DNA of 64,000 nucleotides from Bryobacterales bacterium. Lineage in GTDB: Bacteria; Acidobacteriota; Terriglobia; Bryobacterales; UBA6623. This document shows, piece after piece, positions 1 through 64,000 of this stretch. Below the pieces are notes generated by a model. That model saw only the letters and a list, made by a program, of their open reading frames with translations, had not been told where the DNA came from and did not search any database. A program made the position numbers and the translations under genes. The stretch is taken from assembly GCA_028819575.1 (NCBI GenBank), contig JAPPLB010000096.1:1-64000 (forward strand). The letters run 5' to 3'. The stretch's first letter is position 1. Every line of letters begins with the position of its first letter.

Positions 1-77
1 GCGCCAAGCGGCTCGCGCCTAGTCCTGACGGCCCTCTCACGCACTTCGCCTCGCCGCGTGGTGAGAAATGCAGGTTA
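1..77 (-). repeat. Dispersed palindromic repeat, copy A (cut by window edge)
   Basis: This is the left half of the dispersed repeat family in inverted orientation. Read on the minus strand it begins near 77 with CCTGCATTTCTCACCAC and runs through the GTGAGAGGGCCGTCAGGAC core to the CGCGAGCCGCTTGGCGC stem at the window edge. It lies 60 bp upstream of the first gene. The rest of the copy is outside the window. Confidence 0.85.
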
Positions 78-138
78 ATCGATCGCTGTCGCGTCACGCC
101 GCGAAGCGGTTGCTTCGTATTGAGGAACAGGAGGTTAC

Positions 139-1248
139 ATGAATATTTACGACCGACGGAGCATGTTGTTCACTCTGGCGGCCGCGCCGCTTCTGCGGCG
201 TCCACCCACTGCCAAGGCTGCCGACGTTTCCCTGTCCGGGATGAGAGTCGACTCGGTGCGGCGTGTTTTCCACAACGGTGAGCACAACGCCTTTACCGAT
301 CTGATTCTCTACAAGGGCGTCTACTACCTCACTTTTCGAAGTTGCCCTGACGGGCACATGGTGCATCCCACCTCGTCGATCCTGGTGCTCTCGAGCAGCG
401 ACGGCCGGGAGTGGCGTCAGGTATACCGCTTCCGTGTCGCCAAGAGGGACACGCGAGACCCCCACTTCATGATTTACAAGGACAAGCTCTTCGTCTACAC
501 CGGGACCTGGTACTGTGGCGATACTTCTCCCGAGCACTACGACATGAACCAGCACCTGGGCTACGGCGCCTGGACCGAGGACGGCAGCCGTTGGCACGGC
601 CCCGAAATTCTCGAAGGCACCTACGGGCATTACATCTGGAGGGCAGCGGCGTTCGGTGGCATGGCATATCTGGGTGGACGCCGCAAGCGCGGATTTCCAG
701 AGACCCGAACCCGTGAGGAGAGGGACCCTGTCACTGAATCGGCATTGCTCGAAAGCGACGACGGAATTCGTTGGCGCAAGGTCGGCCTGTTTCAGGAGAC
801 CTACGGGAATGAAACGGCATTCCTGTTCGAGCCCGACGGCGCGATTGTCGCCGTCGCCCGTACCGGTGCAGGCCGCAACGCCCAATTGCTGCGCTCGGCG
901 CCCCCTTATCAAGAGTGGAAGCGGTCTGATCTGGGCCGCTACATCGGCGGACCCCTGGTGGCCAAGTGGGGCAATCAATACCTCGTTGGAGGCCGCAAGC
1001 ATACCGAGGCGGGTCCGCGAACCGTCCTCTCACAGCTTGTCCATGACAGCCTTGAAGATCTGGTCGAATTGCCCAGCGACGGCGATAACTCCTATCCGGG
1101 GTTTGTGGCATTGAGTTCGACCCGCGGCTGGGTATCCTACTACTCGACTCACGAAAAAGAAGCCGGGAAACCGATCACGGCGATCTACCTGGCCGAGTTG
1201 GTGATCGAAACCCAGGGCTCATCGACTGAGAGGAATGATGAAGCGTAG
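139..1248 (+). CDS. Exported sialidase-like beta-propeller protein
   Basis: This 369-residue protein starts at an ATG with a strong Shine-Dalgarno (AGGAGG, 128-133). The N-terminus has a twin-arginine-like signal (DRRSMLF followed by a hydrophobic stretch to about residue 28). The body has recurring blade-like segments with SSSDGREW and ESDDGIRW, which resemble the Asp-box loops of exo-sialidases and related propellers. No complete catalytic triad was verified by eye, so the substrate is unknown. Its last 14 bases overlap the next gene, so the two are probably translationally coupled. A glycan-releasing or glycan-binding role next to an amidohydrolase and SelA-like enzymes is inference. Confidence 0.7.
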   Translation: MNIYDRRSMLFTLAAAPLLRRPPTAKAADVSLSGMRVDSVRRVFHNGEHNAFTDLILYKGVYYLTFRSCPDGHMVHPTSSILVLSSSDGREWRQVYRFRVAKRDTRDPHFMIYKDKLFVYTGTWYCGDTSPEHYDMNQHLGYGAWTEDGSRWHGPEILEGTYGHYIWRAAAFGGMAYLGGRRKRGFPETRTREERDPVTESALLESDDGIRWRKVGLFQETYGNETAFLFEPDGAIVAVARTGAGRNAQLLRSAPPYQEWKRSDLGRYIGGPLVAKWGNQYLVGGRKHTEAGPRTVLSQLVHDSLEDLVELPSDGDNSYPGFVALSSTRGWVSYYSTHEKEAGKPITAIYLAELVIETQGSSTERNDEA

Positions 1249-2452
1249 ACAGTTCATACGAGTGTGCGGGGCGGCCTGCATGGCCCCTCTGGCAGCGCCG
1301 AATCTCGCCGGCCAGCAAACAGCCGCTGACAAGTTCGATTTGATCGTGCGCGGCGGCCGGGTCATCGACCCCTCCCAGTCACTGGATCGCATCGCCGACG
1401 TGGCGGTCTCAGATGGCAAGATCGCGGCGATCACACCCGAGCTTGACCCCGGACGAGCGAGACGAGTCATCAACGTCCCCGGCAGCCTGGTCACTCCCGG
1501 CCTCATCGACCTCCACGTACACGGGTTCCAGGGCGTTTCACATTGGGGCGTAGACCTGGATCGATTCTGTTTGGGACGCGGTGTGACCACGGCCGTCGAT
1601 GCCGGCACGTCCGGAGCCGATAGTTTCGAAGGGTTCCGCCGCTACATTGTCAATCCTGCAAAAACACGGGTTCTGGCCTTCCTGAACATCTCTCGGATCG
1701 GACTCATAGCGAGACCCGGCGAATTGACGGATATGCGCATGGTCGATGTGGCCGCTGCCGTGGAGGCTGCGATCAAACATGCCGATCTGATCGTCGGTAT
1801 CAAAGTGCGATGCAGTGGGTCGCTGGCCGGTCCGAACGAACTCGAAGCCGTCCGCAGGACAAGGGCTGCGGCCGACAAGATCGGCAAGCCGATCATGATG
1901 CACGTCGGGCGTCACGAAACGCCCCTCGAATACCTGGTGGAAGAGTTGCGGCCCGGCGACATGATGACACACTCCTTCCGCACGGAGGGAGGCGTCATCG
2001 GCCCCGACGGCCGGGTGCCCGGCTACATCAAGCGCGCCGCGGAACGCGGCGTCCGATTCGATATTGGCCATGGAAACGGTGGGTTCTCTTTTGCCGCCAT
2101 GGAGCAGGCTCTGAAGGAGGGCCTGCCTCCCTCCTCGATTAGCAGCGACATCCATTCCTACAGCACGATGGGGCCCGTGTTCGATCTTCCGACCACCATG
2201 TCGAAGATGCTGATGCTGGGGCTTCCCCTGCCAAAAGTGATCGAGCTGACAACCATCGAACCCGCCCGCGCGATTCATTGGGAACGTCTCTTGGGGTCGA
2301 TCGCACCCGGCAGGATCGCCGATATCGCCGTGTTCGACCTTGTCAAGGGCAAGTTTCCTCTGATCGATTCCAGTAGAGAAGTTCGAGAAGCGTCGGAAAA
2401 ACTCGTTCCCGTTCTCGCACTGCGTGACGGCAAGCTGACCCCTGGGGCTTGA
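1235..2452 (+). CDS. Tat-exported amidohydrolase/deacetylase family metallohydrolase
   Basis: This 405-residue amidohydrolase-superfamily protein has a twin-arginine signal (MMKRRQFIRV, then a hydrophobic segment to about 26). Metal-ligand candidates are all present: H94 and H96 (DLHVH), K190 (GIKVR, the likely carboxylated lysine), H223 (MMHVG), H246 (MTHSF) and D305 (SSDIH). It resembles the EF_0837/Atu3266 deacetylase-like group. In other bacteria that group is often encoded beside SelA-like PLP proteins, and two of those lie in the facing operon here. The start overlaps the upstream propeller gene. The natural substrate is unknown; an N-acyl or O-acyl sugar acid or hydroxy acid is an inference. 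Confidence 0.82.
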   Translation: MMKRRQFIRVCGAACMAPLAAPNLAGQQTAADKFDLIVRGGRVIDPSQSLDRIADVAVSDGKIAAITPELDPGRARRVINVPGSLVTPGLIDLHVHGFQGVSHWGVDLDRFCLGRGVTTAVDAGTSGADSFEGFRRYIVNPAKTRVLAFLNISRIGLIARPGELTDMRMVDVAAAVEAAIKHADLIVGIKVRCSGSLAGPNELEAVRRTRAAADKIGKPIMMHVGRHETPLEYLVEELRPGDMMTHSFRTEGGVIGPDGRVPGYIKRAAERGVRFDIGHGNGGFSFAAMEQALKEGLPPSSISSDIHSYSTMGPVFDLPTTMSKMLMLGLPLPKVIELTTIEPARAIHWERLLGSIAPGRIADIAVFDLVKGKFPLIDSSREVREASEKLVPVLALRDGKLTPGA

Positions 2453-2487
2453 AGACCGCGGTAGCGTTGGGTGACTCAGGCGCCCGC

Positions 2488-4173
2488 CTACCGTGGCTGC
2501 ACCACAAGCCGGCTGACGACAGGCGTGCCCGAGGTCTTCGTGGCGCTCAAAGACAGACGGAACCGCCAGCGCCGCGCCGCCAGCATCGATGCGGCAAGAT
2601 CGCTTCGCCCGTCATAGACCTCGAGCCGCCCGGAGTCTGCGTCCGCAGTACCATCGCCGTCGCGGTCGATCTCGACCAGCAGACCGACTCGGCTGCCGCC
2701 GAAGGTGTATTGCTCCACATCCGCGATCTTGGAATCCCTGGTCGCGTAGTAAGTGGCCGCGGCGAAGGTATGGTCGCTTCTACGCTTCAGGTCGCCGTAA
2801 CCGGTGTCGGTTCCGGGGTACATCGTTCCGTGCAGCAGTTCCGGGCCGTTCCAGGACTGGGCGTTGTCGTCGGACCAATACACGACCGGCTTGCGCGTAT
2901 AGCCTCCGCCGTTGCTGTGCAAGCCGACACCCCAGAGCCGTCCTTGTCCCTTGGCGTAGTCGAGACGATTGTTGAATTGGAAATAGGGGTTGCTTTCCTT
3001 GTACAGCCTCACGCGTTGCCAGAGGCCGTTGCTTACTCCGCCGTTGACCTGATCGGAGATTTCGACCGGCTGCGAGAAAGAGGCTCCCATGTCCGTGCTT
3101 ACGGATTGCCAGGTATGGCGGTTGCCCGCGGCGTCGCGCATCACCGCCACGATCGTGCGGTTGCCTACGTATTCGATGGCTGGCTCGAACGTCGCACCCG
3201 AGTCCGGGTCTTCCTCACTTGCCAAAGGCCCGATCCAGCTCAGGAACCGATAACTCTTTCCGTTGTCCGTCGACCGCGCGAGCAAGGTGCCCGCAAACTT
3301 CCCCTCGTAGTGGAAGTACTGAAATGACATGTAGATATCGGTCGGGTTTTCCGGATCGACGAAGTAGTCTTCCGTGCCGATCGCGTAGGAGCCGTCGGCG
3401 CCGGTAACGCCCTTGACTTCGATGCGGTCCACATCGAGGGTCCACGTCTTTCCGTCATCCCGCGAACGGAGCTGTTTGGTGCCCGACCGATAGCTGGTGC
3501 GCCAAAACTGGAGGATCAAGTCCCCGTTCGGCATCTTGAACAGGCCCGGTTCGCTGTGCGTGTATCCGTCTTCGTACGGCAGCCCCTCGATCGCTGAGCC
3601 GTCGAACCAGCGGTCGAGCTTGCTCCAGGTCCTGCCTTCGTCGTTCGACGTGATGATGTGGATCGCGTCCCGATCACCCCAGCGAATATGGTTGACGCCT
3701 GACCGTAGCGCCATGATCCAGCGTTTCTCATCGACGATGGCGATCAGGCACCGGCCGTACCAATCGTGTGGGACATCATCTTCGTCGGTGAAAGGAGTCT
3801 CAGACCCATCGACGACGACTTCGATCGTCTTGTTGTCAAAAAGCTCGATGTCGGCTTCCACACTGATCTGCACTGCTCCGACCGCTTCCTGCCAGGATTG
3901 CCAATGGCTCGTCCAGTGGCCTTCGTTCTCGCTGTCGAGAACGAGCCGGCCATCGTCGATGCGTATTCCCGTTTGTGCCGCGGCGGCCTCCGCCCACTCG
4001 CGGGTGGTATCAACCGACCACGAAGGCTCTTGGGCCATGGCGTCCGTTGCCGGCAGCCCGGCCAGCACCCATGCGGCGAGCAGGATCGCTCGACTTACTC
4101 CGCAGTGACTGAGGGCAACCTGATTGGGGGTCGTGATGGTACGGCTACGTCGCTGCATTGGATGCTTGGTCAT
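2488..4173 (-). CDS. Secreted sialidase/BNR-repeat protein
   Basis: This 561-residue protein has a long n-region and then a Sec signal (hydrophobic about 29-45, cleavage near AMAQ). It carries several textbook Asp boxes: SNDEGRTW, SRDDGKTW, STDNGKSY, STDMGASF and a decayed SDDNAQSW. This supports a six-bladed sialidase-type propeller. About 60 residues follow the last blade, including a Asp-rich DRDGDGTADADSG stretch that may bind calcium. It is the last gene of a minus-strand operon (RraA-like, SOD, two SelA-like proteins, this gene), 164 bp after the preceding gene. It converges with the amidohydrolase, 35 bp apart. True sialidase activity is uncertain. Confidence 0.8.
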   Translation of the reverse strand: MTKHPMQRRSRTITTPNQVALSHCGVSRAILLAAWVLAGLPATDAMAQEPSWSVDTTREWAEAAAAQTGIRIDDGRLVLDSENEGHWTSHWQSWQEAVGAVQISVEADIELFDNKTIEVVVDGSETPFTDEDDVPHDWYGRCLIAIVDEKRWIMALRSGVNHIRWGDRDAIHIITSNDEGRTWSKLDRWFDGSAIEGLPYEDGYTHSEPGLFKMPNGDLILQFWRTSYRSGTKQLRSRDDGKTWTLDVDRIEVKGVTGADGSYAIGTEDYFVDPENPTDIYMSFQYFHYEGKFAGTLLARSTDNGKSYRFLSWIGPLASEEDPDSGATFEPAIEYVGNRTIVAVMRDAAGNRHTWQSVSTDMGASFSQPVEISDQVNGGVSNGLWQRVRLYKESNPYFQFNNRLDYAKGQGRLWGVGLHSNGGGYTRKPVVYWSDDNAQSWNGPELLHGTMYPGTDTGYGDLKRRSDHTFAAATYYATRDSKIADVEQYTFGGSRVGLLVEIDRDGDGTADADSGRLEVYDGRSDLAASMLAARRWRFRLSLSATKTSGTPVVSRLVVQPR

Positions 4174-4337
4174 TCATCGCCCCCATCACGGAACCGGGTC
4201 GCGAACAGATCGGCAGCTACGAAAATAACCCCAGGCCGCGGTCTTTCTGCAATGGCTGACGGCTTGACGCGCCCTTGCCGGAGTTGGCTCGAGCTGTGGA
4301 GTATGAGCACTGGTTGTTCCGTTGTAAGCAGGATCCG

Positions 4338-5645
4338 CTATCCGCGGCGAGCCTCAAGGAGGATTTCCCGCAGGCGGCGGCCAACGATCATTTCTTCCCG
4401 CTTTTGCAAGCCGAGTGAGTAGACCGTCAACGACGAGCTCTTCGCTTTGCGATTACCAGGATCGGGCTTCGGCTTCGGGTGGCTGTCGCGAATGACATAC
4501 GGGTTGTAGTTCGAGAGCACCTGTATCGGCGGATCACCCTCACGAAGCCGGCGGCCGCATTCATTGCTGCTGATGCCCATCTCACTATCGTCCCACTCGA
4601 CCACCAACTGCCGGAAACGGTTGCTGCCACGACGGGTTTCGATCGTCGTACGAATGCCCGGAACGGTCGAGAGCATTGCCTCGATGCGCTCTAGCTTCTT
4701 GTCCTGATCTTGGTAGAGAGACTCGAGGTCAATGGTGAGCCATTTTTCAACAGCGGCCAGACACCCGATGATCTCCTCCTTGCCCACCTTCATCGGTCTG
4801 CAGACAGCCCCTTCGATCGGGCTCGAGTTCATGATCGCCGCCTCGATGAGGTGTTTGCGCCCCAACAGCAGGCCGGAACACTGAGGTCCTTTCAGCCCTT
4901 TCCCCCCGCTGAAAGCATATAGATCGACACCCATCTTCGCGTACCGCCGCAGGTTCTCCACCGGCGGGATACCGCCTGCGGCATCCACGAAAACGGGTAC
5001 GCCCCGTTGCCGACAAGCAGAAACGATCCCCTCCAGCGGAGGCGCGTTGCGGGGAGCAGGGTCGGCGGGATATCCCATGTACAACATGGCCGAACGGTCT
5101 GTGATGGTATCTCGCAGGTTTTCGAGGTTCTTCACCACTTTCAACTTGCCTCCCGCCAGGCGAATGGCATTGTCGAAAACACTGCGGCCTCCCCACATCA
5201 ATACTTCGTTGCGCATTCCCCCGGAATCGGGCAACGCTCGAATTTTGACCGGGTCGTCGCCGGCAATGCAGGCAGCCGTGGCGACGGCCATCGCTCCCGC
5301 CGCGCCGGAAGTCACCATGCCGGCCTCGGCGCCGGAGATCTCGGCCAGCCTTCTGCCGACGGCGCGCTGCAACTGCACGATGTCAACAAAGTACTGCGAG
5401 GCTTCGTCCATCGCCTCCCGCACTTCGGGCCACATCAGAGTGGCGCTGAGGAACGTGAAGGGGATGTTGGCCATGATGAACGGCTTGACCCCGAGTTTTG
5501 TGTAGACGTTGTCTCGAAAGGAGTGGCCTCCGCGTCGAGTTGCCGTCTTGGATCGCACGCCGGCCAGCGAGAGATACCCGAGAAGTGCGTATCCCCAGGC
5601 CCGTTTGAAGAATCGCCGGCGAGTGGATGGGTATGACATGTGCAA
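4338..5645 (-). CDS. SelA-like PLP enzyme with Tat signal (DgaE-type lyase family)
   Basis: This 435-residue fold-type I PLP protein is related to selenocysteine synthase SelA and the D-glucosaminate/amino-acid lyase group. The likely Schiff-base lysine is K249 in SGGKGLKGPQ and the likely cofactor-binding aspartate is D221 (VFVDAA). The N-terminus TRRRFFKRAWG followed by a hydrophobic stretch is a twin-arginine signal, which is unusual for this family. It ends about 70 residues after a proline/lysine-rich linker. It lies 67 bp after its paralogue in the same operon. The SelA function itself is excluded by context: no selB or selC was seen. The expected reaction is elimination or ammonia lysis on a sugar-acid or amino-acid substrate. 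Confidence 0.8.
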   Translation of the reverse strand: MHMSYPSTRRRFFKRAWGYALLGYLSLAGVRSKTATRRGGHSFRDNVYTKLGVKPFIMANIPFTFLSATLMWPEVREAMDEASQYFVDIVQLQRAVGRRLAEISGAEAGMVTSGAAGAMAVATAACIAGDDPVKIRALPDSGGMRNEVLMWGGRSVFDNAIRLAGGKLKVVKNLENLRDTITDRSAMLYMGYPADPAPRNAPPLEGIVSACRQRGVPVFVDAAGGIPPVENLRRYAKMGVDLYAFSGGKGLKGPQCSGLLLGRKHLIEAAIMNSSPIEGAVCRPMKVGKEEIIGCLAAVEKWLTIDLESLYQDQDKKLERIEAMLSTVPGIRTTIETRRGSNRFRQLVVEWDDSEMGISSNECGRRLREGDPPIQVLSNYNPYVIRDSHPKPKPDPGNRKAKSSSLTVYSLGLQKREEMIVGRRLREILLEARRG

Positions 5646-5712
5646 GCCCCCTGTCTCTACTTCGAATTCTTGTCACGTCGTCACGAACCGGCGAACGGCA
5701 GGCGCGGCCGGA

Positions 5713-7353
5713 CTATGCATAGGGCCGGCGCCTGGCGGTCCAGCGGGCCGAGCCGTAGGCTCCGAGACCCACGTCGCCCTGCATCGTGTCGCCCGCAACC
5801 TCGCCTTCGAACTCGTAGCCGAAGGTCGCGGCCTCGTAGGTGTGAGTGTCTCTGAAATGGATGCGATTTCCGTCCACCCAGCCCGCCAAGTCCCCTGTCG
5901 TTATCTCACCCCGATGTTCGCCGGACAGATCACTGCCCTCCTGTGCGAACGTCAAAGTATGATCGGCGCTGCCGTAGACGAAATCGATCTTCAGCTCCCA
6001 ACGGCCTGCGACGTTTGCCTGCGACCCGGTTGACTTCGACTGCTCGGGCCGCGGCGGGTTGGACAGCACCCGATACAGGCGTTCGGCCACGACGTTGGCA
6101 TCTCCCCGCTGCATGAAAGAGGGAACGACGAGGAGATGACTTTCACCTCCTTGCCGGCGGGTCCCGGTTCCCGATCGGAGAATGATTCGGGGTTCGTCGT
6201 TGTACAGGTGCTTGAAGACTTCTTCGCCTCCGATGCCCAGTTGTTCGCTATCCCACATGATCTCGACCCGGGGCTTCCTCTCCCACTTCAGAGCGGTGAG
6301 GGGATCACTCTGCGGCAGGCCCGCGCTGCGCTGCACTTTCGTGCGCACACCGGGAACGCGGCGGACGCTTGCCGAAATTTCCTCGGCCCAGCCCTGCCAC
6401 GTCCTCCACTCTGCGGCGTGATCTCGCTGGGGCCACATCTCTACGGCGGCCAGCAACCCCATGATGTCTTCCTTGGCAACCTTCATGGGACGCCCAAAGG
6501 AACCGTGCGGCGCACTGTTGAGCCGTGCGGCTTGAATGAGATCTTTGCGCCCGATGAGCAGCCCGGTGCTCTGGGGACCGTGAAGAGCCTTGCCGCCGCT
6601 GTAGGCGAGCAAATCCGCGCCTCTCTCCAGGTGGACGTTGGGAATGGCAAGATCCTCCGCGGCCGCATCGACCAGCACCGGTACTCCGTACTCGCGGGCG
6701 ACTCGCGTGATCCGGCTCAGGCCGAAGGTCTCGCTTTGGTCGGCTGTCTTGGCCAACACCGACACCATGGCCGTTCGTGGACCAATAGCGTCACGCAGCT
6801 CCTTCTCGTTTGCGACCTCGATCATCTTGATGCCCAGCATGCGGATGGCGTGGTCGTAACCGTTGCGAGATGTAATCGGCGCTATGACCTCGTCCTTCAA
6901 GCCGGCCTGAGAGGGCAACCGCCGGATACGCTCCGGGTTGCCGCCTGCGATGCAGGCCGATGTAGCATGGGTCAGAGCCGCTGCACAGCCGGATGTGACC
7001 ATCGCCGCCTCGGCGCCGGTGATTTCGGCAAGACGTTTCCCTACCGACTCCATGAGCTCGTCAATTTCCACGTAGCGCTTCGAAGCCTGCGCCATCGCTT
7101 CCCGCACCTCCGGCAGAATGATCGAACCCCCATATCTGGTGATCGGTCCGGTGGCGTTGATTACCGGCCGCACTCCGATCGACTCATAGAGATCCGACCC
7201 CAAGCTCAGCTTGCCGGCGGAGTTTGTCGCAGCCGTGCCGGCGGGCGTAAGTCCTGCCGCGGCCAGCAGGCCGCTATTGCGGAAAAGCGCGCGCCGCGTC
7301 AGCGGCCTTTGTCGGGCAGGTCTTGAAACTGTTGGTGTGGAAGCTGTTCCCAT
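5713..7353 (-). CDS. SelA-like PLP enzyme, Tat-exported, fused to C-terminal beta-barrel domain
   Basis: This 546-residue protein starts at the ATG at 7353, which has GAGG seven bases upstream. A longer open frame reaching 7551 runs over the upstream SOD gene and is not used. Residues 1-45 form a Tat signal (LTRRALFRNSG plus a hydrophobic run). Residues about 55-430 form a SelA-like PLP fold with K255 in YSGGKALHGPQ and D229. Residues 446-546 (starting ANVAGRWELKIDF) form an extra small beta-rich domain. The short exported protein at 61415 has a similar one. The paralogue downstream lacks this domain. Two diverged exported PLP enzymes side by side suggest two steps or two substrates. Confidence 0.82.
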   Translation of the reverse strand: MGTASTPTVSRPARQRPLTRRALFRNSGLLAAAGLTPAGTAATNSAGKLSLGSDLYESIGVRPVINATGPITRYGGSIILPEVREAMAQASKRYVEIDELMESVGKRLAEITGAEAAMVTSGCAAALTHATSACIAGGNPERIRRLPSQAGLKDEVIAPITSRNGYDHAIRMLGIKMIEVANEKELRDAIGPRTAMVSVLAKTADQSETFGLSRITRVAREYGVPVLVDAAAEDLAIPNVHLERGADLLAYSGGKALHGPQSTGLLIGRKDLIQAARLNSAPHGSFGRPMKVAKEDIMGLLAAVEMWPQRDHAAEWRTWQGWAEEISASVRRVPGVRTKVQRSAGLPQSDPLTALKWERKPRVEIMWDSEQLGIGGEEVFKHLYNDEPRIILRSGTGTRRQGGESHLLVVPSFMQRGDANVVAERLYRVLSNPPRPEQSKSTGSQANVAGRWELKIDFVYGSADHTLTFAQEGSDLSGEHRGEITTGDLAGWVDGNRIHFRDTHTYEAATFGYEFEGEVAGDTMQGDVGLGAYGSARWTARRRPYA

Positions 7354-7397
7354 GATTACCTCGTGATCCATAGTCGCGCAGGAGTCGCTCCTACGGT

Positions 7398-8120
7398 TCA
7401 AACAGAAGAAGTGGATTGGAACCTTGCGTTGACTTCGTACCAGTCGATGTGATCGAGAAACTTCTCGACGTAGTCCGCTTTGCGGTTCTGGTAGTCGATA
7501 TAGAAGGCGTGTTCGTACGTGTCGATCACGACAAGCGGCATCGCCATCCAAACAACCCCCATCGCGTGCTCATCGCTGACGACGTTGTACAACCTTTCGT
7601 TTACGGGATGCTTGACCAGCATGGCCCAACCCGCTGCGCCTTTCGCCGAGGCGGTAAAGTCGGACGCCCATTTATCGAGAGAGCCGAAGCGCTGCCGGAT
7701 CGCCGTCCGCACGTCCGCGGACGGATCGGGGGCATTCGGAGCCATGCCGTCGAAATACAACTCATGCAGAACGACGCTGTTGCCTTTGCTGTTGATCGCC
7801 CGCTTCAGCGCCCCGTGCTCCGGTGCGTCAAGCGGTTTGCCGGACTGGATCGACGCCTCTACCGTGGCATCGGCGGCCGCATAGCCTCGGAGCGCGCCTC
7901 CGTAGTGGGCCGTGTGGTGCGGAGCGATCTGCTCGGCGCTGAGGAATCCGTCGATCGCTTTGTGCTTGAGCGGTTTCGGTTTGCCGGTCACGAGTCCGCT
8001 TTGTGAGAAGTCGAGGGCTCCCGAATGCTCTTCGGCCGAAGACAGTCCCGCCACCACCATGTTGCCCATCGCCGCCCCGGATGACAGAAACACGAAACTG
8101 CGTCGATCGAAGAATCCCAT
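7398..8120 (-). CDS. Exported Fe/Mn superoxide dismutase
   Basis: This 240-residue protein starts at 8120 with GGGAGA upstream; the longer frame to 8222 overlaps the preceding gene and is rejected. The N-terminus MGFFDRRSFVFLSSG is a Tat-like signal. The SOD fold is indicated by the HH pair at 68-69 (PHHTAHYGGAL), LHELYFDGM, and the C-terminal ligand motif D200-x3-H204 (DTYEHAFYIDY). That motif replaces the usual DxWEHAYY tryptophan by tyrosine. It detoxifies superoxide, here probably in the periplasm. It is inserted in the catabolic operon between the RraA-like and SelA-like genes, 44 bp upstream of the latter. Confidence 0.88.
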   Translation of the reverse strand: MGFFDRRSFVFLSSGAAMGNMVVAGLSSAEEHSGALDFSQSGLVTGKPKPLKHKAIDGFLSAEQIAPHHTAHYGGALRGYAAADATVEASIQSGKPLDAPEHGALKRAINSKGNSVVLHELYFDGMAPNAPDPSADVRTAIRQRFGSLDKWASDFTASAKGAAGWAMLVKHPVNERLYNVVSDEHAMGVVWMAMPLVVIDTYEHAFYIDYQNRKADYVEKFLDHIDWYEVNARFQSTSSV

Positions 8121-8202
8121 GGTTGATCTCCCAAGCCCGGCGATGGACGCTCGGCTACCCCATGGTAGCTCTGCGCATTGCCGCCCAAGCCGCCCCAAGC
8201 CG

Positions 8203-9081
8203 TTACTCGATTCCCATTTCATTCTTCCGCTTTTCGAGCCATTCCTCGTACTCCTTCAACAGAGCGGGATCTCGGGGGCTCGAATAGATTTCGCTTGCTT
8301 TGTATCTGCCCGTCATGAACATCTTCTTCGTCCATTCGTCGTGGAGGCGGGCCAGCTCGGCGCTCTCGACCACTTGCCGCAACAGGTGAGGGGGGATGAA
8401 GACGACTCCGCCGCGATCACCGAGAACGATATCGCCGGGCATGACCGTCACGCCGCCCACACGGATCGGTACATTGATTCCCGCCACCATGGCGTCTCGG
8501 CCGGAGGGATGATAGCCGCGTGTAAAGATCGGGACATTCAGTGAGGCAATGCCCGGCACGTCGCGAATCGCGCCGTTGACGACATAACCGTTCCCGGTGA
8601 TGCCGTAGATCGCCGTGGCGAGGTTGTCGCCGCCGAAGGTCGCTTCGTCGACCTCGCCCATGACATCGACGACGAGCACGTCGCCGGGTTGCAGAAAGTC
8701 GATCACTCGTTGCGTGGTGCCCGGCCCAAGCCCGTCCAGTTTGGCTTCTTCCTCGATGACCTCCTCGACGTCGGGTCGCCGCGGCATGAAGACGGCGGTG
8801 AAGGCCCGGCCAACGAGCTGCTTGTCCGGGTGAAGGATTTCCCAGTCGCCTTCGTACTGGTTGTGGTAGCCGGCGCCGCGCGCCACGCCCCATGCCGATG
8901 TCGTTGTCGCGCTCGACAAACGCCTGATCAAGTCGCCCGGGGCCATGGGCCGTCCGTCGTCGAAGCGCTCAAACGGGTTCAGTCTCGTGTACTTGAGCAG
9001 GTCGTCCTTCGAGAAACCGGACATCTGGGCATGGAGGGGAACAGAAAGCAGAACGAAGATTGTAAGGAGGCGATGTTGCAT
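8203..9081 (-). CDS. RraA/HMG-aldolase-like protein with signal peptide
   Basis: This 292-residue protein has a Sec signal (MQHRLLTIFVLLSVPLHAQ). The body is an RraA-family fold: GDVLVVDVMGEVDEATFGGDN, a glycine-rich GNGYVVNGAIRDV segment and GDIVLGDRGGVVFIP. These are the metal and oxo-acid site motifs of 4-hydroxy-4-methyl-2-oxoglutarate aldolase/oxaloacetate decarboxylase relatives. Export is unexpected for this family. It is the first gene of the minus-strand operon and is divergent from the DUF2784/TRAP transporter genes across 62 bp. It may cleave or decarboxylate a 2-oxo acid made by the SelA-like lyases; that pathway order is inference. Confidence 0.82.
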   Translation of the reverse strand: MQHRLLTIFVLLSVPLHAQMSGFSKDDLLKYTRLNPFERFDDGRPMAPGDLIRRLSSATTTSAWGVARGAGYHNQYEGDWEILHPDKQLVGRAFTAVFMPRRPDVEEVIEEEAKLDGLGPGTTQRVIDFLQPGDVLVVDVMGEVDEATFGGDNLATAIYGITGNGYVVNGAIRDVPGIASLNVPIFTRGYHPSGRDAMVAGINVPIRVGGVTVMPGDIVLGDRGGVVFIPPHLLRQVVESAELARLHDEWTKKMFMTGRYKASEIYSSPRDPALLKEYEEWLEKRKNEMGIE

Positions 9082-9131
9082 GGCCAGAAGGTATCACAAA
9101 CCGGCCCGGCGTGAAGTGCTCCGGCACATCG

Positions 9132-9137
9132 TAGAAT
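9132..9137 (+). promoter_or_regulatory. Candidate -10 box for DUF2784/dctP unit
   Basis: TAGAAT (5/6 to TATAAT) lies six bases before the GTG start of the DUF2784 gene. This would give a leaderless or almost leaderless transcript. No good -35 was found at 16-18 bp. Confidence 0.35.
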
Positions 9138-9143
9138 GGGCCT

Positions 9144-9548
9144 GTGGGCTACCGTTTGGCGATTGAAGCCGTAGTCGTTGCACACTTCCTGTTCATCTTG
9201 TTCGTGATCTTCGGGGTGGTCGTTGCCTGGAAATACCCTCTGCTGAGATGGCTGCACTGGGCGTCCATGGCCTACGGCTTGCTGATCGAGATCTTCCATT
9301 GGGTCTGTCCGCTAACGTTGGTTGAAATCGAGTTGAGGCGACGAGGAGGGCTATCCTACTACGACGATAGTTTCATCAGTCACTACTTGCAGCAGATCAT
9401 CTACCTTGACGCGCCGCGCCGGTCTTTGATCATCGCTGCGGTCGTCGTCGTGAGCGTTAACATAGGCTTGTATTGGCTGTTCAGTCGCCGAGACTTGATC
9501 CCGAATCAAGCCAGGAAACATGAATACGAACCTCCACCGTCGGCCTAA
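9144..9548 (+). CDS. DUF2784 family membrane protein
   Basis: This 134-residue protein starts at a GTG and has four predicted membrane segments (about 7-28, 33-52, 75-90 by spacing, 95-114). The family signature WVCPLTLVEIELRR is at about residue 53. Such proteins are small inner-membrane proteins of unknown function. Its end overlaps the start of dctP by 29 bp, so it is probably co-translated with the transporter. It is divergent from the RraA-like operon. A link to transport is suggested only by position. Confidence 0.75.
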   Translation: MGYRLAIEAVVVAHFLFILFVIFGVVVAWKYPLLRWLHWASMAYGLLIEIFHWVCPLTLVEIELRRRGGLSYYDDSFISHYLQQIIYLDAPRRSLIIAAVVVVSVNIGLYWLFSRRDLIPNQARKHEYEPPPSA

Positions 9549-10536
9549 GTCCGCCGGCGTCCTGATCCTTCTCTGTTCCGTTGTCCTGGGCTCCTGCGGC
9601 GGCGGTGAGAACGACGGTGAGATCGAGCTGAAGCTCGGCCATGTTTCTCATCCCGGCGCCCTGGTCGCCGAGTCCGCTGACGAGTTCGCGCGGCGCGCCA
9701 ACGAAAAGCTCAAAGGACGCGCCACGGTAACGGTTTTCGGCGCGAGTCAACTCGGCTCGGACGAGGCCTTGTTGCAGAAGCTCCTGCTGGGCACGATCGA
9801 CTTTTCGCTCCCGTCCACGATCATGTCGACCGTAGTGGACCAGTTCGGCCTCTTCGAGATGCCCTATCTCGTTGAGGACCGCGAGCATATGAAGCGTGTT
9901 GAAGAGGCTGTTTTCTGGACTCGTCTGGCGCCGCTCAGCGAGGAGAAGGGATACCATGTCCTGGCCGTGTGGGAAAACGGTTTCCGGCATATCACCAACA
10001 ACGATCATGCGATTCGCACGCCCTCTGACCTCAGTGGGATCAAGCTCCGCACGCCCAAAGGCCGATGGCGGGTCAAGATGTTCCAGGCCTACGGCGCCAA
10101 CCCGACCCCGATGCCGCTCTCCGAAGTTTTCGTCGCCCTGCAAACCGGCGTGATGGATGCCCAGGAAAACCCGCTGTCGATGATCTACAGCACCAAATTC
10201 CAGGAAGTGCAGAAGTATCTCTCTCTTACGCAACACGTCTACACGCCCGCGTACCTTCTTGCCGGAGTAAAAAAGTGGGCGAAGATCCCGGAAGAGATAC
10301 GCGAGGTCCTCCAAACCACAGCCCGCGAGACACAAGAGTTCGTCCACCGCAGAGGGGGCGAAATCGACGAGGAGCTGCTGGACAAACTCAAGAACGCCGG
10401 TCTCGCAGTGAATGAAGTAGACCGGGGGGCATTCATGGAAGCCAGCACATCGATCTACCGCGAGTTCGGCAGTACCGTGGAAGGCGGCGAAGATCTGATC
10501 GATCAGGTCGTTGCACTGCGCCGGGGACAGGGCTGA
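9520..10536 (+). CDS. dctP: TRAP transporter substrate-binding lipoprotein DctP
   Basis: This 338-residue DctP-family solute-binding protein begins with a lipoprotein signal (hydrophobic run ending LGSC, then GGG). It starts at an ATG with AGGAAAC upstream. The core has the expected motifs: QLGSDEALLQKLLLG, LFEMPYLVEDREH, and LSGIKLRTPKGR, whose arginine normally clamps the substrate carboxylate. The GVMDAQENPLS segment also fits. It captures an organic or sugar acid for the DctQM membrane proteins. Those are encoded downstream but are separated from it by a 180-bp dispersed repeat, so coordinated expression may depend on reading through that element. Confidence 0.9.
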   Translation: MNTNLHRRPKSAGVLILLCSVVLGSCGGGENDGEIELKLGHVSHPGALVAESADEFARRANEKLKGRATVTVFGASQLGSDEALLQKLLLGTIDFSLPSTIMSTVVDQFGLFEMPYLVEDREHMKRVEEAVFWTRLAPLSEEKGYHVLAVWENGFRHITNNDHAIRTPSDLSGIKLRTPKGRWRVKMFQAYGANPTPMPLSEVFVALQTGVMDAQENPLSMIYSTKFQEVQKYLSLTQHVYTPAYLLAGVKKWAKIPEEIREVLQTTARETQEFVHRRGGEIDEELLDKLKNAGLAVNEVDRGAFMEASTSIYREFGSTVEGGEDLIDQVVALRRGQG

Positions 10537-10608
10537 TACTAGTTCGTTGCTTTCCGGCGGTCGGGCAGCCGCGTCAAGCCGGCTGTCGGACCTTCCGCCT
10601 GCATGGCC

Positions 10609-10788
10609 AGCCTGCATTTCTCGCCACGTGGCGAGGGGAAGTGCATGAGAGGGCCGTCAGGACGAGGCGCGCGCCGCTTGGCGCGCGCAGGTGTACTTGA
10701 CCGTACATCGAGCACGGCAAGCAAGCGCAACGAAGTCATGGCGGTCGTATCGTGTGCTTCGACCGTCGGGTGGTGAGAAATGCGGGCT
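10609..10788 (+). repeat. Dispersed palindromic repeat, copy B, inside the TRAP operon
   Basis: This full copy is 180 bp. The left arm AGCCTGCATTTCTCGCCAC pairs with the right arm GTGGTGAGAAATGCGGGCT, with G-U type wobbles. Inside are a perfect stem GCGCGCGCC/GGCGCGCGC around a GCTT loop (10667-10688) and a stem TGTAC/GTACA (10692-10707). The ATG of dctQ (10780) lies inside the right arm. It sits between dctP and dctQ in transcription direction. Confidence 0.92.
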
Positions 10789-11274
10789 AGCCTTCGAGCG
10801 AAGTTCGAGCGCCTTCTCGAATCCATCGTTCTGATCCTGCTCGGATCATTGGCCGCATTGGTGGTCGTGGCCGTGCTCTTCCGCAAGGCCGGGGCCTCGA
10901 TCGTTTGGTACGACGAGGTGGCCTCGGTCTTGTTGGCCTGGCTCACCTACTACTGCGCATCTCTTGCAGCCCTGAAGCGCGCTCACATCGGCTTCCCGAA
11001 GCTGGTGCTGGCCGCGCCCTTGAGACTGCGCCGGTTGCTCTACGCTGCGCGCGAGATCATCGTCATCGGGTTCTTCGCGATCGTGGCTTGGGCCGGCTGG
11101 CAAGTGCTCATGGTCCTCGAAGGGACATACCTGGTGAGCCTGCCGTGGGTTCCCACGCAGTTGACTCAATCGGTGATCCCGATCGGAGCGGTTCTGTTCA
11201 TTGTCGCGGAACTGCTGAGCTTTACCGATGTGTTGCGGGCTGAGGCCGCCGCAGCGGAGGAGCATCGCCCGTGA
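10780..11274 (+). CDS. dctQ: TRAP transporter small membrane subunit DctQ
   Basis: This 164-residue protein has four predicted membrane helices (about 14-34, 43-62, 84-106, 125-147). It shows the DctQ signature: tryptophan and acidic residues in the second helix (VWYDEVASVLLAWLTYY), then the KRAHIGFP turn. It starts at the ATG inside the right arm of repeat copy B. No standard Shine-Dalgarno is spaced correctly, and no alternative upstream start is open in this frame. It overlaps dctM by four bases (GTGA), so the two are translationally coupled. It forms the membrane complex with DctM. Confidence 0.88.
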   Translation: MRASLRAKFERLLESIVLILLGSLAALVVVAVLFRKAGASIVWYDEVASVLLAWLTYYCASLAALKRAHIGFPKLVLAAPLRLRRLLYAAREIIVIGFFAIVAWAGWQVLMVLEGTYLVSLPWVPTQLTQSVIPIGAVLFIVAELLSFTDVLRAEAAAAEEHRP

Positions 11275-12554
11275 CCGTCTTGCTGATGATCCTCGGGCTG
11301 CTTGCGCTGGTCTTCATCGACGTGCCGATTGCCATTGCCATGGGCGTGGTTGCGATCGTCGCGATGATTGCCGGCTCGGGGCTGGACGCGTTGCCCAACG
11401 TCGCCCTCGTGCTGTTCACGGGCGCGACCAAGTTCCCGTTGATTGCGATACCGCTGTTCATCCTGGCGGGCTCCATCATGAACGCCGGCGGGATATCGCA
11501 GCGGCTCATTGCGCTCGCTTCGGCGCTGATCGGGTTCGTTCGCGGCGGGCTGGCCATGGTGACGACCGGCGCATCGCTCTTCTTCGCGGAAATCTCGGGG
11601 TCGGCGGTGGCGGATGTCGCTGCGCTGGGTTCGATCCTGATCCCCGCGATGAAGAAGAAAGGCTACCCGACCCCGTTTGCCGCCGCTGTGACCTCTTCCG
11701 CAGCGACCCTTGCCGTCGTCATTCCACCGTCGATTCCCATGATCTTGTATGCGGTGATGGCAGGCAGCTCGGTCGTCGAGCTGTTCGTCGCGGGCATCGT
11801 CCCGGGGGTTCTGGGAGGACTCCTGATGATGGCCGTCACCTACGCCCTGGCCGTGCGGCACGATTACCCCGTGGAAGAGATCTTTCAGTTCAGCCGAGTG
11901 AAGCGGACGTTTCGTGAAGCGGCTTGGGCGCTGCTGCTTCCGGTGATCATCCTGGGCGGCATCTTCGGCGGTTGGGTGACGGCCACCGAAGGGGCCGGTC
12001 TCGCCGTGCTCGCCGCGCTCGTCATCGGCGGCGTGGTCTACCGGGAGCTGACCTGGAAGACGATGCGCGGCGCGATGATCGAGGCGGGACAGCAGACGGC
12101 CATCGTGATGCTTCTTGTGGCCACCTCGGCGCTGCTCGGCGAGCATCTGACCGCGATGCAAATCCCGCAGCAGATCGCCCGGGGCATCATCGACCTGACG
12201 GATGACCCGATCGTCGTCCTCGCTTTGCTGAACATCTTTTTCCTCGTGATCGGGATGTTCCTGCACTCGGCGGCGGCGATCATTCTGGTCGTGCCGATCG
12301 TGATGCCCCTGGTGAACGCTGCCGGAATCGACCCGGTCCACTTCGGGCTTGTGGTGACGCTCAACTTGGGGATCGGTCAGCAGACGCCGCCGGTCGCCAG
12401 CGTGCTCGTCACAGCCTGCTCGATCGCCAAGGCCGATATCTGGGAAGTCAGCAAGGTCAACCTGTATTTCATCGCCGTTCTCGCGGCGATGCTCCTGCTC
12501 GTCACCTACGTACCGGCCGTTCCGATGGTGCTCGTCGATCTGTTCTATCGCTGA
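11271..12554 (+). CDS. dctM: TRAP transporter large permease DctM
   Basis: This 427-residue, roughly 12-helix permease is the DctM/SiaM large subunit that moves the acid substrate with sodium or protons. Supporting motifs are the tandem inverted-topology signatures: FAEISGSAVADVAALGSILIPAMKK in the first half and the PPVASVLVTACSIAKAD region near the C-terminus. The GTG start overlaps the dctQ stop. Length matches the family (about 425). It is the last gene of the transport unit and converges with the DinB gene six bases away. Confidence 0.92.
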   Translation: MTVLLMILGLLALVFIDVPIAIAMGVVAIVAMIAGSGLDALPNVALVLFTGATKFPLIAIPLFILAGSIMNAGGISQRLIALASALIGFVRGGLAMVTTGASLFFAEISGSAVADVAALGSILIPAMKKKGYPTPFAAAVTSSAATLAVVIPPSIPMILYAVMAGSSVVELFVAGIVPGVLGGLLMMAVTYALAVRHDYPVEEIFQFSRVKRTFREAAWALLLPVIILGGIFGGWVTATEGAGLAVLAALVIGGVVYRELTWKTMRGAMIEAGQQTAIVMLLVATSALLGEHLTAMQIPQQIARGIIDLTDDPIVVLALLNIFFLVIGMFLHSAAAIILVVPIVMPLVNAAGIDPVHFGLVVTLNLGIGQQTPPVASVLVTACSIAKADIWEVSKVNLYFIAVLAAMLLLVTYVPAVPMVLVDLFYR

Positions 12555-12560
12555 TTCGGC

Positions 12561-13070
12561 TCAGAACGACTGTTCATCGGCGGATGGCCCGTACAAAGCG
12601 GGCACGGGAACGTCACACAGTCTGAGATAGACTCCCAACTGCGCCCGGTGGTGAATCATGTGATTCATCACGAAGCTGCGCAGCACGGCGATTTTCGGCA
12701 TGGAAAAAAGTGTCTGCCCTCCGGCCTTCAGCGACCAGGACGCCATCAGCATCTCGTCGCTCGCCCCTGCGATGGCCTCCCGCGCCGCCCGCAGGTTCCT
12801 GTCGAATGTCTCCAGAGCTTCGGCACGGCTGCCGAGGGCTTGCATTGCCGGCGGCTTCGTTCCCGGCGGCCCCATGTCGAACGAGTCTTCCTCGATGGTC
12901 GTCGCGGCCCAGCTCAGCAGGTTCGCCAAGTGGGTCGTCAGACCGCCCACCGTCATCGACTTGTCGTGTGGTTTCCAGTCCCAGCGGCCCTCCGGGGCTC
13001 GCTCGAGCGTCTTGCGTGTATTCGCGGTCTCGTGATCAAACTCGGGTAACAGCGATTCGCTCAGCGCCAT
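12561..13070 (-). CDS. DinB family protein
   Basis: This 169-residue protein starts at 13070 because AGGAGGA lies at ideal distance; a longer frame begins at 13097. It is a four-helix DinB/YfiT-like putative metal enzyme. Likely ligand histidines are H near residue 47 (GGLTTHLANL) and the pair in MNHMIHHRAQLGVY near the C-terminus. Members include thiol-dependent transferases, but most have no known substrate. It follows the Sco1 gene by 50 bp on the same strand. A second, distant DinB protein is at 19268. Confidence 0.82.
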   Translation of the reverse strand: MALSESLLPEFDHETANTRKTLERAPEGRWDWKPHDKSMTVGGLTTHLANLLSWAATTIEEDSFDMGPPGTKPPAMQALGSRAEALETFDRNLRAAREAIAGASDEMLMASWSLKAGGQTLFSMPKIAVLRSFVMNHMIHHRAQLGVYLRLCDVPVPALYGPSADEQSF

Positions 13071-13120
13071 AGTTCCTCCTCTCGGCTTCGCCGACAAAGC
13101 TCATCCTGTTTGAAACGTCG

Positions 13121-13720
13121 TTAACCCATCTCCCCTGCAAGTCGGCGAATCGCCGCCAGGATCTTCTCCTCCCGGTAGCTCTCGCCGCCCTGGTAGTAAC
13201 CCCGGATCCGACCCTGTCGATCCACCAGCACGAATCGCAGACTGTGCGTGATAATGCCCGGGTCCGGACTGCCGGGTTGGCCGCCGTCGTCGACGGCGAG
13301 CTTGAAGCCATCCTTGATGAGATGGTACAGATCGGTCTTGTCACCGGTCAGAAAGAGCCAGCGTTGCGGGTCGGCCTGCCACCGCTTGGCATAGTGGGTG
13401 AGTACATCCGGCGTATCGTTTTCAGGGTCCACGCTGAAGGAAACGAGCCGCACGTCGGGCCGATCCTGAAGCGACTCTTGCAATCGCGACATCCGCTGCG
13501 ACAGAAGCGGACAGGGCCCCGGACATTGCGTGAAGACAAAATTCGCCAGCCATACGCGGCCGGCGAGTTCGGAAAGCTCCACTGTCCTTCCACTGCGCTC
13601 GGTGAGAGCGAAGTCCGGAACCGTGCTCAGGATCGGCAATTCATCGTACTGCCCGGCTTGCTCGGTTCCACCCCCGCAACCCAGCGTCACGAGAAGCAAA
13701 CCGATCAGGTAACAGCGCAT
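13121..13720 (-). CDS. SCO1/SenC family lipoprotein
   Basis: This 199-residue protein starts at 13720, directly before a lipoprotein signal (LLVTLGCGGG). It has a thioredoxin-like fold with the copper-binding CxxxC in FTQCPGPCPLL and the conserved histidine in ITHSLRFVLVD. It also has the typical SFSVDPENDTPDVL segment. Sco proteins deliver copper to cytochrome oxidase CuA or act as thiol reductases. No oxidase subunit is encoded in the window, so this is an orphan copy. It is upstream of a DinB gene on the same strand. Confidence 0.9.
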   Translation of the reverse strand: MRCYLIGLLLVTLGCGGGTEQAGQYDELPILSTVPDFALTERSGRTVELSELAGRVWLANFVFTQCPGPCPLLSQRMSRLQESLQDRPDVRLVSFSVDPENDTPDVLTHYAKRWQADPQRWLFLTGDKTDLYHLIKDGFKLAVDDGGQPGSPDPGIITHSLRFVLVDRQGRIRGYYQGGESYREEKILAAIRRLAGEMG

Positions 13721-13878
13721 TTTCCTATGGTACGCCCGCCGGCATCTCAGGATGGTTGCGCAGGACTCCCTCCTTGCCGGGATCCGCCTCATCGGTTCCC
13801 AGTTCCTCTTGGGCGCCCATCGCTTTCTCGGCTGCCTGAATCGTGATGACTCGCGGATCCGGTTGGACTGCTAGCCTG

Positions 13879-13899
13879 GAGAAGGCCGCAAACGGCCTC
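13879..13899 (+). other. Small hairpin upstream of DUF3604 gene
   Basis: GAGAAGGCCG and CGGCCTCTC form a short stem with one bulged base and a CAAA-type loop, ending about 27 bp before the gene start. It could be a leader hairpin or chance; nothing else supports regulation. Confidence 0.3.
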
Positions 13900-13925
13900 T
13901 CGCCTTGAGATTGCTGGAGCTTGGT

Positions 13926-15521
13926 ATGTCGGCACGAATCGGAGTGATTGCGATCTTTCTGCTCATGGGCTGTGCACCGTCCGGTCCGGATCGGGAAGCT
14001 TCAACTGAGCATGACGACAACCGCCTGAATCCGTATTTCGGGGATCTTCATAATCACAACTCAATCGGGCAGATTCGAGGGTCGTTGGAGCGGACTTTCG
14101 AGATTGCCCCCAGCCATCTGGATTTCTTCGCGTTCACACCGCAAAGCCAGTGGCCGGATATGCGGGAGATTCCCCAGGGCCGCAATGCCCAGTTCGAACG
14201 CGGATTCCAGGCGGTTCGGGACAACTGGGCCAAGATTCAGCGACTCACCGCAGAGGTGAACGAGCCCGGTGAGTTCGCGGCGTTTCTCGGGTACGAGGTC
14301 CACTATAACGATGGGGATTTCAACATCGTTTATCCGGATGGGGACGCGGAGCTCGTGCACCTCGAGACGATCGAGGAGTGGCAGGCGCATGCACGCGAGA
14401 CGGGCGCGATTCTGATTCCGCATCACCCCGGTTACCTGCCGTTTTGGCGGGGGTGGGACTGGAGCCGGCTGGATCCGGAGGTGTCGCCGGTCGTCGAGAT
14501 GATGTCCGAGCATGGCAACGCCGAGTCGGACCGGTCACCGATTCGCTACATACGCCACAGCATGGGCGGGCGCTATACGAAGAGCACCGTGCAGTGGCTT
14601 TGGAAGACCGGCGTGAGGGCAGGGGTGATCGCGAGCCCGGACGATCATCTCGGGTATCCGGGAGCCTACGGGCAGGGGTTGGCGGTGGTGTGGGCGGACG
14701 AACTGACGCGCGAGTCGATCATGGAGGCGATCAAGGCGCGTCGTACGTACGCGGTGAATGCGGACCGGATCGAGCTGGACTTCAAGTTGAACGGCCGCTG
14801 GATGGGCGAGTCCGTCCCGGCGCAGAGCCGGCGGAACATTGCGGTGAAGGTCAAGGGCGAGGACGTGATCGACCGGGTCGAGGTGCTGCGAAACAATCGG
14901 GTGATCCACCGTGTGCACCCCGTGGATATCGAGACAACCGAGGCGAGTTGGAACGAGCCGGTGCTGGTGCGGGTGGAGTACGGCTGGGGGCCTTGGGCGG
15001 ATTTCAACATGCCGCGCACCGCGGACTGGCGCTTTCGGATCGAGTTGAAGGGCGGAGAACTCCTGTCGGTTTCGCCTCATTTCCAGTCGCGGCCGTTTGA
15101 TGAGGACCGGCGGGACAAGGTGCTTGCGGTGACGGAGCAGTCGTTAGAGTTGGTTTCCTACACATCGCGAGAGAAGGCGTATGAGGACAAGCCGACAAAG
15201 GACGTCGTGCTGGAGATCGCCGGTTCGCCGGACACCGAGGTCGTGTTGGAACTGACCGCGCCGGCGCGGATGACGTTCACCAAGACGCTGGGCGAACTGG
15301 CGGAATCGAACGATGTGCTGTTCATGGGCGAGTTTTCGTCGGAGTCGATGTTGTTCCACCGGGTGGTGTTTGCGGACAACTACCGGGCCGAATTCAAGTA
15401 CTCGGACGGGGAATCGACGAGCGCCGGTTGGTATCAGGTTCGCGTGGCGCAGACCAACGGCAGCTACGCCTGGTCGAGTCCGATTTGGGTGGAGGAACGG
15501 AGCTACAGTCCGGCCTATTGA
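13926..15521 (+). CDS. DUF3604 lipoprotein with PHP-like metal site
   Basis: This 531-residue protein starts at the ATG at 13926 (GGAG upstream); a TTG frame begins seven codons earlier. It has a lipoprotein signal (FLLMGC). The first 330 residues carry PHP-type metal motifs: GDLHNHN, FFAFTPQS, IPHHPGY, MSEHGNAE and SPDDHLGYPG. This is the pattern of DUF3604, predicted exported metallo-phosphoesterase-like enzymes of unknown substrate. The C-terminal 200 residues are beta-rich. It is 15 bp upstream of the ThuA fusion gene, so the two are likely co-transcribed. Confidence 0.85.
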   Translation: MSARIGVIAIFLLMGCAPSGPDREASTEHDDNRLNPYFGDLHNHNSIGQIRGSLERTFEIAPSHLDFFAFTPQSQWPDMREIPQGRNAQFERGFQAVRDNWAKIQRLTAEVNEPGEFAAFLGYEVHYNDGDFNIVYPDGDAELVHLETIEEWQAHARETGAILIPHHPGYLPFWRGWDWSRLDPEVSPVVEMMSEHGNAESDRSPIRYIRHSMGGRYTKSTVQWLWKTGVRAGVIASPDDHLGYPGAYGQGLAVVWADELTRESIMEAIKARRTYAVNADRIELDFKLNGRWMGESVPAQSRRNIAVKVKGEDVIDRVEVLRNNRVIHRVHPVDIETTEASWNEPVLVRVEYGWGPWADFNMPRTADWRFRIELKGGELLSVSPHFQSRPFDEDRRDKVLAVTEQSLELVSYTSREKAYEDKPTKDVVLEIAGSPDTEVVLELTAPARMTFTKTLGELAESNDVLFMGEFSSESMLFHRVVFADNYRAEFKYSDGESTSAGWYQVRVAQTNGSYAWSSPIWVEERSYSPAY

Positions 15522-15536
15522 TCGTTCTTGTGTACC

Positions 15537-17096
15537 ATGTCTGTACCCGTGTCGAAGCGCCTGCTGTTCACTTCACTTGTCGTGGCCGTAACGCTGTCGG
15601 CGTCCTCGCTGCTGCCCCATCACGAGGAGGTCGCGCCCGGCGTACACGCCGTCGGCTTCGCGCACGCGCACGGGTCGGCAAACTCGGGCTGGATCGAGTT
15701 GCGCGATTCGATCGTGCTGGTGGATCTTCCTCGCGGCATTTCCTTCGAGGAATATCTGGCCGTAGCAAGCAAGGCCGGCGGCAAAACCGCCAACAGGCTC
15801 GTGCTCACGAGTTATCGAGAGGGCGACGAAGAGATCATCGAGTCGGCGCTTGTCTCGGGCATCGAGGAAGTCGTCGTTTCACGCGGCATTGCGGAAGACC
15901 TCGTGGCGAGTTCGGCTTCCGTATCGCCCGCGAAGTTGGGGGTTTACAGCGAGAAGGCCCGGATCGTGGACGGGTCCGTTCCCGTGGACTACATCCCGCT
16001 GGACCGAACGGCCGCGAAAGGGGCGGCGGCTGTGCATTTGCCAAATAGAAAAGTGCTGTTCGCGGGGCCGGTTGCCGTCAACGGACCGCACGCGCTGCTG
16101 GAGGGCAGCAACTCGACCCGCTGGGTGGATGCCATTCGCCGCCTCGAAGGACTGCTACCGGCAAGCGTCGTGCCTGCTTTCGGATCATGGGGGGACGCGC
16201 ATGTGCTGGCGCGGATGCGCTGGTATTTGGTCGAATTGCGCCGCCAGGTGGCTTACGGGCTTGCGATGGGCTGGCGCCCGGAGAGGATCTTCCCCACGGT
16301 CCGGTTTCCGGCTGAGTATTCGGTTTGGATTCCCTACGACACAACCCGCGAAGAAGATGTAAAGCATGTCTATAGGGAGCTGACCGTTCCCTCCGCTCCG
16401 TTCAACGGGCAGCCGCTCAGTCAGGATGATGCCAGACCGCACGCATTGGTGCTCATCTCGGATCGGTATCACGAGCCGGAACACATTGAAATCGCGTTGC
16501 GCAAAGTGTTCGAGGCGACCTCCGTGACTCCGCATTTCACATTCGACACGCAGGCGCTCTCTTCCGGCAACCTCGGGCAGGTACAGTTGCTTGTCATTCT
16601 CAAGGACGGCATGCTCTGGCCCGACGGAATCGAGCGCGGCAAGAAATACAGGATTTGGATGACTCCCGAGCAGGAAAAGTCGGTTGTCGACTTTGTCGAA
16701 CAGGGCGGCGGCTTCTTGAACCTGCACAACTCGATGGGGCTCTATCCGGAAAACGGACCGTACCTCGACCTTGTCGGCGGACGTTATATCGGCCATGGCC
16801 CCCTTGAACGTTTCCGGGTGATGGTGACGCATCGGGAGCACCCGATCGTGCGGGGAGTCGAGGACTTCTCCGTTGCCGACGAGCAGCATACGCCCCCTTA
16901 CGATGAGGACAAGGTCCGCGTTTTTCTGCGGAGCCGTTCCGATGACGGCTCTCGGGAAGCGGCGGCCGGCTGGGCTTACGAACCGGGGCAGGGAAGGCTC
17001 GTGCACTTGGCGCCGGGACATACGAAGGAGGCGATGGAGCACCCCATGTTCCAACGGCTCATGAGGAACGCAGTCACCTGGCTGCTCGAACGCTAG
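15537..17096 (+). CDS. Degenerate metallo-beta-lactamase domain fused to ThuA domain
   Basis: This 519-residue protein starts at the ATG at 15537 and has a hydrophobic signal (LLFTSLVVAVTLSASSLLP). Residues about 25-240 follow a metallo-beta-lactamase outline (EEVAPGVHAVGFAHAHGSANSGWIEL split over two strands, then a helix). The canonical HxHxDH motif is replaced by TSYREGDEE, so metal hydrolysis is probably lost. Residues about 290-515 are a ThuA-like domain (QGGGFLNLHNS, GGRYIGHGP, HPIVRGVEDF, EPGQGRLVHLAPGH). ThuA proteins act in disaccharide metabolism. The stop shares the CTAG palindrome with the opposing kinase stop. Confidence 0.75.
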   Translation: MSVPVSKRLLFTSLVVAVTLSASSLLPHHEEVAPGVHAVGFAHAHGSANSGWIELRDSIVLVDLPRGISFEEYLAVASKAGGKTANRLVLTSYREGDEEIIESALVSGIEEVVVSRGIAEDLVASSASVSPAKLGVYSEKARIVDGSVPVDYIPLDRTAAKGAAAVHLPNRKVLFAGPVAVNGPHALLEGSNSTRWVDAIRRLEGLLPASVVPAFGSWGDAHVLARMRWYLVELRRQVAYGLAMGWRPERIFPTVRFPAEYSVWIPYDTTREEDVKHVYRELTVPSAPFNGQPLSQDDARPHALVLISDRYHEPEHIEIALRKVFEATSVTPHFTFDTQALSSGNLGQVQLLVILKDGMLWPDGIERGKKYRIWMTPEQEKSVVDFVEQGGGFLNLHNSMGLYPENGPYLDLVGGRYIGHGPLERFRVMVTHREHPIVRGVEDFSVADEQHTPPYDEDKVRVFLRSRSDDGSREAAAGWAYEPGQGRLVHLAPGHTKEAMEHPMFQRLMRNAVTWLLER

Positions 17097-18466
17097 CCGC
17101 GCTGCACGGCGCTCGTCGCAAACGAGGGTAACGCCGCCTCCTCGGCGGCTTCGATGGAGTAGTCTTTCATCTCCGGGATCTGAATACGCACCCGAGTACC
17201 GCCTCCGGGTCTGTCTTCGATCACCATGTCGAACTCGTTCCCGAACAACACCTCGAGCCGCTCGTACACGTTGCTTACGCCAATGCCGGAGCGGAAGACA
17301 TCGGGGATCGTATCCGGGCGGATGCCGACACCGTCGTCCTCGAGTTCGAGCTGGAGCCGCGAACCCTGCACGGCGCTGCGGATCCAGATGGTGCCGCCGC
17401 CGACCTTGGGGCTGATGCCGTGCTTGATGGAGTTCTCGACAATCGGTTGCAGCAGCATGCTGGGGATCAAGGCGTTCGTCGTGTTGGCGGCGACCTCCTT
17501 GACGATCTTCAGCTTGTCCCCGAACCGCACTACTTCGATGCTCAGGTAGTCATCTACAAAAGCCAATTCATCTCGAAGCGGTGCGAGCGCTTCCTGCTTG
17601 CGCAGCAACCGCCGCAGAATCGTCGACAGCTTGAAGATCAACAGCCGGGCGGCATCGCCGTCGCTGCGGATGAGCGATGCCACCGAATTCAGCGTATTGA
17701 ACAGGAAATGAGGGTTGATCTGACTCGTCAGTGACGCCAGACGGGCCTCGATCAGCAACCGTTGCTGCTCTTCGAGTTTCCATTCGTTGCGGGTGTTGTT
17801 CCAGATCTTGAGCGTCAGGCCGACGCACAGCATCGTTGAGAAATACACCAGAACCACGGTCGCGGGGTTGAGTGTCGCCGCCGGAGGATTCATCACGAAC
17901 AACCAGTTGTTGGACGGGAAGGCATGTCCGAGGCTCGATCGGATGAACTCGATCGCCAGACAGCAAAAGAACAGCAGCATCTGGAAAGCGCCCTGCGGCG
18001 AGCGCAGCATCGGCATTCGCCAACTGGACAAAGTGAAGGGGTGCAACGGAGAGAATCGCCAGACGTCCTCAGGCCCAGGGGCAATGTCGCGCAAGAGTCC
18101 TCCCAGCGCTCCGACGCCAACCATCAAGGGCAAGGTGAGCAGCTCATGCGGTGAAATCAACATCGCAGGGAGAGCGACCAGGCCTCCCGCAAGCGCGCCG
18201 GTCACATAGCCGCCCACCAGTCCTGTGACGAAAGCGCTCTCCAATCCCAGTTCAGCGGCGTCGTACCCGAGCACAAGCCGAATCAGACTGCCGGCCGCGA
18301 AGAACAGCCCGAAGAGAGCGCCGAGTTGCAGCCGCTGCCGCAGCGTGCGTTGCTCGCGCAGCAGCATCCGCTTGGCGAAACCCCAACGCAGAAGAAGGCT
18401 GGCCATCGAAGCGATGATGGCGATCTTCACCAGCAGGCTGATAAGGAGCTCTTTTTCTCCCGGCAT
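17093..18466 (-). CDS. LytS/YehU-type sensor histidine kinase
   Basis: This 457-residue kinase starts most plausibly at the ATG at 18466; the longer frame to 18553 would cross the divergent ribA promoter. It has an N-terminal block of about six membrane segments (residues 8-215) like 5TM_LYT sensors. The His_kinase box SQINPHFLFNTLN follows with H253, then an HATPase domain with PIVENSIKHG, EDDGVGI and GIGVSNVYERL. Such kinases usually pair with an adjacent LytTR response regulator, but none is encoded here. It is divergent from ribA and converges by four bases with the ThuA fusion gene. The input signal is unknown. Confidence 0.88.
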   Translation of the reverse strand: MPGEKELLISLLVKIAIIASMASLLLRWGFAKRMLLREQRTLRQRLQLGALFGLFFAAGSLIRLVLGYDAAELGLESAFVTGLVGGYVTGALAGGLVALPAMLISPHELLTLPLMVGVGALGGLLRDIAPGPEDVWRFSPLHPFTLSSWRMPMLRSPQGAFQMLLFFCCLAIEFIRSSLGHAFPSNNWLFVMNPPAATLNPATVVLVYFSTMLCVGLTLKIWNNTRNEWKLEEQQRLLIEARLASLTSQINPHFLFNTLNSVASLIRSDGDAARLLIFKLSTILRRLLRKQEALAPLRDELAFVDDYLSIEVVRFGDKLKIVKEVAANTTNALIPSMLLQPIVENSIKHGISPKVGGGTIWIRSAVQGSRLQLELEDDGVGIRPDTIPDVFRSGIGVSNVYERLEVLFGNEFDMVIEDRPGGGTRVRIQIPEMKDYSIEAAEEAALPSFATSAVQRG

Positions 18467-18510
18467 CTGCGGCGGCTTGCGGACGGGGCGGATGCTGCAA
18501 GTCCGTTCTC

Positions 18511-18516
18511 TATAAT
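18511..18516 (+). promoter_or_regulatory. Perfect -10 box TATAAT of ribA
   Basis: TATAAT ends nine bases before the ribA ATG, so transcription would begin at or within two bases of the start codon. No convincing -35 was found. It lies between divergent ribA and the histidine kinase gene. Confidence 0.5.
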
Positions 18517-18524
18517 GATATGCG

Positions 18525-19154
18525 ATGGGACCGGCCTCGATAGCAGTGGACACCGCGGAACTCGAACAGGTTGCCGATGCCGCATTTCCGTGTGCCTACG
18601 GCGATTTCCGCATCCTCGGCTTTCGAGGCCGCGCCAACGGTCATGCGAGAGAGATCATCGTGCTCAAGACCGGCGACCTGTCGGCGGACGAAGTACCGCT
18701 GGTGCGCATTCACTCGCGGTGCCTGACGGGAGAAGTCTTCCACAGCCTGCGCTGCGATTGCGGCAAACAACTGGCAATGGCCCTGGAACAGATCGGCCGA
18801 GAAGGCTCCGGTCTGTTAATCTACGATCCCCAGGAAGGCCGCGGGATCGGCCTGCTCAACAAGCTCAAGGCCTACCAGCTTCAGGACGAAGGCGCCGACA
18901 CCGTCGAAGCCAATGAACGACTGGGCTTCGCCGCGGATCTGCGGTCCTACGAGTTGGCCGCCAGCGTGCTGCACGCTCTCGGCGTCAGCCGAGTCCGGCT
19001 GCTGTCGAACAACCCCTCCAAGGTCGCCGGACTCGAGCAATCCGGCATCGAGGTGGTCGAGCGCATCCCTTGTGAAGTGCCGAGCAGCGACCGCACCGCC
19101 GGTTACCTGCGAACCAAGAAAGACAAGCTGGGCCACATCCTGGAAGGCCTCTAG
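18525..19154 (+). CDS. ribA: GTP cyclohydrolase II
   Basis: This 209-residue enzyme converts GTP to 2,5-diamino-6-ribosylamino-4(3H)-pyrimidinone 5-phosphate, the first step of riboflavin synthesis. Zinc ligands C66, C77 and C79 (SRCLTGEVFHSLRCDCG) and the GTP motif PQEGRGIGLLNKLKAYQLQ are intact. It is a stand-alone RibA with no RibB domain, and no other rib genes are nearby. The start follows a TATAAT box so closely that the mRNA may be leaderless. No FMN riboswitch fits in the short upstream region. Confidence 0.94.
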   Translation: MGPASIAVDTAELEQVADAAFPCAYGDFRILGFRGRANGHAREIIVLKTGDLSADEVPLVRIHSRCLTGEVFHSLRCDCGKQLAMALEQIGREGSGLLIYDPQEGRGIGLLNKLKAYQLQDEGADTVEANERLGFAADLRSYELAASVLHALGVSRVRLLSNNPSKVAGLEQSGIEVVERIPCEVPSSDRTAGYLRTKKDKLGHILEGL

Positions 19155-19267
19155 AGGGCCAGCTTGAATGCGCCGCCGCATCCGCTCGGCGGCGGTCTTC
19201 AACTCACGGGTTCACCCGTAGCCGTTGTCGCTTCCTTCGGACCGCATCGGCGCTCGGAAACCGAGTG

Positions 19268-19786
19268 TTACCGCTGGTTCGCGCCCCTCAGAATCTTTGC
19301 CGTCGAGATGGCTTGCCCCGCATGCCGGGTGCTGTGCTCGGCGGCGTGGAAGATCAGGCCCAGGGTCGTACTCGGCAAGCCGGCTCGACCCACCTTTCTT
19401 GGGGACAACAGCTCTTCGCGAGCGGTGGCGCGCAACTGCTCCAGCGCGCTCTCGATCGCAGCATGCGTGCCGGCGGCGACCTCTCTCAGCGATGGGGCGG
19501 GCTCTCCGGGCTCGCCTTCGGTACGCGCTGCAGCCAGTTGAGACTCGGACAGCCGCTCGCCCCGCGCATAGGTCAGCAGGCGTTCCAGCGCCCCACCCAG
19601 ATGGCGGACATGGAACCCGATCGACGCCGCGCCGCCTGACCGCTGCCACACGTGCTCGGGCGGTACGGACGCGACCAGGCCCTCCACTTCTTCACGGGCC
19701 TGCATCAGGGCGTGCACGGCGGGCATCAGCAGAGGCTCGAAGCCGGCTACAGGGCCGCGGAGCCAAGGGTCGGGTTTCCGGCTCAT
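19268..19786 (-). CDS. DinB-like family protein
   Basis: This 172-residue protein starts at an ATG with GAGGAG upstream. It is a helical DinB_2-like protein with likely metal-binding histidines in GFHVRHLGG (about residue 60) and FHAAEHSTRHAGQ (about 147-159). The substrate is unknown. It is only distantly similar to the DinB protein at 12561 and has an alanine/arginine/glutamate-rich middle helix. It stands alone, convergent with ribA across 113 bp in which nothing else was recognised. Confidence 0.78.
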   Translation of the reverse strand: MSRKPDPWLRGPVAGFEPLLMPAVHALMQAREEVEGLVASVPPEHVWQRSGGAASIGFHVRHLGGALERLLTYARGERLSESQLAAARTEGEPGEPAPSLREVAAGTHAAIESALEQLRATAREELLSPRKVGRAGLPSTTLGLIFHAAEHSTRHAGQAISTAKILRGANQR

Positions 19787-19898
19787 TCAATCTCCTCGTT
19801 CACACTAATCTGCTCAACCGCAGCGTAGAATTTCGGCTGGGCAAACCTTCCAGTTGTAGAATCTCGTGCTCTTCCTCTATCGAACAGGGTCTACCAGC

Positions 19899-21314
19899 TC
19901 AAGCCAGCAGCGCCTCCACCACCTTCCCCTCGACATCCGTGAGGCGGTAGTCCCGGCCGCTATGGCGGTAGGTGAGACGGGTGTGATCGAAGCCCATCAA
20001 GTGGAGCATCGTGGCGTGCAGATCGTGAGGGTGGACGGGGTTTTCTTCCGCCTTGAACCCGAAGTCGTCGGTGTTGCCGTAGGCCAGGCCTCCTTTGAAC
20101 CCGCCTCCCGCCAGCACGGCCGAGAAACCGTGGCTGTTGTGATCGCGGCCGTTTTGCACCGAGATGCGTCCGCTGACTTCGACCGTCGGAGTGCGCCCGA
20201 ACTCGCCGCTGATCAGCACGATCGTTTCATCAAGCAGCCCTGACGCCTTCAAATCCTGAATCAGCGCCGCCATCGGCCCATCCGAATCGGCCGTCAGCTT
20301 GCGCATGCGCTGGATGTCCTGGTGGGTGTCCCAGGGCTGCATGTTGCCGTAGTAGACCTGCACCATGCGGACGCCGCGTTCGACCAGCCTCCGGGCAATC
20401 AGGCAGCCGCGCGCAAAGTCGCCGTCGCCGTAGCGTTCGCGTGTCCTGGTGCTCTCGTTGCGAACGTCGAACGCATCGAGTGCTTCGACCTGCATGCGGA
20501 ACGCGACTTCCATCGAGTGGATCGTCGCTTCCAGTTCCGGAGCGTGACCCTGTTGGCCCAGATGCCTGCGGTTGAGCTTGCCCAACAACTCGACTTGACG
20601 AGCCTGTTGCCTAGGACGAAGGCGCGGGTTACGCACGTAGGAGACGAGCTTCTCGGGGTCTTCCTCGTCGTTGCGCACGTAGGCGCCTTGAAAGCTTCCC
20701 GGCAGGAACGCCGAAGACCACAACTGCGGTCCGATCACCGGCAATCCGGGACACATCACGATATAGCCCGGCAGGTCCTGGTTCTCGGTGCCGAGGCCGT
20801 ACGTCAGCCAGGCCCCCATCGAGGGATGTCCCGCGACCCGGTGGCCGCAGTTCAGCATGAACAGCGACGGCTCATGGAACGGCAGATCGGTGTACATCGA
20901 CTTCACGATGCAGAGGTCGTCGGCGCACGTCCCGAGGTTCGAGAAGATCTCACTGATCTTCAGGCCGCTCTCGCCGAATTCCTTGAACTCGAAAGGCGAG
21001 CGCATCAGCGCACCCGTCTTGCGCTCCGTCTTGAGATTCCCGCCGGGATAGGGCTTCCCGTTGTACTTGCCGAGCATGGGCTTGTAGTCGAAGCTGTCGA
21101 CCTGCGAAGCGCCCCCGTTGAGAAACAGATGGATGACGTGCTTCGCCTTGGCGGGAAAGTGCGGCTCTCTGACGGCGAGGGGGTTCGGCGAACTCGTGCC
21201 GGCGGCCAGCGTGCGAGCCAGCCCGACGGCGCCCAATCCCGTCCCGACGCTGCGCAGCATGTCGCGGCGGCTGATGGTTCCGGGTGGCATCGGCATGGGA
21301 CCTCTTTTCTTCAC
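19899..21314 (-). CDS. DUF1501 family protein (Tat-exported)
   Basis: This 471-residue DUF1501 protein has a twin-arginine signal (TISRRDMLRSVGTGLGAVGL). The fold belongs to the alkaline phosphatase/sulfatase superfamily, but the function is unknown. Typical motifs are HVIHLFLNGGASQVDSFDYK, GHPSMGAWLTYGLG, ERGVRMVQVYYG, ISGEFGRTP and RDHNSHGFSAVLAGGG. A GTG start overlaps the stop of the upstream cytochrome gene (GTGA), so translation is coupled. DUF1501 genes nearly always follow PSCyt/DUF1549/DUF1553 genes in Acidobacteriota and Planctomycetota, as here. A second pair lies at 50464-55513. Confidence 0.9.
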   Translation of the reverse strand: MKKRGPMPMPPGTISRRDMLRSVGTGLGAVGLARTLAAGTSSPNPLAVREPHFPAKAKHVIHLFLNGGASQVDSFDYKPMLGKYNGKPYPGGNLKTERKTGALMRSPFEFKEFGESGLKISEIFSNLGTCADDLCIVKSMYTDLPFHEPSLFMLNCGHRVAGHPSMGAWLTYGLGTENQDLPGYIVMCPGLPVIGPQLWSSAFLPGSFQGAYVRNDEEDPEKLVSYVRNPRLRPRQQARQVELLGKLNRRHLGQQGHAPELEATIHSMEVAFRMQVEALDAFDVRNESTRTRERYGDGDFARGCLIARRLVERGVRMVQVYYGNMQPWDTHQDIQRMRKLTADSDGPMAALIQDLKASGLLDETIVLISGEFGRTPTVEVSGRISVQNGRDHNSHGFSAVLAGGGFKGGLAYGNTDDFGFKAEENPVHPHDLHATMLHLMGFDHTRLTYRHSGRDYRLTDVEGKVVEALLA

Positions 21315-24004
21315 TGAATATAAAGGAACTCGTTCGAACTCAAAAGGGCCTGTGCATAACTCGCCCAGGCGCCGGCGCCGCCCCTGAGGTATTCATGCCC
21401 CATGGCCAGCTCTTCCTTCTTGGGCGGCCTGCCGTAGACCAGCCAGTAGGCGCGGCGGATTCGTGCGGCATCGTCCCAGCCGGCTTCGTCGATCAGGCGG
21501 TCGCTCAACCGCTCGGCCTGGCGCATGACAAATTCGCTGTTGAGAAAGAAAAGACCCTGCAGCGGGGTATTCGTGCCGATGCGTTGCGGGCTCGTCCGAT
21601 TCGGGTTCGGGAAATCGAACAGGCCGAGACTCTTGTCGAGCTTGCGGCGGCTCACGTAGGAATACACCGTCCGCCGCCGGTTCGCGGGGTCGGAAACCAG
21701 CGTCGGCTCTCCGCCGCCCGACAGCTCCAGGTTGCCTGAAACCTGAAGCAGCGAATCCCGCAGCGCCTCGACGTCCAGGCGGCGGCGGTTCGCTCGCCAG
21801 AAAAGCCGATTGTCGGGGTCGATCCCTTCGTTCTTTCCAACGCTCTCCGAGCCGCGGGCATAGGCGTCCGACATCATGATCTCGCGATGCATCGCCTTGA
21901 TCGACCAACCGTTCCTTACAAACCGCGCCGCCAGATAGTCGAGCAGCTTCGGATGGCTCGGTTTCTCGCCCATCCGCCCGAAATTGCTCGGCGTGTTGAC
22001 GATGCCCCGGCCGAAATGGTGCAGCCAGACCCGGTTGACCATGACCCGCGCGGTGAGTGGATTGTCCGGCCCCGCAATCGATTCCGCCAAGTCGAGCCGG
22101 CCGCTTCCCGTCTTGAACTCGCGCCCTCCAAGGATGCTGAGAAAGCGGCGCGGCACCTCCGCGCCGAGATTGTCCTTGCTGCCGCGGATGTGAACATGCT
22201 CGTTCTTCGGATCGTCCTTGTCATGAACAACGTGCAGGAACGGGTACTTCTCAGGAAGAGTTTTTTGTAGGCTCTCGATCTTTGCTCTCAGCCGATCGGC
22301 GTGTTCGCGCCATGCGGCGGGAAGAAAGCGGTCGATCTCAGCGCCCGCGTAGTAGAGCACACCGTGGTCAAACCCCACGGCCGCAGTGAAAGCCTGTGCC
22401 GAGCCAAGGTCGCGCCAGAGGAAATGCCGGTCGCGTTCCAGCGACAGCAACTCGACTTCGTTGCGCGCACGGCTGCTGTCCTCGCCGCCGAGCCGGATTT
22501 CGTTCTCTTTGTCGATCCGCCGTTTCTCTCGCAGCACGTCGAGCACGAGAGTCTCCATCTCGTCCGCCCAGGGGCGCAGATTCCCGGGCGATGGATCCGT
22601 CAGAAATTCAGTGAATCGATCGAGCAGCGGGTGATCGCGGGGCGAGTGATCCAGGTACCGTGCCCAACGCTCGAGCGTTTCCTCGTCCAGGAGGAATTCA
22701 TGCGCGACTTCGGGCACGCCGCGCCGGAGAGGGCCGAGTACGTTCCAGGCGGCTTCGAGATACGACGAGGTGTTGCCGGCCAGCACTTCAACCAACTGGC
22801 GGGCCTGTATCCCGAGAAACTCATCGAGTTGCTTCTGCTCCTTTGCAATCTCCGCCGTTTTCTTTTGATACTCGGCAACCGTCTTCTCGTCGGCGAGCGG
22901 GAATTCGTCGACCTTGCTGCTATTGAAGACGCCGAGCAGCGCGTAGTAGTCCTCGGTCGGGATGGGGTCGAACTTGTGGTCGTGGCACTGTGCGCATTGC
23001 ACAGTCAGTCCCAGGAAGCCGCGTCCGGTGGCGTCGATGCGGTCGTCCTGGAACTGCGGGCTGAGTCCGTAGAATGCCAGGCCGGCAACGAGATTGGGGT
23101 TCTTGCCGCCTTCGAGGAAGTCGCCGGCGATCTGCGCCTTCACGAACAGGTTGTAGGGCATGTCGTCGTTGAACGCCTTGATCACCCAGTCGCGGTAACG
23201 ATAAGCCTGCGGATAGGGCTCCATCTGGGTGGAGTTCAGCTTGTCGTCCGAGTAACGGGCTACGTCGAGCCAGTAGCGACCCCAGCGCTCGCCGTATCGT
23301 GGCGACGCCAGCAAATCGTCCACAATGTTGGCGAAGGCATCCGGGGCGTCGTCTTCGACAAAGGCGCGTACTTGCCTGGGCGTGGGGGGCAGGCCGATCA
23401 AGTCCAGGTAGGCCCGCCGCAGCAGTGTGCGTTTGTCCGCGGGCGGAGCAGGTTCGAGACCGTTCTCTTCAAGCCTCTTGAGAACGAAGCGGTCGATTGT
23501 CGTCGTTGCTCGCGCCTCGTCGCGTACTATGGGCGGCTCGGGCTCGCGGACGGGCCGGAACGACCAGAAGTTCCGTTCTTCGTCCGTGATTCGGGATGCA
23601 TCGCCGGCTTGGGTCGCCGGTGCGTCCGGCCAAACGGCGCCGTCGCGAATCCACACCGAGATGTTACCGATCTGCTCGTCGGTGAGCTTGCCTTGCGGCG
23701 GCATCTTCAGGCGTTCGTGGGAATGCTTCACGGCCTTGAGAAGCAGGCTCCGCTCGGGATGGCCCGGCTGAATGGCGGGGCCCGAGTTGCCGCCCTTGAT
23801 GAGCGCGCTCCGCGAGACCATCTCGAGGCCTCCGAGCTTCGTGGACGTGTGGCAAGCGAAGCAGTTCTCGGCAAGAACCGGTCGGACGCGGGTCTCGAAG
23901 AACTCGACGGCGTCCGCGCCGGACTGAGCGCGCGCGGACGAGGCAAAGCACAGACAAAGAAGCGCCGAGAACGCGCCGATTGTAGGAGCTGGCTTGATTC
24001 GCAC
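21311..24004 (-). CDS. PSCyt1/DUF1549/DUF1553 cytochrome-like protein
   Basis: This 897-residue protein starts at the GTG at 24004 (GGAG upstream, signal peptide about 1-27). A much longer open frame reaching 25039 is only the antisense of the methyltransferase gene and lacks a promoter. Residues about 30-130 are a planctomycete-type cytochrome c domain with one CxxCH (C48-C51-H52). DUF1549 follows, with CAQCHDHKFDPI, and DUF1553 at the C-terminus (NPLTARVMVNRVWLHHFGRG). These proteins are exported, probably haem-bearing, and of unknown redox role. It is coupled to the DUF1501 gene downstream. Confidence 0.9.
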   Translation of the reverse strand: MRIKPAPTIGAFSALLCLCFASSARAQSGADAVEFFETRVRPVLAENCFACHTSTKLGGLEMVSRSALIKGGNSGPAIQPGHPERSLLLKAVKHSHERLKMPPQGKLTDEQIGNISVWIRDGAVWPDAPATQAGDASRITDEERNFWSFRPVREPEPPIVRDEARATTTIDRFVLKRLEENGLEPAPPADKRTLLRRAYLDLIGLPPTPRQVRAFVEDDAPDAFANIVDDLLASPRYGERWGRYWLDVARYSDDKLNSTQMEPYPQAYRYRDWVIKAFNDDMPYNLFVKAQIAGDFLEGGKNPNLVAGLAFYGLSPQFQDDRIDATGRGFLGLTVQCAQCHDHKFDPIPTEDYYALLGVFNSSKVDEFPLADEKTVAEYQKKTAEIAKEQKQLDEFLGIQARQLVEVLAGNTSSYLEAAWNVLGPLRRGVPEVAHEFLLDEETLERWARYLDHSPRDHPLLDRFTEFLTDPSPGNLRPWADEMETLVLDVLREKRRIDKENEIRLGGEDSSRARNEVELLSLERDRHFLWRDLGSAQAFTAAVGFDHGVLYYAGAEIDRFLPAAWREHADRLRAKIESLQKTLPEKYPFLHVVHDKDDPKNEHVHIRGSKDNLGAEVPRRFLSILGGREFKTGSGRLDLAESIAGPDNPLTARVMVNRVWLHHFGRGIVNTPSNFGRMGEKPSHPKLLDYLAARFVRNGWSIKAMHREIMMSDAYARGSESVGKNEGIDPDNRLFWRANRRRLDVEALRDSLLQVSGNLELSGGGEPTLVSDPANRRRTVYSYVSRRKLDKSLGLFDFPNPNRTSPQRIGTNTPLQGLFFLNSEFVMRQAERLSDRLIDEAGWDDAARIRRAYWLVYGRPPKKEELAMGHEYLRGGAGAWASYAQALLSSNEFLYIQ

Positions 24005-24026
24005 AGCGAACGATCTCCGCAATTGA

Positions 24027-24055
24027 AGTATATCGGCAGCTCGAGGAGGCGACAA
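24027..24055 (-). promoter_or_regulatory. Sigma70-like promoter of PSCyt/DUF1501 operon
   Basis: On the minus strand TTGTCG (24055-24050) and TATACT (24032-24027) are separated by 17 bp. The predicted start near 24020 gives a leader of about 16 bases to the GTG at 24004. It supports the short gene model. Confidence 0.5.
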
Positions 24056-24247
24056 GCGGCCGCCGCGCCGGAGTACTATTGGGGAAAGGTCATTCACGAG
24101 AAGCTGGTCCGGCTGCGTTTCGGGAACACCGCCCATCGTTTCACCCGGGGCCGCAGCGGGTCGAGCCGGAGTTGTTGAAGCGGCTGATCGGTGGTCTCGA
24201 TTCGCGGCAGACCGTCCGGAAAGAGCGGCTTTCACACGCCAGTTCCA

Positions 24248-25033
24248 ATGAAACTTGTTATCGACACGGACGCCGGAACCCTCGCCGTCGAAGAGGCCGG
24301 CAAGGAATGCGTCTCGCATGAACTGTACGGCCGGGAAGCGTTCGCGCATATTTCTCGGCAGTGGGTGCGTGCGGGTTGGAGCCTGCGCTACTATCACGGC
24401 TTTACCTGGATGGGGCTGCCTGTCCTGCAGTTGCCCGACGACCTGGTTCGCCTGCAAGAGGTCTTTTGGGAAGTGCGTCCGAGCCTGGTGATCGAGACGG
24501 GGGTTTTTCAGGGCGGCTCGCTGCTCTTCCACGCGTGCCTCTGCAAGGCACTCGGCCAGGGGCGCGTCGTGGGAGTGGACATCGACATGCCGGCAGGTCT
24601 CCGCGAAACGTTGGCTCGGCGCGATGTCGGATCGCTGATCACTCTGATCCAGGGCGATTCGGCTTCTCCGGAAGTTCTTCGGCAGATCGAGGCTCTGCGC
24701 AACCCGGATGAAACGACCCTCGTCCTTCTCGATTCCGACCACAGCCGGGAGCACGTTCGCCGCGAGCTGGAGGCCTTTGCTCCCATCGTCACCCAGGGTT
24801 CCTACTTGATCGCCGCGGATACGATCATGCGCGACCTCGCCGATGTGCCCGGCGGTGAGCCGTCCTGGATCGAGGACAGCCCGGCAGCCGCCGTTGACGC
24901 CTTCCTCGCGGACCATCCGGAGTTCGAGCGCGTCACTCATTCCCCTCCGGCGGGCCTGGACGATCTTCCTGAGGCGGTGAGCTACTGGGGAGGCGGCTGG
25001 TTGCGGCGGCGCGCCTGCCGTCAGGCCACATGA
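24248..25033 (+). CDS. CmcI/RmtO-like SAM-dependent methyltransferase
   Basis: This 261-residue protein belongs to the cephalosporin-hydroxylase/rhamnosyl O-methyltransferase family (PF04989 type). The SAM-binding glycine motif is ETGVFQGGSLLF, followed by the acidic loop VVGVDIDMP and a DSDHSREHV segment. The start at 24248 is chosen because the conserved region begins soon after; no clear Shine-Dalgarno is present. The stop overlaps the next start (ATGA), so the two methyltransferases are coupled. Likely role: O-methylation of a sugar or surface polysaccharide. No glycosyltransferase is adjacent, so the acceptor is unknown. Confidence 0.8.
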   Translation: MKLVIDTDAGTLAVEEAGKECVSHELYGREAFAHISRQWVRAGWSLRYYHGFTWMGLPVLQLPDDLVRLQEVFWEVRPSLVIETGVFQGGSLLFHACLCKALGQGRVVGVDIDMPAGLRETLARRDVGSLITLIQGDSASPEVLRQIEALRNPDETTLVLLDSDHSREHVRRELEAFAPIVTQGSYLIAADTIMRDLADVPGGEPSWIEDSPAAAVDAFLADHPEFERVTHSPPAGLDDLPEAVSYWGGGWLRRRACRQAT

Positions 25034-25794
25034 CATCACAGGAACTCCAACGTGAAGTCGAGGCGCTCGGCCCGTGGTTCTACCCGTTCGACTTCGGCGG
25101 CATCCGAACGGAGTCGATCGTCCCGCCCCAGGTCGTCGAGATCTTCGAAACCAGGCGGCGCATGGTGGAAGGCCTCGTAGCGGCCCACTTCTCGGAACGC
25201 CTCGCTGAGGTCCGGTGTCTCGACGTCGGCTGCCACGAAGGCCTCTACAGCTTCGCGATGGCGCGGCTCGGCATGGGACGCATCACGGGCCTGGACGTCC
25301 GTGAGGTGAACCTGACCAAGGCGCGCTTCGCTGCGGAGCAGCTCGGGCATGCCGGAATCGAATTCCGGCAGGGCAACGTCGAGACGCTCGACGCCTCATC
25401 GCTGGGTACGTTTGATCTGACTCTCCTTCTCGGCGTGCTCTATCACCTGGAGAACCCCATGCGGGCGCTGCGGAATATGCGCTCCGTGACCTCGGAGCTA
25501 TGCATCGTCGAGACGCAGGTGATCGACGAAATCGAAGGCGAGGCCGAGTGGGGCGCTCGAGAGTGGACCCGGCCTTACCGGGGCGTGCTCGCTTTGATCG
25601 ACGAAACCGGCGAGTTCAACGCCGACAACACCGAAACCGGCCATTCGCCCCTGGTCACTTGCCCTTCCCCGAAGGCGCTCGCGTTCATGCTCGAGCAAGC
25701 GGGGTTTGCGCGGGTCGAGTTCGTGGACCCACCCGTCCAGGCTTACGAACAGCACGCGCGGGGCAAGCGCGTGGTATGCGCGGCATATTGCTGA
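25030..25794 (+). CDS. Class I SAM-dependent methyltransferase
   Basis: This 254-residue methyltransferase has motif I CLDVGCHEGLYSFAMARLG, an acidic strand ITGLDVRE, and motif IV FDLTLLLGVLYHLENPM. The arrangement is similar to CmoB/DUF1698-type or small-molecule O-methyltransferases. The start overlaps the upstream stop by ATGA. With the CmcI-like gene it probably forms a two-gene unit that modifies one substrate. A cysteine-poor, monomer-sized fold with no membrane segment suggests a cytoplasmic enzyme. The substrate is not identifiable. Confidence 0.82.
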   Translation: MTSQELQREVEALGPWFYPFDFGGIRTESIVPPQVVEIFETRRRMVEGLVAAHFSERLAEVRCLDVGCHEGLYSFAMARLGMGRITGLDVREVNLTKARFAAEQLGHAGIEFRQGNVETLDASSLGTFDLTLLLGVLYHLENPMRALRNMRSVTSELCIVETQVIDEIEGEAEWGAREWTRPYRGVLALIDETGEFNADNTETGHSPLVTCPSPKALAFMLEQAGFARVEFVDPPVQAYEQHARGKRVVCAAYC

Positions 25795-25898
25795 GGCGCA
25801 ACAGCAATCGAACCCTGGCAGATCGCGAACCTGCGCCGGCAAGCCGGCCCATGATCCGCTGGATGGGCCGGCGGCGGCGACGACGGGCTCCGGCTCTG

Positions 25899-25928
25899 TT
25901 GACACTCGTCGTGGTTCGTTGTTAGCCT
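25899..25928 (+). promoter_or_regulatory. Candidate promoter of groES
   Basis: A perfect TTGACA (25899-25904) is followed after 18 bp by TAGCCT (25923-25928), a weak -10. A start near 25935 leaves a 57-base leader. No CIRCE inverted repeat (TTAGCACTC/GAGTGCTAA) was found. Confidence 0.35.
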
Positions 25929-25991
25929 GCGAAGTCGAGTTCCCGAGCAAGGCGCAAGCCTGCGGTTGATCCATCAACAAGGAGAGAAGCC

Positions 25992-26279
25992 GTGACTTTG
26001 AAACCGTTGGGCGACCGTGTCGTGATCCGTCGCACCGAAGAAGAGGAGCAGGTAAAAGGCGGCATCATCATTCCCGATTCCGCCAAAGAGAAGCCGCAGC
26101 GCGGCGAGGTCGTGGGGGCGGGCCCCGGCAAGCGGCTCGACAACGGCAAGGTCTCCCCCATGGACGTCAAGGTCGGCGACAAAGTGTTCTTCGGCAAGTA
26201 TTCCGGTTCCGATGTGACCGTGGATGGCGAAGAACTTCTGGTCATGCGCGAGGATGAGATTCTCGCCGTGATCGAGTAG
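25992..26279 (+). CDS. groES: Co-chaperonin GroES
   Basis: This 95-residue GroES has a GTG start with GGAGAG upstream. Sequence features are [30 protein letters not shown] (the mobile loop with the GroEL-binding IIIP), VVGAGPG, and the closing [14 protein letters not shown]. It caps GroEL during folding of cytosolic proteins. No groEL follows. The next gene is an unrelated amidohydrolase, so the chaperonin must be elsewhere. Length and motifs are normal, so there is no sign of decay. Confidence 0.96.
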
Positions 26280-26478
26280 AACCTCTCCGAGGTTTCGCTA
26301 TCCGCTCTCCGCGCACCTTCCCCATCCAGCCCTCGGACGAAGGCGTGAAGCATGCCGGATTCGGGTCGGCCGGGGTCGGCCCGTAATCGGCGTCCTGGCG
26401 CTTCCATTCCTGGCGGGTCTGTGTTGGTATGCTGGCATCCGTATGTCCCGCGGCTCTGCCGCGGCATCGAGGACGTTG

Positions 26479-28227
26479 ATGATTGCGAGACTTTCAAGCG
26501 TTGTTGCGGCCCTTCTGGCTGCTCTCCTCCTGACCGTTCAGTTGACCGGCGAACCGCGGCGCAGGGTGATCCCCACGGGCCGGGCCGAGACGATGTACTA
26601 CAACGGCAAGATCATCACGATGTGGGAGGAGCGGCCGATCGTCGAGGCGGTCACGATCGCCGATGGGAGATTCCTGGCGGTCGGCACGACCCAGCAGGTG
26701 GGCCGCACGGTGGGTCCGGACACGAGGCAGATCAACCTTGATGGCAAGACGGTTGTGCCGGGCCTGATCGACGCGCATGTTCATGCGATCAACGCGGGGC
26801 TGGCGGAGCGTGATGGTGAAATCCCGATCATGAAGAACTTCGCCGACATCCGCGCCTATGTCGAAAGGGCAGTGCGCTCGACTCCGGCCGACAGGCTCAT
26901 TTTCGTGCCGAAGGTCTATTCGACGCGGCTGGCGGAGCGCCGCTATCCCACTCGTTGGGAACTCGATCGGTTCAGCGGCGGCCACAAGGTCATGCTCGAC
27001 AACAACTACGCCTCGTCGTTGAATTCGGCCGCCCTCGAAGCGGCAGGCATCAAGTCCGACACCCCCGACCCGGCCAACGGCAAGATCATTCGCAATGACG
27101 ACGGCGAGCCCACCGGCCTGATACTCGGCGCCCGGCAGCTCCTCGGCGGCTTGATCGAACAGCGGGAGTTCAGCGCCGAAGACCGCCTCCGGGCGCTGCG
27201 CAAGATGCAGAAAGCCTATAGCGCCGCCGGCCTGACGAGTGTGATCGACCGGGCGATGCGGCCGGAACAGGTGCGCACGTACCAGCGGCTTTGGGAGTCG
27301 GGCGAGCTGCAGGTGCGGACCAACATGACCCTGCGCTTGATCGGCGAGGAGCCGATCGAAACCCTGCGCGCCCAAACCCGGTTGCTGGCCCCCTTGACGG
27401 GTTTCGGCGACGACTTCCTGCGGATCGGCGGACTCAAGGTCGTGCTCGACGGCGGCATCCTCATCGGTACGGCCTACCTGCGAACGCCCTACGGGACGAA
27501 CACGCAAGTCTACGGTTACAGCGACCCCGATTTCCGCAGCGTCCTGCGCCTGCCGCGCGAGAAGCTGTTTACGTGGGTCAAGTTCGGGGCCGGGCTCGGT
27601 TGGCAGATGTCCGCGCACACGACCGGCGGCGCATCGACCGACCTCCTCCTGGAAGCCTTCGAGGCGGTGGATCGCGAAGAGTCGATTCGGGACCGCCGCT
27701 TCACTCTCATTCACTCCAACTTTCACAACGAGCAGTCGATCCGCAAGGCCAGGGAGCTGAACGTTCTCGTTGACGTGCAGCCGGCCTGGTATCACTTCGA
27801 CGGTCCCGCTCTCGCCGAAGTTCTCGGACCGGAAAGAATGAAGACGTTCCAGCCGCTGCAATCCCTGTTCAACGCCGGGCTTGTCGTGGCGGGCGGCGCC
27901 GACCACATGATCAAGTTCGATTCCCGCACCGCCATCAACCCCTATCACCCCTTCTTCGGCATGTGGATGACGATCACTCGGGAAACCGTCACCGGCGAGG
28001 TCTTCAACCCCGAGCAGCGGCTGACGCGCGAGCAGGCGTTGAAGATGTGGACCTGGAACGCCGCCTACCACTCCTTCGATGAAGAAGTGAAGGGCTCCAT
28101 CGAACCCGGCAAGCTCGCCGACATGGTCGTGATCTCGAAGGACTACCTGACCTGTCCCGTGCAGGAGATCCGGGACATCGAGGCCCTCACCACCATCGTC
28201 GGCGGCAAAGTCGTCTACCAGCGCTGA
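26479..28227 (+). CDS. Exported amidohydrolase (YtcJ-like, Amidohydro_3)
   Basis: This 582-residue protein starts at the ATG at 26479 (GAGGA five bases upstream); an upstream ATG at 26443 is possible. It has a Sec signal (hydrophobic about 5-24). Metal motifs are DAHVHAIN, HTTGG, LIHSNFH and GGADHMIKFD, the Amidohydro_3 layout. It ends with the usual small beta-sandwich (GSIEPGKLADMVVISKDYL). YtcJ-like enzymes hydrolyse N-acyl or formamide compounds, but the substrate is not predictable. It stands alone, followed by a hairpin at 28240. Confidence 0.83.
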   Translation: MIARLSSVVAALLAALLLTVQLTGEPRRRVIPTGRAETMYYNGKIITMWEERPIVEAVTIADGRFLAVGTTQQVGRTVGPDTRQINLDGKTVVPGLIDAHVHAINAGLAERDGEIPIMKNFADIRAYVERAVRSTPADRLIFVPKVYSTRLAERRYPTRWELDRFSGGHKVMLDNNYASSLNSAALEAAGIKSDTPDPANGKIIRNDDGEPTGLILGARQLLGGLIEQREFSAEDRLRALRKMQKAYSAAGLTSVIDRAMRPEQVRTYQRLWESGELQVRTNMTLRLIGEEPIETLRAQTRLLAPLTGFGDDFLRIGGLKVVLDGGILIGTAYLRTPYGTNTQVYGYSDPDFRSVLRLPREKLFTWVKFGAGLGWQMSAHTTGGASTDLLLEAFEAVDREESIRDRRFTLIHSNFHNEQSIRKARELNVLVDVQPAWYHFDGPALAEVLGPERMKTFQPLQSLFNAGLVVAGGADHMIKFDSRTAINPYHPFFGMWMTITRETVTGEVFNPEQRLTREQALKMWTWNAAYHSFDEEVKGSIEPGKLADMVVISKDYLTCPVQEIRDIEALTTIVGGKVVYQR

Positions 28228-28239
28228 GGAGGGTTCAGG

Positions 28240-28272
28240 GCTTTTGTTTCCTCGCGGCAGCGAGCAAAAGGC
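28240..28272 (+). terminator. Terminator-like hairpin after amidohydrolase
   Basis: CTTTTG/CAAAAG and CTCGC/GCGAG form an interrupted stem around a GGCA loop, 13 bp after the stop codon. There is no U-run after it, so a Rho-independent role is uncertain. From 28273 to about 28479 nothing else was recognised. Confidence 0.4.
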
Positions 28273-28479
28273 ATGCCGGACGAGGGAAAGTCGATAGTGG
28301 TTTCGCCAAGAGTCGGAATAGCTTCCCCCTCCGGGCGGGACATTTGTCCAGGCTGTATGCGCGCTCTCATCAATCAACGATCTAGCCGACTGCTTCTGTG
28401 GCAGGCAGGTCTGGCTAGTCGAACAGGATAATGACGAAGTTCATCTGCAAGATCCAATTCTCGCGCGTTCCGCATTGGT

Positions 28480-28485
28480 CATAAT
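28480..28485 (+). promoter_or_regulatory. Candidate -10 box for TonB-C protein
   Basis: CATAAT (5/6) lies 11 bases before the ATG at 28497. The -35 candidate (TTCTCG, 16 bp upstream) is weak. Confidence 0.3.
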
Positions 28486-28496
28486 GTGGCATTACC

Positions 28497-29594
28497 ATGC
28501 GATTTCTGATTCTCGCCCTCCTAACCACGGCATCGATACTTGCCCAAGATGCCAAAGACCTCTCGGAGGCCTATGAAAAAGGCCGCCAGATGGAGCTTTC
28601 CGAGAGCAAGGAAAGGGAGCAGGCGCTTTTGAAGCGTCCCCGGAATCTTCTTGATCGGACTCGCCTCATCGCTTTCTATACCCACTCGGACAAGGTCGAC
28701 GAAACGATGGCAATCGAAGGCCGTCGAAAGCACCTGTTGTGGTTTGCGCAAAGGAAGCCCGACTCCTGGCTTTGGAGTCAGAGATCTTACGGGACGGCTG
28801 TCTATGAATCCGGCCGCCTTGCCGATCCGGAGGGCTTTGCGGCGATCCGTGAGGTTTGGCTCGAACATCTGAGCAAAAAGAGAGTAAAGGAGTCGATCCG
28901 GGATAACGCTGCGAACTTTCTCGAACTGGGAGATCGGGAAACAGTCATGCGACTCATTCGGGAAAAGCGAAACTCTCGACATCTTGGGACGTATTTTGCA
29001 TTGATCCTGCTTGGGGTGACTGCGCGCGATTTCTCGACTGGTAAACCAGTCGCCGCCGATCCAAAGATACGAGAAACCCCCTTGGCACAACAGATCAGGA
29101 CTGAATTGGAGCAATCTTCCGATTCTGAACTGATAGGTGGTGCAGGGTTCTGGTTGTCACGTGACGGAGCGATGTTCTGGAACCGCGGCTATACGAATTG
29201 GGACTATTCGATCTTGGCGAAGAGCCTACTTGCCAAAGCCCACCGCCTGGATCCGAAGAAGCTTTCTTGGTTCATGGCGAATCCGGAACTTCCGAAGCCC
29301 GGGGAACAACGAGGATTGGGACTAGTGCGAGTGGGCGGGTCGTCAATGGCCAAGAAAGTCATCCGGAAAGCCATACCGGAAGTTCCTGTCCATCTGAGAT
29401 CGATCAAGGGCACCGTATCCATGGACGTAGCGGTGGGTAGTGATGGGCGCGTCGCAAAGGCCGTGGTGATAAGCGGACCTTCCGAGCTTCATGAAATCTC
29501 GATCAAGGCCGTCGAAAAGTGGGTCTACAAGCAGACTTCGGTTGGCGGCATCCCCGTGGCCGTCTTGACCAAGATCGATATGCGCTACAAGTGA
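28497..29594 (+). CDS. Secreted protein with C-terminal TonB-like domain
   Basis: This 365-residue protein has a short Sec signal (MRFLILALLTTASILAQ). Residues about 20-275 are helical and resemble a repeat-poor TPR or solenoid region. The last 80 residues match a TonB C-terminal fold (IKGTVSMDVAVGSDGRVAKAVVISGPSELHEISIKAVEKWVY, split here over several elements). There is no N-terminal membrane anchor with a proline-rich linker, so it is unlikely to be a classical energising TonB. Base composition is less GC-rich than neighbouring genes. The role is unknown. Confidence 0.75.
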   Translation: MRFLILALLTTASILAQDAKDLSEAYEKGRQMELSESKEREQALLKRPRNLLDRTRLIAFYTHSDKVDETMAIEGRRKHLLWFAQRKPDSWLWSQRSYGTAVYESGRLADPEGFAAIREVWLEHLSKKRVKESIRDNAANFLELGDRETVMRLIREKRNSRHLGTYFALILLGVTARDFSTGKPVAADPKIRETPLAQQIRTELEQSSDSELIGGAGFWLSRDGAMFWNRGYTNWDYSILAKSLLAKAHRLDPKKLSWFMANPELPKPGEQRGLGLVRVGGSSMAKKVIRKAIPEVPVHLRSIKGTVSMDVAVGSDGRVAKAVVISGPSELHEISIKAVEKWVYKQTSVGGIPVAVLTKIDMRYK

Positions 29595-29753
29595 GGGATT
29601 CTTGCCCTAGCTTCCAGATCGCCGTGATGGGTTCACAGGAATCTCCAGCGCCTTTGGCAGTGCATTGGCCGACAAGCCGAGCACATCCCGCAATATCTCA
29701 CTCGGATTCAACTAACTGGAAGAATGGCGGCGACGCTGTTCGGCGTTTTTCTC

Positions 29754-30872
29754 TTATGCCCCACGCAGCGCCCGATCGAGCGCCTCCACGTAGAAGTATT
29801 CACCCCACATCACCGATTCGTTGACGCCAAGGCCCTTGTGAAGGTGGTAGACGCCCTCGGTGAGAATGCCTTCCCATCCCGGCTTTCCGCGGGCCAGGAA
29901 AGGCTTCTCGGAAAGCGTCAGCAGGATGCGCCGCGCCGTCTGGTCATAGAGCGTTCCCTTGGCGGGGTCTGCGCTGAGCTTCGCCAGCCGCAGCAGTCCC
30001 GCCGCGACGATGGCCGCCGCCGACGTATCCAGATGGCGCGGGCCGTCGGCGGGCAGATCGTAGTCGAACAGCGGAACGCCGTTCGCCGGCGTTTCCCGGA
30101 TGTAGAAGTCGGCGCATGCCTCCGCGGTCTGCAGAAACCGCGGGTCGCGAACGGCGTTGTACGACGACGTGAACCCGTAGATCGCCCAAGCCAGCCCGCG
30201 CGACCAGCAGGAGTCGCCTCGGAAGCCCTGCTGCGTCGACTGCCGCAGGAACTCGCCGCTTTCGAGATCGTACATGCCTTCGTGGGACGAACTGCCGTCG
30301 CCGCGAATCAGCACGCGCCGCGTCGTCAGGCAATGTTTCATCGCCACGTCCAGCAGCTTCGCGTCCCCGGTCTGGAGCGCGGCGTAAAAGATGATTCCGA
30401 CGTTGGCCATGATGTCGATGAACAACGAGTCGGGACCCATGAACGAGCAGAGATACTCGCCCTTCTCCTTGAAACGCAGGGCCAGGGTACGACCGGCTTG
30501 AATCACGACGTCGTTCAGCGGCCGGTCGCCGGTGAGCCGGTACCAGCGGTGGTAGGTCGACAAGAAGATGAACCCCAGGTCGTGGACGTTGCGGTCCATC
30601 TTGCGAGGTTCGAGAGGGGTGGTGTAGCGCTCGGCGAGTTCGCGCCACTGGGTGTCGCCCGTGCGGCGGTGGAAAACCCACATCATGCCGGGCAGAAAAC
30701 CGTCGCACCAATGGGTCCATGCCTCGCCTTGGTGACGCCACTTCCCGTTCCGGGTGTACATCGGATAGAAATCGGGATCGCGCTCCACCAATCCCAGGAC
30801 CTGTTTCTGGGCGAAGTCGAAGGCGTTTTCCAGGGCTGGACGCCACTGTTCGGAGGGGCAGGTCTCGATCAT
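29754..30872 (-). CDS. Glycoside hydrolase family 88 (unsaturated glucuronyl hydrolase-like)
   Basis: This 372-residue (alpha/alpha)6-barrel enzyme is predicted to hydrate and release the unsaturated uronic acid left by polysaccharide lyases. Catalytic aspartates line up as D98 (NVHDLGF) and D153 (SLFIDIMANV), matching D88 and D149 of the Bacillus enzyme. GDSCWSRGLAWAIYGF and HLDTSAAAIVAAGLL are family-typical. There is no signal peptide, so it is cytoplasmic. A TACACT hexamer lies nine bases before the start on its strand. It may be the end of an operon with the upstream YHS-like gene 56 bp away. Confidence 0.9.
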   Translation of the reverse strand: MIETCPSEQWRPALENAFDFAQKQVLGLVERDPDFYPMYTRNGKWRHQGEAWTHWCDGFLPGMMWVFHRRTGDTQWRELAERYTTPLEPRKMDRNVHDLGFIFLSTYHRWYRLTGDRPLNDVVIQAGRTLALRFKEKGEYLCSFMGPDSLFIDIMANVGIIFYAALQTGDAKLLDVAMKHCLTTRRVLIRGDGSSSHEGMYDLESGEFLRQSTQQGFRGDSCWSRGLAWAIYGFTSSYNAVRDPRFLQTAEACADFYIRETPANGVPLFDYDLPADGPRHLDTSAAAIVAAGLLRLAKLSADPAKGTLYDQTARRILLTLSEKPFLARGKPGWEGILTEGVYHLHKGLGVNESVMWGEYFYVEALDRALRGA

Positions 30873-30928
30873 AGGCTGCCTAGTGTAGCAGGGGAAATAC
30901 TGGAGACCCGCGGACCGGCGAAGGCAGG

Positions 30929-31237
30929 TCAGGCCTGCCCGGCGCGGGCGCGTTTGATGTACTCGTCGCGATTCCGGCGGGACTCGAAGAAGAACATCTC
31001 GCCGTCGATCTCTTCCCGAACCGCAACGTTTTCGTCGACATAGATGCCGGAGACGGGGTCCTTGACCAAGCGGCCTGTTTTTGCTTCTTTGCCGTCCGTG
31101 GTTTCGCCGCCGCCGTCCGAACGCTCACTGGGAGAGGACGAAAGGGCTTTCTTGACCGCCTTGACGACATCGGTGATCAACCAGCGCACCAACGCCAGGG
31201 CAATGATGGTCAGAATGATGAGGAGAAGATTGCGCAC
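30929..31237 (-). CDS. Small membrane-anchored YHS-like protein (PP0621-like)
   Basis: This 102-residue protein has one N-terminal membrane helix (residues 3-22), a serine/glycine-rich linker, and a YHS-like tail (RLVKDPVSGIYVDENVAV, then GEMFFFESRRNRDEYIKR). The cysteines expected in DPVCG and CS-x-C positions of YHS proteins are replaced by serine and other residues, so metal binding is probably lost. Function is unknown. It is 93 bp downstream of the TPR protein gene with a strong hairpin between them. Confidence 0.7.
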   Translation of the reverse strand: MRNLLLIILTIIALALVRWLITDVVKAVKKALSSSPSERSDGGGETTDGKEAKTGRLVKDPVSGIYVDENVAVREEIDGEMFFFESRRNRDEYIKRARAGQA

Positions 31238-31255
31238 GGTGTTATCTCAAGCACG

Positions 31256-31282
31256 AAGGCGCCGGCCGCAGACCGGCGCCTT
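31256..31282 (-). terminator. Strong GC-rich hairpin between TPR gene and YHS-like gene
   Basis: AAGGCGCCGG and CCGGCGCCTT form a perfect 10-bp stem with a 7-base loop. No T-run follows on either strand. It could attenuate or protect the 3' end of the TPR mRNA. Confidence 0.45.
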
Positions 31283-31330
31283 CCCCAAAAACCCGAGCTC
31301 AGCAAGCCGCCATCGCGTAAGACGGCGCTA

Positions 31331-32470
31331 CTACTTGCGCCGTCTGCGCTTCCTGGCGTTGGGATTCTCGAAGCTCATGTCGACGCTGGCTTGGAGCGAG
31401 GAGATGAGGCTCTTGGCGGTCGGAGCGTTCGGGCCGTTCGGCGCGGTGTCCAGATAGCTCTGAAACGCCTCGATCGTACCCTCCACCGGGATCGTGTTGC
31501 CCTGATCGTCAACCTTGGCTTGGCCCATGAGGGTCACGCCGATCTGGTAGAACGCTTCGGCATAAGGGGGGGTTACGGTCGTGGCGTCACGAAAGGCCTC
31601 GATCGCACCTGCCATATCTCCCTGGTTCATCAACGTGGCGCCCAGGTTGTAGTGGAACTGGCCGGCGTTGTTGGGTGAGAGCAGCGCGGCATTCGCCAGC
31701 TCCTGCTTGCCTGCATCCATCTGCCCGTCCTTGATCAGTTCAAGGCCAAGATTGTTGTGAAAGCCGGCATTGTCGGGCTGCAACTCGAGGGCCTTGCGAT
31801 AGGCGGCGATCGACTCGGCGCGGATCGCCTTCCCCTCGGGCCCGCGTTTGGTGCCGGCCAGACCGGAATTCGCTACCGCCAATCGCGCCCAGACGGCCAC
31901 CTGCTTCGGATCGACCTCGGAGGCCTTCTTGAACGAATCGATAGCCGCTGCGAAGTTCCTGGACTCCAGTGCTACCATGCCGGCGTTATAGGCGTCGTTC
32001 AGTTCCTTGTTCCTGGAGATCTGCTCGCGGCGCTTGCTGAGCCGCTCTTCGTAGCGTTTGCGCTGCTCGGGCGACATGTTCCTCAACTGCTGCTCGGTCA
32101 GTTGTCCCGATGACGCGGCCTTTCTTCTGGCTGCTTCCTGCGCCAAGTCGAAATCCAGTTGGGTCGCCTCACCCGCGCTCGACGGCTTTATGTTGTTCAC
32201 ACGGGCTTTCTCTTGGCCATCTACCTCCAGGATGACGTTGTAGACCCCCATCTGGAGAAAGCCGAAAAGATACTCGCCGCGCTTGTTGGTTTTGACTTGC
32301 GCCTTACCCGGCATTTCCTGGCGCTCGGTACGGACGACCGCTCCCCGCACCGGTTGTCCGTCTTCCCCAATGACCTTGCCGGCCAAACGCCCCGTTTGCG
32401 CGGAGGCGAAGCTCGCGGAGCACAACAATCCGGCCGTCAACAAGGCAACGTGGTAGGCTCTGGCAAACAT
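31331..32470 (-). CDS. Secreted TPR protein with N-terminal carboxypeptidase-regulatory domain
   Basis: This 379-residue protein has a Sec signal (to about residue 25) and a strong Shine-Dalgarno (AAAGGAG). Residues 27-110 form a carboxypeptidase-regulatory-like beta-sandwich (GRLAGKVIGEDGQPVRGAVV, YLFGFLQMGVYNV). A charged helical linker follows (QLTEQQLRNMSPEQRKRYEERLSKRR), then four or five TPR units (about 155-330, for example AGMVALESRNFAAAIDSFKKA, FHYNLGATLMNQGDMAGAIEAF). It ends in a basic RKRRRRK tail. It is probably a periplasmic scaffold. It lies 85 bp downstream of queC. Confidence 0.82.
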   Translation of the reverse strand: MFARAYHVALLTAGLLCSASFASAQTGRLAGKVIGEDGQPVRGAVVRTERQEMPGKAQVKTNKRGEYLFGFLQMGVYNVILEVDGQEKARVNNIKPSSAGEATQLDFDLAQEAARRKAASSGQLTEQQLRNMSPEQRKRYEERLSKRREQISRNKELNDAYNAGMVALESRNFAAAIDSFKKASEVDPKQVAVWARLAVANSGLAGTKRGPEGKAIRAESIAAYRKALELQPDNAGFHNNLGLELIKDGQMDAGKQELANAALLSPNNAGQFHYNLGATLMNQGDMAGAIEAFRDATTVTPPYAEAFYQIGVTLMGQAKVDDQGNTIPVEGTIEAFQSYLDTAPNGPNAPTAKSLISSLQASVDMSFENPNARKRRRRK

Positions 32471-32555
32471 ACTGTTACTCCTTTCCCGGGGACCCGGAAG
32501 CCCCCTGCTCAGAATACAATATTCCTCTTGGTCCCGGCCACCTAAAAGCAGTCAT

Positions 32556-33254
32556 TCAGGATCGGCAATCGCATACCGCATAGGGCGCAGGGTCCTCGAA
32601 TCCGGCTTGTTCGAACGCACGCAGCCGGAGAACGCAACTATCGCATGTGCCGCAAGCTTCACTCTCGGACCGGTAGCACGACCACGTCAGATGAAGCGGC
32701 GCTCCGAGCGCCATGCCGCGCCGCACGATCTCTGTCTTCGAGCAGTGTATCAACGGAGTCTCGATCGCAATGCGCGTTTCCGGCCGGGTTCCCGCCTCGA
32801 CGGCTGCCGCGAAGGCCCGGTAGTAGCCTGGGCGGCAGTCGGGATATCCGGAGCTGTCCTGCTCGACGGCCCCGACGAATATCCGCTCCGCGCCCAGCAC
32901 TTCGGCCCACGATACGGCCGCCGTCAGGAAATGGGCGTTGCGGAAGGGTACATAGGTTACAGGGATCTCGCCTTGTTGAGCTGCGGCGAGGTCGGCTTCC
33001 GGCACTTCGATCGCCTGGTCGGTAAGCGCCGAGCCGCCGATCGCCGTCATATAGCGCTGATTGATGTGCAATCGTTCTTCCACACCGAGGAAGTCCGCGA
33101 TCTGTTCGAAGGCCCGCAGCTCCCGCGCTTCCGTCCGCTGGCCGTACGATGAATGCAACACCGCCGACCGAAAATCTCGGGACGCGATCGCCGCGGTGAC
33201 GCAACTATCCATGCCGCCGCTGAGCAACACTACAGCCTGGGGCCTTTCCGGCAT
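32556..33254 (-). CDS. queC: 7-cyano-7-deazaguanine synthase QueC
   Basis: This 232-residue enzyme makes preQ0 from 7-carboxy-7-deazaguanine, ammonia and ATP in queuosine synthesis. It has the ATP pyrophosphatase P-loop VLLSGGMDS and the zinc cysteines in WSCYRSESEACGTCDSC. The start at 33254 puts the P-loop at the usual distance; in-frame ATGs at 33266, 33263 and 33260 are also possible. No queD, queE or queF is nearby. It is divergent from the VWFA gene, with a full repeat copy in the 297-bp gap between them. Confidence 0.93.
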   Translation of the reverse strand: MPERPQAVVLLSGGMDSCVTAAIASRDFRSAVLHSSYGQRTEARELRAFEQIADFLGVEERLHINQRYMTAIGGSALTDQAIEVPEADLAAAQQGEIPVTYVPFRNAHFLTAAVSWAEVLGAERIFVGAVEQDSSGYPDCRPGYYRAFAAAVEAGTRPETRIAIETPLIHCSKTEIVRRGMALGAPLHLTWSCYRSESEACGTCDSCVLRLRAFEQAGFEDPAPYAVCDCRS

Positions 33255-33310
33255 GGCCATCATCATAGCCGCGATGTTGAGGTCCGTCCTGTTCGCCTGC
33301 AGCAGACGCC

Positions 33311-33493
33311 TAGCCTGCCTTTCTCACCACGTGGCGAGGCGAAGTGCGTGAGAGGGCCATCAGGACGAGGCGCGAGCCGCTTGGCGCGCGCAGGCGTACT
33401 TGAACCGTACGTTGAGCACGGCAAGCAAGCGCAACGAAGTCCTGGCGGTCGTACCGCGTGCTTCGACCGTCGGGTGGTGAGAAATGCAGGCTA
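33311..33493 (+). repeat. Dispersed palindromic repeat, copy C (best-preserved ends)
   Basis: This full copy is 183 bp, beginning TAGCCTGCCTTTCTCACCAC and ending GTGGTGAGAAATGCAGGCTA. Both ends carry TA next to the inverted repeats. Internal stems are GCGCGAGCC/GGCGCGCGC (one mismatch), CGTAC/GTACG and GCGGT/ACCGC. It lies between divergent queC and the VWFA gene. Confidence 0.93.
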
Positions 33494-33563
33494 TGATGGG
33501 AGCCGGGGGTACTGAGCGATTTGCTCGAGCCGGGCGGCTTCTGATGAGCGCGGCGCATAGTCC

Positions 33564-35156
33564 ATGACGAGATGCGTGTTGTGGGTATTGCTGCTGCCCG
33601 CGGCGGCAATTCTGCTGCCGGCCATTACGGTTGATGTCGATAATCCATTCGGCGGCGTCCGCGTCGCTGTAGGGTCGGATCCGCGCTTCCGGGTCCGAGT
33701 GACGGGGACGACGCGCGAAATCACGCGCGACGACGTCAAGATCACGCGCACCGAGGAGCGCGTGGTCGTCAAGTGCGCGCCGCACGATTCCGAGCCGATC
33801 GACCTCGACCTCTTTATCCCGATCGGCTTTTCCGTGGATGTCGTGACGATGGATGGAGCGATAGAAATCAACGGGCTGATTCGCGGGGCGCGCCTCGTCA
33901 CGGAAACCGGCGATATCCGTTTGGCGGTGCCTTGGCGGGCGACACGCATCCGGATGGATTCGGAGCGGAAGCCCGCGGCGGTGCATCTTCCGCCGCAGGC
34001 GAATTTCACCCAAAACGATATCCAGGTGACTCCGGAGAGGACGATCTGGCGGCTCCGGGACCGCCTCACCGGCGGTCGGGTTACGTACGGACTCATTCGC
34101 GTGCGGGCGCAAGAGCCCGGTGAGCTGCGGCTGACCGATGAGCCCATACCGCAGGACTCGCCTGTCAAACTCCCCTGGCAGTCGGTCGAAGCGTTGGCGA
34201 AGGCGCTCGATCAAGAGAAACCGGGGAAACCGAAACCGCCGCCGAGGACTGACCCACAGGCAGCACCCGCACCAACGAAGCCTCATCCGGCCTCCGGTAA
34301 TCCTGTATTCCGGTCTGACGTAAGGATGGTCAATCTCGTCGTCACGGCTACCGACGCGGCGGGGCGGCCGGTGACCGAGTTGGATCCGGGGGACTTCACC
34401 ATCATCGAGGAAGGCCACGAGCAGGAGGTAAGTTTCGCGGGATCGGACGATGTGCCGTTCAATCTGGCGATCCTTCTTGATCTCAGCGGCAGCACGAAGC
34501 CGGACCGCCTCGCGATGAGGGAAGCCGCTCGGCGATTCGTTTCTCTGGCTCGTCCTTTTGACCGGGTAGCCCTGTACGCCCTCGCCGGCGATATCTTCCA
34601 CGTGGTTTCCCCGCTGACCGACGATCGCGAAGCGCTGCTCGAAACCGTCGACAAGCTCCCGGACGTCGCGGGCGGCTCCCCCGTTTATGACGCCATCGCG
34701 TTGGCCTATGCCGAGGAGCTGCACGAGCATCCCGGCCAGCGCAATGCCTTGATCGTGATCAGTGACGGCATCGACAACCAGGTGAGCAACCAGAGGACGG
34801 ACACGCCATCGACGATCCGGTTCAAACGGCTTGCCAAAGCGGCCGGCGAGATGCACGCGCTCATCTATCCCGTCTTTCTCCGTTCGGGCGAGCGCTTCGG
34901 GCGCGGTTGGTCACAGAAGGCGCGCAAACGCCTGGAGACGTTGGCGGCCGCGTCTCACGGCCGGATTTTCCCGGCGATTTCCATTCAGGATCTCGATCCC
35001 GTGCTCCCGTTGATCGAATCGGAGTTGCGCGGCGTCTACAGTGTTGCCTACTACCCGAGCAACCAGAATTTCGACGGCGAGTGGCGCGGCGTGGAGGTCA
35101 AGGCCGGGCGATCCGGCGTGACGATTCGTGCGCGGCCCGGCTACTACGCCCGCTGA
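33564..35156 (+). CDS. Secreted acidobacterial VWFA-domain protein
   Basis: This 530-residue protein has a Sec signal (about 1-20). Residues 22-190 are a DUF4097-like beta-helix segment (VRVTGTTREITRDDVKI, DGAIEINGL, TETGDIRL). A proline-rich linker follows (about 215-245). Residues 250-530 form the acidobacterial VWFA-related domain, with an FTIIEEG beta-sandwich and a MIDAS site D306-L-S308-G-S310 with ISDGID. It ends in PGYYAR, the usual end of this family. It probably mediates metal-dependent protein contacts at the cell surface. The upstream gap holds repeat copy C. Confidence 0.9.
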   Translation: MTRCVLWVLLLPAAAILLPAITVDVDNPFGGVRVAVGSDPRFRVRVTGTTREITRDDVKITRTEERVVVKCAPHDSEPIDLDLFIPIGFSVDVVTMDGAIEINGLIRGARLVTETGDIRLAVPWRATRIRMDSERKPAAVHLPPQANFTQNDIQVTPERTIWRLRDRLTGGRVTYGLIRVRAQEPGELRLTDEPIPQDSPVKLPWQSVEALAKALDQEKPGKPKPPPRTDPQAAPAPTKPHPASGNPVFRSDVRMVNLVVTATDAAGRPVTELDPGDFTIIEEGHEQEVSFAGSDDVPFNLAILLDLSGSTKPDRLAMREAARRFVSLARPFDRVALYALAGDIFHVVSPLTDDREALLETVDKLPDVAGGSPVYDAIALAYAEELHEHPGQRNALIVISDGIDNQVSNQRTDTPSTIRFKRLAKAAGEMHALIYPVFLRSGERFGRGWSQKARKRLETLAAASHGRIFPAISIQDLDPVLPLIESELRGVYSVAYYPSNQNFDGEWRGVEVKAGRSGVTIRARPGYYAR

Positions 35157-35187
35157 ACCGCGGAGCGCGATGAGCTAAAGTGGGCGC

Positions 35188-36369
35188 ATGCCGACTGCCT
35201 CTCCACGCGGACTCGCGTTCTGTCTGGTCCTGACTTCGGTTTTCTGCATCATGACGATTCCCCTGCGCGCGCAACTCCAGGAAGGCCCGCCGGCTTCGGT
35301 GGGCATGTCGCAGCAACAACTCGACGCGGCCGCGTCGATCCTGGCGAAGCAGCTTGATTCAGGTCCCGTCACGGCCGCATCAATCGTCGTGGCTCGGCGG
35401 AATCGGATCGTGCTCGCCCGCGGCTTCGGCAAGCTCAGCCACGATGCGGAAGCACCCCGGGTGAGGCCGGACTCGATCTTCCTCTTGGCGTCGATCACGA
35501 AGCCGGTGACCGGCTGCGCATTGATGATCCTGGTGGACCGCGGGTTGGTGTCTCTCGACGACCCGGTTTCCCACTACCTCCCTGAATTTCAGGGCGGTGA
35601 GCGCGCCAGGGTTACGGTGCGCAACCTGCTCTCGCACATTTCCGGATTGCCCGACATGCTGCCGCAGAATCGCGAGCTGCGGCGGGCGCATTCTCCGCTG
35701 AGCGGCTTCGTGCAGGGCGCGGCGAAGACGCCGCTGCTCTACTTTCCGGGCTCGAGCTTCCGGTACCAGAGCAAGGGCATCCTGCTGGCGGCGGAGATCG
35801 TCGAACGCGTCTCCGGCAAGCGGCTCAGGGACTTCGAAAAGGAAGAGATGTTCGAGCCGCTCGGCATGCGTCACAGCGCTCTGGGAATGGGGGACTGGAA
35901 GCTCGAGGAAACCGTCTGGGTCGAGACGTCGCCCAACTCGAATCAGGCCGATCTGGAGCGTTTCGGCCCCAACAGCCCTTATTGGCGGGATATGGGCCAT
36001 CCCTGGGGCGGCATGCACAGCAGCGCGCTCGACTTGGCGGTCTTGCTCCAGACCATGCTGAACGGCGGCGAGTACGGCGGGAATCGCGTTTTCAGCCGCG
36101 CCGCTGTCGATGCCATGACGAGCGACCAGAACGGTTCTCTGGAAGCCCCCTGGGGGCTCGGATGGGCGCTTCGGGATTCGCCCGTCTGGAACTTCTTCGG
36201 CGAGCTGGTTTCAGCGAAGACCTTCGGGCACACCGGCGCGACCGGCACCGTTGCGTGGGCCGACCCGGAACGGGACCTGCTCTGCGTGATCCTGACGAAC
36301 CGCATGGTCGAGAACGGCCGCTTGCTGCGGCGCGTCTCCAATGCGGTGGCGGCGGCCGTCGAGGACTAG
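35188..36369 (+). CDS. Exported serine hydrolase (class C beta-lactamase/esterase-like)
   Basis: This 393-residue protein has a signal peptide (to about residue 29). It is a penicillin-binding-fold serine hydrolase with nucleophile S102 and K105 (ASITKP), a tyrosine motif FRYQSKG and the third motif GHTGATG. DFEKEEMFEPLGM is typical of the EstB/LactB branch. Substrate could be a peptide, ester or lactone; beta-lactamase activity is not implied. The stop codon TAG begins the string TAGCCTGCAT, identical to the dispersed-repeat terminus. Confidence 0.87.
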   Translation: MPTASPRGLAFCLVLTSVFCIMTIPLRAQLQEGPPASVGMSQQQLDAAASILAKQLDSGPVTAASIVVARRNRIVLARGFGKLSHDAEAPRVRPDSIFLLASITKPVTGCALMILVDRGLVSLDDPVSHYLPEFQGGERARVTVRNLLSHISGLPDMLPQNRELRRAHSPLSGFVQGAAKTPLLYFPGSSFRYQSKGILLAAEIVERVSGKRLRDFEKEEMFEPLGMRHSALGMGDWKLEETVWVETSPNSNQADLERFGPNSPYWRDMGHPWGGMHSSALDLAVLLQTMLNGGEYGGNRVFSRAAVDAMTSDQNGSLEAPWGLGWALRDSPVWNFFGELVSAKTFGHTGATGTVAWADPERDLLCVILTNRMVENGRLLRRVSNAVAAAVED

Positions 36370-36380
36370 CCTGCATCGGA

Positions 36381-36386
36381 TATACT
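36381..36386 (+). promoter_or_regulatory. Candidate -10 box upstream of small basic protein
   Basis: TATACT (5/6) lies 13 bases before the ATG at 36400. No convincing -35 was found. Confidence 0.3.
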
Positions 36387-36399
36387 GAGCTTCGACCCG

Positions 36400-36615
36400 A
36401 TGAGATTCCTGCGCCGACTTGTAGTTCGCGCCGCTCAGGAACTGGCGGCCAATCCGGAAGCCCGCGCCAAGGCTTCACAGGTGTTGGAAGAGAACATCAA
36501 GCCGCGGGCCAAGAAGGCTTGGCAACAGGCCCAGCCCGAAATCGAGAATGCCAAACAGGGAGTCAAGAGCTACGCGAAGAAGCTTCGCGACGAGTACCGC
36601 AAGGGCCGCGGCTGA
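36400..36615 (+). CDS. Small basic helical protein, unrecognised
   Basis: This 71-residue protein is strongly basic and predicted to be almost wholly helical, with alanine, lysine and glutamine repeats (RAKASQVLEENIKPRAKKAWQQA, split at the proline). It has no signal peptide and no cysteine. The ATG is preceded by a TATACT box but no clear Shine-Dalgarno. It might be a nucleoid-associated or YtxH-like stress protein, but no family was recognised. It lies 30 bp after the serine hydrolase gene and converges with the SAM hydrolase gene. Confidence 0.55.
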   Translation: MRFLRRLVVRAAQELAANPEARAKASQVLEENIKPRAKKAWQQAQPEIENAKQGVKSYAKKLRDEYRKGRG

Positions 36616-36629
36616 TCCCCGAACCACTG

Positions 36630-37442
36630 TCAACGCAGCGGGCGAGAACGCCCGTCCTTCCGAAACACCAGCTCCACGTCATCTCCGATCGCCACGCCGC
36701 CCCTCTCAGCGGCCGATTCCCGGTTGATCGAGACCTCCAGATAGCCGCTGCTTCCGGTGATCACGAACGCGGCGCCGGGCGGGGCTTGGGCATACGCTTT
36801 CGCGGTCTTCGAGACCTCGATCCCGCCCGCCGCGAGGCGGAAATCCGAGGGGGATTCCCCGAGCAACTCCGCCGGAAAGCTCGTGACGATGTTCCCGAAG
36901 CGGTCGATGTTCAGGACCTTCCCGTGCCACCGGCCCGGCTGCGCCAGGGCGGGAGTTGTGGGATCGAGCTGCACGTACTCGTCGACCGGCGATCCGAATG
37001 CAGCGGGCGGCGTCCCCTTCGCCAGCCACGCCGCGACCGGCGCGAAAAGGTCCCGTCCGTGGAACGTGTTGCTGGTGGGCTTCAAGGCCCACCGTTCTGC
37101 ATCGATTTCCCGCACCAGGTGCTCCGTCTGTTCGTAGACTTGCGACAGTACGCCGTTATCCGGCGCGACGAAATGCTGCCCGGCGGCTTCGACGAGGATC
37201 GGCCGCCGACTCGTTCCCACGCCGGGGTCCACGACGACGACGTGAACGGTCTCCGCAGGGAAAAAGGGATGCGCCTGCGCGATCACGAATGCCGTTTTCA
37301 GCAGACCGTACGGGCCCACGTCGTGCGTCAGATCGATGATGCGGGCAGGTGGGTGAATGCCTGCGATCACACCCTTCATCACGCCCACGTAGTGGTCTTC
37401 ATGGCCGAAGTCCGTGGTCAGAGTGACGATTTGAGAACCCAC
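36630..37442 (-). CDS. SAM hydrolase (DUF62/SAM hydroxide adenosyltransferase)
   Basis: This 270-residue enzyme splits S-adenosylmethionine with water into adenosine and methionine. It is the non-halogenating relative of fluorinase and chlorinase. Family motifs are LTTDFGHEDHYVGVMKG, VVVDPGVGTSRRP, VAPDNGVLS, NTFHGRDLFAPVAAW and NIDRFGN. The Asp-Arg-His water-activating set is represented by the D of TTDFG, the R of SRR or HGRD, and the H of FHG. It is divergent from the cysteine desulfurase gene, 29 bp apart. Confidence 0.92.
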   Translation of the reverse strand: MGSQIVTLTTDFGHEDHYVGVMKGVIAGIHPPARIIDLTHDVGPYGLLKTAFVIAQAHPFFPAETVHVVVVDPGVGTSRRPILVEAAGQHFVAPDNGVLSQVYEQTEHLVREIDAERWALKPTSNTFHGRDLFAPVAAWLAKGTPPAAFGSPVDEYVQLDPTTPALAQPGRWHGKVLNIDRFGNIVTSFPAELLGESPSDFRLAAGGIEVSKTAKAYAQAPPGAAFVITGSSGYLEVSINRESAAERGGVAIGDDVELVFRKDGRSRPLR

Positions 37443-37450
37443 GATATAAT
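37423..37450 (+). promoter_or_regulatory. Promoter of cysteine desulfurase gene
   Basis: A perfect TATAAT (37445-37450) has GTGACG (4/6 to TTGACA) 16 bp upstream, inside the 5' end of the opposing gene. The start codon GTG at 37472 would be about 14 bases from the transcription start. Confidence 0.5.
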
Positions 37451-37471
37451 CAATATTCGCACCGTAACTCC

Positions 37472-38632
37472 GTGAAACGCCACTACTTCGACTACAACTC
37501 GACGACGCCGGTGGCCCCCGAGGTGCTGCGGGCCATGCTGCCCTACCTGGATCAGAGCTATGGCAACGCGTCGAGCATTCACACCTTCGGGCAGCAAGCC
37601 CGCTCGGGCGTCGAGCGCGCCAGGCGGCAGGTAGCGGCGCTGCTGAACGCCAAGCCCGCCGAGATCGTCTTCACGAGCGGCGGCACGGAAGCGGACAATC
37701 TGGCGATTCTCGGCGCCGTATACGGGTCCGGCAAGCCGGCCAAGCACGTCATCACCAGCACCATCGAGCATCCGGCGGTCCTCAACACCTGCCGCTACCT
37801 TGAAAGCCGGGGCGTCGCTGTCACCTGGCTCTCCGGCGGTTCGCGCGGAGTCGTTTCCGTCGAGGACGTGCGCAAGGCGCTGCGCCCTGAAACCGTGCTG
37901 ATCAGCATCATGCACGCCAACAATGAGCTGGGCACGGTTCAACCCATTGCCGGGATCGCGCGGCTGGCCCGCGGCTCCGGGATTCCGTTCCACACCGACG
38001 GCGTCCAGAGCGCCGGCAAGATCGCGACCGACGTGCAGCAACTCGGTGTTGACTTGTTCGCCCTGAGCGGACACAAGATCTACGGCCCACAGGGTGTCGG
38101 CGCATTGTACATCCGGAAAGGCACGGTCCTCGAGCCGGTCCTGTTCGGCGGCAGCCACGAGCGCGGGCGCCGTCCGGGAACCGAGAACGTGCCGGGAATC
38201 GTCGGACTCGGCGAAGCCGCGGCCCTGGCCCATCGCGATCTGGATTCGGAAGGCCGGCGACTGTCCGCGCTGCGCGACCGCTTGCAGGAGAGTGTTCTGG
38301 CCCGCGTCGAGAGCGCAGTCGTCAACGGCGATGGAGTGGAGCGAACGCCGAACACGACCAACATTCGCTTCGATCACATCGAAGGCGAAGCGATGGTCAT
38401 CGCGCTCGACCTCAAAGGCGTGGCGGTCTCGAGCGGCGCGGCGTGTTCCAGCGGCGCGGTAAAACCGTCCCACGTCCTCACGGCCATCGGACTGTCGACC
38501 GGGCAGGCCAAGTCCAGCATCCGCTTCTCGCTCGGCAAGAAGACGACGGACGAGGACGTCGACGCCTTGCTGGAGGCTGTCCCCTCGGTCGTAGCGCACC
38601 TGCGCAAGCTATCCCCCGCCTACGCCGGTTAG
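37472..38632 (+). CDS. Cysteine desulfurase (NifS/IscS family)
   Basis: This 386-residue PLP enzyme takes sulfur from cysteine as a persulfide. It has K202 (SGHKIYGPQG) for PLP, H100 (IEHPAVL), and the active cysteine C325 in SSGAACSSG. The short SSGxACSS loop sits close to the group I IscS/NifS type. It has a GTG start downstream of a TATAAT box. No iscU or Fe-S scaffold gene follows; the tRNA thiolase mnmA is 2 kb downstream, so it may feed tRNA thiolation. Repeat copy D lies 25 bp after the stop. Confidence 0.93.
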   Translation: MKRHYFDYNSTTPVAPEVLRAMLPYLDQSYGNASSIHTFGQQARSGVERARRQVAALLNAKPAEIVFTSGGTEADNLAILGAVYGSGKPAKHVITSTIEHPAVLNTCRYLESRGVAVTWLSGGSRGVVSVEDVRKALRPETVLISIMHANNELGTVQPIAGIARLARGSGIPFHTDGVQSAGKIATDVQQLGVDLFALSGHKIYGPQGVGALYIRKGTVLEPVLFGGSHERGRRPGTENVPGIVGLGEAAALAHRDLDSEGRRLSALRDRLQESVLARVESAVVNGDGVERTPNTTNIRFDHIEGEAMVIALDLKGVAVSSGAACSSGAVKPSHVLTAIGLSTGQAKSSIRFSLGKKTTDEDVDALLEAVPSVVAHLRKLSPAYAG

Positions 38633-38656
38633 CGGGGAGGCAAAACGAACGGGGAC

Positions 38657-38839
38657 TATCCTGCATGTCTCACCACGTGGCGAGGCGAAGTGGGTGAGAG
38701 GGTTGCCAGGAAGAGGCGCGAGCCGCTTGGCGCGCGCAGGCGTACTTGAACAGTACGTTGAGCACGGCAAGCAAGCGCAACGAAGTCCTGGCGGTCGTAT
38801 CGCGTGCTTCGACCGGCGGGTGGTAAGACATGCAGGCTT
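38657..38839 (+). repeat. Dispersed palindromic repeat, copy D
   Basis: This full copy is about 183 bp. The left arm CCTGCATGTCTCACC and right arm GGTAAGACATGCAGG carry a paired T-to-G and A-to-C change relative to the other copies, which keeps the stem. Internal stems CGTAC/GTACG and GCGGT/ATCGC are present. It lies between the cysteine desulfurase and chorismate-lyase-like genes, both on the plus strand. Confidence 0.92.
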
Positions 38840-38888
38840 AGATCGAACTGAAACCTTGCAGCGCCCTTGCGCGCCTCCCAAAGAAAGA

Positions 38889-39458
38889 ATGGCCCGGTTT
38901 CTCCAGGATATCGCCGCGGTGCTCGATCCCCTCGAGAGGGAAGAGCCGTCCGTGCGGGAGGCCATCCAAAACATCGAGCCCATCGAAGCGGCGCTGATTC
39001 CCGAACCATACCGCTCGCTGCTCGTCCATGACAGCGACATGACGCCTACGCTGCGCGACTATTGGGAGTCGCCGATCGCGCTTCGACCGCTCATCGTGTT
39101 CCGCGATGGGGACCTGCTGCACCGCCAGGTCGTGCTCACCGCGGGCCCCGGCCGGATTCCCGTCGAGGCCGGTGCCATCAGGATTCACCTGGACCGGTTT
39201 CCGCCGGAAGCGCTGCCCGTGATTCTCCGGGGCAGGCAGCCTCTCGGCGCCGTGCTCTCGGAATACCGGATTCCCCACGTCTCCGATCCGCAAGGGTTCT
39301 TCCGGCTCCCTGCGAACCGATTCTTGAAAGAGGCGTTCCAGGACCCGCGCGACCAAACCCTCTACGGCCGCTGCAACCGCTTGTCCGACGACGCTGGAAA
39401 GACCCTCGCCGAGGTGGTCGAGATCCTTCCGGCGACCGTGAGAAGCAGCGTCAGCTGA
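38889..39458 (+). CDS. Chorismate lyase-like (UbiC/DUF98-type) protein
   Basis: This 189-residue protein starts at the ATG at 38889; an open frame reaching 38694 only translates repeat copy D. It resembles the DUF98/UbiC-like fold: SLLVHDSDMTPTLRDYW, LLHRQVVLTAG, GRQPLGAVLSEY and GRCNRL. UbiC-type enzymes turn chorismate into 4-hydroxybenzoate plus pyruvate; relatives have other aryl-acid roles. The conserved arginine in HRQV and glutamate in LSEY fit a product-binding site. No ubiquinone genes are nearby. It overlaps the convergent propeller gene by eight bases. Confidence 0.6.
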   Translation: MARFLQDIAAVLDPLEREEPSVREAIQNIEPIEAALIPEPYRSLLVHDSDMTPTLRDYWESPIALRPLIVFRDGDLLHRQVVLTAGPGRIPVEAGAIRIHLDRFPPEALPVILRGRQPLGAVLSEYRIPHVSDPQGFFRLPANRFLKEAFQDPRDQTLYGRCNRLSDDAGKTLAEVVEILPATVRSSVS

Positions 39459-40515
39459 CCTGTTCGAGGATGGCGAAGTCGCCCGGATTCCAGGCCTGGG
39501 CGATGACGTAGTACTTGCCGCCGTGCTTTCGCAGCACCGCATTGTGGATGTGCGTGAAGTTCTCGAGGCCCAGGTCTTCCTTGATCATGACCGTCGAGAT
39601 GAGCTTGTCGTTTTCGAGAATGTAGATCGGGGCCCCTCTGCTCGTATCCGGCCCGCGCAGCGCGCCGACAATGGCGTAGTCATCGAGATAGTCGATGTCG
39701 CACGGCAGTGAGCCGAACGGCATGTTGAGGGTCGAGATGTACTGTCCGGTTCGGGTGAAGCGGTCGATTTCAGAATACAGCCGGTCGGCGACGTCGACGC
39801 GCCGCGTCCCCCCGGGTACGGTGATGCCGTGTCCTGTTCCGAATTGGCCGACGCCTGTGCCCTTGCCGCCGAACGAAAGGTCGTGCCATTCGGCCTTGAA
39901 CGGGTTGGTGCTCAAGACCTTGGCGGTCAGCACGTAGTCCAGTTTGGAGTAACCCGTTGCCACGTAGATCATGCCGTCGAGGTACTCGGTGTCGGTCGGG
40001 ACGAAGTTGCCCGCGCCGGCGAAGTAGTCGCTGGCGTGAGGATGTCCGAGGTCGGTGCCGGGTTTGGGGGGCTTGAGGGTGTTGACGAGCTTGCCGTCCA
40101 GGGTCGTCGTCACGACTTGCGCCGACTGGTTTCCGGGGAAGGTGAGATAGGCGCCGCCGTCCGAGTACCAGATGGTCGCGTTGTGCATGTTCGTGTCTTT
40201 CATCGAGGGCGGCGTGCTGATCATCCGGGTGCTCTTCAGATCGGAGCTGATCTGGATGATGCCCGCGCCCGGAAGCGCGAAGTACGTCTCGCCCTTGCCC
40301 GGCCGCCGATCGATCGCAAAACCCCCGTGGGCGGCTTTCAGCACGTCGGGAACCTGCGCCTCGGACGGCAGATGGCTCGAGGTGTAGAGCACCTTGAAGG
40401 TCATCTTCCCCTGGCCGCTGGTTTTCGATGCGGCGCTGGTCGAGCGGTCGAGGCCCAACACCCAGCTCATCGCGAGCAGAAGAACGAAGAGAGCACTGAC
40501 GGTCAATCGCTTCAT
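39451..40515 (-). CDS. Secreted beta-propeller-like protein, function unknown
   Basis: This 354-residue protein starts at 40515, where GGGAGGTGG precedes an ATG and a clean Sec signal ([21 protein letters not shown]); the longer frame to 40737 crosses into mnmA. The body has repeating short blades ([55 protein letters not shown]), suggesting an NHL or six-bladed propeller. Histidines in [12 protein letters not shown] and [10 protein letters not shown] are candidate metal ligands. No family was securely recognised. It is divergent from mnmA. Confidence 0.65.
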
Positions 40516-40609
40516 GAGTCCACCTCCCGATATCCAGCTAAAGGATAGCCTAATTCGTAGCCCAACGCTATGCGGGAACCGTAACGCGGGCGTCTGCGAG
40601 AATGAGCAT

Positions 40610-41722
40610 GTGAGCAACGATCTCATCGCGGTCGCCATGAGCGGCGGCGTGGACAGCTCGACCGTAGCCGGTCTGCTGCACCGCGGCGGCACGCCCGTGG
40701 TCGGCATGACCATGCAGCTCTGGAACCAGCGCCGCATGCCCGAGTTGATCCCGCCGGGCGGCTCCTTCGGCCGCTGCTGCTCGCTCGACGATGTCTACGA
40801 CGCCCGGCAGGTCGCTCAACATCTCGGTATTCCCTACTACGTGCTCGACTTCGAGGACCGCTTCGAGCGGGAGGTGGTCGAGCCCTTCGTCAGCGACTAC
40901 CTTGCGGGGCGGACGCCGATTCCCTGCACGCTCTGCAACAACTTCGTGAAGTTCGACCGCTTTCTGACCACGGCCGAGCAAGTGGGCGCCCGGCGGGTCG
41001 CCACCGGCCATTACGCCCGGATCGGCTTCGACGAGCGCAGCGGCCGGTATCTGCTGAAGTGCGGCCTGGACGAGTCCCGTGATCAGTCCTATTTCCTGTT
41101 CGGATTGACGCAGGAACAACTGTCGCGTTCTCTGTTCCCGCTGGGAGGAATGCGGAAAACCCAGGTGCGTCAACTCGCTCAGGATCTCGATATCCCGGTG
41201 GCCGGCAAGGGTGAGAGCCGCGAGATCTGCTTCGTTCCCAATGGGGACTACGCCCGCTTCGTCGAGCTGTATCTCGCGAGGAAGGGGGCCAACGGCTCTT
41301 CGGAAACCGCCGGCGAGATTGTCTCGACCGGCGGAGAGACTCTCGGCGAGCACGACGGGATTCATCACTACACCGTCGGCCAGCGCCGCGGCCTGAGAGT
41401 CGCCGCCGGCCGGCCGCTCTATGTGGTCAGGATCGAGCCGGCTTCGAAGAAGGTGTTCGTCGGCCCGGATGAAGAGCTGCTGCGAACCAGTTTTTCCGTT
41501 CGCGGCCTGAATTGGATCGCCGTCGCCGGCCCGCGCGAGCCGCTGAGAGTGCAGGTGAAGATCCGGCACCAGTTCAAGCCGGCCTGGGCGGAGGTGAGTC
41601 CCGACGCCGGGTCGGGCTCGGCAACGGTCGAGTTCGAACGACCGCAGCGGGCCGTCGCTCCCGGTCAGGCGGCCGTGTTCTATGACGGCGACACCGTCGT
41701 CGGCGGCGGTTGGATCCAGTAG
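40610..41722 (+). CDS. mnmA: tRNA-specific 2-thiouridylase MnmA
   Basis: This 370-residue enzyme adds sulfur to uridine 34 of Lys, Glu and Gln tRNAs. It has the PP-loop AMSGGVDSS, the catalytic C109 in [11 protein letters not shown], and the second catalytic cysteine C207 in [17 protein letters not shown] start at 40610 is chosen because the PP-loop follows directly; an ATG frame from 40394 runs into the divergent gene. It lies downstream of a cysteine desulfurase and immediately upstream of tRNA-Gly, which fits a tRNA-modification neighbourhood. Confidence 0.94.
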
Positions 41723-41831
41723 ATTCCAATGGACTCCCGCGCCTTTTCATCGTCGTCCTGAATCTTTCTCTGCGGCAGGTCTCCTTGCTGAAAGGCTGCC
41801 CGCCTACGTTCGGGCCTCCGCTGGCGGCCCC

Positions 41832-41860
41832 TTGCCGCCGCAATCCAGCGGCCCTACCAT
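41832..41860 (+). promoter_or_regulatory. Candidate promoter of tRNA-Gly
   Basis: TTGCCG (41832-41837) and TACCAT (41855-41860) are exactly 17 bp apart. The predicted start near 41867 is 17 bases before the tRNA. Confidence 0.4.
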
Positions 41861-41883
41861 AAGGGGGCGTCACCCCCTCCCGA

Positions 41884-41958
41884 GCGGGAGTAGTTCAGTG
41901 GTAGAACGGCAGCTTCCCAAGCTGCATGTCGCGGGTTCGATCCCCGTCTCCCGCTCCA
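41884..41958 (+). tRNA. tRNA-Gly (anticodon CCC)
   Basis: The 7-bp acceptor stem GCGGGAG/CTCCCGC is perfect, the D arm is GTTCAGTGGTAGAAC-like, and the anticodon stem GCAGC/GCTGC holds loop TTCCCAA (anticodon CCC). The T arm is GCGGG-TTCGATC-CCCGT. Discriminator U is followed by an encoded CCA (41956-41958). It decodes GGG. Confidence 0.95.
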
Positions 41959-42023
41959 GCTTTGCGGCAGCTTCCTCGTCGCCGATGTGGCGCAGAAGCC
42001 CGTAGGTCTTGCCAAGCGGCTGG

Positions 42024-42088
42024 GCGAAGTTCGTCAGAGGGCCTTCAGGACAAGGCGCAAGCCACCCGCGCGAGCAACACGGCCTTTA
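42024..42088 (+). repeat. Decayed repeat copy I (heptamer subfamily)
   Basis: GCGAAGTTCGTCAGAGGGCC, then TCAGGACAAGGCGCAAGCC, match the core of the dispersed repeat with several changes. This is followed by GCAACACGGCCTTTACACGA, the same junction as in copy G. The left terminus and the whole right arm are missing. It lies between tRNA-Gly and fic. Confidence 0.6.
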
Positions 42089-42095
42089 CACGAAC

Positions 42096-43220
42096 TCAAG
42101 CAAAACGGCGCGCGATTTCGTAGCTGGTGCTGCGTCCGCCCGCGTCGCCGCGAGCCAGAATGTCGTGAGTCAAAAGACCGCTGATGTCGCGGAGGGCCGT
42201 ATCCTGGGAGCACTTGGCGATCCTTGCCCATTTTGAGGTGGTCAGCTTCCCTTCGAAGCCGTCGAGCAGGCGGTTCAGAATCATCCGTTGACGCTCGTTG
42301 AGCGGCACGGTCCGAACGGTTTCCCAGAAGCGCGCTTTCCTGGTGACGGCCGCAAGCGTTTCCTGGGCTCCCTCGATGGCTCGGCCGAGACATCGCAGAA
42401 ACCATTGCATCCACAGCGTGACGTCCAAGGTGCCTTTCTGCGTCCTCTCCAGGACCTTGTAGTAGTCCGCGCGCTCGTGTCGGATCTGAGCGGACATGCT
42501 GTAGAAGCGCTGCGAGCTCTGTTCGGAACGCGCGAGCAACATGTCGGCGATCGCACGGGCGACCCGGCCGTTTCCATCATCGAGTGGGTGCATCGTGACG
42601 AACCACAGGTGGGCCAGCGCGGCCTTCAGCACGTTGTCCGTCTCCGCCGGGGTATTGAACCAGTCAAGAAAGACGGATGTCTCGTGATCGAGCCGGCCGG
42701 CCGCTGGCGCTTCTAAATGAACCCGCTCGCGCCCAATAGGACCCGAGACAACCTGCATCGGGCCGGTTGCGTCGTCTCGCCATGCACCGGCCCGGATACG
42801 TCTCATTCCGCTACGGCCCGTCGGGAACAGCGAAGCATGCCACGCAAAAAGCCTTTCCGCCGTTAGCGGCTGGTCGTAATGACGCGTCGCGTCGAGCATC
42901 ATCTCGACAATGCCCTCGACCTCGCGATCCGGCTGTCTCAAACCGGCGGTATCCAGGCCAAGACGGCGCGCGATCGACGAACGGACCTGCTCGGCGTCCA
43001 GCTTCTCGCCTTCGATTTCGCTCGTCTTGACGACATCTTCGGTAAGAGTCCGCAGGACTGCCTGTAGCCGGAGATCGAAGCCGAGCGACTCCATCCTGCC
43101 GATCAACCGGCCCTGCTGATGCCGGACAGCAGCCAGGGACCGTGACACTTCCCCTTGATTCCAGGTGAAGCGGGGCCAGTTCGGAAGTTCGTGAATGTAC
43201 GCCGGCGATGCCAGGGACAT
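42096..43220 (-). CDS. Fic family protein with N-terminal inhibitory helix and C-terminal HTH
   Basis: This 374-residue protein is predicted to transfer AMP or a similar group onto a target hydroxyl. It has the Fic core H211-PLDDGNGRVAR-222, in which the usual phenylalanine is leucine. The class II inhibitory motif T66-SEIEG-71 lies upstream, so activity is probably self-blocked until released. Residues 1-90 fit DUF4172-like N-terminal region and residues about 310-374 a winged helix. No toxin-antitoxin partner is adjacent. The target is unknown. Confidence 0.9.
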   Translation of the reverse strand: MSLASPAYIHELPNWPRFTWNQGEVSRSLAAVRHQQGRLIGRMESLGFDLRLQAVLRTLTEDVVKTSEIEGEKLDAEQVRSSIARRLGLDTAGLRQPDREVEGIVEMMLDATRHYDQPLTAERLFAWHASLFPTGRSGMRRIRAGAWRDDATGPMQVVSGPIGRERVHLEAPAAGRLDHETSVFLDWFNTPAETDNVLKAALAHLWFVTMHPLDDGNGRVARAIADMLLARSEQSSQRFYSMSAQIRHERADYYKVLERTQKGTLDVTLWMQWFLRCLGRAIEGAQETLAAVTRKARFWETVRTVPLNERQRMILNRLLDGFEGKLTTSKWARIAKCSQDTALRDISGLLTHDILARGDAGGRSTSYEIARRFA

Positions 43221-43407
43221 CCTCCTGCGGAGATTGTAACAATTAATCTCCGCACATAATGCGGTGAATAGGCCGTGGTTTCACCGCATGGCGGCCTCTG
43301 GCGTCCATGACGCTCCGGCTCCCTTCAAAGAACGAAAGCACCGTGTCGCCGCGTTCTTGCGACGGCCGGCCGTTACGCAATCGGCCCCAGGGCGCGTATC
43401 CTGGGGC

Positions 43408-44463
43408 ATGATGCGTACTCCGAGACTCCCCGCACTCCTGGCCGTCGCACCCCTTCTTCTCGTGTTCTCCTGCGCTCAGCACGAGGAGAACCCCCCTCCT
43501 GACAGCGGGGGCCACCCACTTGAACTGCGCCCGCAGCCTTGGCAACGGCGCGCGAGTCCGGTGCTCTCGGCCGATACCACGCAGCAGAGCTGGTCAAGCA
43601 AGATGCTGTACAGTCCGGCGGTGGTGCATCTGGACGGCGCATTCAAGATGTGGTACGTGGGCTCCGAAGGTGACTACTCTGCCGAGCATGGAGTCTTGAA
43701 CATCGGTTACGCCGAATCCGAGGACGGCGTTCAGTGGCGAGAGTATGCCGGCAACCCCATTCTTCTCGCGAAGGACCTCCCGTTCGCAACGGACTTCCAG
43801 ACCCCGTTCGTTCTCTTCGACGAAGAGGAACGCATCTACAAGATGTGGTTCATCAGTTTGTACCTCGATGACCAGAGGATGGATCAGATGCTGGGCTACG
43901 CCACCAGTTCCGACGGGATCGAATGGAGCATCCATCCGGAACCGATCTACTGGTCAGGCCGTTCGCCTTCCGTCATCAAGGAAGGCCCCGATCGGTATCG
44001 CATGTGGATGAATTCCCGTCCCTCGCCCGAGACGGACGACATGGACTTGTATGGCTACATCTATGAGTTCGCTTCCTCCGACGGCATCGAGTGGGAGCGT
44101 GGCGGCGAGCCGATGATCGTGCCTTCCGGCAAAGCTCACGAAGGCGTGATCTACCCCTATGTCCTGAAAGAGGAAGGTGCGTTTCGGATCTGGTATGGGG
44201 CGTATGACGAATCGGACACGAGATTTCACCTCTTTAGCGCAACATCGAAGAACGGCTCCGACTGGCTGCTGCGCCACGATGGAGAGGCTTTCTCCGCGCA
44301 CGACGATCCTCGATCTTTCGACGCGAAGTATGTCTCCACGCCCTGGGTCTTGAGCCTCGAAGACCGCTATCTGCTGTATTACTCGGCCCGAGACTACAGG
44401 AAGGTGGAGACAGGCAACATCTATCGGCACATCGGGCTGGCGGAGATTATCAAACCCGATTGA
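43408..44463 (+). CDS. Lipoprotein with five-bladed glycosidase-like propeller
   Basis: This 351-residue lipoprotein (signal ending LVFSCAQ) starts at the ATG at 43408; a longer frame from 43264 lacks a signal peptide. The body has GH43/GH32/GH130-like blade repeats: GAFKMWYVGSEGDY, YAESEDGVQWREY, RIYKMWFISLYL, ATSSDGIEWSI, YRMWMNSR, FASSDGIEWERGG and FRIWYGAYDESDTRF. Acidic residues in the blades could be catalytic but were not assigned. Likely role: binding or trimming oligosaccharide at the outer membrane. It converges with the TonB receptor gene across a strong hairpin. Confidence 0.75.
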   Translation: MMRTPRLPALLAVAPLLLVFSCAQHEENPPPDSGGHPLELRPQPWQRRASPVLSADTTQQSWSSKMLYSPAVVHLDGAFKMWYVGSEGDYSAEHGVLNIGYAESEDGVQWREYAGNPILLAKDLPFATDFQTPFVLFDEEERIYKMWFISLYLDDQRMDQMLGYATSSDGIEWSIHPEPIYWSGRSPSVIKEGPDRYRMWMNSRPSPETDDMDLYGYIYEFASSDGIEWERGGEPMIVPSGKAHEGVIYPYVLKEEGAFRIWYGAYDESDTRFHLFSATSKNGSDWLLRHDGEAFSAHDDPRSFDAKYVSTPWVLSLEDRYLLYYSARDYRKVETGNIYRHIGLAEIIKPD

Positions 44464-44479
44464 AGAGTCGGAAGGCGCT

Positions 44480-44504
44480 CCGGGCCGCCCCGCGGGCGGC
44501 CCGG
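44480..44504. terminator. Bidirectional hairpin between convergent genes
   Basis: CCGGGCCGCCC and GGGCGGCCCGG form a perfect 11-bp stem with a 3-base loop, 17 bp after one stop and 24 bp after the other. There is no T-run on either strand. Confidence 0.6.
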
Positions 44505-44527
44505 TAGCCCCATCGGGAGCGAGGCGC

Positions 44528-47500
44528 TCAGTAGATGAACTTCAATCCGAACTGCATCTGGCGGGCCGTCTTCGCCGAGAAGATCCGGCCCGTCGTGCCG
44601 ATTCCGAGGGTCGTGACGGGATTGTTCAGGTTGACGTGATTCGGAGCGTTGAACATCTCCCACCGGAACTGCACGTACTTGTCTTCCCGGATGTAGAAGT
44701 TCTTCATTAGGCCGAAGTCGAGAACGTGCTCGCCGGGACCGTCCATCAGGCCGAGCGCCGAGTTGCCGAAAGTGTAACGGGCAGGTGCGGTGAAAGCATC
44801 TTTGTTGAACCAGGCGTCCGCGCTGGGATTGGAGAGTTCTGGATTTCCCGAAACATCCGCCCGGGTGTTCCTGCCGTTCCCGAGCGTGGCCCCACGTTGT
44901 ATGAAACTCAGAGGAGAACCTGACCAGAAACGGTAGATCCCGGTTAGCTGCCAACCGCCGAGGACGGCGTCCGCGACCGGATTCGCATCCGGCAGGAGCT
45001 TTCGGCCGCGCCCGATCGGAACCTCGTAGACGCTGTTGAAAGCGAAGATGTGCGTTCGATCGTTGCTGTTGCGGCCGCGGTTGTAACTGTCCGGGGCGTG
45101 CGGCTCCCTGGCCGCTTGCTCCATGTGCCTGCCCAACGCGTAGGCCAGGGTGAACAGGACTCCGTCGTTGAACCGCCGTTCCCACTTCGTGTGGAGCCCG
45201 TTGTACCAGGTGTGCCCGATCCCTTCGTACACCCGCATGCCCGTGCTGAAGAACGGGAACGGCGCCGCGGCTTGAAGATTGGCGTGCTGGCCGGGTTCGG
45301 GATAGTTGACGAAATTTCCGGCGTTGTTCCAGAAGTTGTAGATGCGGTTGCCGACATACGAGACGGTCAGCGCGGAATTGGCCGGCATGGACGTCTGGAT
45401 CGACGCGTTCCATTCGTGCGTGGTCTGAATCTCGATGTCCCATGCCGGTCCGACCACCGTGGGGGCGAGGAAGGCTTTCGGGTCGTCGGGAAATGCGGTC
45501 TCCCAACTCTGGTTGGAAGCTCTCGAGAAGTTGATGGACTCGAAGTTCCAGTATGGGGGGCCGATGATGGCGGAAGCGGCGCGATTCCCGTTGCCGATTC
45601 CAAAGGGGAAGATGCCGTAGGCGGCCCGGACGACCAGGTTCGACTCTCCGGTAGGCCGCCAGGCGAGACCCAGGCGCGGCGAGATCACGCCCTTGGGGTC
45701 GAACAGCCCGTGTGGCACGCCCACTTCGGAGGCGGGCACCCAATGGTCCTTGGAAAACTCGGCCAGGGCCTGTGCAACGGGCTGCGCCGTCAGATCGACG
45801 GTGCCGTCGGGCTTCTCGCCGGCAATTGCTTTGCCGATACGCGGATCGAACGTGGCTTGATTCCCCCGCAGCGCCGCCCTCGCATGCCAGTAGTCCCATC
45901 GGATGCCGAGGTTGAGCGTCAACTTCTGGTTCACCTTGATCGAGTCGTTGAAGAAGGGAGCCGTGTAGGGCGAATCCGACATGCCGAAACTCTGGATGGG
46001 GAAGTTCCTGCGCGCGCGCCAGACCAATCCGAGCACGTAGTCCGCGAACCCGTCCCCGGTGTACTGGCTGTTGAACCACATGTTCCCCCGGGCGCAGCAG
46101 GAATCGTGCTGACTGGCCGTGGAGCGGTTGTTGTGGTGCACGCCGATGTTGATGGTGTGCCGTCCGCGAACCAGGTTCAGCGTCGCCCGCGAGTCGAAAC
46201 CCCACGTCTTGTGGAATCCGTCGCGGGGCGAGGCGAACCCCGAATAGCCGGTTATGCCGATCGAAGGCAGTCCCACGTGCTCGCTGCGGCCCTCGGTTTG
46301 GAATCCTCGGATGCCGGCTTGCTGGGTCAGGTTGCCGATGTCCGAGCCCGTGTGGGAGCCGTCGAAGTTGTTGATGTTGCGCAGATAGCCCATGCTCAGG
46401 TTCAGCAGGGAAGTCTGGTTGATCGTCCAGTTGTAGTGAAGACCGATATTGTCTTGATCCGACTTGTCGTTGTTGGTGATGTCAGGCCGCGCTTGGGGAT
46501 CGATCAGGTCGTGGTTTGAAGCGATCCAGCGGCCGTAGATGCGGTGATTGTCGGTGATCTGGTGATCGACCCTCGCGAGGAATTCCCAGAAGTCGTCCGG
46601 CCGTGGCTGCACCCCTTGGAAGCGGTTTCCGGGAGAGTTCGGCAAGAGGAATTCCTTGAAGAAGAACCGTGACGCGTTGGAGAACATCTGCTCCGGGATC
46701 ATGTTGTTCGGGAACGGATCTCCGCTGAAGGGGTTGTTGATGGTCTTCGATATGGACGAGAAATCGCCCTGGAGCATCTCCGGCGAGATCGTGGGGCTGT
46801 TGTAGAGATCCTCGCGCCTCAGGCGCGTGTACTCGTTCGAGATGAAGAAGTGGGTGCGGTCACGAACGATGGGACCGCCGGCGGTGCCGCCGAATTGATT
46901 GCGGGTCAGCTTCGGGATCGTGCGCGCGAAGGTGTTGCGGGCGTCCAGGTTGTCGTTCCGCAGGAACTCCCAGAGCGCGCCGTGCAGCTCGTTCGTGCCC
47001 GACTTGACCACCATGATCATCTGAATGGGGTTGCGGCCGTTTTCGGCGCTGAAACTGCTGGTCTCGACGCTGAACTCGGCGATGGTGTCGACGTTCGGGA
47101 TGGTGATGCCCCGCTCGTTCATCGCCGCGTTGGCGGTGAGGCCGTCGATCAGGAACTCGGTATTTTCCAGGGGCACGCCCGCGCCCTGAGCCGCGTTCCC
47201 CCGTTCACCGGTATTCTCCCGGCCGCTGTAGCGCATGCCCGGGACGAGGTTGACCAACTCGGCGGGGTTTCTCCCGTTGATGGGAAGGTCGACGATCTGG
47301 CGCGCTTCGACCGTGCCGGTGACGGAGCTCTTCTCGGTCTGGATCAATTCGATGCCGGCGCTTTCGACGGTGATCTGCTCGGCGACGTCGCCGACTTCGA
47401 GCACCGGACTCACGCGCAGCCGTTGGCCGACGAGCAGCTCGGCCCGCTCGATCGTCCAGGTCTTGAAGCCTTCCAGCGACACCGAGACGTTGTAGAGGCC

Positions 47501-47728
47501 TCGGTTCAAACCCAGGATTTCGAAGATCCCGACTTCGTTTGTGGTGGTGGTGACGTTCTGACCGGTTTCGACGTTCGTGATCGAAACTTCGGCGCCGGGT
47601 ATGACGGCGCCCGTCGTGTCGGTGGTGACGCCCAGAATCGACCCCTGCGTGCCGAGCTGCGCGGATAGTTGGCTGACACCAACTAGAAATAGAAAGGAGA
47701 AAACGGTAACGAACACCCTGACTTTCAT
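44528..47728 (-). CDS. Oar-like TonB-dependent outer-membrane receptor
   Basis: This 1066-residue protein has a Sec signal, an N-terminal carboxypeptidase-regulatory domain (residues about 28-110, GVTTDTTGAVIPGAEVSITN), a plug-like segment (VVKSGTNELHGALWEFLRNDNLDARN) and a long beta-barrel ending in aromatic FGLKFIY. Members of this acidobacterial group take up glycans or peptides, but no substrate can be assigned. The classical TonB box is not obvious. An AGAGG motif precedes the ATG. The 384-bp upstream region up to the next gene holds no other gene. Confidence 0.92.
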   Translation of the reverse strand: MKVRVFVTVFSFLFLVGVSQLSAQLGTQGSILGVTTDTTGAVIPGAEVSITNVETGQNVTTTTNEVGIFEILGLNRGLYNVSVSLEGFKTWTIERAELLVGQRLRVSPVLEVGDVAEQITVESAGIELIQTEKSSVTGTVEARQIVDLPINGRNPAELVNLVPGMRYSGRENTGERGNAAQGAGVPLENTEFLIDGLTANAAMNERGITIPNVDTIAEFSVETSSFSAENGRNPIQMIMVVKSGTNELHGALWEFLRNDNLDARNTFARTIPKLTRNQFGGTAGGPIVRDRTHFFISNEYTRLRREDLYNSPTISPEMLQGDFSSISKTINNPFSGDPFPNNMIPEQMFSNASRFFFKEFLLPNSPGNRFQGVQPRPDDFWEFLARVDHQITDNHRIYGRWIASNHDLIDPQARPDITNNDKSDQDNIGLHYNWTINQTSLLNLSMGYLRNINNFDGSHTGSDIGNLTQQAGIRGFQTEGRSEHVGLPSIGITGYSGFASPRDGFHKTWGFDSRATLNLVRGRHTINIGVHHNNRSTASQHDSCCARGNMWFNSQYTGDGFADYVLGLVWRARRNFPIQSFGMSDSPYTAPFFNDSIKVNQKLTLNLGIRWDYWHARAALRGNQATFDPRIGKAIAGEKPDGTVDLTAQPVAQALAEFSKDHWVPASEVGVPHGLFDPKGVISPRLGLAWRPTGESNLVVRAAYGIFPFGIGNGNRAASAIIGPPYWNFESINFSRASNQSWETAFPDDPKAFLAPTVVGPAWDIEIQTTHEWNASIQTSMPANSALTVSYVGNRIYNFWNNAGNFVNYPEPGQHANLQAAAPFPFFSTGMRVYEGIGHTWYNGLHTKWERRFNDGVLFTLAYALGRHMEQAAREPHAPDSYNRGRNSNDRTHIFAFNSVYEVPIGRGRKLLPDANPVADAVLGGWQLTGIYRFWSGSPLSFIQRGATLGNGRNTRADVSGNPELSNPSADAWFNKDAFTAPARYTFGNSALGLMDGPGEHVLDFGLMKNFYIREDKYVQFRWEMFNAPNHVNLNNPVTTLGIGTTGRIFSAKTARQMQFGLKFIY

Positions 47729-48112
47729 GGAGCCTCTCGCTTTTGCGGCTTGGCGTGCTGGAAGCGGCCCAGCCGGTTGGAGTGTCTGCCTATGCTTTGC
47801 CCGCTTGCCGGCGGTTCAAAGCGTAACGTTTCTGAAGGCGCTCTTTGTGGACTCGATATTATTCTTCTAAGAACGTCTCCCCGTGCTCGAATGAGCCGAT
47901 ACTGCCTTCAGACGGTTGTTGCCGAAATCCAACCGACGAAAGCTGATCCCTGCGACTGATCGGCTCCAATTATTCCTGGGTTCAGTGCGGGTGTCAAGCA
48001 CGGAGTATCTGTGGAGAGCACAAACTGTCGGTGACCACCGCAAGCAGAAGAAGGGTGTGTGGCGCCAAGGATTCCGGTCGCGGGATCCTTGCTGGGAAAG
48101 TCTCAGGAGTTC
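47729..48112. other. Intergenic region upstream of TonB receptor
   Basis: No open reading frame or RNA was recognised. Around 47850-47880 the sequence is AT-rich (ATATTATTCTTCTAAGAA), the best place for the receptor promoter on the minus strand, but no consensus pair was found. Confidence 0.4.
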
Positions 48113-49735
48113 CTACCCGTTCCTCCACCCCGGGCCGCGAACGACGCGGCCGGGCAGCGCGCCGGTGTGCTCTCCATCTTTCAGCACCGCTACCCCGTTG
48201 ACGAAAACGTGAAGGATGCCGCTGGAGTACTGGTGGGGCTGCTGGTAGGTGGCATGGTCCTGGACGTTTTCCGGATCGAAGACGACGAGGTCGCCGAAGT
48301 ATCCCTCCTTCAACAGGCCTCGCCGGTCCAGCCGCAGAGTTCGGGCCGGCAACGCCGTCATCTTGCGGATCGCTTCTTCCATCGTCAGCACCTTCTCTTC
48401 CCGGACGTATTTCGCAAGCACGCGCGGGAAGCTGCCGTAGGCGCGGGGGTGGGTGTGCGACTTGAGGAAGACTCCTTCGGTCGCGATCGAAGGCGAGTCG
48501 GTGCAGTAGCTCATCCACGGCACGGCCATCTTCTTGCGCACGTTTTCCGGGTTCATCGAGAAGGCAACGGACATGACGCGTGTGTCGTCCCTGACGATCA
48601 GGTCCATGGCGGCCTCCTCGGGCGAAGTGCCCCATAGTTCGCCGATTTCAGCAACGGTCTTTCCGTTGAGATGCTTCAGTTCCGGGTTTTTCAGACCGAC
48701 CACCAGGTAACCGCTGGGGCCGCCCACCGCCCGGTACAGGTTTTCCCATTCGTCCGATGGCTCGAGCATCTCGTGGGCGATCCGCTTGCGCGTCGCCGGG
48801 TCTTTGAGCCGCTTGACACGCTCTTCGTGACCGTCTTCTCCCACCCAGGGAGGCATGGCCGCCGTCAGACCGCCCATGCCGGCATGGTAGGGGTAGACAT
48901 CGCCCGTGATGTCGAGCCCCTCGGCGCGGGCCTCCTCGACAAGCTCGATCGCCGGGTCGAGCCTGTGGACGTTCTCGCGGCCGACCACGCCGAAGTGATA
49001 CACCTCGCCGCGAATCCCGGCCTGCCGCGAAATCGTAACGAGTTCCTCGATGGCGTCCAGGAAGCGCGCTCCCGTGAATCGGAGATGGGAAATGTACAGT
49101 CCGTCGTACTCGGCCGCAGCCTTGGCCAGTGCGGTCAGCTCTGCGGTATCGGCATACGGACCCGGTACTTGCATCAGCGCCGAAGAGATACCCACCGCGC
49201 CCTCTTCCATGGCCCGCCGCACCAGGGCGCACATCCGGTCGAGTTCCTCGGAGCTGGGAGGTCGATTCTCCTGCCCGAGCTCGTGGACCCGCAGCGTCGT
49301 TGCGCCCACGAACGATGCGACGTTGGTCGAGACGCCGCGGCGCACGAGGTGCTCCAGGTAGCTGTCCAGGGTGGTCCACTCGAAATCGAATCCCAGCTCT
49401 CCCCCGCGGAAACTCAGGTCGTCTTTCACCGCATCGTTCACCGGCCCCATCGAGCGGCCCTCGCCCATGACTTCCAGAGTGATGCCCTGGCGGATGTCGC
49501 TTTGCGAGCGGCCGTCAACGATGAGCGATTCCTGCGCATGGCTCAGGATATTGATGAAGCCCGGAGCCACGGCGAGGCCCCGCGCGTCGATCTCGACTCC
49601 TGTACGGGCTTCCGGCAGCGGCTCGACGGCGGCGATCCGGTCACCCCGGAGCGCCACGTCTCCCTGAAACGGCGGGTCGCCTCCGCCGTCATAGACTGTG
49701 GCGTTGCGGATGATGATGTCGTATTCGATAGGCAT
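48113..49735 (-). CDS. N-acyl-D-amino-acid deacylase-like amidohydrolase (variant metal site)
   Basis: This 540-residue amidohydrolase of the D-aminoacylase family has DIIIRNATVYDGGG at the start, SDIRQGITLEVMGEGRSMGP, and late motifs SDSPS-type (YCTDSPSIATEG) and SHTHPRAYGSFPRVLAKY. The first metal motif, normally DxHTHxD, reads NILSHAQES, so the HxH pair is absent. A single-metal or altered site is likely, as seen in a subfamily of these enzymes. It has no signal peptide. It probably acts on N-acylated D-amino acids or a related amide. It is divergent from the second cytochrome operon. Confidence 0.82.
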   Translation of the reverse strand: MPIEYDIIIRNATVYDGGGDPPFQGDVALRGDRIAAVEPLPEARTGVEIDARGLAVAPGFINILSHAQESLIVDGRSQSDIRQGITLEVMGEGRSMGPVNDAVKDDLSFRGGELGFDFEWTTLDSYLEHLVRRGVSTNVASFVGATTLRVHELGQENRPPSSEELDRMCALVRRAMEEGAVGISSALMQVPGPYADTAELTALAKAAAEYDGLYISHLRFTGARFLDAIEELVTISRQAGIRGEVYHFGVVGRENVHRLDPAIELVEEARAEGLDITGDVYPYHAGMGGLTAAMPPWVGEDGHEERVKRLKDPATRKRIAHEMLEPSDEWENLYRAVGGPSGYLVVGLKNPELKHLNGKTVAEIGELWGTSPEEAAMDLIVRDDTRVMSVAFSMNPENVRKKMAVPWMSYCTDSPSIATEGVFLKSHTHPRAYGSFPRVLAKYVREEKVLTMEEAIRKMTALPARTLRLDRRGLLKEGYFGDLVVFDPENVQDHATYQQPHQYSSGILHVFVNGVAVLKDGEHTGALPGRVVRGPGWRNG

Positions 49736-49851
49736 GGGGAATGGAACACCTGAAGTCCAGGGTGAGACAAAGTGTAGCGCTTTGTATGGCCTCCGGGACG
49801 GGGATTTCGGCGTTCAGCGTTACATCGGGCCGCCGTCTGAACCAACACTGC

Positions 49852-49920
49852 TAGCCTGCCTTTCACACCATGCGGCGAGGTGGAGTGCGTGAGAGGGCTG
49901 CCAGGACGAGGCGCGAGCCG
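49852..49920 (+). repeat. Dispersed repeat, copy G, left half only
   Basis: TAGCCTGCCTTTCACACCAT and the core GTGAGAGGGCTGCCAGGACGAGGCGCGAGCC match the left half of the full repeats. At 49921 the similarity stops and the heptamer-bearing sequence begins. It lies in the divergent gap between the deacylase and the second cytochrome operon. Confidence 0.88.
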
Positions 49921-49964
49921 GGTGGAGGAAAAAGGCGTGCGCAACACGGCCTGTAAGGTTTTTT

Positions 49965-50038
49965 ACGAATCACGAGCTACGAAACACGGCTTTTATGTTT
50001 TTCACGAGACACGAATCACGAAATACGGATCACGGCCT
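49965..50038 (+). repeat. Degenerate tandem heptamers (ACGAATC type)
   Basis: Four heptamers run in phase at 49965-49992 (ACGAATC ACGAGCT and relatives), and five more at 50004-50038 (ACGAGAC ACGAATC, then ACGAAAT, ACGGATC, ACGGCCT). The two blocks are split by an 11-base T-rich spacer. Each unit begins ACG. The same units follow the left half of copy H. Confidence 0.8.
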
Positions 50039-50395
50039 TTATTGCCGTTCGATTCGCCCTGGGTACGCAAGGCTGGCGCAACCAGAAACCGCCGCCCGAA
50101 CCGCCGCTCCCGCCGAAAGGTCGCGGCTTCCCTGCCCACCATTTCCCGGCATTTCCCACTATTTCCCTGCAACAAATTTGTCCCTGAGCCAGTGTCCCCG
50201 CTCCAGTCCGACGTTCTCGGTCGGCCTCACGGCGAGCGCCGTTCGCCGCAGCTCCCGTCGCCCTGCAGGATGCTTCCACTGCGGCGAATGCAAGATGAAA
50301 CCTTGCTGAGAAAGGGGAACGTTCTGTAGTGCGAAAACAGGAGCACGTTCAAAATTGAGTTGACCGTCCGGCAGCGGTGTGCCCGGCAGCAGTCG
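50039..50395. other. Gene-free stretch before second cytochrome operon
   Basis: No gene is supported here. It holds proline/arginine-codon-like GC-rich sequence and no further repeat. It ends at the promoter at 50396. Confidence 0.4.
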
Positions 50396-50424
50396 TTGAC
50401 AGGGAACCCGTTGGGGTCTATGGT
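50396..50424 (+). promoter_or_regulatory. Sigma70 promoter of PSCyt/DUF1501 operon
   Basis: A perfect TTGACA (50396-50401) and TATGGT (50419-50424) are exactly 17 bp apart. The predicted start near 50431 leaves about 33 bases to the GTG at 50464, with GGAGGAG at 50450. This argues against a start at 50377. Confidence 0.65.
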
Positions 50425-50463
50425 GTGAGTAACCCTTCTTTGAGGTGCAGGAGGAGCATATCG

Positions 50464-53400
50464 GTGTGCTTCCGAATCAATGCCCGCACTGTGCTGCGAG
50501 GGCTCCTGTCGGTCGCCGCTCTTTGTCTCCTCGCGAGCCGGGTGCCCCAGGCGAGACCGCAAGCCCTCTCTTCCGAGCAGGCCGGCCGCAGGCTCTTCAC
50601 GAACCACATCCAGCCGCTCTTTGAAGAGCACTGTCTCGCTTGCCACAAGCCGGATTCGAAGCAGAGCGGGCTCGACATCACGAGCCGCGAGGCGCTGCTC
50701 CAAGGTGGCGCGCGGGGGCCGGCCATCGTTCCCGGTGATGCGTCGTCGAGCTTGCTCTACGAGGTGGTCGCTTATACCGAAGAGCCCTGGATGCCGTTCC
50801 AGGCCAAGAAGCTGTCCGATGACGCGATCGATCTGCTCGGCATGTGGATCGACCTCGGAGCTCCCTTTGCCGAGGCCGCTACCGCATCGGCCCCGGCTGC
50901 CGCGGCGCTGTTCGAAGAGGTCCGCCCCGTTCTCGAAACGAAATGCCTGGTCTGCCACGGCGGCAAGTTCAAACAGGCCGGGCTCGATATTTCGACTCGT
51001 GAAAAGCTGCTGCGCGGCAGCGACGAACATCAGGATGTCGTGATCCCCGGCAATGCCGCCGCCAGCCTGTTGGGCAGGAAAATCCGGCACGAGCACGAAC
51101 CGGGCATGCCCTATCAGTCCGACAAGCTGCCCGACTCCGACATCGGGAAACTCGAAGCCTGGATCAATGCCGAAGCTCCCTATACCGCGGATCTCGTGCT
51201 TCCCGGCGAACTGAGCGAAAAGGCTTTCTCCCACGGCAGCGACCACTGGGCGTATCGGAAGCCGGTCAAGAACCCTGTCCCCGAAGTGCGCAACGAGAAA
51301 TGGGTCAGGAATCCAATCGACGCCTTCATCGCCGCCGAGCACGACAAGCACGGCCTCGACCCGTTGCCCGCAGCGGACAGGAACGTGCTCGTCCGCCGCC
51401 TCTATCTCGACTTGCTCGGCTTGCCGCCGACTGCGGAGCAGGTCAAAGCGTTCCGGAACGACACGCGCCCGAACGCTTATGAGCAGCTCGTCGACGACTT
51501 GCTCGACAGCCCCCGGTACGGTGAGCGCTGGGGCCGCCACTGGATGGACATCTGGCGCTACAGCGACTGGTACGGACGCCGTTCAGCGGGCGATGTGCGG
51601 AACAGCCAGCCGTATCTGTGGCATTGGCGCGACTGGATCATCGAGTCGCTGAACAAAGACAAGCCTTACGACCGCATGATCCAGGAGATGCTTGCGGCCG
51701 ACGAGATCGCGCCGACCGATAGCGATGCTCTTCGCGCCACCGGCTATCTCGCCCGCAACTGGTTCGTGTTCAATCGCAATGTCTGGGTTCGCGACACCGT
51801 GGAATACACGGCCGCCGGCTTCCTCGGTGTGACCATGAAGTGCGCCCGTTGCCACGATCACAAGTTCGACCCGATCGCTCAGGAGGAGTATTACAAGCTC
51901 CGCGCCTTCTTCGAGCCCCACGATGTGCGAACCGACCGGATCAGGGGCGAACCGAACCTCGAGAAAGACGGTCTGCCGCGGGTCTACGATGCAAAGCCGC
52001 GGGCGCCGCGGACCACGGTGCCCTTCTACCCGGGTATCTTCGAGAAGACTTACCGCTTCATCGGAGGCGACGAGAACAACCCCGACAAGGAAAACCCTCT
52101 GGACCCGGGCATCCCGGAGATTCTCGCCAGCGCCTCGAATCCCATTGAGATCCAGGCGGTCGATCTGCCGTTGGAATCGTACTACCCTGACCTCCGGCCG
52201 GCGATCCATGACGACCTTCTCTCCGAGGCGCGATCTGACATCTCCCGTGCCGAAGCCGCGCTCGCGAAGGCGGGGCGGGAGGTCGAAGAAGCCCGGCGGC
52301 AAGCCTCGCAAGTCGTCGTGGAGGATGCCGTAGAGATTCCCGAAGCCGAAAAGGTTGACTTCAGACGGGACGTCAAGCCGATTCTCGAAACCCATTGCAC
52401 CTCGTGCCACAGTCGTCGGGTGGCCAAGAGCGGCCTGAATCTCACCTCGCCCGACGCGATCTTTGCCGGAGGCATCCTCAGTGGACCGGTTGTCATCCCC
52501 GGCAAGGGCGCCGAAAGCCCGCTTGTGAAGTCCATGACCGGCGAGATCAAACCGCGCATGCCCTATCGCCGATCGCCCCTGTCGGACGCAAAGATCGAAA
52601 CGATCGCCAAGTGGATCGATCAGATGCCGCCTGAAGACCCTGCGGTCACGCTGAGCCGCGCCGAGGATACCGTCAGGATTGCAGAGAGAAAACTTGACTG
52701 GACTCGCGCCAACCTGCCCGCCTTGGCGGCCCGCATCGAGGCAGAGAGAGCCAAGTACGCCTCGCCGCCGGCCCCCGATTCGGATGACCTCGCCAAACAG
52801 GCGCTTGACGCCGAACGCCACGCGCATTTGCTGAAGGGGCGCATGGAGTTGCTCGACGCTCAACAGCGCCTGGACGAAGCGTTGCGCTCGCCGCAGCCTG
52901 CCGATGACGATGCCCGCTCGGCCCGGGAAAAGAAAGTTGCGGCTGCCACCAAGCGCCTCGCTCAAGCCCAGGACGCGCTTGCTCAAGCCTCCAAAGAGTA
53001 CACGCCGCTCGGCAAGATGTATCCGAAACAAAGCACCGGCCGGCGCACCGCTCTCGCCCGTTGGATCACCGACCCGGACAATCCGCTGACCGCGCGCGTC
53101 GCCGTCAATCACATCTGGATGCGTCACTTCGGCGCGCCGCTCGTGCCCACGGTTGCCAACTTCGGGCTCAACGGCAAACCGCCTACCCATCCGGAGTTGC
53201 TCGACTGGCTGGCTGTAAAGTTTGTCGAAAGTGGCTGGAGCATGAAAGCGATACACCGCCTCATCGTTACCAGCAGCACCTATCGCATGCGTTCGAGCGC
53301 GCGCGATGCCGACCACCCGAACCTGGATGTCGACGCCGAGAATCTCTGGTATTGGCGGATGAATCCTCGCCGCATGGAAGCGGAAACCGTTCGCGACAGT

Positions 53401-53937
53401 CTCCTGCATGTCGCCGGCGAGCTCGACACGAAGATGGGCGGACCCGAGCTCGACGAAACCATGGGAGAAACTTCACGGCGCCGAAGTCTCTACTTCACAC
53501 ACACACCCAACTCGCAGATGCTCTTCCTCACCCTCTTTGATGGAGGCAATGCCGCCGAGTGCTACGAGCGGTATGAAAGCATTGTGCCGCAACAGGCCCT
53601 GGCCCTTTCGAACAGCAAGCTCAGCCTCAGCATGGCCCGCCTTCTCACAGCCAAGCTGATCGACTCATCGGAGCCCAAAGCCCCCAAAGCCACGGAACCG
53701 TTCATTGATGCTGCTTTCGAACAAATTCTGTCCCGCCCGCCGTCCAAAGTCGAGCGAACGATGAGCGCCGAATTCCTGGCCGGGCAGCACGCTCTTTTCC
53801 AGGATGCGAAACAACTCACTGCATTCCAGGCCGCCGACAAGCCTGAAGTCCCGCCGGCAACAGATCCCGAGACCCGTGCCAAGGAAAACCTGGTCCACGT
53901 ACTGCTGAATAAGAACGAATTTCTGGTGCTAAGATAA
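50464..53937 (+). CDS. Multi-haem PSCyt1/DUF1549/DUF1553 protein
   Basis: This 1157-residue protein starts at the GTG at 50464 (GGAGGAG eight bases upstream) with a signal peptide to about residue 34. It has two N-terminal PSCyt1 domains with CxxCH at 57-61 (CLACH) and 161-165 (CLVCH). DUF1549 with CARCHDHKFDPI follows at about 460, then a third PSCyt1-like unit with CTSCH at 645-649. A long coiled coil (about 690-840) precedes the DUF1553 end. Up to four haems are possible. It differs from the single-domain homologue at 21311. It is 73 bp upstream of its DUF1501 partner. Confidence 0.9.
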   Translation: MCFRINARTVLRGLLSVAALCLLASRVPQARPQALSSEQAGRRLFTNHIQPLFEEHCLACHKPDSKQSGLDITSREALLQGGARGPAIVPGDASSSLLYEVVAYTEEPWMPFQAKKLSDDAIDLLGMWIDLGAPFAEAATASAPAAAALFEEVRPVLETKCLVCHGGKFKQAGLDISTREKLLRGSDEHQDVVIPGNAAASLLGRKIRHEHEPGMPYQSDKLPDSDIGKLEAWINAEAPYTADLVLPGELSEKAFSHGSDHWAYRKPVKNPVPEVRNEKWVRNPIDAFIAAEHDKHGLDPLPAADRNVLVRRLYLDLLGLPPTAEQVKAFRNDTRPNAYEQLVDDLLDSPRYGERWGRHWMDIWRYSDWYGRRSAGDVRNSQPYLWHWRDWIIESLNKDKPYDRMIQEMLAADEIAPTDSDALRATGYLARNWFVFNRNVWVRDTVEYTAAGFLGVTMKCARCHDHKFDPIAQEEYYKLRAFFEPHDVRTDRIRGEPNLEKDGLPRVYDAKPRAPRTTVPFYPGIFEKTYRFIGGDENNPDKENPLDPGIPEILASASNPIEIQAVDLPLESYYPDLRPAIHDDLLSEARSDISRAEAALAKAGREVEEARRQASQVVVEDAVEIPEAEKVDFRRDVKPILETHCTSCHSRRVAKSGLNLTSPDAIFAGGILSGPVVIPGKGAESPLVKSMTGEIKPRMPYRRSPLSDAKIETIAKWIDQMPPEDPAVTLSRAEDTVRIAERKLDWTRANLPALAARIEAERAKYASPPAPDSDDLAKQALDAERHAHLLKGRMELLDAQQRLDEALRSPQPADDDARSAREKKVAAATKRLAQAQDALAQASKEYTPLGKMYPKQSTGRRTALARWITDPDNPLTARVAVNHIWMRHFGAPLVPTVANFGLNGKPPTHPELLDWLAVKFVESGWSMKAIHRLIVTSSTYRMRSSARDADHPNLDVDAENLWYWRMNPRRMEAETVRDSLLHVAGELDTKMGGPELDETMGETSRRRSLYFTHTPNSQMLFLTLFDGGNAAECYERYESIVPQQALALSNSKLSLSMARLLTAKLIDSSEPKAPKATEPFIDAAFEQILSRPPSKVERTMSAEFLAGQHALFQDAKQLTAFQAADKPEVPPATDPETRAKENLVHVLLNKNEFLVLR

Positions 53938-54010
53938 AACCGCAACCGGATGTGAAGCCGTCCTCCGGCCCGGCCGGATTGCCCATCCGATCGATAGCAG
54001 GAGCCTCGCG

Positions 54011-55513
54011 ATGAAACAGCCTTCCGTCTCCGCCGCATGCAACTGTCGGCGCGCTCCACGCCGCGCGTTCCTGGCCGACCTCGGCATGGGCTTCACCGGC
54101 CTCGCCCTCGGCGCCATGCTGCACCGTGACGGCATCGTACGCGCCGCTACCCACGAGCCTGCTGTGTGGACGCCGCCCGACGGCCTCCCGCACTTTGCCC
54201 CGAAGGCCAAGAGTGTCATCTGGCTCTTCATGCAGGGCGGCACCAGTCATCTCGAAAGTTTCGACCCCAAGCCCGAGTTGAATAAATACGCCGGCAAGAC
54301 CATTGACGACACTCCGCATGCCGGCGTCCTCGAGTCTGAGAACCTCAATGACAACGTCGTAGAGTTCACCGCCGCCACCCGCAAGATGATGAAGAAGATC
54401 TTCCCCATGCAGGTCGGGTTCAAAAAGCGCGGCCAAAGCGGCATCGAAGTCAGCGACTGGTGGCCGCACCTGGGTGACGTGATCGACGACATCGCCGTTA
54501 TCCGCTCGATGTGGACAACCGACAACGACCATGCGGCCCAGCTTCAGTTCCACACCGGCCGGCACATCTTCCAGGGGTACTTCCCGTCAATCGGCTCCTG
54601 GGTGCACTACGGGCTCGGCACCTTGAACGAGAACTTGCCGCAGTTCGTTGTCCTCGGCGGAGGAGTCCCGCCGCAACTGGGCGGCCCTGCGGCCGTAGGA
54701 GGCGACTACCTTGGCCCCGAGCACAACGGTGTCACGCTGAATGTCGATCCTGACGACCCGTTGCCCTTCGGGCGCCCCGGGGACGTCTACCGTGAGGAGC
54801 AGGCCGCCGAATTCGAGCTCCTCCGGAAACTCAACCACATGGAGGGCGTGCAATACCCTGACGATCCGGCTCTCAAGGCTCGCATCAAGTCTTACGAGAT
54901 GGCCTTCCGGATGCAGGCGTCGGTCCCCGAACTCTTCGAGTTCTCGGAAGAATCGGCGGCAACGCGCAAACTCTACGGCATCGGTGAGAAGCCAACCGAC
55001 TACTGGGGGCAGATCCTGCTCACGTCCCGCCGCTTGGTCGAACGCGGCTGCCGCTTCGTGCAGTGCTTCCACGGCTATCACGATACCGGCGGCGGCGGAT
55101 GGGATGCTCACCAGGACCTGAAAGAGAACCATTCCAGGAATTCGCGTCAAGCCGACAAGCCTATCGCTGGCCTCTTGAAGGACCTCAAGTCACGCGGCCT
55201 TCTCGATGAGACTCTCGTGGTCTGGGGAACCGAATTCGGCCGCACCCCCGGTGTCGAGGGCGAACGCGAAGGACGCGACCACCACCCCTTCGGCTTCTCC
55301 TGCTGGATGGCCGGAGGCGGCATCAAAGGCGGCGTCGTCAACGGCGCCACCGATGAGCTCGGTTTCCACGCCGCGCAAGACCGGCACTATGTAACGGACA
55401 TCCACGCCACCGCACTGCATCAACTGGGCCTCGACCCCAAAAGACTGGATGTCCCCGGCCAACAGCGCCTCGCGATCGACTACGGCAACCCCATCGAAGC
55501 CATCATCGCTTAG
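54011..55513 (+). CDS. DUF1501 family protein (Tat-exported)
   Basis: This 500-residue sulfatase-fold protein has a twin-arginine-like signal (RRAPRRAFLADLGMGFTGLAL) and GGAG upstream. Typical motifs are KSVIWLFMQGGTSHLESFDPK, YFPSIGSWVHYGLG, RGCRFVQCFHGYHDTGGGGWDAHQD, WGTEFGRTPG and GRDHHPFGFSCWMAGGG. It is the partner of the multi-haem protein just upstream. Its TAG stop is also the first base triplet of the miniature repeat F. Function is unknown. Confidence 0.92.
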   Translation: MKQPSVSAACNCRRAPRRAFLADLGMGFTGLALGAMLHRDGIVRAATHEPAVWTPPDGLPHFAPKAKSVIWLFMQGGTSHLESFDPKPELNKYAGKTIDDTPHAGVLESENLNDNVVEFTAATRKMMKKIFPMQVGFKKRGQSGIEVSDWWPHLGDVIDDIAVIRSMWTTDNDHAAQLQFHTGRHIFQGYFPSIGSWVHYGLGTLNENLPQFVVLGGGVPPQLGGPAAVGGDYLGPEHNGVTLNVDPDDPLPFGRPGDVYREEQAAEFELLRKLNHMEGVQYPDDPALKARIKSYEMAFRMQASVPELFEFSEESAATRKLYGIGEKPTDYWGQILLTSRRLVERGCRFVQCFHGYHDTGGGGWDAHQDLKENHSRNSRQADKPIAGLLKDLKSRGLLDETLVVWGTEFGRTPGVEGEREGRDHHPFGFSCWMAGGGIKGGVVNGATDELGFHAAQDRHYVTDIHATALHQLGLDPKRLDVPGQQRLAIDYGNPIEAIIA

Positions 55514-55555
55514 CCTGCATGTCTCACCTCGTCGGGTGGTGAGAATTGCAGGCTA
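55511..55555 (+). repeat. Miniature form of dispersed repeat, copy F (45 bp)
   Basis: TAGCCTGCATGTCTCACC is joined after CTCGTCG to GGTGAGAATTGCAGGCTA, so both terminal arms are kept and about 140 bp of the interior is missing. The arms pair with two mismatches. It begins at the DUF1501 stop codon and lies before the convergent MFS gene. Confidence 0.9.
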
Positions 55556-55656
55556 GCGCTACGCCGTTCTCGGGAGCGTCCGGCTGCTGGCTTTGCACCC
55601 GCGATCGGGAAGTTCACCGGTCGGTGTCAGCGGCTCTGGACACCTGCTGGAAATCC

Positions 55657-57009
55657 CTACGCTTTTTCAGTAATCGGCACTTCCGGCCTGATCGCCAGCC
55701 AACACAACGAGCCCGCAAAGTGGACTCCGGCGAACAAGTAAATCACCTGGTTCCAATCGCCGCCGGAGCGTTCGATGTCCCCGATCAGATATCCGAGCGC
55801 CGCCGGCATCACGAACGCGCCCAGCGTGCTCGCCATGTTGTTGACGCCGATCACGACGGGCGTCTGGTCTCCGGCCATGTCCATCACGGCAGCCCAGGTT
55901 GATGCGTAGGCGAGGCCTGAGCAAAGGGCCGCGATGGCAATGGCCGTCACGAGCTGTCCAGGCGTGGAAGTCAGAGACGCGAACAGGCTGAACAACCCGC
56001 ACAGACCCAGTCCCGCCACGGCTATGCCGCAACGGCTGATCCGCTTCGACCGAGTGCGGTTCAGCAGCCAGTCCACGATGAAACCACCCGTCATCGTTCC
56101 CAGGATGGTTGCGAGCAGCGGGGACATGTTCATCAAGCCCGAGTCCTGCCGAGTGACTCCGTAACCTTTCTCGAGAAACGCGGGGAACCAACTGACGAAC
56201 AAGACATAACCGGCCGATCGGAAGGCCGCCTGGCCGCAGATGGCCCACATGTTGGTCGAGGTCGCCATCGCGCGGGCAACCGAGACTGTTAGCCGACTTT
56301 GTTTCTTTGGTTCGTCATCACCCGTGGACTCCTCCCTGCCGGCCTCGATCAGCGCGCGCTCCTGCGCGTTCACCCAGGGATGATCAGACGGTTTTTCCCT
56401 CGAGATAGCGAAGTAGCCGCAGGCCCATGCGATTCCGACGAGCGAGTACAGGTAGTACACCGTGCGCCAATGAGCGTGCTCCAGCAGCATGGCTGTCAGG
56501 CCCATCGTGATCACGGCGCCAATCGACATGGCCGCCCCGATCGTCGCGCCGCTGGAGCCTCTTCGTTGCACGGGAATCCAATCGTTGATGATCTTGGCCA
56601 TGTTGGGTACGAGACCTGCCTGCGCGGCCCCGAAGGTAGCTCGCGAGAGCAGCATCGGGATGTAACTCGAAACGGAACCGGTCCACGCTGCCAGCATCGA
56701 CCACAGCACGCTCAATGCGGGAAGAGTCACGCGCGTTCCGAAGCGGTTGGCCAGCGTTCCGCCCGGCACCTGAAAAGCGAAATAGCCGATGTTGAATACG
56801 GCCAGGATCCATCCCATCTGCTCCGTAGTGAATTGGAGTTCGCTCTGAATCGTTGTATTCGCGACCACAATGCAGTGGCGCGTCAGGTAGGCGCTCGAAG
56901 CCGCCAGCGCCACCGCGGCCAGAATGAAGTGACGAATCGCGGTAGGCCGGCCCTCCGGCGAGACGGCGGGACAGGTCGAAGGCGATGCGTCTTGCAGATG
57001 ATTGGACAC
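55657..57009 (-). CDS. MFS transporter, anion:cation symporter type
   Basis: This 450-residue transporter starts best at the GTG at 57009, after the upstream SDR gene; the longer frame to 57228 runs antisense-like into the SDR. It has 12 predicted helices and the ACS-family profile (ExuT/GudP/DgoT-like): ANRFGTRVTL after helix 2, and a central cytoplasmic loop with SREKPSDHPWVNAQERALIEAG typical of sugar-acid transporters. It probably imports a hexuronate, galactonate or similar acid with protons. It is co-oriented with the SDR 50 bp upstream. Confidence 0.87.
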   Translation of the reverse strand: MSNHLQDASPSTCPAVSPEGRPTAIRHFILAAVALAASSAYLTRHCIVVANTTIQSELQFTTEQMGWILAVFNIGYFAFQVPGGTLANRFGTRVTLPALSVLWSMLAAWTGSVSSYIPMLLSRATFGAAQAGLVPNMAKIINDWIPVQRRGSSGATIGAAMSIGAVITMGLTAMLLEHAHWRTVYYLYSLVGIAWACGYFAISREKPSDHPWVNAQERALIEAGREESTGDDEPKKQSRLTVSVARAMATSTNMWAICGQAAFRSAGYVLFVSWFPAFLEKGYGVTRQDSGLMNMSPLLATILGTMTGGFIVDWLLNRTRSKRISRCGIAVAGLGLCGLFSLFASLTSTPGQLVTAIAIAALCSGLAYASTWAAVMDMAGDQTPVVIGVNNMASTLGAFVMPAALGYLIGDIERSGGDWNQVIYLFAGVHFAGSLCWLAIRPEVPITEKA

Positions 57010-57059
57010 TTGTGGATGTCTCGGCCCGCGGTTGTGGTCCACGAAACATGGCGCGGACG

Positions 57060-57836
57060 TTATGGCATGAGCAAACCGCCGTTGATCTCGATGACCTGAC
57101 CCGTGATGTAGCTTCCATCGTCGCTGGCGAGCAGCAACACCGCACCGACACAGTCTTCCGGCAGGCCATCGCGGCGCAACGGGATCTGCTCCTGAACGAT
57201 CTTGCGGTAGGTCTCGGGCGGTGTCCACCGCTCATGGATCCGGGTGCGGATCACACCCGGCGCGATGGCGTTCACGGTGATACTGCGTCCGGCGAGTTCC
57301 CGGGCCCATTGGCGCACCATGTTGCTGACGGCGGCTTTCGAGGCCGCATAGCTGAGATTTCCCGCGCCGCCTCCCGTTCGTGCGCTGATCGACGAGTTCA
57401 CCACGATCCGACCGGTGCCATCCTCCAAAACCCCGATGGCATGCTTCACGCACAGGAAGACCGACCTGCAATTGACGGCCAACCCGTTGTCCCATTGTTC
57501 CGCCGTTAACTCCACCGTCGGGCTCTGTTCCGTCGGCCCGCCGGCGTTGGCTACCAGAATGTCCAGCCGGCCGAAACGGTCTTTCGCGGCCGAGACCAAA
57601 CCCTGCACTTCGGCCTCGTTCGTCACGTCCGCCTGCACGGCGGTCGCGGTTCCGCCCCGCTCTTGGATCGCAGCGGCCAGCTCTTCCGCGGCGTTCCCGC
57701 TCGTATGGTATCCGACGACGACCGAGGCTCCGCAACGGGCCATCCCCAGGCAGATCGCCCGGCCGATGCCGGTGGCTCCGCCTGTCACCAAAACGGCTCG
57801 GCCCCTGAGATCGACTTGCAGCGGTAGGTAAGGCAT
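57060..57836 (-). CDS. Short-chain dehydrogenase/reductase (FabG-like)
   Basis: This 258-residue SDR has cofactor motif TGGATGIGRA, NAGG and the catalytic set with serine in NSSIS and Y-x3-K in SYAASKAA. The C-terminus GQVIEINGGLLMP is typical of classical FabG/gluconate-dehydrogenase-type proteins. The TGGxxGIG fold has no acidic residue obvious at strand-2 end (VVVGYH), which leans to NADP. It is followed by the sugar-acid-type MFS transporter, so a uronate or sugar-alcohol oxidoreductase role is plausible but not proven. Confidence 0.88.
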   Translation of the reverse strand: MPYLPLQVDLRGRAVLVTGGATGIGRAICLGMARCGASVVVGYHTSGNAAEELAAAIQERGGTATAVQADVTNEAEVQGLVSAAKDRFGRLDILVANAGGPTEQSPTVELTAEQWDNGLAVNCRSVFLCVKHAIGVLEDGTGRIVVNSSISARTGGGAGNLSYAASKAAVSNMVRQWARELAGRSITVNAIAPGVIRTRIHERWTPPETYRKIVQEQIPLRRDGLPEDCVGAVLLLASDDGSYITGQVIEINGGLLMP

Positions 57837-57897
57837 GGCTGATGGGAACGGTCCAGTCTACTATGCTCGGAGGGCGAAGGATGGCTGCTATGCCGCC

Positions 57898-57925
57898 GTG
57901 ACAGCGCCCTCCGCCTGATTAGAAT
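57898..57925 (+). promoter_or_regulatory. Promoter of DUF1592/DUF1552 operon
   Basis: GTGACA (57898-57903, 5/6) and TAGAAT (57920-57925, 5/6) are 16 bp apart. The predicted start near 57932 lies four bases before the GTG at 57936, so the transcript may be nearly leaderless. Confidence 0.55.
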
Positions 57926-57935
57926 AAAACGCAGC

Positions 57936-59843
57936 GTGTCAGTGGAGCGATTGTTCTTTCGACCGGCCCTTGGTTGCCGGATGGTGTTGTTTGTGGCCTT
58001 TGCCGGTCTGATGCCGGCGGTCGATACCGCTGCGGATCCATACGCACTGACCCATGCCCGAGAGTTCCTGAGCAACTACTGCCAGGCGTGTCATCAGGGA
58101 GAATCGGCGGAGGCCCGGTTCCGCGTCGACAGCCTCGATACGATCGAGTCGTTTCGGACAAGTTCCGACCGTTGGACGCGGCTTGCAGCGCGTGTCTCGA
58201 ACAACGAGATGCCTCCGAGAGGAGCACCGCTTCCGAACCTCGACGAGCGCGAGTCGTTTCTCGATTGGGTGGAGTCGACCTGGAGGAGTCAGGCTTGCGC
58301 TGCCGACCTGCCCCCGCTGCCGAGCTTGATCCGGCGCTTGAACCGGCACGAATATGCGGCTACGGTGCGCGACCTGTTCGATTTGCAGCTTGACTTCGGC
58401 ACGGAGCTTCCGCTGGACGGCCCGGGAGGCGAGGGTTTTGACAACGCGGCGGAAACGTTGTTTCTCTCACCGTTGCACTCGGAGAAATACGTCGAGATCG
58501 CAAAGTCGGTGCTTGACGCAGCGTCGAAGGAATACAAGTCGCGCATCAAGATTTTCGTTGCCGAGCCCGGCCCGGGAATCGGGGAGAAGGAAGCGGCCGA
58601 GAAGATCCTTCAGGCTTTTCTACCGAGGGCGTTCCGGCGGCCGGTGGACCTCGAAACCGTGGACAGGTACGTCGATCTCTTTCGTGCGGCGCGCAAGCAG
58701 GGGCATGACTTCGAGCCGGCGATCCTTTTTGCTCTGCGCAGCGTGCTGGTCTCGCCGCGGTTTCTTTTTCACGTCGAGTCGGTGGGCCACGATCCGGAAC
58801 TGCGGCAATACGAGCTTGCTTCGAAATTTTCCTACTTCCTCTGGGGCAGCATGCCGGACGAATTTCTGTTCGATGTGGCGGCGGCGGGGAAGATGGACGA
58901 TCCGAACGTGCTGCGGCAACTCGTGCCGCGCATGCTGCGCGACCCGCGAGCGCTGGAGTTTGCCGACCGGTTCGTCGAGCAATGGCTGCGAACGCGTGAG
59001 CTGGAGGGTGCGCATGGCCCCGACCCCGAACTGTTCCCCGAATACGCGACCAACGAGGAACTGCATTCGGATATCCTGTTGCAGCCGGTTTACTTCTTTC
59101 AATACGTTTTGCGCGAGAACCTGTCGCTTCTGAACTTCCTCGATTCGGAACACACGATTCTGACGTTGGCTTTGGCGAAGCATTTTGCGGTCGAGCCGGA
59201 ACACAAGCCAACGAAGAATCCCGAGTGGATACGTTTGCCGGAGGGCTCGCATCGGGGCGGATTGGTGAGCATGCCGGCGGTGCTGGCGGTGTCGTCGCAT
59301 CCGTACCGGACGAGCGCGGTATTGCGGGGGGCTTGGATTCTGGACTCGATCTTGGGCACGCCCCCGCCGCCCCCTCCTCCTGCTGTGCCGGAACTGGATG
59401 ACGAGCAAGAGAGTGATACGCCGAAGTCGATAAGAGAGCTGTTGGCGCAGCACAGCGCTAACTCCGCGTGTTCGAGTTGCCACCAGCGGATCGACCCGTG
59501 GGGGTTCCCCCTCGAGAACTATGATGTGGTGGGACGCTGGCGGGAAGAGGATGCAGGCGGGCCGATTGACGCATCGAGCGAGCTGGCGGGCGGAACGAGG
59601 ATCGAAGGTCCGGCGGAGCTGAAGCAGGAGCTGTTCGACCGTTCGGAACTCTTTATTCGCAACCTGACGAAGAGAATGTTGGGGTATGCTATTGGTCGCG
59701 GCCTGACCCCGGCGGACGCCTGTACGGTGGAGACGATCGTTGATCGCGTGCGGGAAGCCGATGATCAAGCCTGGGTGCTGGTCCGGGAGATTGTGCTGAG
59801 CGCGCCGTTCCTGGAGCCCGCCGAAGCGGAGGAGCAACGATGA
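57936..59843 (+). CDS. DUF1592/DUF1588-family exported cytochrome-like protein
   Basis: This 635-residue protein has a GTG start near the promoter; an ATG at 57981 is an alternative with a cleaner signal peptide. It carries the layout of planctomycete/acidobacterial PSD-type proteins: PSCyt3-like N-terminus with CxxCH (C49-C52-H53), DUF1587/DUF1592-like core (FRRPVDLETVDRYVDLF, SVLVSPRFLFHVE) and DUF1588 with CSSCHQRIDPWGFPLENYD (C512-C515-H516). It ends in DUF1585-like KRMLGYAIGRGL. The stop overlaps the next start by ATGA. Probable exported electron carrier of unknown partner. Confidence 0.9.
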   Translation: MSVERLFFRPALGCRMVLFVAFAGLMPAVDTAADPYALTHAREFLSNYCQACHQGESAEARFRVDSLDTIESFRTSSDRWTRLAARVSNNEMPPRGAPLPNLDERESFLDWVESTWRSQACAADLPPLPSLIRRLNRHEYAATVRDLFDLQLDFGTELPLDGPGGEGFDNAAETLFLSPLHSEKYVEIAKSVLDAASKEYKSRIKIFVAEPGPGIGEKEAAEKILQAFLPRAFRRPVDLETVDRYVDLFRAARKQGHDFEPAILFALRSVLVSPRFLFHVESVGHDPELRQYELASKFSYFLWGSMPDEFLFDVAAAGKMDDPNVLRQLVPRMLRDPRALEFADRFVEQWLRTRELEGAHGPDPELFPEYATNEELHSDILLQPVYFFQYVLRENLSLLNFLDSEHTILTLALAKHFAVEPEHKPTKNPEWIRLPEGSHRGGLVSMPAVLAVSSHPYRTSAVLRGAWILDSILGTPPPPPPPAVPELDDEQESDTPKSIRELLAQHSANSACSSCHQRIDPWGFPLENYDVVGRWREEDAGGPIDASSELAGGTRIEGPAELKQELFDRSELFIRNLTKRMLGYAIGRGLTPADACTVETIVDRVREADDQAWVLVREIVLSAPFLEPAEAEEQR

Positions 59844-61186
59844 ACCTGATCCGCACCAAGCCGATCTCACGCCGCACACTACTGCGCGGAGCGGGAGCCG
59901 CTGTCGGCCTGCCGTGGCTGGAGGCGATGACGCCGGCGGTTGGAAGGGCGGCGACGCTGAAGAACCCGGTGCGGATGGCGGCGCTCTACATGCCGAACGG
60001 GGCATTTCCGCTGACCTGGACTCCCGAGTGCCCCGGACGTGACTACGAGTTGACTCCGTCCCTCGAACCGATCGCCGACCTGAAACGCGAAGTAGTCGTG
60101 CTGACTAACCTGTGGAACGAGCAGGCGAAGGCAGGCGACGCGCATTACACCAAAGAAGCAGCGATTCTGACTTCCGCGCAGATCAAGAAGACACAGGGCG
60201 CGGATATCCGCAACGGCATTTCGGTGGACCAGGTGGCGGCCAGGCGAGCCGGTCACTCGACGCCTTTGCCGTCGCTGGAGCTCGGCATCACGCCCGTTGC
60301 GGTCGGCAATGACGTCGCGGTCGGATATACGAGGGTCTACGGCTCGCACATTTCCTGGAGCAGTCCGACAACGCCGCTGGCGCGCGAGTTGAATCCGAAG
60401 GCTGTGTATGAGCGGCTGTTCCGGGCCGCCCATGGCTCGGGAACCGACGAGGCCCGGCTGGATTCGCTGCTGCTGGATCGCGTTCTTGGCGACGCCAGGC
60501 GTCTGCGTCGACGGGTGGGCAAGGAAGACCAAGCGCGGCTCGACGAGTACCTGTCCGTCATGCGTTCGCTGGAGAAGCGGCTGAAGCGAGCGGACGATCC
60601 CGGACGCGACTCCTGGGAACCACGCGCGCCGATCGATCTCGAAGCGGCTCCGACGGACCGGCCGTCGAGTCACCTCGAGCATGTTCGCCTGATGCTCGAC
60701 ATGATTGCGCTCGCTTTCCAGACGGACACGACGCGCATCACTACGTTCATGTTCGGGAATGCGGTCAGCGAGGTGAGCTTCCGGTTTCTCGACGGCGTCG
60801 AATCCGGCCATCACGACCTCTCGCATCACGCGAATGAAGAGGTCAAGTTGAGCCAGTACAAGATCATCAATCGCTGGCATGTTGAGCAGTACGCTTACCT
60901 GCTGCGCCGTCTGGCCGCGATGCGAGAGGGCGAATCGAGCGTACTCGACAACTCGATGATTCTGTTCGCCTCGGCGTTGAGCGACGGTCACAAGCATGAT
61001 CCGCACAAGCTGCCGGTCCTGCTCGGCGGCCGTGGAGGCGGACGGATCGATACTGGCCGGCACCTGGTCTACGGGAACGATCACCCGTTGTCGAATCTCT
61101 ATGTTTCGATGCTTGACGCTTTCGGGACGCCGGTGGAGCGGTTTGCGGACAGCACGGGACCGCTGGCGGGGTTGCTGCATACCTAG
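59840..61186 (+). CDS. DUF1552 family protein (Tat-exported)
   Basis: This 448-residue protein has a Tat signal (ISRRTLLRGAGAAVGLPWLEAM). It is a DUF1552 member, the usual partner of DUF1592 proteins and a relative of DUF1501. Motifs are ALYMPNGAFPLTW, SVDQVAARRAG, DEYLSVMRSLEKRL, DTTRITTFMFGN, HHDLSHHAN and SDGHKHDPHKLPVLLGG. Function is unknown. It overlaps the upstream stop by four bases. Its TAG stop forms the first three bases of repeat copy E. Confidence 0.92.
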   Translation: MNLIRTKPISRRTLLRGAGAAVGLPWLEAMTPAVGRAATLKNPVRMAALYMPNGAFPLTWTPECPGRDYELTPSLEPIADLKREVVVLTNLWNEQAKAGDAHYTKEAAILTSAQIKKTQGADIRNGISVDQVAARRAGHSTPLPSLELGITPVAVGNDVAVGYTRVYGSHISWSSPTTPLARELNPKAVYERLFRAAHGSGTDEARLDSLLLDRVLGDARRLRRRVGKEDQARLDEYLSVMRSLEKRLKRADDPGRDSWEPRAPIDLEAAPTDRPSSHLEHVRLMLDMIALAFQTDTTRITTFMFGNAVSEVSFRFLDGVESGHHDLSHHANEEVKLSQYKIINRWHVEQYAYLLRRLAAMREGESSVLDNSMILFASALSDGHKHDPHKLPVLLGGRGGGRIDTGRHLVYGNDHPLSNLYVSMLDAFGTPVERFADSTGPLAGLLHT

Positions 61187-61364
61187 CCTGCATTTCTCGC
61201 CACGCGGCGAGGTGAAGTGCGTGAGAGGGCCGTCAGGACGAGGCGTGCGCCGCTTGGCGCGCGCAGGCGTACTTGACGGTACGTCGAGCACGGCGAGCAA
61301 GCGCAACGAAGTCATGGTGGTCATATCGCGTGCTTCAACCGTCGGGTGGTGAGAAAGGCAGGCT
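61184..61364 (+). repeat. Dispersed palindromic repeat, copy E
   Basis: This full copy is 181 bp, from TAGCCTGCATTTCTCGCCAC to GTGGTGAGAAAGGCAGGCT. Internal stems are GCGTGCGCC/GGCGCGCGC (one G-U) and CGTAC/GTACG. Its first three bases are the stop codon of the DUF1552 gene. It lies 50 bp before the next gene. Confidence 0.93.
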
Positions 61365-61414
61365 GGTTCCCCATGCTCATGCTTCTTCGGCCCCGATGCC
61401 GTGGGCAGCACGGC

Positions 61415-61876
61415 ATGCTTCGCCGCGGGGTTCTCTCCCAGGGTGGGCTTTTGCTGGTCGGGTTCTGCGTGCTGGCTGTAGCAGTGCCGGCCGAGAACCT
61501 GACGGGAACTTGGATGGGATTGATCCCGAGTCAGCGGCGGGATATCGAGCTCAAGATCGTTCAGAATGGTGCGGCTCTGAGTGGGAAGCTCTATCGCGAA
61601 GGAGCCAGCAGCCCGATCATTGAAGGCAAGGTTGACGAGCGCGGCGAAGTGGAGTTCGTCGTCGAGACGCGTGAACAGGCAGGCAATCAAGTCAACATCG
61701 TGGTGTACCGGTTCGAGGGTGTTGTCTGCGAGGGCGGTATCGACCTTACCCGCGAGCTCACCGCCGCCCGCGACGCCGTGAGCGGCGCTGCGGTGCCGGT
61801 TCGGCGCTGGAACGACACTCCCGAACAAGACCGTCGGCGCCGTTTCCAGAGCTTTACGCTCGAGCGTCTGTTCTGA
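61415..61876 (+). CDS. Small exported beta-barrel-like protein
   Basis: This 153-residue protein starts best at the ATG at 61415, which gives a clean signal peptide (MLRRGVLSQGGLLLVGFCVL, cleavage near VPA). Earlier in-frame starts lie inside or next to repeat copy E. The mature part (NLTGTWMGLIPSQRRDIELKI, NGAALSGKLYREG) resembles the C-terminal domain of the SelA-like protein at 5713 and is common in acidobacterial secreted proteins. It is probably a small lipocalin-like beta barrel. No catalytic motif was seen. Confidence 0.65.
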   Translation: MLRRGVLSQGGLLLVGFCVLAVAVPAENLTGTWMGLIPSQRRDIELKIVQNGAALSGKLYREGASSPIIEGKVDERGEVEFVVETREQAGNQVNIVVYRFEGVVCEGGIDLTRELTAARDAVSGAAVPVRRWNDTPEQDRRRRFQSFTLERLF

Positions 61877-61895
61877 GAACCGACGGGCGCTTGGC

Positions 61896-61926
61896 CGTCC
61901 AGGATCAAGGAGCAGAATCCTGGACG
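61896..61926 (+). terminator. Hairpin after small exported protein gene
   Basis: CGTCCAGGAT and ATCCTGGACG form a perfect 10-bp stem with an 11-base loop, 20 bp after the stop. No T-run follows. Confidence 0.5.
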
Positions 61927-62017
61927 GGTGCGGGTGCCCTCTGGGTGCCTGCCCGCATCACCGCCGCGTTCCTCGAGTGCCCGGATGTTGCCGCCTCGTG
62001 ACTTGCACTACGGGCTG

Positions 62018-62080
62018 CTGCATGTCTCCCCACGCGGCGAGGCGAAGTCCGTGCGGGTCACGAGACACGAATCACGGCCT
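62018..62080 (+). repeat. Decayed repeat copy H (left arm plus heptamers)
   Basis: CTGCATGTCTCCCCACGCGG and GCGAAGTCCGTG match the left arm of the dispersed repeat. Three heptamers follow at 62060-62080 (ACGAGAC, ACGAATC, ACGGCCT). The stop codon of the opposing gene (62072-62074) lies within these heptamers. Confidence 0.75.
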
Positions 62081-62587
62081 TGATTCGGCGGCGGGGCGTG
62101 GAAAGAGGTCGATCTGATCCTGTGCGGGGACTGGGCGGCGCGGGCGGGTAGGCCGGCGGACCGGGCTTCCGATGACGCCGAGGACCTTGAGTGTCAACAA
62201 GGCCGTGCGCGGAACGAAGACGCGTTGGATGTTCGCGTTGGGATCGGGCGGCGTGACGGTGATGCCGCGTTCGTTCAATTGCAGCAGATCGTTGGGGATG
62301 ATGCCTTCGAGGATTTCTCCGTCACGCAGGTTGAGGCGAATCCACAGGCCGTCGGATTTCGGCCGGGCACCGAAGGTCTTGCGTTGGTTTGGATCGGGGT
62401 CGTTCTGGAAGTCGCGAACGAAGGCGACGGTGCGGACTTCCTCGTAAGGGATGACCTGGAGTTGAGCGGTACGGTCCAGGAACTCGATGTTGTCGGACCG
62501 CAGGAGGGTTTGCAGGCTGGCGTAGCCGTGGATCAGGCGTTCATCGAAACAGCGAACACTGACCTTCTTTGTCGTGGAACCGGCCAA
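62072..62587 (-). CDS. Hypothetical protein, beta-rich regulator-like
   Basis: This 171-residue protein was not recognised. Residues about 10-135 are beta-strand-rich with a conserved-looking VRCFDERLIHGYASLQ, YEEVRTVAFVRDF and GLWIRLNLRDGEILEGIIP, resembling a small PilZ/SH3-like barrel repeat. The tail is arginine/proline-rich (GSPVRRPTRPRRPVP). No signal peptide is present, so it is cytoplasmic. Its final codons and stop run into the heptamers of repeat copy H, so the tail may have been altered by the insertion. It is divergent from xerD. Confidence 0.6.
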   Translation of the reverse strand: MAGSTTKKVSVRCFDERLIHGYASLQTLLRSDNIEFLDRTAQLQVIPYEEVRTVAFVRDFQNDPDPNQRKTFGARPKSDGLWIRLNLRDGEILEGIIPNDLLQLNERGITVTPPDPNANIQRVFVPRTALLTLKVLGVIGSPVRRPTRPRRPVPAQDQIDLFPRPAAESRP

Positions 62588-62710
62588 GAGACGCGCGCCT
62601 GACGCGCTCCGCGGGAAAGAGCGCCTCCTTAGTCAATACTAGTCCGGCCGCGGCGCTGGAGTCAAGCGAAAACAAGCGCGTAAGTTATTCATTTTGCTAC
62701 TGTTGAAGTA

Positions 62711-63598
62711 ATGGCTGCCGCGCCGGTCGAGGAGTTTCTTTTCTATTGCCGCAGCGAGAAGGGGCTTGCCGGGAATACCCTTGCAGCCTACCGGCGGGAT
62801 CTGGAGAAGCTCTCGGCCTTCTGCAAGAAGCGCGAGCGGGAGGTGCTCCACGCGGGGACAGACGAGCTGCGCGGCTTCGTGGATTCGCTCTACCGGGCGA
62901 GGTTGACGAGCCGCTCGATCGCCCGGCATATCGCGAGCGTTCGGAATTTCTACAAGTATTTTCTGAGCCGTGGACGCATCGAAGAAGACCCGGCGGCGGA
63001 CATCGGCTCGCCGAAACAGTGGAAACGCTTGCCGAAATACCTGACCTTGGACGAAGTCGACCGCCTGCTCGATGTGCCCGATCACACCAAACCGCTGGGA
63101 CTGCGGGATCGGGCGATGTTGCAGTTGCTCTACGCGACAGGGCTGAGGGTTTCCGAACTGGTGTCGGTGGAGCAGCGTAGCCTGAACGCCGAGATGGGTT
63201 TCCTGCGGTTGACCGGCAAGGGCGGCAAGCAGCGGCTCGTTCCGATTGGCCGGGAGGCCCTGGAAGCAATTGAAACGTATGTGCAGGACGGCCGGCCGAA
63301 GATTCTCAAGGGCAAGGCCTCGCGGTTCCTGTTTGTCAGCTCGCGGGCCGGCCGCATCACGCGGCAGAACTTTTGGATCCGGCTGAAACATTACGGGCTG
63401 GAAGCGCGGATCACAAGTCCGTTGACGCCGCACGTACTGCGCCACAGTTTCGCTACCCACTTGTTGGAGGGCGGGGCGGACCTGCGCAGCGTTCAGATGA
63501 TGTTGGGTCACTCGGATATCTCGACGACGGAGATCTATACGCACATCCTTCGGGAGCGGTTACGGAAGGTGTACGATCAGCATCACCCGCGGAGTTAG
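62711..63598 (+). CDS. xerD: Site-specific tyrosine recombinase XerD
   Basis: This 295-residue recombinase has the SAM-like N-terminal domain (residues about 1-90) and a complete catalytic set: R146 (TGLRVSEL), K170 (TGKGGKQR), H241-x2-R244 (HVLRHSFATH), H267 (LGHSDI) and nucleophile Y276 (TEIYTH). Length and motifs match chromosome-dimer-resolution XerD acting at dif with XerC. No att site or cargo surrounds it, so it is not an integrase of a mobile element. It starts 123 bp after the divergent gene. Confidence 0.92.
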   Translation: MAAAPVEEFLFYCRSEKGLAGNTLAAYRRDLEKLSAFCKKREREVLHAGTDELRGFVDSLYRARLTSRSIARHIASVRNFYKYFLSRGRIEEDPAADIGSPKQWKRLPKYLTLDEVDRLLDVPDHTKPLGLRDRAMLQLLYATGLRVSELVSVEQRSLNAEMGFLRLTGKGGKQRLVPIGREALEAIETYVQDGRPKILKGKASRFLFVSSRAGRITRQNFWIRLKHYGLEARITSPLTPHVLRHSFATHLLEGGADLRSVQMMLGHSDISTTEIYTHILRERLRKVYDQHHPRS

Positions 63599-63628
63599 CG
63601 TACCCGCCGGGACGATCGAGGAGAGGTT

Positions 63629-64000
63629 TTGCGGATCATCACGTTGATCGCGAGCGCCACGGAGATTGTTCACGCCCTGGGGCTCGGGGAATTTCTTGTG
63701 GGGCGGTCGCACGAATGCGATTACCCCGAGTCGGTCAAAGGCCTGCCTGTCTGCACCCGGCCGCGATTCGAGGTGGCCGGAAGCAGCCGTGAGATCGACG
63801 AGCGGGTCAAGGCGTTGCAGCGGAAGTCGATCGTCGAAGACGCGCTGGGCGTCTACGAAGTGTTTCCTGAGAAACTGCGCGAACTGCGGCCGACGCACAT
63901 CGTCACTCAGGCCCAGTGCGAGGTGTGCGCGGTCAGTCTGCGGGATGTCGAGTTGGCGGTGCGGCAGGTGACGGACTGCGAGGCGGCCATCATCTCGTTG
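63629..64000 (+). CDS. BtuF-like cobalamin-binding protein, partial
   Basis: This open frame runs off the window edge after 124 codons. It starts at a TTG with GGAGAGG upstream. The sequence begins LRIITLIASATEIVHALGLG and has SHECDYPESVKGLPVCTRPRF and THIVTQAQCEVCAV. These match the periplasmic/cytosolic cobalamin-binding BtuF-like family with paired cysteines. No signal peptide is seen. It may work with a B12 transporter encoded beyond the window, 30 bp after xerD. Confidence 0.85.
   Translation, partial: MRIITLIASATEIVHALGLGEFLVGRSHECDYPESVKGLPVCTRPRFEVAGSSREIDERVKALQRKSIVEDALGVYEVFPEKLRELRPTHIVTQAQCEVCAVSLRDVELAVRQVTDCEAAIISL

Follow-up and report, generated by a model that had tools for sequence, protein, structure and literature searches.

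The stretch of DNA analyzed in this study (the window) comprises 64,000 nucleotides, positions 1–64000 of contig C168 of G000, a 5.4-Mb Bryobacterales draft MAG that is 98.7% complete. It carries several copies of a palindromic repeat of about 180 bp with terminal inverted repeats (TIRs), and the full copy at 33314–33490 raises the question of what kind of element this is, what brought it there, and what its long hairpin is for. An earlier note on this DNA had proposed a non-autonomous MITE moved in the TA-targeting manner of IS630/Tc1. As set out below, the repeat is probably a non-autonomous MITE that is mobilized in trans by an IS1380-family transposase encoded elsewhere in the genome.

Copies in the window and in the genome

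The element proper is 177 bp long (CCTGCATTTCTCACC...GGTGAGAAATGCAGG) and has TIRs of 15 to 16 bp; its ends are given here without the flanking duplication. In addition to copy C (33314–33490, 177 bp), which is flanked by CTAG on the left and CTAT on the right, full elements lie on the plus strand, as copy C does, at 10611–10786 (copy A, 176 bp, within TRAP-transporter genes, DctP/DctQ), 38660–38836 (copy D, 177 bp), and 61187–61362 (copy F, 176 bp, flanks CTAG and CTGG). Covariance model R1 scores copies C, A, D, and F at 168, 174, 166, and 168 bits, respectively, on the plus strand and at only 34 to 43 bits on the minus strand. The earlier note had located all four, with about 3 bases of flank included at either end, and had placed all copies between genes, which holds for those of the window; TA at both ends, which it had assigned to copies C and F, is correct for C, whereas F keeps it on the left only. 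The cut copy that it had placed at the window start is matched by R1 at 1–74 on the minus strand, and it is incomplete because the window begins at base 1 of the contig, i.e., at an assembly break. Two lesser copies were also found, a 39-bp mini-element at 55514–55552, which consists of two TIRs back to back and has no strand, and a half copy at approximately 49852–49915 on the plus strand, which retains the left end and the inner stem only (a weak R1 match, E = 0.27) and has a longer counterpart in the congener G002. The end motif is found 12 times in the window, compared with 0 in 100 shuffles. Similar mini-elements of 34–39 bp, likewise consisting of two abutting ends, are present on contigs C19, C122, and C175 of G000.

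The repeat had been taken for a dispersed family, and hundreds of copies indeed exist in the genome: the 15-bp end motif has 849 matches on both strands of the whole draft, compared with 1 for the reversed control. On whole contigs totaling 456 kb, 50 places are recognizable, 27 of which are full length. The number of full copies in G000 ranges from about 300 (extrapolated from the 456 kb) to about 430 (from the end-motif count), both of which are lower bounds owing to assembly collapse. Many G000 contigs, including that of the window, start or stop inside a copy; copies are therefore under-counted, and the repeat is probably a main cause of the fragmentation of this draft, which helps explain why such drafts break up into many contigs. 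No match to the repeat was found in plasmid and phage records.

Insertion sites and the 4-bp target duplication

The repeat is mobile, as is evident from comparison with G002, a genome of the same genus in which contig C20 aligns with the window at about 94–95%. For copies A, C, and F, clean empty sites are present in G002, that of copy C with a 4-bp overlap. The mini-element has the empty site TTAG in G002, and it was either inserted at its present size or shrank after insertion. Over the stretches of the two genomes that were compared, 27 copies have an empty site in the other genome, and only two copies, old and off-size (236 and 111 bp), are at shared sites; relatives thus carry the empty alleles that the earlier note had proposed to look for, and no full-length copy was found at a site common to both congeners. 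In the intergenic gap of copy D, G002 also has a copy, which lies at a different insertion point; a shared ancestral copy is therefore rejected, and the two are independent insertions. The consensus sequences of the G000 and G002 copies are 1.7% apart, and the median divergence of copies from their consensus is 4.0% in G000, where the sample is partly biased towards copies near the query, and 6.5% in G002. The near-identity of the two consensus sequences, from which copies radiate in each genome, indicates that amplification continued separately after the split.

At 22 of the 27 empty sites, comparison of the filled with the empty allele gives an overlap of exactly 4 bp. The flanks of 122 full copies show YTAR on each side and nothing beyond those 4 positions, with TA as the most conserved pair. 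The overlap and the YTAR flanks together rule out a 2-bp TA duplication. Variants of 201 bp are also inserted with a 4-bp duplication. The same 4-mer is present on both sides of 29 of the 122 copies (CTAG in 19, CTAA in 5, TTAG in 3, and TTAA in 2), compared with a mean of 14.9 and a maximum of 25 identical pairs under random re-pairing. In G000, flank equality is below the prediction from drift, even among young-looking copies: flanks are equal in 19 of 59 copies that are less than 4.5% from the consensus, where drift would leave 74–90% equal. Because intergenic divergence between G000 and G002 is 11–17% per site, the true age of some insertions may exceed their apparent age, e.g., if gene conversion homogenizes the bodies of the copies.

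Unequal flanks are observed in most copies of G000 and G002, near-consensus ones included, in which CTAG is paired with TCAG, CTGG, or CTAT. Unlike these, the IS1380 copies described below have equal flanks in all pairs read, and elements in other genera mostly have matched flanks (CTAG/CTAG or TTAG/TTAG). The unequal flanks had suggested that the 4 bp next to the old site travel with the element when it moves, as the overhang of piggyBac could allow, but this idea was dropped: close copies do not have common flanks, mismatches cluster at certain positions, and flanks are mostly equal in the IS copies and in the relatives elsewhere.

The forms of YTAR (CTAG, CTAA, TTAG, and TTAA) often include a TAG or TAA stop codon, and an insertion there would restore the stop codon and hence be harmless, so that the target would turn stop codons into safe landing sites. 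When genes were called with a home-made codon-usage caller, 35 of 112 full copies were flush with a stop codon, compared with 14–18% of non-coding YTAR sites, an excess of about twofold over chance. The left-flank CTAG of copy F holds the stop codon of the gene at 59840–61186, and the mini-element directly abuts the stop codon (TTAG) of the gene at 54086–55513; in both cases, the stop codon is already present in the empty allele. Only 3 of 115 full copies were called inside a gene, and 33–41% of the YTAR sites outside elements are coding. Target choice and purifying selection are enough to explain most of this placement at stop codons and between genes.

The candidate transposase

The earlier note had seen no transposase in the window, in agreement with a Pfam scan of 50 window proteins, which found only a tyrosine recombinase. 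A gene for a XerC/XerD-like tyrosine recombinase lies at 62711–63598, near copy F; no link between it and the repeat was found. Elsewhere, G000 contains two intact IS1380-family elements (L142 and L165; PF13701, NF033539) that are 97% alike and score 385 bits with NF033539, for which the cut-off is 180. Their ends read CC[CT]GCATTTCTCACCAG...CTGGTGAGATATCCGGG, and their duplications are CTAA/CTAA and CTAG/CTAG. The left end of L165 is identical to the end of the repeat over 16 of 16 bases, and the other IS end matches at 12 of 15, which provides the transposase with matching ends that the earlier note had recommended seeking. The likeness is limited to the ends; the interior of the repeat has nothing in common with IS1380, and the repeat is therefore not an internal deletion of it. 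The same correspondence is found in G217, a genome of another family (f3), in which the IS1380 ends match the local element at 14 of 14 bases (CCCGCATTTCTCAC) with CTAG flanks.

In the proposed mechanism, an IS1380-family transposase encoded at another place in the genome would bind the terminal repeats (CCTGCATTTCTCACC...) and insert the element at YTAR sites with duplication of 4 bp. The empty sites, the polymorphism between congeners, and the autonomous IS with matching ends all sustain the earlier reading of a non-autonomous MITE; that IS1380 does the moving is made probable by the ends and target that the two share. Only broken IS1380 copies were found in G002. No IS1380 gene was found in the fragmented drafts of three element-bearing genomes (G237, G206, and G088), and IS1380 fragments without matching ends were seen in other fragmented drafts, including G254. 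The single-contig genome G008, of the same family as G000, has 34 IS1380 matches and no 177-bp element, which shows that the IS spreads well without it. Elements L070 (in G025) and L065 (in G049) have similar ends and YTAR flanks around different interiors of about 175 and 565 bp, respectively, and may represent further MITE families that the same transposases serve.

Two other modes of movement were weighed against mobilization by IS1380. Tc1/IS630-type movement, which the earlier note had suggested and in which TA would be targeted and 2 bp duplicated, would fit the prominence of TA in the flanks, but the alleles overlap by 4 bp rather than 2, the flanks TTAA, CTAA, and TTAG occur on both sides of copies, and the IS with matching ends belongs to the IS1380 family; this mode is very improbable. 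Even less credence is given to a REP/REPIN-type palindrome moved by a Y1 (RAYT) transposase: although the very high copy number, the intergenic placement, and the palindromic form recall such elements, the PF01797 gene is absent from this 98.7% complete genome (0 matches in G000 in a search that detected the control families), a target duplication is present, and the element is 177 bp in size with long TIRs.

Mobilization of a small element by a resident IS has a parallel in RUP of Streptococcus pneumoniae, which is 107 bp long and moved by IS630-Spn1 (PMC2229807). RUP is likewise a gene-less intergenic element whose TIRs match a resident IS and which is present in about a hundred or more copies; it differs in depending on IS630 and TA, whereas in the present repeat the ends are of the IS1380 type, the target is YTAR, and length and fold stay constant throughout a phylum. 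The eukaryotic relative of IS1380 is piggyBac, the trees of which take IS1380 as the outgroup (PMC10813416), and piggyBac likewise targets a 4-bp site, TTAA (PMC7351741). With this repeat, IS1380 would join the IS families that are likely to drive MITEs. A search of open-access papers yielded neither an IS1380-driven MITE family nor any report of the present repeat.

The conserved fold and its distribution

Within the order, the consensus search found the repeat in 27 of 257 genomes (20 genera), and R1 likewise has matches in 27 of the 257. Across the phylum, R1 matches 52 of 396 sampled Acidobacteriota genomes, in 36 of 211 genera; these matches are mostly full length (about 173–178 nt), there are often many per genome, and at least two genomes have hundreds of copies. 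Full elements from nine other genomes are mostly 175–178 bp long and mostly flanked by YTAR, and their ends vary in step on both sides.

The hairpin is more stable than its shuffles, with z-scores of −8.1 on the plus strand and −5.6 on the minus strand. An almost gap-free alignment was obtained for 19 diverged sequences that are about 56–95% identical. Conservation is higher in the interior (columns 51–130, a core of about 80 nt) than in the surrounding stem, and identity between genera falls from 0.80 for the core to 0.76 for the TIRs and 0.53 for the mid stem. Compensatory changes are observed in 32 of 57 pairs, and 92.8% of the cells are paired, compared with 81.0% (SD = 0.6) in shuffled alignments and 25–45% in slid controls; in the inner stem helix, 90% of the cells pair. 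Every measure of covariation exceeds those of all 500 shuffles and of the slid controls. The RNAalifold energy of the alignment is −78.1 kcal/mol on the plus strand and −48.9 on the minus strand, compared with −8.2 (SD = 3.0) for column shuffles. No matching Rfam family was found (the best sub-threshold hit scored 18.6 bits against 124), and an Rfam scan of the window returned tRNA only. A protein-coding core was also considered and is unsupported, as related consensus sequences differ by 1-nt indels.

Individual copies decay freely after insertion, down to remnants of 34–39 bp. Together with the inserted 201-bp variants, this decay indicates that exact length and copy structure are not needed for mere presence, and it is therefore probably the spreading lineage that is under constraint. 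In such a scheme, propagating copies would keep a length of about 177 nt, the long covarying hairpin, and the conserved core, and single copies would decay once inserted. The fold would then matter to the spread of the element itself or to its tolerance, most likely as RNA. We therefore put forward, tentatively, the wider reading of a phylum-wide mobile family that is built around a conserved 177-nt folded RNA and moved by an IS1380-type transposase, and in which the fold and invariant core of the transcript would serve either the spread of the element or the host and would have been kept across Acidobacteriota for that service.

Long palindromes are prone to templated correction, and it is possible that the stems are kept by copying from arm to arm (quasi-palindrome correction) or are required solely at the DNA level, in which case the covariation is silent on RNA. 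The ratio of G-T to A-C pairs is compatible with this possibility, being about equal in the TIR stem and 26 to 17 by genus in the inner stem, which is not significant; for this reason, a strand-specific (RNA) constraint on the fold is only suggestive. On the other hand, internal loops and mismatches keep their positions from genus to genus, conservation of the core extends to unpaired positions, and the plus strand folds better than the minus strand in all 7 genera, even when only the stem is considered, in line with the difference between −78 and −49 for the alignment; these observations speak against that possibility. It is unlikely that single copies serve the host, e.g., as 3' mRNA stabilizers or terminators, and are kept for that service. 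About 30% of the copies lie directly next to stop codons, roughly double the expected share, and MITE transcripts affect mRNA stability in other bacteria (PMC2229807, PMC3733652), but no full-length copy is at a site shared by the two congeners, copies decay freely, and their orientation relative to the abutted gene has no clear bias (11 sense and 15 antisense).

As a rule, bacterial MITEs retain nothing but their ends and do not extend beyond close relatives. The present repeat retains its length, fold, and core in many families of one phylum even as its stem sequence drifts, which makes it a testable case of a gene-less element selected for its folded interior. ERIC and NEMIS/Correia elements are similar in that they are 100–200 bp long, have TIRs and many copies, and form a long stem-loop when transcribed (PMC2229807, PMC3733652); they differ in having TA-type ends, other host lineages, and a mobilizing IS that is different or unknown, and no sequence similarity to the present repeat has been shown. 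The CIR repeats of Caulobacter and Brucella are also intergenic and have an RNA fold conserved across genera (PMC2229807), but they consist of two arms with a GANTC motif and no clear TIRs, whereas the present repeat forms a single long hairpin, has TIRs, and duplicates 4 bp of its target.

Clusters of two or three neighboring copies are present in G000 on contigs C147 (7623–8535), C51 (42784–43259), and C114 (18700–19204). Some copies are about 200 bp long, and the extra stretch of about 24 bp in them could fold into a small hairpin of its own.
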